Positions 1-35,821 of a stretch of DNA of 35,821 nt are shown piece after piece (the first letter of the stretch is position 1; every line of letters starts with the position of its first letter). The DNA is taken from NCBI GenBank assembly GCA_009783145.1, contig WRHR01000010.1, positions 1 through 35,821 of the forward strand. Direction: 5' to 3'. The notes below the pieces were generated by a model, which saw nothing but the letters and a program-made list of their open reading frames with translations, searched no databases and had not been told where the DNA came from. A program made the translations under genes and the position numbers. The DNA is from Alphaproteobacteria bacterium. Its GTDB lineage: Bacteria > Pseudomonadota > Alphaproteobacteria > Rs-D84.

Positions 1-33
1 ACGCGGCACTCTCCCAGGCTGAGCTACACTCCG
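1..33 (-). tRNA. tRNA 5' part, probably tRNA-Pro (cut by window edge)
   Basis: Read on the minus strand from 33, the sequence gives a 7-nt acceptor strand CGGAGTG, TA, a D arm (GCTC, 9-nt loop with GG, GAGT) and the 5' strand of the anticodon stem (CCGCG). The window ends just before the anticodon. A C at position 1 is characteristic of bacterial tRNA-Pro, so proline is likely, but the anticodon is not visible. It lies downstream of, and in the same direction as, the large cysteine-rich gene ending at 299. Confidence 0.55.
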
Positions 34-34
34 A

Positions 35-65
35 CTTGTCCGCAGAACCCTAGGCGAAGGCTGGG
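35..65 (-). repeat. 30-bp RPE-like repeat, copy 1 (intergenic)
   Basis: Starts two bases from the 5' end of the tRNA. It matches, with a few mismatches, the repeat found inside rplQ (20720-20749) and, in the opposite orientation, inside the membrane-protein gene at 20035-20064. The shared pattern is CTTGyCCGC followed by a GGCGrAGG block. Here it is intergenic and non-coding. Confidence 0.6.
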
Positions 66-117
66 CAGGCCGCCATTATGCCTTGCCAAACCGCAAATTG
101 CAAGGGCTTTTTAATTT

Positions 118-243
118 TTGTCACTCCTGCGCAGGCAGGAGTGGGCCTATAAACTGTAAGGGCGAAATATATTTCGCCCCTACCAATGGCTCGCTTACGC
201 TCGCACTGCATGGGCCCTATTCCCGCCTACGCGGGAATGACAA
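118..243. repeat. Dispersed inverted repeat with TTGTCAyyCC ends, copy 1
   Basis: The ends are inverted: TTGTCACTCCTGCGCAGGC on the left and GCGGGAATGACAA on the right. Internal small palindromes flank a GGGCGAAATATATTTCGCCC hairpin. The element at 15305-15423 has the same ends and the same internal TGGGCCC motif. Together with copy 1 of the RPE-like repeat it fills the 34-298 intergenic stretch; no gene is seen there. Confidence 0.7.
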
Positions 244-273
244 AAGTTTTTTATAAAAACTTTTATTAAAAAC

Positions 274-294
274 AAAAAACCGCCCAAAGGGCGG
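274..294 (-). terminator. Rho-independent terminator of the cysteine-rich gene at 299-3052
   Basis: On the minus strand a 6-bp GC stem (280-285 with 289-294, loop of 3) directly follows the stop codon at 299-301 and is followed by six T residues. Confidence 0.8.
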
Positions 295-298
295 ATTT

Positions 299-3052
299 TT
301 ACATCTGTATGTCTTCGCAGCGCTGGCCGCCGTCTTCCATTATCTTTGTATCGCAGCTTTCCGTCAGCTTGCGGCCGTTCCGCAGTATGCTCCCGCTGCA
401 ATCGTTCACAATCGTAGTCGTGCAGACCTTGCATATTCTGTCGGCGCGATTGAATACCGACATAATCGATTGCTGCGTTCCGCCGCCCTGCAGCTTAGCT
501 TCATTGGCTTCAGACTTATTGCTGGTGCTAGCCGCTGCCGTATATGTCGATCCGCCTATGCCTACAGTCAAAGCCTGCATCCCGCCACCAATGCCAGCAC
601 CCGAACCTGCACCGGCACCAAGATTTCCTTCGGGGCTTTTCGTTGCACCAGCTCCACCACCAGCACCTCCGCCACCGCCTGCAATCATCTCACTTCCGCC
701 CATAGCAAAAGTAGTGGCATTCATTCCAGCACTTGAAGCACTTCTTGCTCTCGTCCTGTTTCTTTCCATACTGAACGCGCCGCCAAAGTCCACTGTGTTC
801 CTGGATGTCGCGCCGCGCACCAAGTCTCTTGTATCTATGCCTTCGCCAACTATTCTCGCTATAGCGAAAGTTCCCATGCTATCCGACTGCGCCCCGCTGT
901 ATCCCAAATCATTGCCCGGAGATTCCCCTGAAAACGGCAGTCTCTGGCACATGTACTCCGCAACATCCGCCGAAGATTCTTTCGTCGCTTTGGCTATCAA
1001 TTCCGTCAGCTTGGCGTTATAATTATTCGCAACTTTGCGCAACGCGGACTCCGCTATCACCATCTTGGTCTGGTTCAGCAAGTTCGGAAATCTTCCCACC
1101 GTCGTATTCGCGCGGCCGCGGTTTCCGCCCGTTACTTGCGATAAATCCCGACCCTCGACGCAGTATTGTATTTGCGGGTCGCTTGAGATAAGAGAAATCG
1201 CGCGATTGATGCTGCCTTCGATATTATTCAGCTCGGCGCGTATCGCCTCCATCACGCCGGCGCGGTTCGGTATGCTTATTCCGCCGTTGCGTATCTCGAC
1301 CTCTCTCATATAATCTTGGACGTCTATGCGCCCGGGATCCAGCCCGTTCATTCCGTCGCCGACCTTTATATTCCCGATAGAGAACATTCCGGTGACTATA
1401 TGCTGGCTGCCGTTCTTGGTATACGCCAGCGATTGCGTTCCCAAAAATTCGTCGCCAAGATAATTGTCGCATTTCGTCGTGCTGCCGCAGATTTCCAGCA
1501 TCTTCTTTTCAACCAAGTTTTGGCAGTTATCCAACGCCGCGTTGTCCACATTCAGATAAAATCCCATAAGCATGCTGTCGACTCTGTTCCTGTCGAACCT
1601 TCCGTTTTCCTGGCACGCAAGCAGCTTGTCCTGCGGGCAGAGATCATGCAAAAATCTGTAATCCATGCCGATGCACTTGCTGAAATCCTCGCCGCATCTA
1701 TCCGGAGAGGTATAGCATTCTTTCACCGCCGTCGTGCATGCGTCGACGCGCATCGACGCCAGCTTGTCCTTTACGAACTGCCATATCAGCGATTCCTGGG
1801 CGCCAGCGCCGACCTTGGTCATGCGCTCGCACGGCTCCAATTCCACCTTGCAGAATTGGCGCGCCATTTCGGGACGCGCAAGGCATGCGTCCATAGTGTC
1901 GACGCCCTTGCCCGCGATGTCTTCCTTGCACGCTTTCTGTATGCAGTTGGAAATGTTGGACAGGCATGATTGGCGCTGCTTGGACTCCGCGTTCAATTCC
2001 GCAAGGCGCAAGTCGGGGGCTGCTTCGCGCAGAAAGTCCGGCCATACCAAGTCGCGCACCGCCATGCATTGGTTCAAGATTTTTTCGCAGATGAAGCGCT
2101 TGGAATCCAAAATCTCCATCGTGGCGTCAGTGATTTCGTATTTCGAGACATGTTCCGCCTTGCCTTTGCCGCCTTCGTTTTTCTGGTTCTGCATATTCTC
2201 GGACGCTATGGAGGACACGCACTTGGTCCAGTCCGCGCCGCAGGCGTCTTCTTCCTGCATGCATTTTTTGAACTCCACCATGCAAGTGCCGCGGTCAAGC
2301 TTGTTTGCTTCCTCGAAGCTTTCTTTCAGCGCGGTTCGGACTTCTTTCTGAGCCGACGCAAGCTCTTCGTCCGCCATTTTTTGAGATTTCGAAACCGCGT
2401 TTTCAAAAGCCTTGCAGTCCGACTTTATCTGCGTGGAGTACAATTGCGTCAGCATGGTAATGTCTTTTTCGCAACTGTCGGGCATCTGATCCAAACACAT
2501 TTCGCGCGCGGCGCTGTAAAGCGCGCCACCCGTCTTGGATGCGATATTGTCGATTTCTTGCGAAAATATATCGGTAGAGCCGCCGGCATCGTCCCACATA
2601 GACAGCAAATTATTTCGCCGCGCGGAGCGGGAATTGGCCGCCGCTTCGACCGACACCACGTTGCCCTGCGCGTCGTATTGGCGCCCGCCAGTAAAGATAA
2701 TATCAGCCTGCGCGCCGGCCTGGACTTTTTCAACTTCTACGGTCTTCAGCCTGTTTGCTTCGTCCAATTGCTTTTGAATTTTCGCAAGCGAGTCCTCGAA
2801 CTTTTTGTTCTCGTCGCTGCAAAGGCAAGTGCCCCCAGATTCATTGTCCGAGATGCAGAACTGATCCATGCATCCGAAATAAGTATCATAGCATTCGGCC
2901 TGGTACAGCCCGCTGGGCGCGGACTTGGCGCGTACGGTTGTGGCGTTGTTCAGCACGCTGACCGTCTTCGGCTTCGCCGCCACTGCAGCTTCGGCGCTGC
3001 CGATTGCGCCGACAATAAATAACGAACAACAAATCATAAATATTTTTTTCAT
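299..3052 (-). CDS. Large secreted cysteine-rich protein, paralogue 1
   Basis: Predicted 917 residues, family not recognised. Start chosen at the ATG at 3052: it has a GGAGAG Shine-Dalgarno and opens a clear signal peptide (MKKIF, hydrophobic core, cleavage near residue 22). After a short linker comes the signature C54-x6-C61-MDQF-C66-x9-C76-x-C78, identical in spacing to the proteins at 3195-5360 and 10423-13011. Many further cysteines are paired 5-7 residues apart in predicted helices, suggesting a disulphide-stabilised helical exported protein. A Gly/Ala-rich low-complexity stretch (about residues 790-850) precedes a C-terminal segment with CKVC and a terminal CEDIQM. The last matches CEDVNM at the end of its upstream neighbour, so the two are full-length homologues. 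It lies downstream of that paralogue in the same direction, separated by a dispersed repeat. A role at the cell surface or in the periplasm is inference. Confidence 0.85.
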   Translation of the reverse strand: MKKIFMICCSLFIVGAIGSAEAAVAAKPKTVSVLNNATTVRAKSAPSGLYQAECYDTYFGCMDQFCISDNESGGTCLCSDENKKFEDSLAKIQKQLDEANRLKTVEVEKVQAGAQADIIFTGGRQYDAQGNVVSVEAAANSRSARRNNLLSMWDDAGGSTDIFSQEIDNIASKTGGALYSAAREMCLDQMPDSCEKDITMLTQLYSTQIKSDCKAFENAVSKSQKMADEELASAQKEVRTALKESFEEANKLDRGTCMVEFKKCMQEEDACGADWTKCVSSIASENMQNQKNEGGKGKAEHVSKYEITDATMEILDSKRFICEKILNQCMAVRDLVWPDFLREAAPDLRLAELNAESKQRQSCLSNISNCIQKACKEDIAGKGVDTMDACLARPEMARQFCKVELEPCERMTKVGAGAQESLIWQFVKDKLASMRVDACTTAVKECYTSPDRCGEDFSKCIGMDYRFLHDLCPQDKLLACQENGRFDRNRVDSMLMGFYLNVDNAALDNCQNLVEKKMLEICGSTTKCDNYLGDEFLGTQSLAYTKNGSQHIVTGMFSIGNIKVGDGMNGLDPGRIDVQDYMREVEIRNGGISIPNRAGVMEAIRAELNNIEGSINRAISLISSDPQIQYCVEGRDLSQVTGGNRGRANTTVGRFPNLLNQTKMVIAESALRKVANNYNAKLTELIAKATKESSADVAEYMCQRLPFSGESPGNDLGYSGAQSDSMGTFAIARIVGEGIDTRDLVRGATSRNTVDFGGAFSMERNRTRARSASSAGMNATTFAMGGSEMIAGGGGGAGGGAGATKSPEGNLGAGAGSGAGIGGGMQALTVGIGGSTYTAAASTSNKSEANEAKLQGGGTQQSIMSVFNRADRICKVCTTTIVNDCSGSILRNGRKLTESCDTKIMEDGGQRCEDIQM

Positions 3053-3098
3053 TTCTCTCTCCAACACGGGCATCGTCATTCCGTTATATCTTATTTAT

Positions 3099-3181
3099 CT
3101 GGATTGCCGCGTCGTCTTTCGGACTCCTCGCAATGACAATTTATACCGATTTGTCATTGCGAGCGTAGCGAAGCAATCCAG
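3099..3181. repeat. Dispersed palindromic repeat (CTGGATTGC...GCAATCCAG), copy 1
   Basis: Perfectly inverted ends CTGGATTGC and GCAATCCAG enclose inner inverted blocks CTCGCAATGACAA and TTGTCATTGCGAG. It occupies the gap between the two tandem cysteine-rich genes. Other copies lie at 13899-13977, 16228-16336 and 25028-25124, always intergenic. Confidence 0.85.
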
Positions 3182-3194
3182 TAATATAGCCTCT

Positions 3195-5360
3195 CTACAT
3201 ATTTACATCTTCGCATACTTCGACTTCCTGAGGGAACAGCTCGCGCCCGCCGGACGCATATCCCATGGCAACGCCGCCCGCAGCGCCAACTACGCCGCCA
3301 GCCAACGCGCCCCATCCGCCCAGCATGGTTCCCGCGCCAACGCCGCCGGCAAGTCCCCCGCCCATGCCTTTCAGCGCGCTGGTCCATTCGCCTTCGCCGC
3401 CGACTTCGGTAATAACTTGGACGCGGCATACATGGCAGTTGCTAAGCGACGGCTCGAAGCTGCTGGTCTTTATAAAGGTGAAATTATTCCTCGCCACTAT
3501 ATCCGCGATTTCACTCTTGTTCTTTCCTTTCAGCGATATAGGCTGAATATTGGGCCGAGTTTCCGGCTTGTACAATTCTTCCTCGCACTTTTTGCGCTTG
3601 GTTTCCAAGTCCGCGTTGCGGACAAGTTCTATCTGTTTCGATTCAAGCTCTCGCAACGCTCTGTTCTCCGCGCTGATTTCGGCAAGCATTCTGGTGCTTT
3701 GGAAAATCGAGTCGCCCATGCTGGCGCGTCCCGCCGGCTTTTTCGCATCCGCGCATGCACCGATTGTCGATTCCTTACGCAGAGTTTCAAATAGCTTCGC
3801 AACCTCGGCACGCGCGTTTTCGCGGACCTTGTTGCGCAATGTCAACAGAGCGGCCGCATCCTTGGGCGACTCGGTCAAAGTCGCGATATTCTCATCCAGC
3901 GGCAGGCATGCCATATCCGTCCCGCATATGCGCCCCAGCTGCTCGGTGAAATAGTTCGCGCACCCGGTCAGCATCTGATAGTCGATCTGCATTATCGCCG
4001 CGTTCGAGATAGTGCTGAAAGTTTTGGAATCCTGGCTTTTGCATGACGGGAACATGGACTGCGGGCACATGCTCATAATATGCGCGGTGGTCTGACCCAA
4101 GCACTCGGGCTTCGTGAAATCTTCGCCGCACTTGCTTTGCAGGCACTTGTCTATGTCGTTCTGGCAGAATTGTATCGACAGGAAAGCCAGCTTGTCGTTC
4201 ATAGAAGCCCTGATTCCGGGAATTATAGTATCGCATTCGTTGATAATCGGACATATTCCGGCTGCGACATTGACATTGGTCAAGCAGGTGGAATCCGTGG
4301 CCTTAGAGCATCCGTCTTCCAAGCACATCTGGATTTTCGCCATGCAGTTCTGCCGTTTGAATTTGTCGGCGTACTTCGCAGCTTCGGCCAAAATCATTTC
4401 CGATTCCGCCTTCCAGTCATCCAGAACGTATTTCTTCGAGGCCATGCACTGGTCAAGAATATTTTCGCAAGCGCTTGCGCGGCGCTGCAATAACGAGGGG
4501 TCCAGGCAGTTCTCGAAGTTCGCGCCGCATCCGCCCTTGTCGGCGATGCAGGAACGATAAGCCAACAGGCATTCTCCGCGGTTGTACTTGTTCGTGGTAT
4601 CCAGCATTTCAAGACGCGCGGTGCGCACTGCCTTTTCTGCGATGGCCTTGTTCTGCTCGGCCGCGCGCTTTTGTCCGTCCAGGAAAGTGCTGAACGCTTT
4701 GCAGTCCGCGGTGATCATGCGCGAGTAAAGCGTTTCCTCCATATTCGCGTCCTTGCCGCAAGCCTCCAATCTTTCCGCGCAGCCCTGCATCGCCATAGAG
4801 TGCAGATAGTCGCCGATTTCGTTGTCCTCGTCCAGTCCGCCCCCCGACTCGGTGCCGCTGTTAAGCCAAGCCATCAGGTCGATGCGGCTGCGGCTTGCCT
4901 TTTCGCTTGTGCCGAAAATCAGCAGGGCTTTGGCGCCCAGTTTTTCCTTTTCAACGCCTTCGCCGAATAACTTCTCGGCCTCGGCCTGAATATCGTTTAT
5001 CGCTTTGATTTTTGGTTTGGAGTTTTCGATCGTATTGCTGCAAGCGCAACGCCCGCCTTCGGATTCATCCAACAGGCAGAACTGATCCATGCAATCGCGG
5101 AATTCTTCGCGGCATGTGGCGCTGTTTTGGGGCACAGGCGCGGCCGGCTCGGCGACGGCTGGCACGACCGCCGGCGTTGTCGCGGTCGATGCGGGCGTGG
5201 CCACCACGGTTGCGGAACCTGCGGGCTTAGGCACGCCCGAGGCCATATTCGGCGCGCGCGCCGCGGCCATGGAAACTCTGGCCGCGCTGGCGGCCCTTTC
5301 GGCGCCGACCGCAGGCAAGGCAAAAATTACAGCGAACGCAAATGCGAAAAGTTTTCTCAT
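3195..5360 (-). CDS. Large secreted cysteine-rich protein, paralogue 2
   Basis: Predicted 721 residues, family not recognised. The ATG at 5360 has an AGGAG site and a good promoter upstream, and begins a signal peptide with likely cleavage after AVGA (residue 20). An Ala/Pro/Val/Thr-rich linker (about 21-80) leads to C83-x6-C90-MDQF-C95-x9-C105-x-C107, the same signature as the proteins at 299-3052 and 10423-13011. Paired cysteines continue through about residue 480 (for example CENILDQC, CGANFENC). Lys/Glu-rich helices follow, then CHVC and a Gly/Ala-rich zipper-like hydrophobic stretch near the C-terminus (about 665-705) that could insert in or pack against a membrane. The protein ends CEDVNM. 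First gene of a tandem pair with 299-3052. Function unknown; a structural or surface role is inference. Confidence 0.85.
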   Translation of the reverse strand: MRKLFAFAFAVIFALPAVGAERAASAARVSMAAARAPNMASGVPKPAGSATVVATPASTATTPAVVPAVAEPAAPVPQNSATCREEFRDCMDQFCLLDESEGGRCACSNTIENSKPKIKAINDIQAEAEKLFGEGVEKEKLGAKALLIFGTSEKASRSRIDLMAWLNSGTESGGGLDEDNEIGDYLHSMAMQGCAERLEACGKDANMEETLYSRMITADCKAFSTFLDGQKRAAEQNKAIAEKAVRTARLEMLDTTNKYNRGECLLAYRSCIADKGGCGANFENCLDPSLLQRRASACENILDQCMASKKYVLDDWKAESEMILAEAAKYADKFKRQNCMAKIQMCLEDGCSKATDSTCLTNVNVAAGICPIINECDTIIPGIRASMNDKLAFLSIQFCQNDIDKCLQSKCGEDFTKPECLGQTTAHIMSMCPQSMFPSCKSQDSKTFSTISNAAIMQIDYQMLTGCANYFTEQLGRICGTDMACLPLDENIATLTESPKDAAALLTLRNKVRENARAEVAKLFETLRKESTIGACADAKKPAGRASMGDSIFQSTRMLAEISAENRALRELESKQIELVRNADLETKRKKCEEELYKPETRPNIQPISLKGKNKSEIADIVARNNFTFIKTSSFEPSLSNCHVCRVQVITEVGGEGEWTSALKGMGGGLAGGVGAGTMLGGWGALAGGVVGAAGGVAMGYASGGRELFPQEVEVCEDVNM

Positions 5361-5384
5361 CCCCTATCACTCCTATATGATTAT

Positions 5385-5413
5385 ATTTTATCAGAGAAGC
5401 GCTGTGTAAACAA
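5385..5413 (-). promoter_or_regulatory. Sigma70-type promoter of the cysteine-rich gene at 3195-5360
   Basis: Minus strand: -35 TTGTTT (5408-5413), 17-bp spacer, -10 TAAAAT (5385-5390), about 25 bases upstream of the start codon. The AGGAG ribosome site lies between them. Confidence 0.6.
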
Positions 5414-5415
5414 CG

Positions 5416-5445
5416 AAAAAATCGTCGCACAGGCGACGATTTTTT
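5416..5445. terminator. Terminator downstream of secG
   Basis: Perfect 8-bp stem (5420-5427 with 5434-5441, loop of 6) flanked by A-run and T-run, so it can work in both directions. On the minus strand it follows the secG-distal hairpin element and ends secG transcription before the next gene's promoter. Confidence 0.75.
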
Positions 5446-5536
5446 CAATGACCAATGACTAATTACTAATGACCAATCAATAAGTATTCGCCGACCAATT
5501 AGTCATTAATCATTGGTCATTTGTCATTAGTCATTT
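5446..5536. repeat. Heptamer-arm hairpin element H1 (AATGACC/AATGACT units), at secG stop
   Basis: Left arm (5446-5477) is built of degenerate 7-bp units AATGACC, AATGACT, AATTACT. The right arm (5494-5536) is its imperfect reverse complement, with a 16-nt core. The right arm contains the secG stop codon and encodes the last residues of SecG. Confidence 0.8.
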
Positions 5537-5826
5537 GGTACAGCCGCAGGCTGTGCCAGCTCCTGCTGCAGTTCGCTGACCGCGGGACGGTTGGCGGACT
5601 TGGACGAGACCACTGCCAACGCTCCGCATAAAATAAAGAAAATCACCGCCAGAATCGTCGTGGTCTTGGTCAGGAAGTTTCCGGCAGACGCCCCCGTCAG
5701 CGCGCCTCCGAACATGGACGCCGCAGAGCTGCCCGACATTCCGGAGCCCTCGGACTTTTGCAGCAGAATCACGCCGATCATCATAACGGCGACGATAACA
5801 AGCATAACCAGCAAAATAGAAAACAT
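5527..5826 (-). CDS. secG: SecG, preprotein translocase subunit
   Basis: 99 residues. SecG is the small accessory subunit of the SecYEG channel in the inner membrane. Two hydrophobic helices (about residues 2-22 and 52-73) flank the conserved loop with LLQKSEGSG, SSAASMFGG and the FLTKTT motif just before helix 2, as in alphaproteobacterial SecG. Start at the ATG at 5826, preceded by AAGGA and a good promoter; an upstream in-frame extension would add a non-homologous stretch. The C-terminal tail after about residue 76 is polar. Its final residues (PND) are encoded by the arm of a heptamer hairpin element, so the 3' end has probably been altered by that element. Confidence 0.93.
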   Translation of the reverse strand: MFSILLVMLVIVAVMMIGVILLQKSEGSGMSGSSAASMFGGALTGASAGNFLTKTTTILAVIFFILCGALAVVSSKSANRPAVSELQQELAQPAAVPND

Positions 5827-5850
5827 TAGAAATCCTTTATTTTTCGCCGG

Positions 5851-5879
5851 AATATACTCGCAAATATCAAAATATGCAA
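5851..5879 (-). promoter_or_regulatory. secG promoter
   Basis: Minus strand: -35 TTGCAT (5874-5879), 17-bp spacer, -10 TATATT (5851-5856). The start codon is about 25 bases downstream, with AAGGA between. Confidence 0.65.
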
Positions 5880-5891
5880 GGTTTTTTTTCA

Positions 5892-5946
5892 AATTTACGA
5901 TTTACGAATTACGATTTGCCGGGAGTAAAATCGTAAATCGTAAATC
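5892..5946. repeat. Heptamer-arm hairpin element H2 (ATTTACG units)
   Basis: Left arm of ATTTACG/AATTACG-type units, a short core with GGGAGTAAAA, and a reverse-complement right arm. The core and arms recur at 21277-21345 behind rpoA, making this a repeated family. It lies between the divergent promoters of secG and the ibrA-like gene. Confidence 0.8.
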
Positions 5947-5949
5947 TAT

Positions 5950-5978
5950 TTGAAATAATTCCCAATTTTTATTATTAT
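5950..5978 (+). promoter_or_regulatory. Promoter of the ibrA/ibrB-like pair
   Basis: -35 TTGAAA (5950-5955), 17-bp spacer, -10 TATTAT (5973-5978). The transcript would have a leader of roughly 20 nt before the GTG at 6004. Confidence 0.6.
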
Positions 5979-6003
5979 ACACCGAAATATCAGTGCCTAA
6001 TTC

Positions 6004-7305
6004 GTGCCCTCGAAAAAATATCTTGACCAAAACGTCTATGAGGCGGCAGCCGAGCGGATGGACCACATCTTCAGAAATTTCGAAAAAGTCTACGTCTCGT
6101 TCAGCGGAGGCAAGGACAGCGGAGTCTTGCTGAACCTGATCATAGACTATATGCGCCGGCATAAAATCAAAAAGAAAGTCGGCGTTCTGTTCATAGATCT
6201 CGAAGGGCAATACAAGCTGACCATAGATTATATCATATCGATTCTGACGCAAAACGCGGACTTGTTCGAAGTCTTTTGGTGCTGCCTGCCGCTGAACCTG
6301 CGCAACGCCGTCAGCGTGTTCCAGCCGTTCTGGACGCCGTGGGAGCCCGCTCAGAAAGACAAGTGGATTCGTCCCCTGCCCGATTTTCCAGGCGTAATAA
6401 CCATACATAACAATCCGTTCCCGTTCTTCAGAAAGCATATGGAATTCGAAGATTTCATCCGCGACTTCGGCGTATGGTACGCCCGCGACGCAAAAACCGC
6501 ATGTCTCGTCGGAATCCGCAGCGACGAGTCCTTGAACCGATTCCGCACCATCGCGCTGAAAGAAAAAGGCATGCTCAGCAACCTGAACTGGACGACGAAG
6601 ATGACGGGCGCGGCGCAGCTTTACAACTGCTATCCGATTTACGACTGGACGACGGGAGATATCTGGGTTGCCAACGCCAAATTCGGCTGGCCGTACAACC
6701 GGCTTTACGACATGTTCTACAAGGCGGGCGTGCCGCTGTCCAAGCAGCGCATCTGCCAGCCGTACGGAGACGACCAGCGCATAGGGCTGAACCTGTTCAG
6801 GGTAATCGAGCCCGAAACCTGGGCGCATGTGGTAAATCGCGTGTCCGGCGCGAACTTTGGCAATATATATTCGGGCAACAGCATCTTGGGATACCGCAAT
6901 GTGAAGCTGCCCGAAGGACACACTTGGCGCAGCTATACGAAAATGCTGCTGGCGACATTGCCCGGCGAGACGGCGGCAAATTATCGCGAGAGGTTTATAA
7001 AATTCGTCCGCTATTGGAACCGCACCGGATGCGCGGTTAGTGGCGGAACCTGGCTCCCGCCCGAGGCGTCCGTATCAAAGAATTTTTCTTCGCGCGGCAC
7101 ACGCGGAAAGCCCCTGGTGGTATATCGCGGAATTCCGGATTCCATCCCCGCGCGGCTGGAAGCCAAGAAAGTCGCGCCCACCTGGCGGCGCATGGCGATT
7201 TGCATTCTGAAAAACGACCAGCTATGCAAAAGCTTGTCATTCACGCAAACCAAAAGACAGCGCGAAAGAATGAAAACGCTGTTGGAAAAATACGGCAAGT
7301 TATAA
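6004..7305 (+). CDS. PAPS-reductase family protein, IbrA/YbdN-like
   Basis: 433 residues. Belongs to the adenine-nucleotide alpha-hydrolase (PP-loop) superfamily, phosphoadenosine phosphosulfate reductase-like branch. Visible features are the PP-loop SGGKDSG (34-40), DLEGQY (65-70), the conserved GIRSDES (170-176) and YPIYDWTTGDIW (210-221). The C-terminal half fits the extension seen in E. coli YbdN/IbrA. The GTG at 6004 is chosen because the N-terminus KKYLDQNVYEAA matches the family; no clear Shine-Dalgarno is visible. Directly followed by an IbrB/YbdM-like gene, the known partner arrangement. IbrA/IbrB were described as activators of immunoglobulin-binding protein expression in E. coli; the biochemical activity is not established. 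True assimilatory reductase function is unlikely without other cys genes nearby. The last codons lie inside the arm of a perfect 32-bp inverted repeat. Confidence 0.85.
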   Translation: MPSKKYLDQNVYEAAAERMDHIFRNFEKVYVSFSGGKDSGVLLNLIIDYMRRHKIKKKVGVLFIDLEGQYKLTIDYIISILTQNADLFEVFWCCLPLNLRNAVSVFQPFWTPWEPAQKDKWIRPLPDFPGVITIHNNPFPFFRKHMEFEDFIRDFGVWYARDAKTACLVGIRSDESLNRFRTIALKEKGMLSNLNWTTKMTGAAQLYNCYPIYDWTTGDIWVANAKFGWPYNRLYDMFYKAGVPLSKQRICQPYGDDQRIGLNLFRVIEPETWAHVVNRVSGANFGNIYSGNSILGYRNVKLPEGHTWRSYTKMLLATLPGETAANYRERFIKFVRYWNRTGCAVSGGTWLPPEASVSKNFSSRGTRGKPLVVYRGIPDSIPARLEAKKVAPTWRRMAICILKNDQLCKSLSFTQTKRQRERMKTLLEKYGKL

Positions 7306-7379
7306 AGGATAAGTTATAAGTTATAAACTTTGCAGTTGCGCCGAACTTTTATAACTTATAACTTATCCTTTATAACTTG
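7296..7379. repeat. Heptamer-arm hairpin element H3 (TTATAAG units), perfect 32-bp arms
   Basis: Left arm 7296-7327 and right arm 7348-7379 are exact reverse complements over 32 bp, with a 20-nt loop. The arms contain repeated TTATAAG units. The ibrA-like stop codon (TAA at 7303-7305) is inside the left arm, and the ibrB-like ribosome site starts just after the right arm. Confidence 0.9.
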
Positions 7380-7396
7380 TTAAAGGACACTATCAA

Positions 7397-7921
7397 ATGA
7401 AAGAGAAAACACAAAAATACAATAGTCCTGTGTACAACATAAAAAGCGTGCCTGTGGAAAAGCTGCGCGCGAACGAGTACAACCCGAATCGGGTCGCGCC
7501 GCCGGAAATGAAGCTGCTGTACGATTCCATAAAGGAAGACGGATATACCATGCCGATCGTGGTTTACTATCACGAAAAAGACGATATGTACGAAATCGTG
7601 GACGGGTTCCATCGGTACTCGATAATGCTGCAATACCCGGATATTTACGAGCGCGAGGGCGGACTGCTGCCTTGCAGCGTCATAGAAAAGCCGATAAGCG
7701 AGCGCATGGCGTCGACCATCCGGCACAACCGCGCGCGCGGCACGCACAACGTGGACTTGATGAGCAACATAGTGGCCGAGCTTGCGGACATGGGAAAAAC
7801 GGACAGATGGATAGCGCAGCATCTGGGCATGACCGAAGACGAGATTTTAAGGCTGAAGCAAATCACAGGGCTGGCCGCATTGTTCGAAGGCGAAGAATTC
7901 TCGCAAAGCTGGACGGTTTAG
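7397..7921 (+). CDS. ParB-like nuclease-fold protein, IbrB/YbdM-like
   Basis: 174 residues. N-terminal ParB/sulfiredoxin-like domain (about 12-110): VEKLRANEYNPN at 20-31, then VDGFHRY (68-74), the counterpart of the ParB G-x-x-R box, and IRHNRARGTHNVDL (108-121), the conserved segment of the YbdM/IbrB group. A C-terminal helix-turn-helix-like segment follows (about 136-158, WIAQHLGMTEDEILRL). ATG at 7397 with AAAGGA upstream. Follows the PAPS-reductase-like gene across a strong hairpin and is presumably cotranscribed. The pair is known from E. coli (ybdN-ybdM, ibrA-ibrB) and from mobile DNA. A nucleotide-dependent regulatory role is inference. Confidence 0.85.
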   Translation: MKEKTQKYNSPVYNIKSVPVEKLRANEYNPNRVAPPEMKLLYDSIKEDGYTMPIVVYYHEKDDMYEIVDGFHRYSIMLQYPDIYEREGGLLPCSVIEKPISERMASTIRHNRARGTHNVDLMSNIVAELADMGKTDRWIAQHLGMTEDEILRLKQITGLAALFEGEEFSQSWTV

Positions 7922-7923
7922 GT

Positions 7924-8042
7924 GTTCCCCTCCTGTGGAGGGGTGGACGTGAGCGAAGCGAGCGGACGGGGTGGTTTGTTTAATTCCGTATAGTACAAGA
8001 ACCACCCCGGCGCTTCGCGCCACCCCTCCACAGGAGGGGAAC
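7924..8042. repeat. Dispersed inverted element with GTTCCCCTCC ends, copy 1
   Basis: Ends GTTCCCCTCC and GGAGGGGAAC are perfectly inverted. Inner inverted blocks follow (GAGGGGTGG/CCACCCCTC, GGGGTGGTT/AACCACCCC). Starts two bases after the ibrB-like stop. A second copy lies at 20473-20602, also just after a stop codon. Confidence 0.85.
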
Positions 8043-8102
8043 CGATGCACGAGATTTTTATTTTTTATAACTTTTTATTCCATAAAAAATTGTAAAAGGT
8101 TA

Positions 8103-8131
8103 TTGACAAATCGAACGATTAGTGATATAAA
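8103..8131 (+). promoter_or_regulatory. Strong promoter of the gene at 8154, with spacer palindrome
   Basis: -35 TTGACA (8103-8108), exactly 17-bp spacer, -10 TATAAA (8126-8131). The spacer begins with the interrupted palindrome AATCG-AA-CGATT (8109-8120), a possible operator. Confidence 0.75.
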
Positions 8132-8153
8132 TCTTATAGACAAGGGGTTTATA

Positions 8154-8753
8154 ATGGCTCACCAGACAAAAATTACGGACGGGGATTATGACGGCGCGCG
8201 CGAAGTGACCGTTGCCTGCAACGGCTGCGATTGCAATCACAAAGACTGCATAATGCATAGGGCGATCGGCTATATGGCGAACCTCTCCAAAGGCGACGAG
8301 GTGCTGTTGGATCCAGACACGAAATATCCGTATCTATACAGGCTGCGGTCTTGGGATGTTCGCAGCGGCACCGGAACGGCCCTTACGTTCGACGGGATGG
8401 TCAGATGCATGCAGAATATGAGTGACGCCTGCCCGAAACATAGAGAGCCAAACACAGAGGCGATCCTGAAGCATGGCCATCTAATCGAAACCATGCAAAA
8501 TATCCAAGAAGCTTTCATGCCGAATGCGATAGTGATTACCAACGGTTTTTATTCGCAAACCATTGCCGGTCTTTGCATAAAAGTCCGCAGCGGCAATAAC
8601 TGCCTGGTATTTCAGACAATTGAAAATGACAAGAAGAATCCGCGGAAAACCGACGAAGGGTTCAAGGTCGACGCCAGCAGAACATATATTCAAGTTCTGG
8701 TGATGCAAGCGGAAAGAAGTTGCGTCCAATGCAAATCGGGCAATGGGATATAA
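8154..8753 (+). CDS. Unknown cysteine-rich cytoplasmic protein
   Basis: 199 residues, not recognised. The ATG at 8154 has AAGGGG upstream and a near-consensus promoter; a longer in-frame extension into the repeat element is rejected. No signal peptide or membrane segment is seen. Cysteines are clustered: C22-x2-C25-x-C27-x4-C32-x2-H35 near the N-terminus, C85, C93 and H96 in the middle, C141, C150, and C190-x2-C193 near the C-terminus. This arrangement suggests metal binding, possibly zinc or iron-sulphur (inference). It is a monocistronic unit between its own promoter and a strong terminator, following the ibrA/ibrB-like pair. Confidence 0.8.
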   Translation: MAHQTKITDGDYDGAREVTVACNGCDCNHKDCIMHRAIGYMANLSKGDEVLLDPDTKYPYLYRLRSWDVRSGTGTALTFDGMVRCMQNMSDACPKHREPNTEAILKHGHLIETMQNIQEAFMPNAIVITNGFYSQTIAGLCIKVRSGNNCLVFQTIENDKKNPRKTDEGFKVDASRTYIQVLVMQAERSCVQCKSGNGI

Positions 8754-8782
8754 AAAAAGTTGTATAGTGTAATTCGAAAAAT

Positions 8783-8818
8783 AAAAAACCGCCCCCGGAA
8801 CCCGGGGGCGGTTTTTTT
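8783..8818. terminator. Bidirectional terminator between convergent genes
   Basis: Perfect 10-bp GC stem (8789-8798 with 8802-8811, loop of 3) with an A-run before and a T-run after. It serves the gene ending at 8753 on the plus strand and the gene ending at 8823 on the minus strand. Confidence 0.9.
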
Positions 8819-8822
8819 AAAT

Positions 8823-9101
8823 CTAAATTTCTATTTCCTGTATACCGAGTAACACTTGCGACCGCGCCTGCTGTTTTTTATATTCTGTCGCATCCGCCGC
8901 AAGCTCTAAAATTTTTTGAATCTCTTTTCCCATTTCAATCTTTCTCTCCGCGTCAATAGGTCTTTTTGAATCCGTATATTCTTTCAGGTTTTTTGCCCGG
9001 AATCGTATATTATCTATCGCGGATTCATAATCGCGAATAATTTTATCGCGTTCTTCATTTTTAACTTCTGCCGCTGCAGCGGCAAATTTCTCTTTGTTCA
9101 T
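8823..9101 (-). CDS. Small Lys/Glu-rich helical protein, unknown
   Basis: 92 residues, not recognised. Start at the ATG at 9101 with a good AGGAG site. Almost entirely charged and alanine-rich helix (KFAAAAAEVKNEERDKIIRD and onward) with likely coiled-coil character; no cysteine, signal peptide or membrane segment. It lies downstream of tRNA-Arg on the same strand, with a -10-like TATAAA near 9126-9131. It ends at the shared terminator. Confidence 0.7.
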   Translation of the reverse strand: MNKEKFAAAAAEVKNEERDKIIRDYESAIDNIRFRAKNLKEYTDSKRPIDAERKIEMGKEIQKILELAADATEYKKQQARSQVLLGIQEIEI

Positions 9102-9183
9102 TTCCGAAACTCCTGTTCTGCATTTTTTATAGCATAGTTTTTGGGAAAAGTGTACAAAAAAATTTGGGGGAAATCTGAAAAAA

Positions 9184-9260
9184 TGGCGCGCCCACAAGGA
9201 TTCGAACCCTGAGTCTTCTGATCCGTAGTCAGATGCTTTATCCAGTTAAGCTATGGGCGC
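9184..9260 (-). tRNA. tRNA-Arg, anticodon ACG
   Basis: 77 nt including an encoded CCA. Acceptor strands GCGCCCA and TGGGCGC pair fully, with discriminator G. The anticodon stem TCTGA/TCAGA holds loop CTACGGA, giving anticodon ACG. The T loop contains GGTTCGAATCC. In bacteria this anticodon is normally deaminated to ICG by TadA and reads CGU, CGC and CGA. Confidence 0.97.
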
Positions 9261-9344
9261 TGGCCCGGGTCCCGGCGAAATCGTAGATTTCGTTGGGTGG
9301 GTATCGCGATACTATACATTACATTTACAAAAACGCAAGATTTT

Positions 9345-9599
9345 TTATTCCGGCAAAGCGCCCGGCCCGGGCGCGGTGCGGTTACGCTCGGCATAGACTA
9401 TCCGGCCTTTGTTCAGGTCGTACGGAGTCATTTCCACGCGAACTTTTTCGCCCACGTTTACCCAGATGCGAGACTTGCGCATCTTTCCCGACACGGTCGC
9501 CAGAATCTCGTGCCCGTTTTCAAGCTTCACGCGGAACATGGTGTTCGGCAGCTTGTCCTCCACCGTTCCGTTAAAAGTTATCACATCGTCTTTTGCCAT
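9345..9599 (-). CDS. infA: Translation initiation factor IF-1
   Basis: 84 residues. IF-1 binds the A site of the 30S subunit during initiation. The OB-fold sequence is recognisable: [20 protein letters not shown], then [21 protein letters not shown] and [10 protein letters not shown]. It carries a C-terminal tail of about 12 residues ([10 protein letters not shown]) beyond the usual 72-residue length. Start at the ATG at 9599. It has its own promoter overlapping the end of the preceding secreted-protein gene, and lies 84 bp upstream of tRNA-Arg on the same strand. Confidence 0.95.
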
Positions 9600-9622
9600 A
9601 AGAGCCCTTTTGTTGCTTGGCG

Positions 9623-9651
9623 ATTTTATACGCCCTGCCTCAAGAAATCAA
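9623..9651 (-). promoter_or_regulatory. infA promoter
   Basis: Minus strand: -35 TTGATT (9646-9651), 17-bp spacer, -10 TAAAAT (9623-9628). It lies directly after the stop codon of the gene at 9653-10396. Confidence 0.55.
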
Positions 9652-9652
9652 G

Positions 9653-10396
9653 TCATTTCCCAAAATGCTGCAGTTTTTTCTGCTGGGATATCGCGTACAT
9701 GCTATCGAATACGCTATTCGCGTCCGATGTTGTGGCCGGGAATCCGGGAACAGGCGCGCCCGTTATATAATCGCGCGCGCCGTTCAACGCTATTATCCTG
9801 TCGGGCAAATCCTTGGGCGCGGCGTTGCACTCTATATGATATTCCGGCCACGCATAGCGCTTGCCATAGCACTTGCCGCCCTGAAGCGCGATAACCCAGC
9901 CGTCGGGCGCTAAATCCAAGCACTTTGGCTGCGCGCTGGCGTTCAACAGCATAATTTCTCCGTTCGCCAATCTTTCGTCGCCTCCGCCGAGGGCGCCGGC
10001 GCAAAACACATTGACCCAGCCGCCGTTAACCATCGCCTGCGAGCCGTTGTTTCTGGTCTGTCGCGCACCCCAGCACTTTGACACCGAGTCCAAAGAAACC
10101 AAGTCGAAATCCGAATTCACTTGGCCGGATGAGATTTGGGATTTCGTCATAGGCTGCGGCTGGTCCGCCGACGATCCCCCGGCCAGCGCGCCGCCGCAAA
10201 CCAGCTTCAGCCCCCAGCAAAGCGCGCCGGTGTCCCAAAGCTGCGCGTCGAATCCGGTTCCCATAGACGGATAGCACTTATTCGGATCCAGCCGGCAGAT
10301 AGTAGGCTGAGTCCACCAGTCCGCGGCGTTTGCGGTGGATATAAGAAGCAAACTTGCAAACGCAAATCCGCCGAACGATCTCATTATTTTTTTCAT
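9653..10396 (-). CDS. Secreted Cys/Trp-rich protein with internal repeats, unknown
   Basis: 247 residues, not recognised. The ATG at 10396 has AGGAG upstream and starts a signal peptide (MKKIMRSFGG, hydrophobic core, cleavage near ANAA, residue 22). The mature part has a thrice-repeated pattern: CWGLKLVCGGALAGG, then CWGAR followed by FCAGALGGG, and a more distant CYGKRYAWPEYHIEC. This suggests duplicated small disulphide-linked units. A TTG-initiated cysteine-rich gene lies 26 bp upstream, so the two probably form an operon and may act together outside the inner membrane (inference). Confidence 0.8.
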   Translation of the reverse strand: MKKIMRSFGGFAFASLLLISTANAADWWTQPTICRLDPNKCYPSMGTGFDAQLWDTGALCWGLKLVCGGALAGGSSADQPQPMTKSQISSGQVNSDFDLVSLDSVSKCWGARQTRNNGSQAMVNGGWVNVFCAGALGGGDERLANGEIMLLNASAQPKCLDLAPDGWVIALQGGKCYGKRYAWPEYHIECNAAPKDLPDRIIALNGARDYITGAPVPGFPATTSDANSVFDSMYAISQQKKLQHFGK

Positions 10397-10422
10397 TGTG
10401 TTTCTCCTGTTAAGTTTGTTTT

Positions 10423-13011
10423 TTATCCCCCCGGTGTGGTGGTCGTGGTTGTAGTAGTTGTTGTTGTACTTCCCGTCCCCGTACCCGTTCCCATGCATGC
10501 GGCACCTGCTCCTATGCAAGTTCCATAGCAGGCGTTAAAACCTGTTTTGCATTTGCAGTACTTTGCCGCGCAATTGTTACCCTCGGGCAATCCCTGACCT
10601 GTGCATATTGTGCTCCATTCGGCATTCGCATCGCACGGCCAGCATCTGCCCCTATCTACGGAATTATCTTCGTAATTTTGCGGGATGCCGAAAGAGTTGG
10701 CGGGACACTTGCAATACGCGCGGTTTTCTTCGGAACCAGTACTGACGAAAGTGGACCATATGCATCCGCCCATTCCTTCCGGAGGGGCATCAGTCTTCAC
10801 ATCTCCGGGATATCTGCACTTGACGGTATCCACAAGCGCTTTGACAGAGCCACCAGAAGTCGCGGGGCATGTTATCTCCATACACCCGTCAGGCGGGTTG
10901 TTCTCGTTTGCTATCTCATTAGGCTTGCAACACTGCTTAACGCCCTTATCATCAAGCCACGCGTCGCCCTGGATTACGCAATACGGCGCGACGCATACGC
11001 CCCAGCCGTCGGATGCCGCCACCAGATCGATATAAAGCCTTATATTGGATTTCGAGCCGACAACATCCAGCCATTCGCCCGAATACCTTTCGCATTCCGA
11101 TTTCAACACCGTTCTCATCTCATACAGGATCGCGTCGAATACTCTGTTCACCGCCCCCATTATGTTTGCCGGCAGCGGCTCGCCCAAATCCGCGCGGACG
11201 CAGTTTTCGCGCGCGTAATTCGCCAGCAGCTCAAACACCGAGCCCGCCTGTTCCGGGCAGCCCCCGCGCAGATAGCAATCATACGAACCGGGATTGCGGA
11301 CTCGGCATGAATAAGGATAAGAATGCGCAAGATCGTTCGTAACCGCGCAGACTTCGCGGATATACTTGTCCAGGCTTTCTTCGCAATTCTCGAATATCTT
11401 GCTGCTGCCGACATCGCGGACGAACGTCAGCAAGGCTTCCAACCCGGGCGGCCCGCCGCCGAATATATAGGCGCATGTCTCTATCTTGTCCCGGCAAAGC
11501 GCGTCCGCGGTTCCGATCGATTGGCCGATTATAAGCTGCTCGTCCATATTTGCGAAGTTCCGCAATTGCTCGGTCTTCTCGTCATAGCATTGGTTGACGG
11601 CCGACATGCATTCGTCGCGGACCTGCTTTACGCGCGCCTGCTGAGTCTGATAAATTTCTATTATCGCCTGGCGCTTGAACTCCTGCCAAACATCGTCCGC
11701 GATATCGCGGCAGGTGTCCAGGCCGCGCTCGGCCGCGGATTTCTGATTGTTCAGCTTCGTTACCAAAAGCTGGTTGACGTTAAGCGTCAAAATATCCCCG
11801 TCCAGCGACAACTGACTTTCAAGCTTGAAAAAGTCGGGGCTGTAAATCGGCTCGCCCGTGTTATAGTCCAGGTACAGGCCGGTCACGTCCAAGCAATGCA
11901 CATAATTCTTTCCGCAGGATATGTCGCTGGTGATGTCCTTGCGCACTTGCGCGATGCACTCGTTGATAGCGGTGGAATTATGAGCGTTATAATTTTCCAG
12001 CCGCGCGATATCCATTTCGCGGCCACTCGCGCGCACAGCGGCGGCAGCCGTCGTTTTCTTGCCTGCAATCGCTGCGGAGACAGTGTTGCAATCCTGTTCT
12101 ATATACATCCCGTACGCCGACACCACCATGTTCAAAGTCGCGCTGCGCGGGCAGTATCCGGCCACCATTTCCATGCACTGCCCATGCACCAGGTTGTACA
12201 GATGCTCGCCCTCCATGCTGGCGATGTCCGCGCCGCCGATGAAATCCGGAGTAGACCATATCGCGCCGATGTCGCCGGCAATGTCCGTCCTGCCCGCGGT
12301 GGAAAGAGACTGCGCCTTCGTCGTGCCCAGGACCGCGGAAATCCCCGCAAGTTTTTGCGCGCTTTCCGACTTGTCTTTGGCAAGGGTGCTTTCGCCTTCG
12401 GTCGCGCGCAAGGACGCGGCGACTTCTTTCGCGGTTTTCGAAACCGCGTCTATGTTATAGTCGGCGAAATTCTGCAAGGATTCTTTTGTCTGGGCGACTT
12501 TGCGTTCCATCTCGCGCAGGCCGTTCAACCGGGACGAGCAGATGCAGCGCCGATAAGTATCGCTCGCGCCCGCGCAGAATTGATCCATGCAAGTGAAATA
12601 AGCGTCGCGGCAAGTATTGTACTCGCCGCTCATCGACGCGCCGGTCGGCGCGATGGTCGCGCGGGCCGCAACTGGGGCGCGCGCCGGGCTGGCGGCGGCT
12701 GCGCGCGCGTTGGTCGGCGCGCTCCGGATGGCCGCGCTGCTATCGCGGGCGGGGGTATTAACGGCGGAGCGAACCGCCACTTGCGGGCTTGCGCTTCGCG
12801 CCGAGACACTCGTCGCGGTTGTCCGCGTGGCAGTGCCTCGAACGGCTTCACGCGCGGCAGGCGTTGCATTACGCGCCGCTGCTTGCTGCGTAGCGGCACG
12901 CGGGGATTGCTGGATTTGTTGATTAGCGGCGGTTGCCGCAGATACGGAAAACACAGGCGCCATGCCAAAGACGACGCAAATCAGCCCGCAAAAACCTAAA
13001 ATTTTGCGCAA
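10423..13011 (-). CDS. Large secreted cysteine-rich protein, paralogue 3
   Basis: 862 residues, family not recognised. Start placed at the TTG at 13011, because it follows AAGGG and yields MRKILGFCG plus a signal peptide, nearly the same start as the protein at 17123-19384. A second in-frame TTG at 13062 lies inside the likely promoter. A long Ala/Arg/Thr-rich linker (about 30-128) precedes C134-x6-C141-MDQF-C146-x9-C156-x-C158, the signature shared with the proteins at 299-3052 and 3195-5360. Helical paired cysteines follow. The C-terminal third has denser cysteines (CKCKTGFNACYGTC) and the protein ends in an 11-threonine run then PGG. First gene of an operon with 9653-10396. The low-complexity linker and tail look like surface spacers (inference). 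Confidence 0.85.
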   Translation of the reverse strand: MRKILGFCGLICVVFGMAPVFSVSAATAANQQIQQSPRAATQQAAARNATPAAREAVRGTATRTTATSVSARSASPQVAVRSAVNTPARDSSAAIRSAPTNARAAAASPARAPVAARATIAPTGASMSGEYNTCRDAYFTCMDQFCAGASDTYRRCICSSRLNGLREMERKVAQTKESLQNFADYNIDAVSKTAKEVAASLRATEGESTLAKDKSESAQKLAGISAVLGTTKAQSLSTAGRTDIAGDIGAIWSTPDFIGGADIASMEGEHLYNLVHGQCMEMVAGYCPRSATLNMVVSAYGMYIEQDCNTVSAAIAGKKTTAAAAVRASGREMDIARLENYNAHNSTAINECIAQVRKDITSDISCGKNYVHCLDVTGLYLDYNTGEPIYSPDFFKLESQLSLDGDILTLNVNQLLVTKLNNQKSAAERGLDTCRDIADDVWQEFKRQAIIEIYQTQQARVKQVRDECMSAVNQCYDEKTEQLRNFANMDEQLIIGQSIGTADALCRDKIETCAYIFGGGPPGLEALLTFVRDVGSSKIFENCEESLDKYIREVCAVTNDLAHSYPYSCRVRNPGSYDCYLRGGCPEQAGSVFELLANYARENCVRADLGEPLPANIMGAVNRVFDAILYEMRTVLKSECERYSGEWLDVVGSKSNIRLYIDLVAASDGWGVCVAPYCVIQGDAWLDDKGVKQCCKPNEIANENNPPDGCMEITCPATSGGSVKALVDTVKCRYPGDVKTDAPPEGMGGCIWSTFVSTGSEENRAYCKCPANSFGIPQNYEDNSVDRGRCWPCDANAEWSTICTGQGLPEGNNCAAKYCKCKTGFNACYGTCIGAGAACMGTGTGTGSTTTTTTTTTTTPGG

Positions 13012-13037
13012 TTTTTCCCTTGAATTTCCTTGTTTTA

Positions 13038-13067
13038 ATTCTACATTATTTATACGACCCAACGCAA
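13038..13067 (-). promoter_or_regulatory. Possible promoter of the gene at 10423-13011
   Basis: Minus strand: -35-like TTGCGT (13062-13067), 18-bp spacer, -10 TAGAAT (13038-13043). It would give a leader of about 20 nt before the TTG at 13011. The fit is moderate. Confidence 0.4.
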
Positions 13068-13107
13068 GGGCAAATCCGAGCTAAAACTCGCGAATCGGAA
13101 AATTCGA

Positions 13108-13116
13108 TGTTATAAT
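13108..13116 (+). promoter_or_regulatory. Extended -10 promoter upstream of clpP
   Basis: TGT-TATAAT forms an extended -10 (TGn then TATAAT at 13111-13116); no clear -35 box is seen. A transcript from here would carry the H4 hairpin element in its leader before clpP. Confidence 0.5.
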
Positions 13117-13126
13117 GGGTTTACCG

Positions 13127-13281
13127 ATTAGCAATTAGCAATTAGCAATTAGCAATTATTAGTGTTGCAATTGTGGAAAAGTTGGTTGCTCTGAAAACAA
13201 ACAAAGGAAAATATTTGGCGATTTGGCACACAGCATGAAGCGGAAACAACTGCTAATTGCTAATTGCTAATTGCTAATTAT
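13127..13281. repeat. Heptamer-arm hairpin element H4 (ATTAGCA units) with conserved core
   Basis: Left arm 13127-13158 has four to five ATTAGCA units; right arm 13251-13280 is the reverse complement. The roughly 90-nt core contains a stretch that recurs, inverted, at 30685-30774. Lies between the likely clpP promoter and the clpP ribosome site. Confidence 0.9.
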
Positions 13282-13304
13282 TTGCGACGATAGGAGCAAA
13301 TGAA

Positions 13305-13889
13305 ATGTCATTAATTCCAATGGTTATCGAAGAATCCCCGCGGGGCGAGCGCAGTTTCGACATTTACAGCCGGCTGCTGCGCGACCGCATAATAATGCTT
13401 CAGGGAGAAATTAACGCGCAAATGGCGAATACCATCATCGCGCAGATGTTGTTCTTGGAATCGGAAAATCCGAACGCGGATATATCGTTGTATATCCAAA
13501 GCCCCGGCGGAGAGGTATCCGCAGGCTTTGCAATTATGGATACCATGCTTTATATCAAATCAAATGTTTCAACCATCGGCATGGGGATGGTCGCATCTTT
13601 TGGATCGGCTCTTTTGGCGGCGGGTGAAAAGGGGAAACGCTTCGCTCTGCCCAACGCCAGCGTTATGATACATCAGCCTTGGGGCGGCACAAGAGGCCAA
13701 GTTACGGATATGGAAATACAACTGGCGCAAATCCAAAAAGATAAAAAGAAATTGACTTCTTATATGGCTGAATTTACCGGCAAAACCGAAAAACAATTGC
13801 ATGACGCGATGGAGCGTGACAACTACATGTCCGCCGAGGAAGCTCAAAAATTCGGCCTTATTGATGAAGTGATGGTGAAAAAGGTTTAA
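13305..13889 (+). CDS. clpP: ATP-dependent Clp protease proteolytic subunit ClpP
   Basis: 194 residues, the usual length. ClpP forms a double-heptamer serine protease that degrades proteins fed by ClpX or ClpA. The catalytic triad is visible: Ser98 in MVASFGS, His123 in MIHQPWGG and Asp172 in [13 protein letters not shown] (66-71) and GLIDEV near the end are also typical. ATG at 13305 with AGGAG upstream. clpX follows 105 bp downstream across a dispersed palindromic repeat, the normal gene pairing. The leader appears to contain hairpin element H4. Confidence 0.98.
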
Positions 13890-13898
13890 ATTATTTAA

Positions 13899-13977
13899 CT
13901 GGATTGCCGCGCCCTTCGGGCTCGCAATGACAATTTATACCGATTTGTCATTGCGAGGCAAAGCCGAAGCAATCCAG
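13899..13977. repeat. Dispersed palindromic repeat (CTGGATTGC...GCAATCCAG), copy 2
   Basis: Same inverted ends and inner CTCGCAATGACAA/TTGTCATTGCGAG blocks as copy 1; the central TTATACCGAT is also identical to copy 1. Lies between clpP and clpX and would form a hairpin in a shared transcript. Confidence 0.85.
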
Positions 13978-13994
13978 TAAATGGAGCATATCAA

Positions 13995-15251
13995 ATGTCC
14001 GAAAATGAAAACAAAAAAGAAAAACCGGCGCAAATCTGCAGCTTTTGCGGCAAGCAAATGCACGAGGTCAAGCGCCTTGTATCCGGCAAGAACGTCTGCA
14101 TCTGCGACGAGTGCATTAATCTCTGCAACGATATTCTCGCGGACGACGACAAGCAGAAAATTACGCAGGAAGCGTCCGCCCTGCCCACTCCTGCCAAGAT
14201 TTATAAAATCTTGAATGAGTACGTAATCGGCCAGATCGAGGCAAAACGCACGCTGGCGGTCGCGGTCTATAACCACTACAAGCGCCACAGCGCGGGCCTG
14301 CGCAGCGATGTCGAGGTACAGAAATCCAATATCCTGATGATTGGCCCGACGGGAACGGGAAAAACCCTTTTTGCGCAGACTTTGGCGCGAATACTGGACG
14401 TGCCGTTTGCGATTGCGGACGCCACGACGCTTACCGAGGCGGGCTATGTCGGCGAAGACGTGGAAAATATTCTGACGCGGCTGGTTCAGAATGCTAATTT
14501 TGATATAGATCGCGCGCAGCGCGGAATAATTTACATCGACGAGATTGATAAAATCGCGCGCAAAAGCGAAAATCCCAGTCTCACGCGCGACGTTTCCGGC
14601 GAAGGCGTGCAGCAGGCCTTGCTAAAATTGATTGAAGGGACGGTTGCGAACGTATCGCCACAGGGCGGCGGGCGCAAGCATCCTGGGGAGAGCACATTAA
14701 GCCTGGATACCGGCAAAATATTGTTCATCTGCGGCGGCGCGTTTGATGGCCTTAACAAAATCATCGCGGCGCGTTTGAACGAGCGCGCGGGCATCGGCTT
14801 CGGCGCGACAGTCGTCAGCAAAAAAGACCGGTTGGAAAAAACAAAATTAGCCGATGTACAGCCCGAAGACCTGGTCCGATTCGGAATCATACCGGAATTA
14901 ATTGGAAGACTGCCGGTTATTACGGCGCTGACCGAGCTGGACGAGGATGCATTGGTGGAAATCCTGACCAAGCCGAAAAACGCGATAGTGCGGCAATATC
15001 AAGCCCTTTTGGAAATGGAAGGCGTAAAGCTGGTTATCAAAGACGACGCGCTGCATGCGATTGCAAAAAAGGCGCTTGCGCGCAAATCCGGAGCGCGCGG
15101 ATTGCGGTCGATACTTGAAAAATTGTTATTGCAGCCGATGTTTGACGCCCCCGACCGGGATAACCTGGCCGAGATAGTAATAGATTCGGATGTAGTGGAA
15201 GGCAAAAAACCGCCGGTCGAGATAATTGCGAAAGCGAAAAAAGCGGCTTAA
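13995..15251 (+). CDS. clpX: ClpX, ATP-dependent unfoldase of ClpXP
   Basis: 418 residues, normal length. AAA+ hexamer that recognises, unfolds and threads substrates into ClpP. N-terminal zinc-binding domain with C15, C18, C37 and C40. Walker A GPTGTGKT (117-124), pore-loop GYVG (150-153) and Walker B IIYIDEID (178-185) are present. The GRLPV segment for the sensor region and a C-terminal small domain with SGARGLRSI also fit. ATG at 13995 with GGAG upstream. Downstream of clpP in the same direction, ending in a terminator. Confidence 0.98.
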
Positions 15252-15280
15252 AATCGCATCGAAAGATGCGATTTTATTTT
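15251..15280 (+). terminator. clpX terminator
   Basis: A 9-10 bp stem (15251-15260 with 15265-15274) closed by a GAAA tetraloop and followed by a T-rich run. Confidence 0.85.
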
Positions 15281-15304
15281 TTCATTGCTTTGCAATGAAA
15301 AAGA

Positions 15305-15423
15305 TTGTCACCCCGGCGCAGGCCGGGGCAGGTCTTTAAACCGCGACGCTTTAGCGTCGCCAACATTGGTCGCGCAAAGCGCGACGTTTCATGGGCCCAC
15401 TCCGGCCTACGCCGGAGTGACAA
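15305..15423. repeat. Dispersed inverted repeat with TTGTCAyyCC ends, copy 2
   Basis: Ends TTGTCACCCCGGCGCAGGC and GCCGGAGTGACAA. Inside are hairpins such as GCGACGCTTTAGCGTCGC and the TGGGCCC motif shared with the copy at 118-243. It occupies the stretch between the clpX terminator and the promoter at 15496. Confidence 0.75.
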
Positions 15424-15495
15424 GAAATTAAATGTTTGAAAATCCCCCAAAAATCACCCCGAAAACCCAAAAAAATACTTTTTTGACAAAACCAC

Positions 15496-15523
15496 TTGAC
15501 AAATCGATTTTATGTAGTATATT
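15496..15523 (+). promoter_or_regulatory. Promoter of the gene at 15557, with spacer palindrome
   Basis: -35 TTGACA (15496-15501), 16-bp spacer, -10 TATATT (15518-15523). The spacer starts with the palindrome AATCGATT (15502-15509). A second TTGACA lies 13 bp upstream (15483-15488). TTGACAAATCGA is shared with the promoter at 8103. Confidence 0.7.
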
Positions 15524-15556
15524 GATTGCATAACAACTAACAATAGGAGGCTTGTT

Positions 15557-16180
15557 ATGACAGATCAGGAAAGAATTGAACAAGAATTGCAGGACCAGGA
15601 TCAGCAGGATCAAGGCGGCAAGAAAAATAAAAAACAAAGGAAACCGATACCTGCGATAGTGTGGGTTGGAAGTGCGGCGGCGCTTGCCCTCATACTCGCC
15701 ATAGTCGGTATCAGCAAGGCCGGCGGCGCCAAGAAAGCGGCCGATGCCGCGGCAGCGGAAGCTGGAAAGGCTAATACCGAAATTAAGAAAATCGGAGGCC
15801 AAGTAACCGAAATAGCCGAAGGAATAGCTGCCCGTGATAGCACTATTCTGAAGCTTCAGGAAGGCCAGGCGAAGATTACCGAGGGCGTAAATGGATTGGT
15901 TGAGGTGGTTACAGAACTCAAAGAAGCTCATAACGAACACGTTACTAACCATCCTTGCGGTAAGAAATCCGGCAACGGTAGCGGCAACTCCGGTAACGGT
16001 GCCGGCACTGGTAATGGTACTGGCAACGGCGCTGGTAACAGCGCTGGCAATGGCGCTGGCGACGGGATCAATATCCACAACGAGAACAAGGTTATCGTTG
16101 GCGATGTCAAGGAAGTGGCCGTACCCGGCACGGACTGCTATATCAAAATTATAGCGCCTGCGGCGAAAAACCAACGCTAA
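15557..16180 (+). CDS. Single-pass membrane protein with coiled coil and Gly/Asn linker, unknown
   Basis: 207 residues, not recognised. TAGGAGG ribosome site. A charged Gln/Asp-rich cytoplasmic N-terminus (1-30) precedes one transmembrane helix (about 31-52), followed by an Ala-rich then heptad-like coiled coil (about 60-130, ITEGVNGLVEVVTELKEAH). Next comes a Gly/Asn/Ser/Ala linker made of repeated GN/GA units (about 138-170), and a short C-terminal domain with a lone Cys194. No cleavable signal. The layout (TM, coiled coil, flexible linker, small domain) resembles the protein encoded at 16481. Both are monocistronic with near-consensus promoters. A cell-envelope structural role is inference. 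Confidence 0.8.
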   Translation: MTDQERIEQELQDQDQQDQGGKKNKKQRKPIPAIVWVGSAAALALILAIVGISKAGGAKKAADAAAAEAGKANTEIKKIGGQVTEIAEGIAARDSTILKLQEGQAKITEGVNGLVEVVTELKEAHNEHVTNHPCGKKSGNGSGNSGNGAGTGNGTGNGAGNSAGNGAGDGINIHNENKVIVGDVKEVAVPGTDCYIKIIAPAAKNQR

Positions 16181-16199
16181 ATAAAAAACGAAACGAAAA

Positions 16200-16222
16200 A
16201 TCCGCCGAGTGGCGGATTTTTT
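16200..16222 (+). terminator. Terminator of the gene at 15557
   Basis: 6-bp stem TCCGCC/GGCGGA (16201-16206 with 16211-16216, loop GAGT) preceded by an A-run and followed by six T residues. Confidence 0.85.
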
Positions 16223-16227
16223 CATTG

Positions 16228-16336
16228 CTGGATTGCCGCGCCCTGCGGGCTCGCAATGACAATTTGGTGTTCGTTCAGGGGCCAGGTGCCCTATTCTACT
16301 CCACATTGTCATTGCGAGCGAAGCGAAGCAATCCAG
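16228..16336. repeat. Dispersed palindromic repeat (CTGGATTGC...GCAATCCAG), copy 3
   Basis: Conserved inverted ends and CTCGCAATGACAA/TTGTCATTGCGAG inner blocks, with a longer central insert including GGCCAGGTGCC. It lies directly after a terminator. No gene is seen in the roughly 300-bp gap to 16481 apart from this repeat and the next promoter. Confidence 0.85.
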
Positions 16337-16420
16337 TAGATAAAGCATTCATATTTTTTATTGCCCAAGACACGCCCCTGCCCTATTTTGACAAATCCGC
16401 ACCGCATCCTAACAAATTGC

Positions 16421-16448
16421 TTGACAAACAGCTGTTTTATACTATATT
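16421..16448 (+). promoter_or_regulatory. Promoter of the gene at 16481, with spacer palindrome
   Basis: -35 TTGACA (16421-16426), 16-bp spacer, -10 TATATT (16443-16448). The spacer begins with the perfect palindrome AACAGCTGTT (16427-16436), a candidate operator. Confidence 0.7.
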
Positions 16449-16480
16449 AGGACTATAACCAAATAACAAGGAGGACAAAA

Positions 16481-17089
16481 ATGTCTGAAAAAAACAACAA
16501 ACTCAACTGGGGCGGCATAGTGGCCATTGTTACGCTCGTCGGCGGTGTTGTGACCGCGATAATATTCGGCGGCAAAATTTCCAATGCGCTCAGCACTGCT
16601 CGAAATGCCGATGCAACCGCCAACGGTCTGAAACAACAGGTAGATTTGAATACAAGCAATATTGCGATCAATGCAAGCAATATCGCGTACTTGGATTCCG
16701 TGACCACGGCTGATAAAGCCACGGTGTGGGCGACCATCGACACTTTGAAAGCCAACAACAGATCTCTGCAAAGCCAAATCAAGGCCAATAATGCAAAGAA
16801 TCTTGCGGCTTTGAATGAGCTTGGCACCAAAGTGACCGCGCTTAGCACCGTCAAAACCGACACGACCGATTATCAAGTCGTGATCCTTAAGCTTTCCGAC
16901 GGCCTGTTGACGCTTGAAGAAAACACGGATTCAAGATTGAAAAAGCTGGAAGCAACCGGCAGCGGAAATGGTGATGACGGCAAAAAAGACGAAGAAAACG
17001 AAGCCTTGGACAATCTTGTTAAAAAAGTTAAAGACTTGGAAAATATGCATACGACGAATAAAAAAGGTCAGATTATACACACCAAATAA
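16481..17089 (+). CDS. Single-pass membrane protein with long coiled coil, unknown
   Basis: 202 residues, not recognised. AAGGAGG ribosome site. A short N-terminus is followed by a transmembrane helix (about 11-31, GGIVAIVTLVGGVVTAIIFG). A long coiled coil follows (about 35-160) with the repeated phrase NTSNIAINASNIAYLD typical of parallel stalk-like coils. A Gly/Asp/Lys linker (about 160-172) precedes a second short coiled coil (173-190). No cysteines. Likely anchored in the inner membrane with an extracytoplasmic stalk; topology is inferred from charges. Shares plan, promoter type and spacing with the gene at 15557, suggesting related roles. Confidence 0.8.
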   Translation: MSEKNNKLNWGGIVAIVTLVGGVVTAIIFGGKISNALSTARNADATANGLKQQVDLNTSNIAINASNIAYLDSVTTADKATVWATIDTLKANNRSLQSQIKANNAKNLAALNELGTKVTALSTVKTDTTDYQVVILKLSDGLLTLEENTDSRLKKLEATGSGNGDDGKKDEENEALDNLVKKVKDLENMHTTNKKGQIIHTK

Positions 17090-17118
17090 AAAAACCGCGC
17101 CAATGGCGCGGTTTTTTT
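17089..17118. terminator. Bidirectional terminator between convergent genes
   Basis: Perfect 7-bp CCGCGCC/GGCGCGG stem (17095-17101 with 17105-17111, loop of 3) with A and T runs on both sides. It serves the gene ending at 17089 and the minus-strand gene ending at 17123. Confidence 0.9.
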
Positions 17119-17122
17119 ATCT

Positions 17123-19384
17123 TTACCGTCCTGTGACATCATCCTCTTTATCCGTAATGGCCCGCTGACAATTCCGGCGGTATTCGGACAGCTTGCTGTT
17201 CTCTATGCAGATGCTGCCGCTGGGCGTGCATGCGTTCGCTATCAGCTTCGGAGTCGTCGCGGTGCCCAGCTTCAGATTTATGCTGGCCTCGGCGCACTGG
17301 CGTATGTCTTTCAAAGTTCCGCAAGCGTTCCTCCATCCGGCGCAATCCGTAACCATCGCGGTCGGCATAATGGTATCCGGCAGGTTCAGCGCCCACTTCA
17401 CATAGAAATTTTTCAAGGAATCTATGTTTCCGCTTTTGTTGAACGCCACGCGGTCAAGGTCGTCGCCGATGCGGCAGTTGATGTTGTTCTTTTCAACGAA
17501 CGCGGTTATGGCGGTGGCCAACCCACCGACGGCCAAGCCCGTCGCCGCGCCGATCAGCGCGCCTTTGCCGGCATTAGACATGCCTTTCTTTTCAGGTTGT
17601 ACCTCGACATAGCCCAACGCGGTTCCCAATCTGTCCACTTCTCTCTGGAACGTTTCCGGGCCGACGCAATCCCTGTTCGGCGAAACGCAGAAGAAGTCTC
17701 TTTCTCCGCCGCCCTTCATCACAATATTAAGCGATTTGAAAGACGGGCACTGGTCGGCGCGCGAGGCATCGTTTTCATTAGCCATAACGAATTCCTCGAA
17801 CGCTTTCAATGCGGGCTCTACCTTCCCTGCATACTCCGTGTTTCTGGCAAGCTGCTGCGCCATTTTCAAAGTTTCTTTCAAAAGCTCGTTATACGGAACC
17901 GACGAGTTGGCCGCGTACATATCCGCATACGCTTGCGCTACTTTTTGCATAAACGCGCCGCACAGCTGCGCATCGCCGGCACTGGCGCAGAACCCGATGA
18001 AGTTCCCCAATGTGGAGCGCCCGGCGTCGCAGTATTGATTCAGGTCTCTCATACCCTGCACCAGATTCTTCACGTCTTCGAACTTGTTGTAAAGGTCTAT
18101 CACTGCCTGGCACTGAGGTTTGGTTATTACCGGACCGGACGCGGGTATCGGGGTGTCAAGGTATTCGTTCAAAACGCCCAGTCTGCCGCCTTCGCGCAAG
18201 TCTCTTGACAGCTTTTCTAAGTTCTTGTCGTTGCCGCAGAATGTCTGGCGGCTCTGTTTTTTATCCACTCCTGCGCCGATGCCCCATCCCAAAAGCGCAC
18301 CTGCAACTCCGCCGACCGGTATCGCGAACGCGGCCGCAGATCTGGTCTGGCGCATCAGGCCGAACTCGAATAGATCTTTATTGCAGGTAAAGTTGCTTCC
18401 CGCGGGCTGCCATATTTCCGCCTTTTGCTCTTGGTTGCCGATAGTGGTAAAGAACCACATGCTGTTGGAAATCAACTGGTCCTTGTTATACGCCGCGATG
18501 CGCACAAGGCATTCGCCGGCCGTAGCATCCCAGCGCGCGTAATGCCCGCGGTTGCCGTCATAATTAGAGTCTGTATTGATTTCGACGCCCATAGGATTAT
18601 CCTTGGCGCCGCCTTGATTGTTATAAGCGCTTATGCCCTGCTGATATTCGCCGGCCACAGAATTATTCGCTCCCACGGCAGCAAACGATTTCCCGAACGT
18701 ATTCCTATCCAGCAGCAGGCAGGTGTTTTCCGCTTGGAACGGCGTCAGGCCCGTCTTGCGCAGCACGAACGAGTAATACGCCGGCTGAATCACGCGCGAG
18801 TTAAAGTCGATCCACACGTCCGACGAGCCGTTGTAAATATCTATGTTCGCGACGCAATAATCGACCACGGTCTGACAAAGGCTCATCCCGTTCATAATGG
18901 AATGGCGCAAGTCCGAATTGAAAAGGTCGTTTATGCCATGCGGCAGCCCGCCCCCGTTAACGCACGCCAACAGCGCGTCCATGCAATCGTCAACTGTATA
19001 GGTCGGCTTTTTCTCTTCTTCTTCATCCCCGCCGCCATTCGCCGTGCACGGCCCCCAAGTTCTGTTGCCGAGACATGTCTGCGTTCCCGGCTTTCCGTCC
19101 GCAGTAGTGCAAGGCCGCGTAGAGCCGGGCAAGCACCCAAGGCACGCGCCGTCTTCGCAGCTGTTCGGGCCGCTGGTGGGGATATTCGGCCAAGTCTGAT
19201 TGGCGCCCAAATTGCCGCCGATGACGCCGCCGATTCCGCCGGGCATGCTGGGCATTCGCGCCTGAGTTGTCATAACTCCGGCGCCGCGACTATTCTGCGC
19301 CTGCGCAGCATCCGCGTTCGGCGCAACAAAACTAAAGCAAACGGCAATTGCCGCAAAGCCCAGAAATCCGAGTATTTTACGCAT
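17123..19384 (-). CDS. Large secreted cysteine-containing protein, distant relative of the CMDQFC group
   Basis: 753 residues, not recognised. ATG at 19384 with AAAGGAAG upstream. Signal peptide MRKILGFLGF with cleavage near ADAA (residue 27), nearly the same start as the protein at 10423-13011. An early segment (about 77-115) has CEDGACLGCLPGSTRPC, then GTQTC and WGPC, a pattern seen in several secreted bacterial proteins. The next region has CMDALLAC (C-x6-C) and LCQTVVDYC, echoing helical cysteine pairs of the other large proteins, but lacks the full CMDQFC signature. Two Gly-rich hydrophobic stretches (about 355-375 and 610-635) look like glycine-zipper or membrane-associating helices. 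Possibly an envelope assembly component; this is inference. Confidence 0.8.
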   Translation of the reverse strand: MRKILGFLGFAAIAVCFSFVAPNADAAQAQNSRGAGVMTTQARMPSMPGGIGGVIGGNLGANQTWPNIPTSGPNSCEDGACLGCLPGSTRPCTTADGKPGTQTCLGNRTWGPCTANGGGDEEEEKKPTYTVDDCMDALLACVNGGGLPHGINDLFNSDLRHSIMNGMSLCQTVVDYCVANIDIYNGSSDVWIDFNSRVIQPAYYSFVLRKTGLTPFQAENTCLLLDRNTFGKSFAAVGANNSVAGEYQQGISAYNNQGGAKDNPMGVEINTDSNYDGNRGHYARWDATAGECLVRIAAYNKDQLISNSMWFFTTIGNQEQKAEIWQPAGSNFTCNKDLFEFGLMRQTRSAAAFAIPVGGVAGALLGWGIGAGVDKKQSRQTFCGNDKNLEKLSRDLREGGRLGVLNEYLDTPIPASGPVITKPQCQAVIDLYNKFEDVKNLVQGMRDLNQYCDAGRSTLGNFIGFCASAGDAQLCGAFMQKVAQAYADMYAANSSVPYNELLKETLKMAQQLARNTEYAGKVEPALKAFEEFVMANENDASRADQCPSFKSLNIVMKGGGERDFFCVSPNRDCVGPETFQREVDRLGTALGYVEVQPEKKGMSNAGKGALIGAATGLAVGGLATAITAFVEKNNINCRIGDDLDRVAFNKSGNIDSLKNFYVKWALNLPDTIMPTAMVTDCAGWRNACGTLKDIRQCAEASINLKLGTATTPKLIANACTPSGSICIENSKLSEYRRNCQRAITDKEDDVTGR

Positions 19385-19415
19385 ATTCTCTTCCTTTTTT
19401 TATAAATCCCATCTT

Positions 19416-19430
19416 ATGATATTATATCAT
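19416..19430. promoter_or_regulatory. 15-bp perfect palindrome over the -10 box of the gene at 17123-19384
   Basis: ATGATAT-T-ATATCAT is fully palindromic and contains TATAAT on the minus strand, 30-45 bases upstream of the start codon. No strong -35 is visible (TTTTTA at 17 bp). It may be a repressor or activator site; it could also be chance in an AT-rich promoter. Confidence 0.45.
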
Positions 19431-19517
19431 ATATCCGGCTGGATAAAAATGTTTTTTAACTATCTTTATATCGTGTATCCTCGTTTTCGAGCGCGGGGGG
19501 AAACCGCAATAAACAGC

Positions 19518-19546
19518 TTGACAAAAAGTATACAGCTCGCTATAAT
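19518..19546 (+). promoter_or_regulatory. Perfect consensus sigma70 promoter, leaderless start
   Basis: TTGACA (19518-19523), 17-bp spacer, TATAAT (19541-19546), an exact consensus match. The expected transcription start (19552-19555) coincides with the ATG at 19555, so the mRNA is predicted to have no leader. Confidence 0.8.
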
Positions 19547-19554
19547 ATTGACAA

Positions 19555-20460
19555 ATGGCAGATGCGAAAAAAAAATCTTTTATTGCTTCCAAAAACTTCC
19601 TGTTATGGACGGGATGGTATTTTGTCGCGTCTTATTTGATTTTCTTAGGTTTTTTCGGCTTTAACCTGCTGTCGCCCGCGGCCTGGCAAAAGATTCCGAA
19701 TATCGCGCTTCATGGCTTTGGCGGGCTGACGTTCGGCATGGCGCTGATCGCATGGATTCCGATCTGGCTGGCGGGAAGCATGGCAATCGCTAAGACCGGA
19801 AAGCCGATATTGTCCTTTGCAAAGAAAGAAGAGCCGAAAAAAGAGGTCGAAGAAGAAAGCGCGCCGCAAGAAAAACAGCCGGAAATAAATTTCCCCGACG
19901 CAATGCCTGAAGAAATGCGCGTGCCTTATGCGCGGATGATGCGCGGTCAGCTTGCGCGCGGCGCGATGGATTGCAAAGTAATCCAGAAAAACGACAAAGC
20001 GGCCGCCTTGTCCGCAGAATGCAAAGAAACCGCGCCCGCCTCCGCCAAGGCTATGGCGGGCAAGCCGGAAGAAGAAATGATGCTGCCCGACAGCTTTGAT
20101 ATGGAAACGCCCGACAGCGGCAATGTTCCGCAATTCCGCGAGATCACATTCGGCGATCCTTTGCCCGCGCCCGACATTCCGGCAAGCGCGCAAGAAATAA
20201 AAATAGAAACCCGCAAAGGCAAAAAATTTGCGATTGCGACTCATGACGATCCGGACTTTTGGATTGCCGATTCGGAAAATTGGTTTGCGACAGGAAAGCA
20301 AAAGCCTTCTCCGGTGGAAACCGCGATCGCTGCCGCCGCGGAAAACGATGCGACGCCGGTATTGCTGCTGGCCTCGGAAAATATAATGGACCTGGACGCG
20401 CAGCGCAAAAAATGGGTTGCTGCCGGCGTGGTCGTGGTTAAGGATTTGGAAGAGTTATAA
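19555..20460 (+). CDS. Two-helix membrane protein with cytosolic C-terminal domain, unknown
   Basis: 301 residues, not recognised. Two transmembrane helices (about 14-39 and 50-76) precede a Lys/Glu/Pro-rich linker and a soluble C-terminal part (about 110-301). The final segment, with KKFAIATHDDPDFWIAD and PVLLLASENI followed by AAGVVVVKDLEEL, looks like an alternating alpha/beta fold. A nuclease-like or nucleotide-binding domain is possible but not supported by a clear motif. Residues around 161-171 (PASAKAMAGKP) are encoded by a 30-bp repeat also present in rplQ in the same frame. No Shine-Dalgarno is visible and the start sits at the predicted transcription start. Followed by a CCCCTCC-type element. 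Confidence 0.8.
   Translation: MADAKKKSFIASKNFLLWTGWYFVASYLIFLGFFGFNLLSPAAWQKIPNIALHGFGGLTFGMALIAWIPIWLAGSMAIAKTGKPILSFAKKEEPKKEVEEESAPQEKQPEINFPDAMPEEMRVPYARMMRGQLARGAMDCKVIQKNDKAAALSAECKETAPASAKAMAGKPEEEMMLPDSFDMETPDSGNVPQFREITFGDPLPAPDIPASAQEIKIETRKGKKFAIATHDDPDFWIADSENWFATGKQKPSPVETAIAAAAENDATPVLLLASENIMDLDAQRKKWVAAGVVVVKDLEEL
20035..20064 (+). repeat. 30-bp RPE-like repeat, copy 2 (inside a coding region)
   Basis: Encodes PASAKAMAGK in the membrane-protein gene. Matches the repeat inside rplQ in the same reading frame and orientation relative to translation (there [10 protein letters not shown]). It lies in a low-complexity linker, where an in-frame insertion would be tolerated. Confidence 0.7.
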
Positions 20461-20472
20461 AAGTTGCAACGT

Positions 20473-20602
20473 GGTATTCCCCTCCTGTGGAGGGGTGGAT
20501 GCGAGCGATAGCGAGCAGACGGGGTGGTTCGTTTAATTGTTCGTAGATTACAAGAACCACCCCGCCCGCTCCGCGGGCACCCCTCCACAGGAGGGGAATA
20601 CC
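20473..20602. repeat. Dispersed inverted element with CCCCTCC ends, copy 2
   Basis: Perfect inverted ends GGTATTCCCCTCC and GGAGGGGAATACC. Inner sequence is strongly similar to the copy at 7924-8042, including GACGGGGTGGTT, GTTTAATT and ACAAGAACCACCCCG. Lies between convergent genes. Confidence 0.88.
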
Positions 20603-20630
20603 AGCACGACCACATTGCCACCAAAATAAA

Positions 20631-20657
20631 AAACGCGGCGAAAGCCGCGTTTTTTAT
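20631..20657 (-). terminator. rplQ terminator
   Basis: 9-bp stem (20631-20639 with 20644-20652) with a GAAA/TTTC loop, overlapping the rplQ stop codon at 20654-20656. On the minus strand the stem is followed by T residues. Confidence 0.8.
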
Positions 20658-21205
20658 TTTCCTGTCGCGCGGCGCTTTACCGCCACGGTCTTTGCCCCGC
20701 CGGTTGCTTTCGGCGCGGGCTTGTCCGCCGGAGCCTTGGCGAAGGTGGACGCTTTTTTCACAGGTTTTACTTCTTTCGTTTCCTTCGCAGCTTTTTCAGC
20801 CGTCGCGGCTTCGGTCTTGGCTATGACTTTTTTCGCATTCTCGTCGCGGTCGACCAATTCTATAATCGCCATCGGCGCGGCGTCGCCGTATCGGAATCCC
20901 GCTTTTAAAACGCGGGTGTATCCGCCCGGACGCTTCGCATAGCGCGGTCCCAGAACCCCGAATAATTTTTTCACAGCCGGCGCGCTGCTGCTGCCAAGCT
21001 CCGCTGCCGCCAAGCGGCGGTTCGCGACCGAATCGGTTTTCGCGCGAGTGATAAGTTTCTCAACAACGCCGCGCAAATCTTTTGCCTTTGGCAATGTTGT
21101 TTTAATCTGTTCTTTTTCAATCAAGTTCTTGGCCAGCCCGCGGAACAAAGCCCTGCGTGCGTTAGTGTCGCGATTGAACTTGCGTCCTGCTTTCATATGT
21201 CTCAT
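20654..21205 (-). CDS. rplQ: Ribosomal protein L17 (bL17) with C-terminal extension
   Basis: 183 residues; the core of about 125 residues is typical bL17 ([20 protein letters not shown], then [17 protein letters not shown] and [22 protein letters not shown]). The ATG at 21205 has AAGGAG upstream. The tail after about residue 125 is a Lys/Ala/Glu-rich extension that includes [10 protein letters not shown], encoded by the 30-bp repeat at 20720-20749. Last gene after rpoA, as usual in the alpha operon, and followed by a terminator. Confidence 0.96.
20720..20749 (-). repeat. 30-bp RPE-like repeat, copy 3 (inside rplQ)
   Basis: Encodes the peptide [10 protein letters not shown] within the non-conserved C-terminal tail of L17. 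The nucleotide sequence matches the copies at 20035-20064 and 35-65. Confidence 0.75.
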
Positions 21206-21276
21206 TTTGCGCTCCTTTTGCGTTGTTGCCCCAGTGGGGATTAGACATTTTCGCAACCTGAAATTTTCAGAATTGC

Positions 21277-21345
21277 GATTTACGATTTACGAATTACGAT
21301 TTGTTGGGAGTAAAATCGTAAATCGTACATCGTAATTCGTAAATT
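21277..21345. repeat. Heptamer-arm hairpin element H6 (ATTTACG units), behind rpoA
   Basis: Left arm of ATTTACG/AATTACG units, core TTGTTGGGAGTAAAATCG, and a right arm that reaches the rpoA stop codon (21344-21346). Same family as 5892-5946 (core TTGCCGGGAGTAAAATCG). Confidence 0.85.
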
Positions 21346-22372
21346 ATTTGTAAGGGTCCTCGTATTTCTTCGCCAATTCCGCGATGTTTTCCGGCGGCCA
21401 GCCCGGCACTTCCATGCCCAGAGTCAGACCCATTGCTTCCAACTGCGCCTTGATTTCGTTCAGGCTCTTGCGGCCGAAGTTCGGAGTTTTCAGCATATCG
21501 TTTTCGGTTTTCTGAACCAATTCGCCAAGCCAGTTTATTTTATCGCCCTTCAGGCAATTGTTCGCGCGAACGGACAGTTCCAGCTCGTCCACGTGCTTCA
21601 GCAATTTCGGATCGAACGGCAATGCTTCTTTCTTCTTCTCTTCTTCCGCCGGCAAGTTGGCCTGGGCCGGGTCTTCGAAGTTGATGAAGACGACCAGTTG
21701 GTCGGTCAAAATGCGCGACGCCAGCGCAACCGCGTCTTCCGGAGTCACGGAGCCGTTGGTTTTCACGGTCAGCTCCAGCTTGTCGTAATCGGTGCTTTGG
21801 CCGACGCGGGTTTCGGAAACCGCAGTCGCAACGCTTAAAATAGGCGAGAAAATGGAATCGACGGGAATAACCCCAAGAGGCAGGCCTTCGGTGCGCGCAG
21901 ACGCCGGAACATAGCCGCGGCCCGTGCCCAGCATTATCTCCATCTCTAACGACGCGCCCTTGTCCAGATTGCAGATTTCGGCGTCTTTGTTCATGACTTC
22001 GACGCCGCCCGTGGTCTCGATCATGCCGGCTGTGACAACGGCGGGGCCTTTGACCTTCAGGCTCGCCCTGTGCTGGCCTTCCGTAATGGCCTTGAAATAC
22101 ACGCCTTTGAGATTCAATATGATGTCGGTAACGTCTTCGCGCACCCCAGGGATGGAAGAGAATTCGTGTTGCACGCCGTCAATCTTTACATAAATAGGCG
22201 CGCATCCCTGCAACGATGACAGCAATACTCGGCGCAATGCAGTGCCAAGAGTCAGCCCAAAGCCTTTTTCCAAAGGGTCGGCGATAACGATTGCCTCAAA
22301 GGGGTTGGTTTCATTGACGCGGACGGTCAATTTTTTTGGCTTGATGAGTGTCATCCAATTTTTTTCTATCAT
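21344..22372 (-). CDS. rpoA: RNA polymerase alpha subunit
   Basis: 342 residues. Dimerises to nucleate RNA polymerase and contacts promoter UP elements and activators. N-terminal domain: [36 protein letters not shown], and [20 protein letters not shown]-terminal domain: [25 protein letters not shown] and [15 protein letters not shown]. The ATG at 22372 (GGAG upstream) matches the alphaproteobacterial start. It has its own promoter and is separated from rpsK by four plus-strand genes, unlike the normal rpsK-rpoA junction. The terminal codons abut hairpin element H6. Confidence 0.98.
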
Positions 22373-22420
22373 AAAATGGCTCCGTTGGTTTAGTTTATTA
22401 TTTTCACCATAAGGCACGCA

Positions 22421-22449
22421 ATTATAGGCACGAGCAAAGCAAAAGTCAA
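22421..22449 (-). promoter_or_regulatory. rpoA-rplQ promoter
   Basis: Minus strand: -35 TTGACT (22444-22449), 17-bp spacer, -10 TATAAT (22421-22426). A near-consensus promoter supplies rpoA-rplQ after its separation from the upstream ribosomal genes. Confidence 0.75.
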
Positions 22450-22465
22450 ATGTTTTGTAATGGCC

Positions 22466-22496
22466 TTGACAAACGCTATTGGTTTAGTACTATATG
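22466..22496 (+). promoter_or_regulatory. Likely promoter of the genes at 22526 and 23253
   Basis: -35 TTGACA (22466-22471) with -10-like ACTATA or TATATG at 17-19 bp. It lies back to back with the rpoA promoter in the 153-bp divergent gap. Confidence 0.5.
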
Positions 22497-22525
22497 CGGT
22501 GCAACCGGAATAAAAAAGACAAAAA

Positions 22526-23239
22526 ATGCCAAAAAATGGAAAATGGAGAAGTCCTCCTAATAAGAAAAAAGAAGAGAAAAGAATTGCCGCACAGATGCAG
22601 GCGGACGAATTAGCCCGCAATGAGGCAAGGCGATACTCTGTTCGGGAAGTCCGTACGGAAGAAAAAATCCTTAACGAAACCGAGCGGCCCGATGTTCAAG
22701 AAGCCGATGCAAACGGGTTGGCAGGCAACATTCCCTATTCGACTCATATCGTCGTTTCATACAATGGCGTGACTGATGCCGCCGGAAACGCAATCCACAT
22801 ATACAAGGGCCAGCCAATTGCCAAATGGGCGAATATAGCGGCAAATTTTGCGCGTTCCGCACCAATCCTTGCCGCTAATGCCAAACTGGTATTCAAACAG
22901 CACGACATATTCGACGCGCAAATACATATAGAAAATGTCAAGATAAAAACTGCCTGCAATTCGGGGCCGCGGCGCGTAGATTGGAATCATAAGCCGATAG
23001 AAAGAGATACCGTATCGACAGCGGATAGCGAAGACAGGTTTGTTTGGCTCAATATCAAAGCAACGATAAACGGAAAAGAAATACGCACCGGCTGGATATT
23101 CACCGACGCGTATTCGACGGCGATAGAGGCCGCATGCAACGCGCCGGCAACCGCCGCATACCGCCTGCACAGCGATACGGGCAACCTGGCGAAGCAACTC
23201 TTGTATGCATACAAAAGAGCCATCAGGAACGAGAAATAG
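22526..23239 (+). CDS. Unknown soluble protein inserted between rpsK and rpoA
   Basis: 237 residues, not recognised. The basic N-terminus (MPKNGKWRSPPNKKKEEKR) and Glu/Arg-rich helix to about residue 50 precede a compact domain (about 68-230) with alternating strands (STHIVVSYNGVTDAAGNAIH, VWLNIKATINGKEIRTGWIF). No signal peptide. The domain contains two cysteines. The ribosome site is weak. The next gene starts 13 bp after its stop, so they form a two-gene operon with a small membrane protein. Confidence 0.75.
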   Translation: MPKNGKWRSPPNKKKEEKRIAAQMQADELARNEARRYSVREVRTEEKILNETERPDVQEADANGLAGNIPYSTHIVVSYNGVTDAAGNAIHIYKGQPIAKWANIAANFARSAPILAANAKLVFKQHDIFDAQIHIENVKIKTACNSGPRRVDWNHKPIERDTVSTADSEDRFVWLNIKATINGKEIRTGWIFTDAYSTAIEAACNAPATAAYRLHSDTGNLAKQLLYAYKRAIRNEK

Positions 23240-23252
23240 AACGGAGGCAGAA

Positions 23253-23462
23253 ATGACCATTCGTCAGAAATATAACATATCACTGGGCGGAACTCTGGCT
23301 ACGCTGGGCATAAAGGCCGCGAACTTCACAGCATTATGGTGGGGCGGCGCATCATTGAAATATGTGTATCCGATATTTATCGCCAGTCACATAATGCTTG
23401 CCGGGTTCACCGCAGCAGCGCTGTTTTACAGAAGCAAACTAAAAAAACAAAAACAACAGTAA
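23253..23462 (+). CDS. Small membrane protein, unknown
   Basis: 69 residues, not recognised. The ATG at 23253 has a strong GGAGG site. Two hydrophobic segments (about 10-32 and 37-58), with a basic C-terminus KLKKQKQQ, suggest two membrane passes with the C-terminus in the cytoplasm. Second gene of a pair with 22526-23239. Confidence 0.75.
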   Translation: MTIRQKYNISLGGTLATLGIKAANFTALWWGGASLKYVYPIFIASHIMLAGFTAAALFYRSKLKKQKQQ

Positions 23463-23480
23463 TAAAAACCATCCATTTAA

Positions 23481-23508
23481 TAAAAAACCGCCGAACGGCG
23501 GATTTTTA
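23481..23508 (+). terminator. Terminator of the 22526-23462 operon
   Basis: 6-bp CCGCCG/CGGCGG stem (23488-23493 with 23496-23501) flanked by A and T runs. Confidence 0.85.
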
Positions 23509-23539
23509 TTAATCTAATTAATAAGTGGGAATTATATCC

Positions 23540-23569
23540 TTGACAACCATTTTCACTATTTAATATGAT
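23540..23569 (+). promoter_or_regulatory. Promoter of the tandem outer-membrane protein genes
   Basis: -35 TTGACA (23540-23545), 18-bp spacer, -10 TATGAT (23564-23569). It gives a leader of about 95 nt before the start codon at 23673. Confidence 0.6.
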
Positions 23570-23615
23570 TTCCGCATAGCTATTTCCAATAGCTAACAAC
23601 ACAAAGGGAATTTCC

Positions 23616-23648
23616 ATGAATTCTCGCATCGCGGGGATGCATCGGTAA
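23616..23648 (+). other. Possible leader peptide ORF upstream of the beta-barrel genes
   Basis: A ten-codon ORF (MNSRIAGMHR) preceded by AAAGGGA lies in the leader of the barrel gene. It overlaps a small hairpin GCATC-GCGGG-GATGC. It may affect translation or be chance. Confidence 0.3.
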
Positions 23649-23672
23649 ACCTTGAACAAAAAGGAAATGGAG

Positions 23673-24317
23673 ATGAAAAAACTCTTGTTAACATCCGCGA
23701 TTGTCCTGGCTGCGGGCGCCGCGAACGCGGCTGTCGCGCCGTATGCGTCGATAAAGGCGGGCTATACCAACAGCGACATAAACTTTTACTATGACGATGA
23801 CAAATTCGAGAGCGAAGGACTGGCGAATTTCAGCGGATTTACCGGCGCGATTGCCGGCGGCGCGGCATGGGATGCCAATTCCTTGATAACCGTTCGCGGC
23901 GAACTGGAATACGCGTACACCAATACTTCGGTCAATTCTTGGATGGATGACTTGGATGAGTGGAAAGATGTCCTGACCCACAACACCATCATGCTTAACG
24001 CATTCGCGGATTTCGGCGAAAAATCGTGGTCGGTGCGCCCGTATGTCGGCTTGGGCGCGGGCTTCGGCTTTGGCAATACATTCAAAATCATCCGGGACGG
24101 CGAGACATGGAAAAAGGAAGACATGGGAAGCGGATTCGCGTATGCGGGAATGATCGGCGCGGCATGGCATGCCACAGATCACCTGGCGATCGATCTGGGC
24201 TTTCAGTACAAGGTCATCGATATGGGCGAAGCGGGCGCAAAAGTGTACAGCTGGGGCCAGGATAGCAGTGACGTCGTAAGCAGAACCGTGACCTTGGGCG
24301 CGCGGTATACGTTTTAA
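23673..24317 (+). CDS. Outer-membrane beta-barrel protein, opacity/OmpA-like porin family, copy 1
   Basis: 214 residues. Signal peptide MKKLLLTSAI with cleavage after ANA (about residue 19). The mature chain alternates aromatic and polar strands (YASIKAGYTNSDI, ITVRGELEYAYT, WSVRPYVGLGAGFGFGN, LAIDLGFQYKV) and ends ARYTF, the terminal phenylalanine expected for assembly by Bam. This is the 8-stranded opacity-protein-like plan. The start chosen at 23673 has AAGGA about 9 bases upstream; an in-frame ATG lies two codons before. Followed 40 bp later by a paralogue. Confidence 0.88.
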   Translation: MKKLLLTSAIVLAAGAANAAVAPYASIKAGYTNSDINFYYDDDKFESEGLANFSGFTGAIAGGAAWDANSLITVRGELEYAYTNTSVNSWMDDLDEWKDVLTHNTIMLNAFADFGEKSWSVRPYVGLGAGFGFGNTFKIIRDGETWKKEDMGSGFAYAGMIGAAWHATDHLAIDLGFQYKVIDMGEAGAKVYSWGQDSSDVVSRTVTLGARYTF

Positions 24318-24357
24318 CATGAGTTAAACAAACAATAAAAAACAAAAAGGATTTCCT

Positions 24358-24972
24358 ATGAAGAAACTTTTCTTAACATCCGCGATGATTCTTGCGGTCG
24401 GCGCGGCGAATGCCGCCAACCCGTATGCATCGCTAAAGGCGGGCTACGCAAACAGCAGCTTAAAGTACGGCTATGAAGATTCGTTTTTCGACAGACACGG
24501 CAATTTCGACGGATTTACACTTGCCGCCGCCGGCGGCCTCGCATTCGCGGTCGACCCGGCGGTGACGCTGCGCGGCGAAGTGGAATACGCCTATACCGAT
24601 GTCAGCGCGAAACCTGAAAATTGGTGGGGGGACCCGAAACTATCCGTATCCGGCAATACCATCATGCTGAACGGCTATGCCGATTTCGGCTATGAGTCAT
24701 GGGCCGTAAAACCGTATGTAGGTTTCGGCGCGGGATTCGGATTCGGCAATAAATTTGAAATAAAATATAGCGGCAGCGGGCACAAAAACGACATGTGGGA
24801 CGGATTCGCCTATGCGGGAATGGTCGGCGCGTCATGGCAGGCCACAAACCACCTGGCGGTTGATTTGGAGCTGAAGTACAAGGTTCTTAACGGCGCCAAT
24901 TATGATTGGTGGTATGAACGGACGGACTTCATCACCAGGTCCGTCATGCTGGGCGCAAGGTATGCGTTCTAA
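24358..24972 (+). CDS. Outer-membrane beta-barrel protein, opacity/OmpA-like porin family, copy 2
   Basis: 204 residues, clear paralogue of the preceding gene: same signal peptide pattern (MKKLFLTSAM), same strands (PYASLKAGYANS, LRGEVEYAYTDV, KPYVGFGAGFGFGNKF, GFAYAGMVGASW) and a terminal ARYAF. Loops differ most, as expected for exposed surfaces. AAGGA upstream of the ATG at 24358. Probably cotranscribed with copy 1 and ended by the terminator at 25003. Confidence 0.88.
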   Translation: MKKLFLTSAMILAVGAANAANPYASLKAGYANSSLKYGYEDSFFDRHGNFDGFTLAAAGGLAFAVDPAVTLRGEVEYAYTDVSAKPENWWGDPKLSVSGNTIMLNGYADFGYESWAVKPYVGFGAGFGFGNKFEIKYSGSGHKNDMWDGFAYAGMVGASWQATNHLAVDLELKYKVLNGANYDWWYERTDFITRSVMLGARYAF

Positions 24973-24997
24973 AAAAACAAACGAATGTTAGTGCAAG

Positions 24998-25027
24998 AAA
25001 AACCGCGCCCTTGGGCGCGGTTTTTTG
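24998..25027. terminator. Terminator after the beta-barrel genes
   Basis: Perfect 8-bp CCGCGCCC/GGGCGCGG stem (25003-25010 with 25013-25020) with A and T runs on both sides. Confidence 0.9.
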
Positions 25028-25124
25028 CTGGATTGCCGCGCCCTGCGGGCTCGCAATGACAATTCGGTGTTTGTTTTTACTGTTTTTTGTCATTGCGAGG
25101 AGCGTAAGCGACGAAGCAATCCAG
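25028..25124. repeat. Dispersed palindromic repeat (CTGGATTGC...GCAATCCAG), copy 4
   Basis: Same ends and inner blocks as copies 1-3. Located between the terminator of the inserted genes and that of rpsK. Confidence 0.85.
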
Positions 25125-25128
25125 TAAT

Positions 25129-25151
25129 AAAAAGGGCGCAATTATGCGCCC
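25129..25151 (-). terminator. Terminator after rpsK
   Basis: 6-bp GGGCGC/GCGCCC stem (25134-25139 with 25146-25151) located just after the rpsK stop codon and followed on the minus strand by TTTTTATTA. It marks the new end of the main ribosomal operon. Confidence 0.75.
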
Positions 25152-25157
25152 TCAAAT

Positions 25158-25541
25158 TTATACCCTTCTTACCTTTTTCGGTCTGCATCCATTATGGGGA
25201 ATGCGTGTCGTGTCAGTGATAGACTGCACGATCAGGCCGGCGTTGCCCAGTCCCCGGACGGCGCTTTCGCGGCCCTGCCCTATTCCGCGCATCAAGACAT
25301 CGACCGTCTTCATGCCCATCTCACTGACTTTTTTCCCCACCGCGTCCGCAACGATAGTCGCGGCGTACGGGGTGGATTTCTTCGCGCCCTTGAAATTATT
25401 CGCGCCCGCCGTGCCCCAAGCCAAAACTGCGCCGGACTGGTCGGTAACGGTAATACGCGTATTGTTATTGGTCGCCAAGACATGCGCGATGCCGTGCGAA
25501 ACTTTTTTAACGACTTTCTTTTTTGTAGATTTAAGTGCCAT
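25158..25541 (-). CDS. rpsK: Ribosomal protein S11 (uS11)
   Basis: 127 residues. Platform protein of the 30S subunit near the mRNA exit. Recognised by HVLATNNNTRITVTDQSGAVLAW (positions about 18-40), the GPGRES-like segment RGIGQGRESAVRGL, and the C-terminus TDTTRIPHNGCRPKKVRRV. Start at the ATG at 25541, one base after the rpsM stop, so translation is probably coupled. Unlike most alphaproteobacteria, rpoA does not follow; a terminator does. Confidence 0.98.
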   Translation of the reverse strand: MALKSTKKKVVKKVSHGIAHVLATNNNTRITVTDQSGAVLAWGTAGANNFKGAKKSTPYAATIVADAVGKKVSEMGMKTVDVLMRGIGQGRESAVRGLGNAGLIVQSITDTTRIPHNGCRPKKVRRV

Positions 25542-25542
25542 T

Positions 25543-25920
25543 TTATTTACCCTTTGATGCTGAACCTGCGACAACGACGCGCTTGCCCTTGCGAGTTCTC
25601 GCGTTTGTCTGAGTCCGCTGACCGCGGACCGGCAGGCGGTTGCGATGGCGGATTCCGCGATACGCTTTCAGGTCCTGCAAGCGTTTGATATTCATCGCGA
25701 CTTCGCGGCGCACATCCCCTTCGACCTTGAAGTTTTCTTCTATGTAATTGGAGATGGCGACAACTTCCGCGTCGGTCAGATCTTTCGCGCGCAGCCCGGG
25801 CTTGAATTTCAAGGCCTTGCAAATCTGCGCGGCTTTCGCCGGACCGATGCCATAGATGGATTGCAGCGCGATTTCAACGCGCTTGTTCTCCGGTATATTA
25901 ACACCTGCTATACGTGCCAT
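25543..25920 (-). CDS. rpsM: Ribosomal protein S13 (uS13)
   Basis: 125 residues. Head protein of the 30S subunit contacting the P-site tRNA and the 50S bridge. [19 protein letters not shown], the YGIGPAKA helix-hairpin-helix motif and the C-terminal [19 protein letters not shown] are characteristic. AAGGA upstream of the ATG at 25920. Directly follows secY; adk, often found between them in alphaproteobacteria, is absent. Confidence 0.98.
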
Positions 25921-25972
25921 TCTGTTTTTCCTTTTTATTTTCCGCCGTATTCTATATTAAACACGGCTAATG

Positions 25973-27289
25973 TCAAACCCTAAATCTGCCTTTCTTCTGC
26001 GCTTTTTTGATAACGCTGCTGTATTGCTTCGCCACCAGATAAGACTGAACCTGATTCACCGTGTCCAGCACCACGCCGGCGACGATAAGAACGCTGGTTC
26101 CGCCAATCACGACCGGCATCCCCAACCGAGTATTCAATATAATCGGCAGAACGCACACTATCAGCAGATAGCAGACTCCGATCGCGGTAGTATGAGACAC
26201 AACGTGATCCAAGAATTTCATAGTCTGCTCGCCCGGCCGGACGCCCGGAATATATCCGCCGGCATTCTTCAAGTTATTGCTGGTTTCTTCGGAGTTAAAT
26301 ACCACCGCCGTCTGGAAGTACGCAAAGAACGCAATCAGCAGCGTGAATAACAGCATATAAGTCCAAGTGCCATAAGTGAGAAATCCCATTATGCTCTGTA
26401 CTATGTGGTTTTCGCTTTGCACAAAGCGCTGCAGGAACGCGGGCAGCATCATGATGGACGACGCGAACACCGGTCCCATAACGCCCGACATATTGACCTT
26501 TATCGGCAGATACGAAGCGTTCGTATTCATGACCCCGTTCGCCATAACTTGGCGCGGGTACAAGATTTGTATGCGGCGCTGCGCTTGCTCTACAAATGCG
26601 ATAAGGGCAATCACGCCGACCACAAAGCCGACTATCAAGGCAATCATCGCAGGCGACACTTGGCCGACCGCGCCAAGCGAGAACATTTTCGCGATTCCAT
26701 GCGGAACTTCTGCAATGATTCCGGCCATAATCAAAAGGGACGCGCCCTGGCCTATTCCGCGCGCGGTTATTTGCTCGGCCAGCCACATTACGAACACGGT
26801 TCCGCCGACCAGAGCGATTACCGCCGACAGCTCGAACGCCAATCCCGGATTGATAACCGCCGGAACGCCATTTACCGGCGCCATAGCCGACAATCCTTTC
26901 ACCACCGCCCAGCCCTGAACCACCGCCAGCAAGACCGCCAAATAGCGCGTGTATTGATTAATCTTGATACGGCCGGATTCGCCTTCCTTGCGCAGCTCGT
27001 TCAGCGTTTTAGAAGTCGCCGTCAACAATTGGATAACGATTGACGCGGAGATGTACGGGAAGATGTTCAATGCCAGAACGGACATGCGGGAAAGCGAGCC
27101 GCCCGAGAACATATCGAACATGCCCAACATTCCGTTTTCGCCCTGGAACAAGTGCAGAACCGCGGACGCGTTGACGCCCGGCAATGGTATGAAAGAACCG
27201 ATGCGGTAAATTATCAGCGCGCCCAAAGTGAAGAGTATCCGCTTTTGCAGATCGGACAGTCCGGAAAAAAAGTTAGTTATGAATTTCAT
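25973..27289 (-). CDS. secY: SecY, protein translocase channel subunit
   Basis: 438 residues with ten hydrophobic segments. Central pore of the SecYEG translocon. Recognised by IPLPGVN near the N-terminus, FSGGSLSRMSVLALNIFPYISASI, the cytosolic RRIQILYPRQV loop and FNSEETSNNLKNAGGYIPGVRPGEQT. The start codon lies 3 bp after the stop of the preceding small membrane-protein gene, with a weak purine-rich ribosome site supplied by that gene. Followed by rpsM. Confidence 0.98.
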   Translation of the reverse strand: MKFITNFFSGLSDLQKRILFTLGALIIYRIGSFIPLPGVNASAVLHLFQGENGMLGMFDMFSGGSLSRMSVLALNIFPYISASIVIQLLTATSKTLNELRKEGESGRIKINQYTRYLAVLLAVVQGWAVVKGLSAMAPVNGVPAVINPGLAFELSAVIALVGGTVFVMWLAEQITARGIGQGASLLIMAGIIAEVPHGIAKMFSLGAVGQVSPAMIALIVGFVVGVIALIAFVEQAQRRIQILYPRQVMANGVMNTNASYLPIKVNMSGVMGPVFASSIMMLPAFLQRFVQSENHIVQSIMGFLTYGTWTYMLLFTLLIAFFAYFQTAVVFNSEETSNNLKNAGGYIPGVRPGEQTMKFLDHVVSHTTAIGVCYLLIVCVLPIILNTRLGMPVVIGGTSVLIVAGVVLDTVNQVQSYLVAKQYSSVIKKAQKKGRFRV

Positions 27290-27292
27290 TTT

Positions 27293-27508
27293 TTATTTTT
27301 TCTTTCCGACTTTCTTGGCCGCGAATCCGGGCAAGCCGATTTTATGACCCATGCTGACGATCGCCCAAGTGATAACCGCCGCCAAGGCTCCCTGCACCAA
27401 GAAAATCGACAGGAATTCGCCCAAGACCCGGATCACGAACCACGCCGCCAAAAATATCAAAACTCCGACTATGATCTGTATGGCCAAGTTTTTGTTTTCT
27501 TTCGTCAT
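27293..27508 (-). CDS. Small membrane protein upstream of secY, unknown
   Basis: 71 residues, not recognised. Two hydrophobic helices (about 8-27 and 32-52) and a strongly basic C-terminus (AAKKVGKKK), so the C-terminus is probably cytoplasmic. AAGGAG lies 8 bp before the ATG at 27508. Its start overlaps the stop of the upstream gene (ATGA), and secY starts 3 bp after its own stop, so it appears fully integrated in the operon. Association with SecY is inference from context. Confidence 0.75.
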   Translation of the reverse strand: MTKENKNLAIQIIVGVLIFLAAWFVIRVLGEFLSIFLVQGALAAVITWAIVSMGHKIGLPGFAAKKVGKKK

Positions 27509-27765
27509 CCTACTCTCCTTTTGTTATTTGCTTCTTTTCCAAAAAACTTTTTTCTTTCTGTTCCCAACGAAACAGTTTCATCAAACCTTGCATCAACTTC
27601 TTCCCTCGTAATCACGCGTCCGCTGCTTAAAGGATCCACCCCATATGAAAAACCTTTGGTGCCGGCTATTTTACTTAGTTCTTCTGAGCTCGTATTACAT
27701 ATTTCCTCTATGCTCATTCCGGTTGTTTTTTCAATATACTTTTCAAATTTTGTCTTAGGAGCCAT
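27505..27765 (-). CDS. Small soluble protein in the spc operon, unknown
   Basis: 86 residues, not recognised. Basic and polar: MAPKTKFEKYIEKTTGMSIE, then a central helical part and a C-terminal basic segment. No membrane helix or signal. The ATG at 27765 has a purine-rich site. It ends in TGA overlapping the next gene's ATG by four bases, a sign of translational coupling. No toxin-antitoxin motif is evident. Confidence 0.65.
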   Translation of the reverse strand: MAPKTKFEKYIEKTTGMSIEEICNTSSEELSKIAGTKGFSYGVDPLSSGRVITREEVDARFDETVSLGTERKKFFGKEANNKRRVG

Positions 27766-27783
27766 ATTTCCAGCCTTTGATTT

Positions 27784-28110
27784 TTATTTACGTTTGCCGA
27801 CTTTTTCTATAATTTTCGAAACTGTAACAAATTCCCGCATATCTATCTTTTCATAACTTATCATCTCTTTTCTTTCTTTTTTCAGAATCTTTTCAATCTC
27901 TTTTTTAACAGTCGGGAAAAACAAATGCCTTAACGTTATATCGACGACCCAAAATCTCTGCGTTTCTAAAACAACCCCGTCTTTTGTTTTAAGTTTCGGT
28001 TTTCCCCTTGGTTGTATCGTATAACCTTTAAACTCGTATTCCTTCTTTTTCATACCGAATAACTTTACCGGCTTAATATCTCCTTCCGCAAGAAATGCAA
28101 ATACTGACAT
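27784..28110 (-). CDS. Small basic protein in the spc operon, unknown
   Basis: 108 residues, not recognised. Lys/Glu-rich with strand-like stretches (YEFKGYTIQPRGKPKL, QRFWVVDITLRHLFFP) and a basic C-terminus. AAAGGA precedes the ATG at 28110. First of three unknown genes between rplO and secY; 38 bp after the rplO stop. Confidence 0.65.
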   Translation of the reverse strand: MSVFAFLAEGDIKPVKLFGMKKKEYEFKGYTIQPRGKPKLKTKDGVVLETQRFWVVDITLRHLFFPTVKKEIEKILKKERKEMISYEKIDMREFVTVSKIIEKVGKRK

Positions 28111-28148
28111 TTTTTATCCTTTTATGTCCTCCCTCTACTTTCTCTCCA

Positions 28149-28607
28149 TTATTTATCTTTAATCGTTCCGCCGGCTTTGACGATTGCCGCCTCACTCGCT
28201 TTGGACCATTTCGCCGCCTTGATATTAACGGCGGTTTTGATTTCGCCCTTGGCGAGTACCTTCAAGCCATCGAACTTGCGGTTTAAGATTTTCGCAGCCA
28301 TCAGCGTATCAATCGTGATTTCTTTTTTCGCGTCGATTTTTCCGGCCTTTATGAACTTCTCGATATCGCCAAGGTTTATTGCGGAATATTTCTTCGCGAA
28401 GATATTGTTGAATCCGAATTTCGGAAAGCGGCGCAAAATCGGCATCTGTCCGCCTTGGAAAGTCGCCTGTTTGCGCGAACCCGCGCGCGCCTTTTGACCC
28501 TTGTGTCCGCGTCCCGCAGTCTTGCCGGTGCCGGATGCCATTCCGCGCCCGACGCGCTTTGCGGCGGCTCTCGCGCCTTTGTTATCCATTAATGCGTTCA
28601 GTCTCAT
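28149..28607 (-). CDS. rplO: Ribosomal protein L15 (uL15)
   Basis: 152 residues. Late assembly protein of the 50S subunit. GRGMASGTGKTAGRGHKGQKARAG and GGQMPILRRFPKFGF mark the family. The start at 28607 opens with MRLNALMDNKGA as in other L15 proteins. It follows rpmD in the normal order, but three unknown genes then separate it from secY. Confidence 0.97.
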   Translation of the reverse strand: MRLNALMDNKGARAAAKRVGRGMASGTGKTAGRGHKGQKARAGSRKQATFQGGQMPILRRFPKFGFNNIFAKKYSAINLGDIEKFIKAGKIDAKKEITIDTLMAAKILNRKFDGLKVLAKGEIKTAVNIKAAKWSKASEAAIVKAGGTIKDK

Positions 28608-28620
28608 TTTATTTGCCTTT

Positions 28621-28794
28621 TTATTGCACTTCTACCAAGTGCTTTACTTTCGCGACCATTCCGCGAACGGTCGGGGTATCTTCCAATTCCTTGGTCTTGC
28701 CGATGCGTCCCAGGCACAATGCCTTTACGACTTTGACCTGCGATTCCGGCCGCCCAATAATGCTTTTAACTTGTTTTACAATTATCTTTGCCAT
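28621..28794 (-). CDS. rpmD: Ribosomal protein L30 (uL30)
   Basis: 57 residues, found by direct translation of the gap between rpsE and rplO. It begins [17 protein letters not shown] and has [19 protein letters not shown] and a VKHLVEV end, all typical of short bacterial uL30. It starts 3 bp after the rpsE stop and fits the conserved rpsE-rpmD-rplO order. Confidence 0.96.
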
Positions 28795-28797
28795 TTC

Positions 28798-29358
28798 TTA
28801 CTCCGCCGTTTCTTCTGCCGTTTTCTTCCCGTCGCGTCCTGCGATGATTTCCGCGACGGACTTGCCGCGGCGCGCCGCGACGGATTTCGGAGAATTCATT
28901 CTGCCGAACGCCGCGAACACCGCGCGAACCATGTTGTTCGGGTTGTTGCTGCCCTGAGATTTCACGACGACGTCCTGAACGCCCAAGCATTCGAACACCG
29001 CGCGCAAGGCGCCGCCCGCGATGATTCCGGTACCCGGAATCGCGCTGCGGATAACAAGCTTCGACGCGCCGAACTTGGATTCCAAGTCATGGTGCAAAGT
29101 GCGGCCTTCTTTCAAAGGAACGCGAACCATTTTGGCCTTTGCGGCTTTCGTCGCTTTCTGCACGGCGGCTTGGACTTCCAAAGCCTTGCCCTTGCCGAAA
29201 CCGATTCTGCCGGCCTTGTCGCCGACCACGACCAGCGCGCTGAACGACATGTTGCGTCCGCCTTTCACGGTCTTGGACACGCGATTGATGGACACCAGCT
29301 TGTCAACCAAACCCATGTCTTTGTCTTGCAAATTCTTTTTATCCTCGAAACGAGCCAT
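28798..29358 (-). CDS. rpsE: Ribosomal protein S5 (uS5)
   Basis: 186 residues. 30S protein at the mRNA entry, involved in decoding accuracy. [33 protein letters not shown] and the [19 protein letters not shown] segment are clear. Two adjacent ATG codons (29361 and 29358) are available; the second is preferred because it is 6 bases from AGGAG. The acidic C-terminal tail (KKTAEETAE) is slightly longer than in E. coli. Confidence 0.97.
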
Positions 29359-29371
29359 CATGCACTCCTAA

Positions 29372-29728
29372 TTAAATCTTTATTCCGCCCTTGCGGATTG
29401 CTTCGCACAAAGCTTTCACACGGCCGTGATAGCGATATCCGCCGCGGTCGAAATAGCAGTTGTCCGCCAGCTTAGCTTTCTTTGCGCGCTCGGCAAAAAG
29501 TCCGCCGACCGCGGTCGCGCCGACAATGTTCCAGCCCTGACTCTTAAAGTCTTTTTCCTTGCTGGATGCTGCGCAAACGGTATGCCCCTTGGCGTCGTCA
29601 ATTGCTTGAATCTCAATATGACGAGCGCTGCGGAAAACGCTCAGGCGAATTTTGCCCGGGTTTTTGCGTTTTGCGGCGCTGCGGTTTGCGAGAACTCTGC
29701 GCTCTTCTGTTGTCAAATGCTTTAACAT
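29372..29728 (-). CDS. rplR: Ribosomal protein L18 (uL18)
   Basis: 118 residues. Binds 5S rRNA in the central protuberance. KIRLSVFRSARHIEIQAID, GHTVCAASSKEK and the C-terminal YFDRGGYRYHGRVKALCEAI match the family. AAGGA precedes the ATG at 29728. A small membrane-protein gene separates it from rplF. Confidence 0.97.
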   Translation of the reverse strand: MLKHLTTEERRVLANRSAAKRKNPGKIRLSVFRSARHIEIQAIDDAKGHTVCAASSKEKDFKSQGWNIVGATAVGGLFAERAKKAKLADNCYFDRGGYRYHGRVKALCEAIRKGGIKI

Positions 29729-29774
29729 TTTCTTTTCCTTTCTCTTGCTTCCGTAACAGCGGAAGCATTTGGAT

Positions 29775-29948
29775 TTACATACACATACCTTCTGAATACT
29801 GTTTTACTGTACGCTCGCGTTTTTTTCTTGTCATCTTATTAAACATATCCCCAACCCCGCACCAGACATAACAAACTCCAACGCCGACTACAAAAAGAAC
29901 TATAATGCCGCTATCAGCAATTACTCTAGCCACTTTGCACTTAGCCAT
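29775..29948 (-). CDS. 57-residue membrane protein between rplF and rplR, unknown
   Basis: Found by translating the gap. ATG at 29948 with AAGGACAAGAC upstream. MAKCKVARVIADSG is followed by one transmembrane helix (about 14-33, IIVLFVVGVGVCYVWCGVG), then a basic cytoplasmic-type tail (NKMTRKKRERTVKQ) ending EGMCM. Contains four cysteines. Same strand as the ribosomal genes, so it is likely expressed with them. No known spc-operon gene occurs at this place; function unknown. Confidence 0.65.
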   Translation of the reverse strand: MAKCKVARVIADSGIIVLFVVGVGVCYVWCGVGDMFNKMTRKKRERTVKQYSEGMCM

Positions 29949-29986
29949 GTCTTGTCCTTATTTGCCGGCTCTCTCCTTCCCGTTAA

Positions 29987-30013
29987 TTATTTCTTCTTGC
30001 CTTCTTTGCGACG
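29987..30013 (-). pseudogene. Remnant of a second rplF 3' end
   Basis: Encodes RRKEGKKK plus TAA, identical at protein level to the end of the intact rplF (30075-30101) but with different codons (CGT CGC ... GGC versus AGA AGA ... GGA). It lies 61 bp downstream, across a stretch containing GGGAATGACAA-like repeat sequence. It looks like the leftover of an earlier rplF end after replacement or insertion. Confidence 0.5.
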
Positions 30014-30074
30014 TTCCCTTCCCTCGCGCTTCGCGCTCGCCGGGAATGACAACGGCTTTGGCGCATTTCAGGCT

Positions 30075-30626
30075 TTACTTTTTCTTTCCTTCTTTTCTTC
30101 TAATTTTTTCCGTCTTATAGAAGATTCCCTTGCCCTTGTACGGTTCCGGTTTGCGCACTTTGCGAATCTTGTCCGCGAATTGCCCGACCAAGTTCTTATC
30201 GATTCCCCTTACCGTAAATTCCGTCGGCAATGCCCCGATTTCAACGGTCAAGCCCGCCGGTATCGGCATTATTACATCATGAGAATATCCCGCGACCAAG
30301 ACCAAATCTTTTCCTTTTACCGCCGCTTTGAATCCGACGCCCTTCATACCCATGTCGATGGCGAAGCCTTCGGACACGCCGATAACGGCTTGTTTAATCA
30401 AGCGCGTCATAGTGCCCCACATCGCGCGCGTTACCTTGTCTTCCGGGTCTTTCGGAGTAACGACAACCTGGGCGCCTTCGATTTTGACATCGACAAGGCC
30501 GGCGTTTTTCGTATCCAGCGCGACTTTCAGAGTTCCTTTGGGCCCCTTGATTTCCAAGGCATTGCCGACCACGGCGACCGTGACGCCATTTTTTATTTCA
30601 ACCGGATATTTTCCCGCTCTGGACAT
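30075..30626 (-). CDS. rplF: Ribosomal protein L6 (uL6)
   Basis: 183 residues. 50S protein near the factor-binding site. MSRAGKYPVEIKNGVTVAV, GPKGTLKVAL, GVSEGFAIDMGMKGVGFKA, GYSHDVIMPIP and the closing KPEPYKGKG then RRKEGKKK are recognised. The start at 30626 has GGAG. The last codons are unusually AT-rich, with AGA arginine codons. A synonymous copy of the last eight codons lies downstream. Element H5 separates it from rpsH. Confidence 0.97.
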   Translation of the reverse strand: MSRAGKYPVEIKNGVTVAVVGNALEIKGPKGTLKVALDTKNAGLVDVKIEGAQVVVTPKDPEDKVTRAMWGTMTRLIKQAVIGVSEGFAIDMGMKGVGFKAAVKGKDLVLVAGYSHDVIMPIPAGLTVEIGALPTEFTVRGIDKNLVGQFADKIRKVRKPEPYKGKGIFYKTEKIRRKEGKKK

Positions 30627-30651
30627 AATTTGCTCCACTTCGTTCCGCAAA

Positions 30652-30806
30652 TAATTAGCAATTAGCAATTAGCAATTAGCAATTTTTTACTGCTTTGCGC
30701 TATCTGCCAAACAACTAACATTTTCCTTTATTTGTTTTCAGAGCAACCAACCTTTTCACAACCGCAATCCTAATAATTGCTAATTGCTAATTGCTAATTG
30801 CTAATT
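30652..30806. repeat. Heptamer-arm hairpin element H5 (ATTAGCA units) with conserved core
   Basis: Arms 30652-30684 and 30775-30806 are reverse complements made of ATTAGCA units. The core (30685-30774), read on the minus strand, matches the core of H4 for much of its length, including GGTTGCTCTGAAAACAAA and AAAGGAAAAT. It starts at the rpsH stop codon and ends before the rplF ribosome site. Confidence 0.9.
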
Positions 30807-31205
30807 TTACACAACCCTACACAGCACTTCGCCGCCGATGTTCATCAAACGCGCCTTGTGATCGGTCATGACGCCCTGCGGCGTCGATACGATGGCGCAC
30901 CCCAGGCCGTTCAGGACTTTGGGCATCTTCACGCTGCCGGAATACACGCGCCGACCGGGTTTCGATACCACCGAGATTTCCTGAATCGCGCCGGACCCGC
31001 CGACATATTTCAGGACGACGACGACATTCTTGCGGTGCGCGTCAAGCGCCTCGATACGCCAGTCCGCGATGAAGCCTTCGTCTTTCAGGACGGACAGCAC
31101 CGCGGCGCGCAGTTTGCTTGCCGGCATTGTGACGAACTCTTTCCCGGCGTTCTGCCCGTTGCGAATTCTTGTAAGCATATCCCCGATCGGATGAGTCAAT
31201 GACAT
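30807..31205 (-). CDS. rpsH: Ribosomal protein S8 (uS8)
   Basis: 132 residues. 30S protein that binds 16S helix 21; in many bacteria it also represses the spc operon. MSLTHPIGDMLTRIRNGQNA and the C-terminal VLNGLGCAIVSTPQGVMTDHKAR region are typical. AGAGG lies before the ATG at 31205. The stop codon abuts element H5. Confidence 0.97.
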   Translation of the reverse strand: MSLTHPIGDMLTRIRNGQNAGKEFVTMPASKLRAAVLSVLKDEGFIADWRIEALDAHRKNVVVVLKYVGGSGAIQEISVVSKPGRRVYSGSVKMPKVLNGLGCAIVSTPQGVMTDHKARLMNIGGEVLCRVV

Positions 31206-31243
31206 AATAAACCTCTTTTATCTTCGGCTATCTTGAATTGTTA

Positions 31244-31546
31244 TTACCAGCTCGACTTTCTGACGCCCGGCAGCTTTCCTTCGGATGCAAGGGTGCGGAC
31301 CTGCTGGCGGCACAGCCCGAACATGCGCGAGTACCCGCGAGCGCGGCCCGTCACAGAGCAGCGGTTATGCAGGCGCGTCTTGTTCGCGTTGCGCGGCATC
31401 TTCGCCATTTTCTTCATGGCTTCCATCCGCTCGTCCGGAGTGGAATTCACGGACATCTTCGCTTTCAGCGCGTCATGCTTTTTCGCGCTCTTCGCGACCA
31501 GCTTTTCGCGTCTTGCCTGTTTGTTGATCAGTGCCAGTTTAGCCAT
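31244..31546 (-). CDS. rpsN: Ribosomal protein S14 (uS14), zinc-independent type
   Basis: 100 residues, the long form without the CxxC zinc motif. NRCSVTGRARGYSRMFGLCR and SEGKLPGVRKSSW are diagnostic. AAAGG upstream of the ATG at 31546. Between rplE and rpsH as usual. Confidence 0.97.
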   Translation of the reverse strand: MAKLALINKQARREKLVAKSAKKHDALKAKMSVNSTPDERMEAMKKMAKMPRNANKTRLHNRCSVTGRARGYSRMFGLCRQQVRTLASEGKLPGVRKSSW

Positions 31547-31557
31547 TTTTTAACCTT

Positions 31558-32103
31558 TTATTTCAATACCAGCGGCATTCCCAATTTAATCAGCAATGCG
31601 CGCGCCTCGTCGTCGGTTTTCGCGGTCGTCGCGATTACGATATCCATCCCGACGATATTCTCGATCTTATCCACGGAAATTTCCGGGAAGACCAAGTGCT
31701 CTTTGATTCCGAACGCATAGTTTCCGCGGCCGTCGAACTTCGACTTCGACAAGCCCTGGAAGTCCTTGATGCGCGGCAGCGCGACCGAAATCAGCTTGTC
31801 CAGAAAATCATACATGCGTTTGCCGCGCAATGTAACCTTGGTGCCGATCGCCTGGCCTTCGCGCAGACGGTAAGTCGCGATGGACTTCTTCGCCTTGGTA
31901 ACCACGGGCTTTTGCGCCGCGATCGCCGTTAAAGATTCAACCGCGCTGTCCAGCTTTTTCTTGTCCGAGGCAGCCTCGCCCACGCCCATATTCAGGACGA
32001 TTTTTTCAATTCGCGGCACGGACAGCTTGTTCTTGTAGCCGAACTCTTTTTCCAGCGCCGGAACTATTTCTTTTTCATAAATCTCGCGCAATCTGCTTTG
32101 CAT
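31558..32103 (-). CDS. rplE: Ribosomal protein L5 (uL5)
   Basis: 181 residues. Binds 5S rRNA and contacts the P-site t[50 protein letters not shown] and [20 protein letters not shown] are characteristic. The ATG at 32103 (AAGGA upstream) is chosen over an upstream in-frame extension that overlaps rplX. Confidence 0.98.
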
Positions 32104-32119
32104 TTTGTTATCCTTCGGA

Positions 32120-32422
32120 TTAAATTTCTGTTCCCGATTTTTTGGCGATGCGAACTTTCTTATCGCCCGTGACTTTATATCCCACACGGGTTGCTTTCTT
32201 CGTTTTCGGATCAAGCAGCGCAACATTAGAGACATGTATCGGCGCTTCTCGGTCTTCGATGCGGCCCGGCTTTTCCTGTGTCGGCTTTATATGGCGCTTT
32301 GTGCGGTTGACGCCCGCAACTACCACGCGCGATTCAGTTGGGCGCGATTCCAAGACTTTGCCCTTCACGCCTTTGTACTTTCCCGAAATAACGATTACCT
32401 CGTCGCCTTTTTTAATTTTCAT
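32120..32422 (-). CDS. rplX: Ribosomal protein L24 (uL24)
   Basis: 100 residues. Assembly initiator of the 50S subunit. The KOW motif [20 protein letters not shown] at the start, and [17 protein letters not shown] and [20 protein letters not shown] further on, identify it. A GAGG site precedes the ATG at 32422. Confidence 0.97.
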
Positions 32423-32436
32423 CTCTATTACCTCTA

Positions 32437-32811
32437 TTAAATCACTTCCGGAGCCAAGGATACGATTTTCTGCACATCGTACTTGCGGCGGACTTCGCGC
32501 GCGACCGGACCGAAGATGCGGGTTCCGATCGGCTCGAAATTATTCTTGTTGATCAGCACGACCGCGTTGTCGTCAAAGCGGATGATCGACCCGTCGGCGC
32601 GCTTGACCGGGAATTTGGTGCGCACGATGATCGCGCGCTGCACGGTTCCCTTTTGAACTTTTCCGCGCGGAATGGCGTCTTTTATCGCGACGACGATTTT
32701 ATCGCCGACGGACGCATAGCGCCTGTGCGACCCGCCCAAGACCTTTATGCACTGGGCCTTTTTCGCGCCGCTGTTATCCGCAACCGTCATAACTGTTTCG
32801 ACTTGAATCAT
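32437..32811 (-). CDS. rplN: Ribosomal protein L14 (uL14)
   Basis: 124 residues. 50S protein forming inter-subunit bridges. [41 protein letters not shown] and the C-terminal [11 protein letters not shown] segment are typical. It starts 3 bp after the rpsQ stop with GGAG inside the rpsQ end. Confidence 0.98.
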
Positions 32812-32814
32812 AAC

Positions 32815-33081
32815 TTACTCCACTTCCACTTTCGTATCTTTGGCCGCGCCAACGCGCCCTTTGACCACCCAGGACTTGGTCTTGGAGATCGGGCGATGTT
32901 CCTCGATCATGACGATTTCGCCGACTTTGTATTCGTTGGCTTCGTCATGAGCCTTGTACTTTTTGTTCTGCTTCACGAACTTGCCATACAAAGGATGGCG
33001 AAAGCGGCGTTCCACTTCCACGACGACGGTCTTGTCGTTCGCAGCACTTTTCACGGTTCCTTGCAGTATTCTTCTTGGCAT
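32815..33081 (-). CDS. rpsQ: Ribosomal protein S17 (uS17)
   Basis: 88 residues. OB-fold 30S protein. [38 protein letters not shown] and [13 protein letters not shown] match the family. AAGGA before the ATG at 33081. Separated from rpmC by a dispersed repeat. Confidence 0.97.
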
Positions 33082-33102
33082 TTTAATATTCCTTTTTCCT
33101 TA

Positions 33103-33169
33103 CTTGTCATTCCCGGGGGTGTCCGCGATACGGCGCAGCCGTATTCGTGGCGCAACCCGGGAATCCAAG
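33103..33169. repeat. Dispersed inverted repeat with CTTGTCATTCCCGGG end
   Basis: Ends CTTGTCATTCCCGGG and CCCGGGAATCCAAG are imperfect inverted repeats, with an inner hairpin ATACGGCGCAGCCGTAT. Fills the gap between rpmC and rpsQ. Related in its TTGTCAyyCC end to the elements at 118-243 and 15305-15423. Confidence 0.65.
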
Positions 33170-33172
33170 CCA

Positions 33173-33397
33173 CTATTTATTTCCGGCGGCAATCGCGGTT
33201 TTCGTCCGCGCGATTTCGCGGCGAGTCTTGCGGATTACATGAGTCTTCGGCAACTGGCCCGCGGCATGCTGAAAGCGATGCTCCATGGCTTCTTTCTTCA
33301 AGTCGGTCAGCCGGCTTTTCAGCGCTTCCATAGTCAGCGCGGAGTTATCGACTTTCGCGGCCTTGGTTGTCTTCTTAACTGTTTTCTTTTCTGCCAT
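33173..33397 (-). CDS. rpmC: Ribosomal protein L29 (uL29) with N-terminal extension
   Basis: 74 residues. Located at the peptide exit tunnel. The core ([20 protein letters not shown], then [20 protein letters not shown]) is normal. About 24 Lys/Thr-rich residues ([15 protein letters not shown] and onward) precede it. The ATG at 33397 is one base after the rplP stop, with AAGG in the rplP end. Confidence 0.94.
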
Positions 33398-33398
33398 T

Positions 33399-33812
33399 TT
33401 AGTTCGCCTTTCTTTCCACAATCTTTGTTCTGACCGGCAGTTTCGCCGCGGCCAAGGTCAATGCCTGAATCGCGATTTCCGCCTTGACGCCGTCCAGCTC
33501 GAACATAATTCTTCCCGGCTTTACGCGGCACACCCAGTATTCCACGCTTCCCTTACCCTTACCCATACGGACTTCGGCCGGCTTTTTCGTTACAGGCACG
33601 TCCGGGAAAACGCGAATCCACAATTTGCCCAGGCGCTTCATATGGCGGGTAATCGCGCGGCGAGCGGCCTCTATCTGGCGCGCGGTAACGCGCTCCGGCG
33701 ACATCGCCTTCAGCCCGAACGAGCCGAACGCCAATTCGCTGCCACCTTTGGCGACGCCGTGAATGCGTCCCTTGTGCTGTTTCTTAAACTTTGTCTTCGT
33801 CGGCATTAACAT
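33399..33812 (-). CDS. rplP: Ribosomal protein L16 (uL16)
   Basis: 137 residues. 50S protein near the A site. [19 protein letters not shown], the [20 protein letters not shown] segment and [20 protein letters not shown] are diagnostic. The ribosome site at 33812 is weak (GTGAG). It follows rpsC across element H7. Confidence 0.98.
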
Positions 33813-33835
33813 TTTTTACTCACTTCGTTCGTAAA

Positions 33836-33979
33836 AGGTAGGAGGTAGGAAGTAGGAGGTAGGAAGTATTTTTATACAACCAACAATCCATAATTCTTAT
33901 ATCCAATCCTTTTTTCTGCGGAACCAGGTTTCGATTTCGGATTTTTACCTCCTACCTTCTACTTCCTACCTCCTACCTT
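33836..33979. repeat. Heptamer-arm hairpin element H7 (GGAGGTA/GGAAGTA units), in rpsC 3' end
   Basis: Arms 33836-33868 and 33946-33979 are reverse complements of alternating GGAGGTA and GGAAGTA units, with a 77-nt core. The right arm, read on the minus strand, encodes the last residues of S3 (KVGGRK) and its TAG stop. Confidence 0.9.
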
Positions 33980-34669
33980 ATTTTCCGAGCTTCCCGCGTA
34001 TTCCGTCGGGCGCGCACGCTCGTGCGCAAGCTTTTCCTTGTTCACCACGTCGCCGGTGTAAATCCAAACCTTCACGCCGATAACGCCGTAAGTGGTCTTT
34101 GCCTGGATCGACGCATAGTCGATATCCGCGCGCAGGGTATGCAGCGGAATGCGGCCTTCGCGAATTTGTTCCGTACGGGCGATTTCCGCGCCGTTCAGGC
34201 GACCCGCGCACATGACTTTAATTCCCAAAGCGCCCGCTTTCTGAGCGTTCTGTATCGCTTTCTTCATAGCGCGCTTGAAAGACACGCGGCCTTCGATTTG
34301 CTGCGCGATGTTCTGCGCGACCAGCATAGCGTTCAAGTCCGGGCGGCGCACTTCGTAAATATTCACGACGACCTGATCGTTCTTGGTAAGGCGTTTGATT
34401 TCGTTGCGCAGCGTCTCGATATCGGCGCCGTTCTTGCCGATAATCATGCCGGGCCGGCTGGTGTGAATCGTAACCACGACCTTTTTCGCAAAGCGTTCGA
34501 TGACGACTTTGGCCAAGCCCGCTTTTTTGAGCTTCTTCTCGACAAACTTACGAATCTTGACGTCTTCCGCAAGCAATGCGGCATAGTCGCGCTTACCCGC
34601 AATCCAGCGGGAATCCGTGATTTTGTTTATGAACTCGCGCAGTGAAATCGGCGATACTTTCTGTCCCAT
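33959..34669 (-). CDS. rpsC: Ribosomal protein S3 (uS3), C-terminus supplied by a repeat
   Basis: 236 residues. 30S protein with KH domain at the mRNA entry, helicase activity with S4 and S5. MGQKVSPISLREFINKITDS, GMIIGKNGADIETLRNEI (KH GxxG) and the GVIGVKVWIYTGDVV region are clear. The ATG at 34669 has AAAGGA. The closing residues KVGGRK are encoded by the arm of element H7, so the original C-terminus has been changed; the loss or addition is in a tail that varies among species. Confidence 0.97.
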   Translation of the reverse strand: MGQKVSPISLREFINKITDSRWIAGKRDYAALLAEDVKIRKFVEKKLKKAGLAKVVIERFAKKVVVTIHTSRPGMIIGKNGADIETLRNEIKRLTKNDQVVVNIYEVRRPDLNAMLVAQNIAQQIEGRVSFKRAMKKAIQNAQKAGALGIKVMCAGRLNGAEIARTEQIREGRIPLHTLRADIDYASIQAKTTYGVIGVKVWIYTGDVVNKEKLAHERARPTEYAGSSENKVGGRK

Positions 34670-34682
34670 GTTTTTTCCTTTA

Positions 34683-34792
34683 CGAAACGCGAAACGCGAA
34701 ACGCGTGACGCGGTTTTTATTGCCTTATTTTTTTGTTTCTTTTTTGACTTTCGGTTTTTCTTCGCGTTTCGCGTCACGCGTTTCGCGTTTCG
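34683..34792. repeat. Heptamer-arm hairpin element H8 (CGCGAAA units), inside rplV
   Basis: Left arm 34683-34713 and right arm 34762-34792 consist of CGCGAAA units with a CGCGTGA variant in both. The right arm is inside the rplV coding sequence (residues about 127-137), and the left arm lies just before the rpsC ribosome site. Confidence 0.9.
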
Positions 34793-35171
34793 GCGACGGC
34801 TTTGCCGGAGCGCCGGATTCCAAAATGATTGTCAGATTGGAAAACGGTTTCAAAATCGGTCTGGCGCTGCCGCGGGGTCCGGGCATTATGCGCTTCATAG
34901 TCAAAGCCTTGCCGCACCAGATCTCTTTCACGTACAGCGAATCCGCGCTCAATTTTTGATTATGCTCGGCATTGGCGACCGCGGACAATAGGGTCTTCAA
35001 GACTTCGCCCGCAACGCGCTTTTTCGAGAATTTCAAGACATCGATCGCGCGCGACACCGGCAAGCCGCGGACAAGGTCCGTAACCAGTTGCAACTTCTGA
35101 TGGCTGACGCGTATCAATTTATTGAACGCGCGAACCTGGTTGTCTTTCAAGTTATATCTTCTTTCTGCCAT
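34725..35171 (-). CDS. rplV: Ribosomal protein L22 (uL22) with repeat-derived C-terminal tail
   Basis: 148 residues; the core of about 118 residues is normal uL22 (RVSHQKLQLVTDLVRGLPVS, AVANAEHN, VKEIWCGKALTMKRIMPGPRG, HLTI-like NLTIILE). L22 lines the peptide exit tunnel with its beta-hairpin. The extra tail of about 30 residues is very basic: PKRETRDAKRE (127-137) is encoded by the arm of element H8, and KPKVKKETKK by its loop. Start at the ATG at 35171. The tail would lie on the ribosome surface or reach rRNA (inference). Confidence 0.96.
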   Translation of the reverse strand: MAERRYNLKDNQVRAFNKLIRVSHQKLQLVTDLVRGLPVSRAIDVLKFSKKRVAGEVLKTLLSAVANAEHNQKLSADSLYVKEIWCGKALTMKRIMPGPRGSARPILKPFSNLTIILESGAPAKPSPKRETRDAKREEKPKVKKETKK

Positions 35172-35182
35172 AACACACTACC

Positions 35183-35473
35183 TTATTTTTTACCTTTCGC
35201 CGCGGCGGCTTTCTTGTTCGCGGCATGCCCTTTGAAGGTCCGCGTCGGCGCGAACTCGCCAAGCTTGTGCCCGATCATATCTTCCACGACGGATACCGGA
35301 ATGAACTTGTGCCCGTTATGCACTTCGAACGTCAATCCCACCATCGGCGGAACGATTGTGCTGCCGCGAGACCAAGTCTTAATCGGCTTGCGATCATTCG
35401 CGTCGTTCGCCTTTGCCGCCTTTTTCAAGACGCTTGGGTGAACATAAGGACCTTTCCAAACTGAACGTGCCAT
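35183..35473 (-). CDS. rpsS: Ribosomal protein S19 (uS19)
   Basis: 96 residues. Head protein of the 30S subunit. [40 protein letters not shown] and the [17 protein letters not shown] segment are diagnostic. AAAGG upstream of the ATG at 35473, overlapping the left edge of element H9. Confidence 0.98.
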
Positions 35474-35486
35474 AATTCTTTACCTT

Positions 35487-35569
35487 TATTTATGATTTAT
35501 GATTTATGATTTAGGAAGATTATGCAAGCTCGCGCGGTATTCATAAATCCTAAATCTTAAATCATAAAT
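35487..35569. repeat. Heptamer-arm hairpin element H9 (ATGATTT units), between rplB and rpsS
   Basis: Left arm 35487-35516 has three to four ATGATTT units; right arm 35541-35569 is the imperfect reverse complement. Core of 24 nt. The right arm reaches the rplB stop codon (35569-35571). Confidence 0.85.
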
Positions 35570-35821
35570 TATTTCTTCTTATTCAAGTGCCTACTTCTGA
35601 TTATCATGCGTGTCGTGCGCTTGTTGCTGCGCGTGCGGAAGCCCTTGGCCGGAATTCCGGTACGCGACACAGGAGTGTGTCCCTTTGACTTTCCGTTTCC
35701 GCCGCCCATCGGGTGATCGTTCGGGTTCATCGCAATACCGCGAGTCGTGGGTTTGATACCCAGCCAGCGCTTGCGTCCGGCTTTTCCCGCCTGCACATTC
35801 ATGTGGTCTTCGTTACCCACA
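35569..35821 (-). CDS. rplB: Ribosomal protein L2 (uL2), C-terminal part only
   Basis: The last 83 residues are visible; the gene continues beyond the window. [20 protein letters not shown] and [10 protein letters not shown] are the conserved peptidyl-transferase-proximal segment of uL2. The first histidine of the usual DHPHGGG is kept, but the second is methionine (DHPMGGG). The basic C-terminus [16 protein letters not shown] is normal. First visible gene of the ribosomal cluster. Confidence 0.97.

Follow-up and report, generated by a model that had tools for sequence, protein, structure and literature searches.

The sharing of one operon by the gene for the RNA polymerase α subunit and genes for ribosomal proteins is part of the textbook answer to how polymerase and ribosome output are kept in step. 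The closest described counterpart of the locus considered here is the Escherichia coli α operon (rpsM-rpsK-rpsD-rpoA-rplQ), which is under S4 control and has the same genes; it differs in that here a terminator and a promoter part rpsK from rpoA, a dedicated conserved leader precedes rpoA, and rpsD is absent between rpsK and rpoA. According to a published account, S4 repression does not extend to the E. coli rpoA cistron, whose regulation is independent, and a location of rpsD distant from the α operon is an alphaproteobacterial trait (PMC10931766). The predicted r-leaders described in the accessible text of Eckert and Weinberg (2020, PMC7247131) include S4 leaders covering rpsD-rpoA-rplQ and an L17 leader upstream of rplQ. 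The rpoA leader is like those r-leaders in being a short covarying RNA directly upstream of a translation or transcription gene in one lineage, and it shares two of the features that serve as r-leader criteria, a consistent position upstream of the putatively regulated gene and a secondary structure supported by covariation. It is unlike them in that rpoA, not a ribosomal protein gene, lies directly downstream, and no Rfam family was found at the leader; this separation from the r-leaders of that text is by description, not by alignments. A literature search of titles and text passages found no report of an rpoA leader or of a split α operon in the family studied here.

The window (the whole stretch of 35,821 nucleotides that was analysed, contig WRHR01000010.1) carries rpsK (127 aa) and rpoA (342 aa, 472 bits to the NCBIfam α-subunit model) separated by 2785 bp that contain four ORFs (Table 1). 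An initial annotation had described four plus-strand genes, two of them outer-membrane barrels, inserted between these normally contiguous neighbors, with a terminator after rpsK and a separate promoter for rpoA. ORF coordinates and profile matches agree with the claimed gene order, strands, and barrel identities, the terminator and the promoter reading into rpoA are both present, and rpsK and rpoA are near-contiguous in 33 of 33 outgroup genomes with both genes on one contig. When the junction was checked in relatives, as that annotation had proposed, the insertion, the rpsK terminator, and the rpoA promoter were all found to recur across the family, so that the first reading is supported by comparative sequence. 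Use of the promoter and the terminator is predicted from sequence. New relative to that reading is that the constant element of the junction is a putative RNA leader of rpoA.

Table 1. Coordinates of features at and around the rpsK–rpoA junction (positions in the window)
Feature	Position	Strand	Basis
Candidate structured leader of rplQ (start codon 21205)	21206..21287	-	35/69 distinct upstream stretches aligned
rpoA, RNA polymerase α subunit	21344..22372	-	Pfam and NCBIfam matches
rpoA leader element (model R1), hairpin adjoining ribosome-binding site	22378..22415	-	covariation in 64 distinct sequences; model matches
rpoA promoter, TTGACT-17-TATAAT	22421..22449	-	11/12 consensus bases; same position in 53/64 family rows
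Divergent promoter-like site, TTGACA-16-TACTAT, cargo module 1	22466..22493	+	consensus match only
Cargo gene 1, 237 aa, no known family	22526..23239	+	homologue in same junction of the genus's other species
Cargo gene 2, 69 aa, hydrophobic, no confident family	23253..23462	+	sub-threshold holin-like match, E 0.062
Bidirectional terminator-like hairpin closing module 1	23488..23501	.	terminator scan
Promoter-like site, TTGACA-18-TATGAT, barrel module	23540..23569	+	consensus match only
Cargo gene 3, outer-membrane β-barrel, 214 aa	23673..24317	+	OMP_b-brl, E 2.7e-13
Cargo gene 4, tandem barrel paralogue, 204 aa	24358..24972	+	OMP_b-brl, E 9.7e-10; 58% identical to gene 3
Terminator-like hairpin after barrels	24998..25025	+	13-nt perfect inverted repeat arms, then T run
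Dispersed palindromic non-coding repeat, barrels–rpsK interval	25028..25124	.	repeat search
Intrinsic terminator, 5 nt past rpsK stop	25132..25153	-	terminator scan
rpsK, ribosomal protein S11	25158..25541	-	Ribosomal_S11 match

The family comprises Candidatus Enterousia and its relatives, gut bacteria with tiny genomes that we infer to be GTDB Rs-D84. In 45 of 57 family loci, rpsK and rpoA lie more than 600 bp apart; gaps of this size are found at the neighboring junctions in 0 of 55 loci (secY–rpsM), 0 of 56 (rpsM–rpsK), and 1 of 79 (rpoA–rplQ). With the contiguous rpsK–rpoA distance set at a constant 850, an analyst's choice, an excess of more than 300 bp is seen in 32 of the 48 family genomes that have the two genes on the same contig, in 0 of 13 genomes of the order's other families, and in 0 of 20 of the class. 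Other members carry different cargo at this junction or none, and in the other species of the window's genus a 9.5-kb insert encodes a reverse transcriptase, a DNA methylase, a DUF559 protein, and a ParB-CE domain protein. On the evidence of these assemblies, unrelated and species-variable cargo separates rpoA from the ribosomal protein genes in most of the family, and the genome of the window is not special, as the junction is variable across most of its relatives. Most of the genomes are draft metagenome assemblies, and rpsK and rpoA fall on different contigs in six of the 32 genomes of genus g10, which might point to an assembly or binning error; given that dozens of independent assemblies show this anatomy, we regard such an error as extremely improbable. 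A misjoin in the window itself is unlikely, because the genus's other species has the same rpoA promoter and leader, and its rpsK–rpoA junction likewise holds a homologue of the 237-aa gene, oriented the same way.

The inserted genes of the window can be read as two modules: a promoter-like site, the 237-aa and 69-aa genes, and a terminator, followed by a second promoter-like site, two tandem barrels, and a terminator hairpin, which has a loop of 2, so that it lies outside the terminator scan and was found as an inverted repeat. For cargo gene 1 no PDB fold was found at E ≤ 0.001 (best 0.43), no Pfam family, no PADLOC family at E ≤ 0.01, and no phage match, the best NCBIfam (E 0.072) and PHROGs (E 0.15) matches both being well short of a cut-off; its AlphaFold model has a mean pLDDT of 75.7. 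Genes 3 and 4 score 50.9 and 39.3 bits against the Pfam gathering cut-off of 28.7 for the OMP β-barrel family PF13505, and gene 3 has, by inspection only, a signal peptide–like start. Barrel paralogues occur elsewhere in the genome (a pair at C1:60009-61513 and one on C5), and the first barrel has no match in the genus's other species. The function of the four genes was rejected as the point of interest, since the barrels have such paralogues and the cargo varies among relatives; the barrels are, to judge from these comparisons, incidental passengers. One arm of the dispersed palindrome has ten copies in the genome (0–3 mismatches), versus none for a reversed control. The palindrome was considered as an agent of insertion and is not supported as such: it follows the barrels in the window and precedes their paralogues on C1.

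Genomic hotspots of gene turnover occur between conserved genes, and the junction is like them in having variable cargo, sometimes of mobile or defence type, between fixed flanks. It is unlike them in its location within a gene cluster that is among the most conserved in bacteria. That it is a site-specific integration hotspot for one family of mobile elements with its own integrase would fit the variable cargo, including the reverse transcriptase, methylase, DUF559, and ParB-CE genes, and the inversion of rpsK relative to rpoA in L072 and L080. Against this, no integrase match was obtained among the four genes of the window and no att-like or long direct repeat flanks their insert; the family-library searches covered these four and 12 of the 13 ORFs of L002, from a total of 121 gap ORFs. 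Small exported proteins of one family are common residents (28 of 57 gaps), unlike interchangeable islands, and boundary sequences compared by eye differ from locus to locus save for the terminator, the promoter, and the leader. We consider an integration hotspot of this kind very improbable.

In a 7-kb stretch we counted seven promoter-like sites (6.3 ± 2.5 in shuffles) and 14 terminator-like sites (11.7 ± 4.5 in shuffles), neither kind alone being above chance. The significance of the rpsK terminator and the rpoA promoter comes from conservation across the family and not from site counts in the window. The promoter is found at the matching position in 53 of the 64 family rows that have a leader and a measured gap (window included; L029 was scored present by hand from its sequence, the script having picked another site), and the rpsK terminator is called in 47 of these 53. 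L011, which has no measured gap, was scored as promoter-less only because its contig ends there.

The leader is 38 nt long, and in it a covarying stem closes a loop of 16 nt, GAAAAURAUAAACUAA. In the window the loop (22390-22405) is closed by pairing of 22406-22410 with 22385-22389, and the Shine-Dalgarno sequence GGAG lies at 22380-22383; rpoA is directly 3′ of the leader, followed by rplQ. Hits to model R1 were obtained in 163 of 183 genomes of the family, spread over 11 of 13 genera, and in 0 of 381 other Alphaproteobacteria; in a class draw of 385 genomes, searched with Infernal's stricter filters, the only genomes with a hit were the four family members. Of the 20 family genomes without a hit, 15 lack the rpoA C-terminal domain in their assembly and one has only a weak match to it; the remaining four are three members of the basal genus g4 without the element and one genome with a degenerate copy. 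Among the 101 family sequences examined, nine of them second copies of named loci, 97 have the exact core ahead of rpoA. The sequences in alignment A1 had been selected for an exact loop, so that the invariance of its columns is in part built in; as an independent check, a search tolerating three mismatches in 22 bases found the 16-nt loop intact in all family matches upstream of rpoA. By eye, the same core was not seen upstream of rpsM in 21 loci, and RF00140 (Alpha_RBS, the S4 operator) has no match at the leader in the window (E ≤ 5) or in 14 relatives (E ≤ 0.5). Some loops read ATG ATA AAC TAA; others, that of the window included, have ATA for ATG, and a mini-ORF was rejected because inspection found no conserved start codon in the loop. 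As for mimicry of rRNA at the sequence level, the best local match to the organism's own 16S/23S stretches was no better than that of shuffled queries. Resemblance to an rRNA site is not required of every r-leader.

Across the 64 sequences, 85.3% of stem cells are paired, compared with 77.9% after shuffling; neither this value nor the score of the stem was reached in any of 500 shuffles, which related sequences can exceed even without structure. Each of the five stem pairs has changes on both sides, and the stem does better than every slid version of itself; the number of further pair types was reached by 17 of 500 shuffles. RNAalifold finds the three closing pairs unaided, and only these are near-universal, the two outer pairs each being broken in 23 of 64 sequences. 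The predicted fold in the window is weak (−5.1 kcal/mol, z −0.72), and z falls below −3 in two of eight folded leaders, one of which (L060) includes an extra upstream hairpin carrying much of the energy. Pairing extends into the ribosome-binding site in some species (L057, L139), not in all.

The explanation toward which we lean, with some confidence, is that the α operon has been split into separately controlled units, with leader-coupled control of rpoA, and that the junction then tolerated insertions. The sequence shows rpsM-rpsK ending in a terminator, and rpoA would be transcribed from its own σ70 promoter. A protein might bind the invariant loop, the likeliest candidates being RNA-binding components of the transcription or translation machinery, and the closing stem, where it reaches the ribosome-binding site, could couple protein binding to ribosome access; the leader would thus act in the translation of rpoA. 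Such coupling would keep α synthesis in step after co-transcription was lost, and the four genes of the window would be passenger modules in the resulting neutral spacer, with their own promoter-like sites and outside this control. More tentatively, the leader may belong to a novel class of cis-regulatory RNA that serves the α subunit alone, an invariant-loop hairpin bound by a specific protein (α itself or a ribosomal protein) that sets rpoA translation, nearly family-wide in one reduced-genome family of Alphaproteobacteria, which arose before the break-up of the elsewhere widely retained rpsK–rpoA linkage and enabled it; we think this rather unlikely as a whole. It is also possible, though doubtful, that the hairpin is ligand-free, serving as a 5′ mRNA stabiliser or as a ribosome standby site or enhancer with an A-rich loop that the ribosome reads directly (e.g., through S1). 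The loop is A/U-rich, the predicted stem is weak, and in the window the hairpin would lie near the mRNA 5′ end, its loop beginning 15 nt past the −10 box. However, conservation of the loop extends to its individual bases, the C, U, and G positions among them, and in relatives without the promoter the leader occurs mid-operon, where it is not a 5′-end hairpin.

As read from a quick tree with many unresolved forks, it is likely that the leader came first, the promoter and terminator second, and the inserted genes last. The leader is probably the oldest element because relatives without promoter or insertion also carry it: ten family rows with a leader and no promoter have gaps of 44–199 bp, five with promoter and terminator have gaps of 134–204 bp, and the other 48 promoter-bearing rows have gaps above 300 bp. 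One large gap (L039) has no promoter-like site, and there a tRNA-Gln gene lies directly upstream of the rpoA leader. The association between promoter and large gap reflects few independent events (two well-supported pairs, five in all; median sign-test p 0.5). For the 87-row counts, L145-L147, L149, L150, and L152-L155 were dropped as repeats of named loci by rpoA protein identity. The outgroup rows, first entered as having neither leader nor promoter, were later scored, and none of the 19 had either (no core, with at least four mismatches in 16, and no promoter score above 9/12 with a 17-nt spacer). A severed link together with a conserved RNA before rpoA would make this family a natural experiment on the balance of polymerase and ribosome, offering for comparison lineages that have the leader only, those that also have the promoter, and those that have inserted genes as well. 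It would also suggest that, in reduced genomes, a site tolerant of insertions can open up within a highly conserved bacterial gene cluster.

The regions upstream of rplQ and rpsM may carry elements of their own. rplQ has a candidate leader, with weaker support than that of rpoA: RNAalifold recovers only three closing pairs of its second hairpin, and the first hairpin was drawn by eye. This bears on whether the rpoA leader is an autogenous L17 site controlling rpoA-rplQ. L17 is encoded directly downstream of rpoA, and a candidate L17 leader lies upstream of rplQ in Actino- and Proteobacteria in the accessible text of PMC7247131; yet the rpoA element sits upstream of rpoA, not rplQ, rplQ has its separate candidate in this family, and L003 keeps the rpoA leader despite 4.66 kb and, by eye, a terminator hairpin between rpoA and rplQ, so that an L17 site seems improbable. 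Upstream of rpsM, RF00140 matches the window at 35.3 bits (gathering 38), overlapping a promoter-like site and conserved rpsM start codons; five other loci have no match at gathering, and L006 scores 44.7 bits.

At the level of sequence, the alpha operon is split between rpsK and rpoA in most of the window's family, and rpoA is preceded by a conserved leader RNA that is apparently undescribed; we consider this combination the finding of value here. The initial annotation had reported four plus-strand genes at this junction, two of them barrels, a terminator after rpsK, and a promoter of its own for rpoA facing away from the inserted genes, and all of these are present as listed in the table. 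The distance between the two genes is 2785 bp; the window is contig C10 of a host genome of 947 kb (24 contigs, 92% complete). From sequence, the four genes may be read as two modules, each with its own promoter-like site and terminator hairpin. Neither kind of signal is in excess across the region (7 promoter-like sites versus 6.3 ± 2.5 in shuffled sequence; 14 terminator-like sites versus 11.7 ± 4.5), so the argument must rest on conservation. G+C content is 49% in the insert and 52% across the window.

Features of the rpsK–rpoA junction and neighboring intervals in the window
Feature	Position	Strand	Description
rpsK	ends 25158	-	
rpsK terminator			5 nt beyond rpsK stop
Inserted gene 1 (module 1)		+	237 aa, without known family
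Inserted gene 2 (module 1)		+	69 aa, hydrophobic
Inserted genes 3 and 4 (module 2)		+	outer-membrane barrels in tandem
rpoA promoter			TTGACT-17-TATAAT, back to back with module 1 promoter-like site
rpoA leader	22378-22415	-	38 nt
rpoA	starts 22372	-	
Candidate rplQ leader	21206-21287	-	two hairpins by eye, directly before ribosome-binding site
Palindromic repeat	25028-25124		~97 bp
rplO-secY gap	27293-28148		862 bp; 71-aa and 108-aa ORFs, neither with a Pfam family

Relatives were collected by scanning genome contigs with the rpoA protein, and the best 80 of 480 confirmed loci were retained. Candidatus Enterousia records occur among the matches listed (L007, L038, L059), and the available part of PMC12306168 classifies that genus in o_Rs-D84, f_Rs-D84; we infer that the window's family is f_Rs-D84. 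The initial annotation's observation holds, and the junction is widened in most of these relatives. Among the matches listed, 57 loci (window included) carry rpsK and rpoA on the same strand, with alignment-based gaps of 50–9521 bp (median 1352), and 45 of the 57 exceed 600 bp. Gaps of that size are found in 0/55 secY-rpsM, 0/56 rpsM-rpsK, 1/79 rpoA-rplQ, 2/52 rplO-secY (one being the window), and 1/44 rplE-rpsH intervals among the matches listed; the last pair is never less than 309 bp apart, so this interval probably holds another gene. An independent whole-genome count, requiring both genes on one contig, found an excess of more than 300 bp over the contiguous arrangement in 32 of 48 family genomes, versus 0/13 from other families of the order and 0/20 from the class (six family and two order genomes with the genes on different contigs were left out). 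Nineteen outgroup junctions read directly have gaps of 27–126 bp. In two loci (L072 and L080), rpsK, rpsM, and secY are inverted relative to rpoA and lie ~3 kb downstream of it, making this junction a rearrangement breakpoint as well.

Within the 115 bases before rpoA, nearly everything varies among relatives except two elements: a promoter, TTGACTTT-N-TATAAAAT, and GGYGAAAATRATAAACTAARCC, immediately 5' of the ribosome-binding site. Of 101 upstream sequences from the family, nine of which duplicate a named locus, 97 contain the exact 16-nt core; the other four are three loci of genus g4 and L140, a degenerate copy. The alignment of 64 distinct 38-nt sequences points to a structured leader whose invariant loop adjoins the ribosome-binding site. 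The three closing positions of the flanks are paired in 64, 64, and 63 of the 64, and the two outer pairs are broken in 23 sequences each. Paired cells (85.3% versus 77.9 ± 1.2 in shuffles) and covariation (0.407 versus 0.256) were each reached by 0/500 shuffles, the number of further pair types was matched by 17/500, and every slid register gives worse values. Unaided, RNAalifold finds the three closing pairs, with two-sided changes in each. Eight leaders were folded singly. The window's fold does not beat shuffled sequence (z = -0.72); L057 (-3.8) and L060 (-3.9) fall below -3, the latter owing part of its score to an extra hairpin upstream. In L057 and L139 an outer stem is predicted to pair CUCC with the GGAG ribosome-binding site.

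Of 183 family genomes, 163 contain the leader according to a covariance model; 160 have one match and three have two. Among 385 genomes drawn from the class, the model finds the four family members in the draw and none of the 381 others. Among the 20 unmatched family genomes, 16 were checked for the rpoA C-terminal domain, and in 15 the assembly has none; the remaining one, G526, shows only a 40-bit match, within a 169-aa frame that is probably a paralogue. Three further unmatched genomes (G004, G021, G025) belong to g4, with contiguous rpsK-rpoA and no core, and G018 has a degenerate leader. A 22-base pattern with three mismatches permitted hits 48 of 60 family genomes, with the 16-nt loop intact in all hits upstream of rpoA and one extra hit elsewhere in each of two genomes; it hits six of 40 non-family genomes, once apiece with three mismatches. 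Rfam has no family over the window's leader (E ≤ 5), and in 14 relatives (E ≤ 0.5) gives seven weak matches to microRNA/sRNA models, beside the leader or elsewhere, one overlapping its edge by four bases (L148). The titles and passages returned by a literature search describe no rpoA leader of this kind and no split alpha operon in this family.

The inserted genes look like passengers. Clustering of 121 ORFs from the 57 gaps among the matches listed yields one small exported protein family in 28 gaps, opposite in strand to rpoA in 20 of them; the remaining ORFs are singletons or narrow families. The other species of the window's genus (L002), whose rpoA is 92% identical, carries 9.5 kb at this junction encoding a reverse transcriptase, an N6/N4 DNA methylase, a DUF559 protein, and a ParB-CE domain protein. 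It includes a homologue of the 237-aa gene (38% identical, orientation unchanged), and nothing in that species' genome matches the first barrel; the two modules therefore probably have different histories.

A tree of 111 different rpoA proteins, 92 from the family and 19 from outgroups, was built by a quick method that leaves many forks open. Its earliest branch within the family is g4, without the leader, and two changes are needed for the leader and six for the promoter. The gap could be measured in 68 family and 19 outgroup rows; of these 87, 48 combine the promoter with a gap above 300 bp and 33 have neither, five have the promoter with gaps of 134–204 bp, and one (L039, with tRNA-Gln immediately upstream of the leader) has a large gap alone. 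The promoter and the rpsK terminator occur together in 47 of the 87 rows and are both missing in 32, an agreement in 79. Six promoter-bearing rows have no called terminator, and four of these (L007, L032, L035, and L047) show another long hairpin in its place by eye. On the phylogeny, the promoter–gap association amounts to few events, with five independent pairs, two well supported (median sign-test p 0.5). The simplest reading, which is not a proof, is leader first, promoter and terminator next, and cargo last.

We propose that rpoA would be made from its own promoter and that a protein may bind the leader loop and gate translation. The available part of PMC10931766 describes the E. coli rpoA cistron as already free of S4 repression and reportedly under independent regulation, so rpoA-specific control is plausible. 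For the S4 operator, model RF00140 gives 35.3 bits upstream of rpsM in the window, against a gathering cut-off of 38, and 44.7 bits in L006; five other loci have no match at gathering. Conserved rpsM codons account for part of the score, and an S4 site there is a candidate. The window also has a promoter-like site for rpsM, and inspection by eye shows one in several relatives.

As a ligand, L17 is less likely than it seems at first sight, since in this family rplQ is itself preceded by a candidate leader. Its hairpins (TTCTG...CAGG, then AATCCC...GGGGC) occur in the window and 35 loci of an alignment upstream of rplQ (35 of 69 distinct stretches), where RNAalifold finds the second hairpin's three closing pairs, one with two-sided changes. 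Outside these loci, the element is present by eye in genus g5 (L186) and not clear in L185 of genus g9; a simpler hairpin occupies this place in some relatives at order level. Rfam gives only weak hits at the window's copy, none a known ribosomal leader. Like this element, a published predicted L17 leader of Actino- and Proteobacteria lies upstream of rplQ (PMC7247131, in the part available).

Many relatives have a long hairpin between rpoA and rplQ whose inner part, ~CTYATGTAGGTYAACTACACTRCG, is conserved (21 of 79 gaps among the matches listed, by one pattern; L006 11069, L002 11070, L039 11068, and others). By eye it also follows rpsK in L007, L032, L035, and L047, replacing the simple terminator, and is possibly a terminator or another leader. 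In L003 (3735-8450), rpoA and rplQ are ~4.7 kb apart, and by inspection a 354-aa ORF between them may be a reverse transcriptase. The window's rplO-secY gap is the largest among 52 loci listed. The palindromic repeat, MITE-like and apparently non-coding, recurs at nine other sites (contigs C1, C5, C6, C9, C16, C18), with arms CTGGATTGC...GCAATGACAA / TTGTCATTGCGAG...GCAATCCAG, the second varying between copies. Elsewhere in the host genome (G000 C2:54723-56419), a 16S rRNA match covers 1697 bases versus 1533 model positions, which suggests an insertion within the 16S gene.
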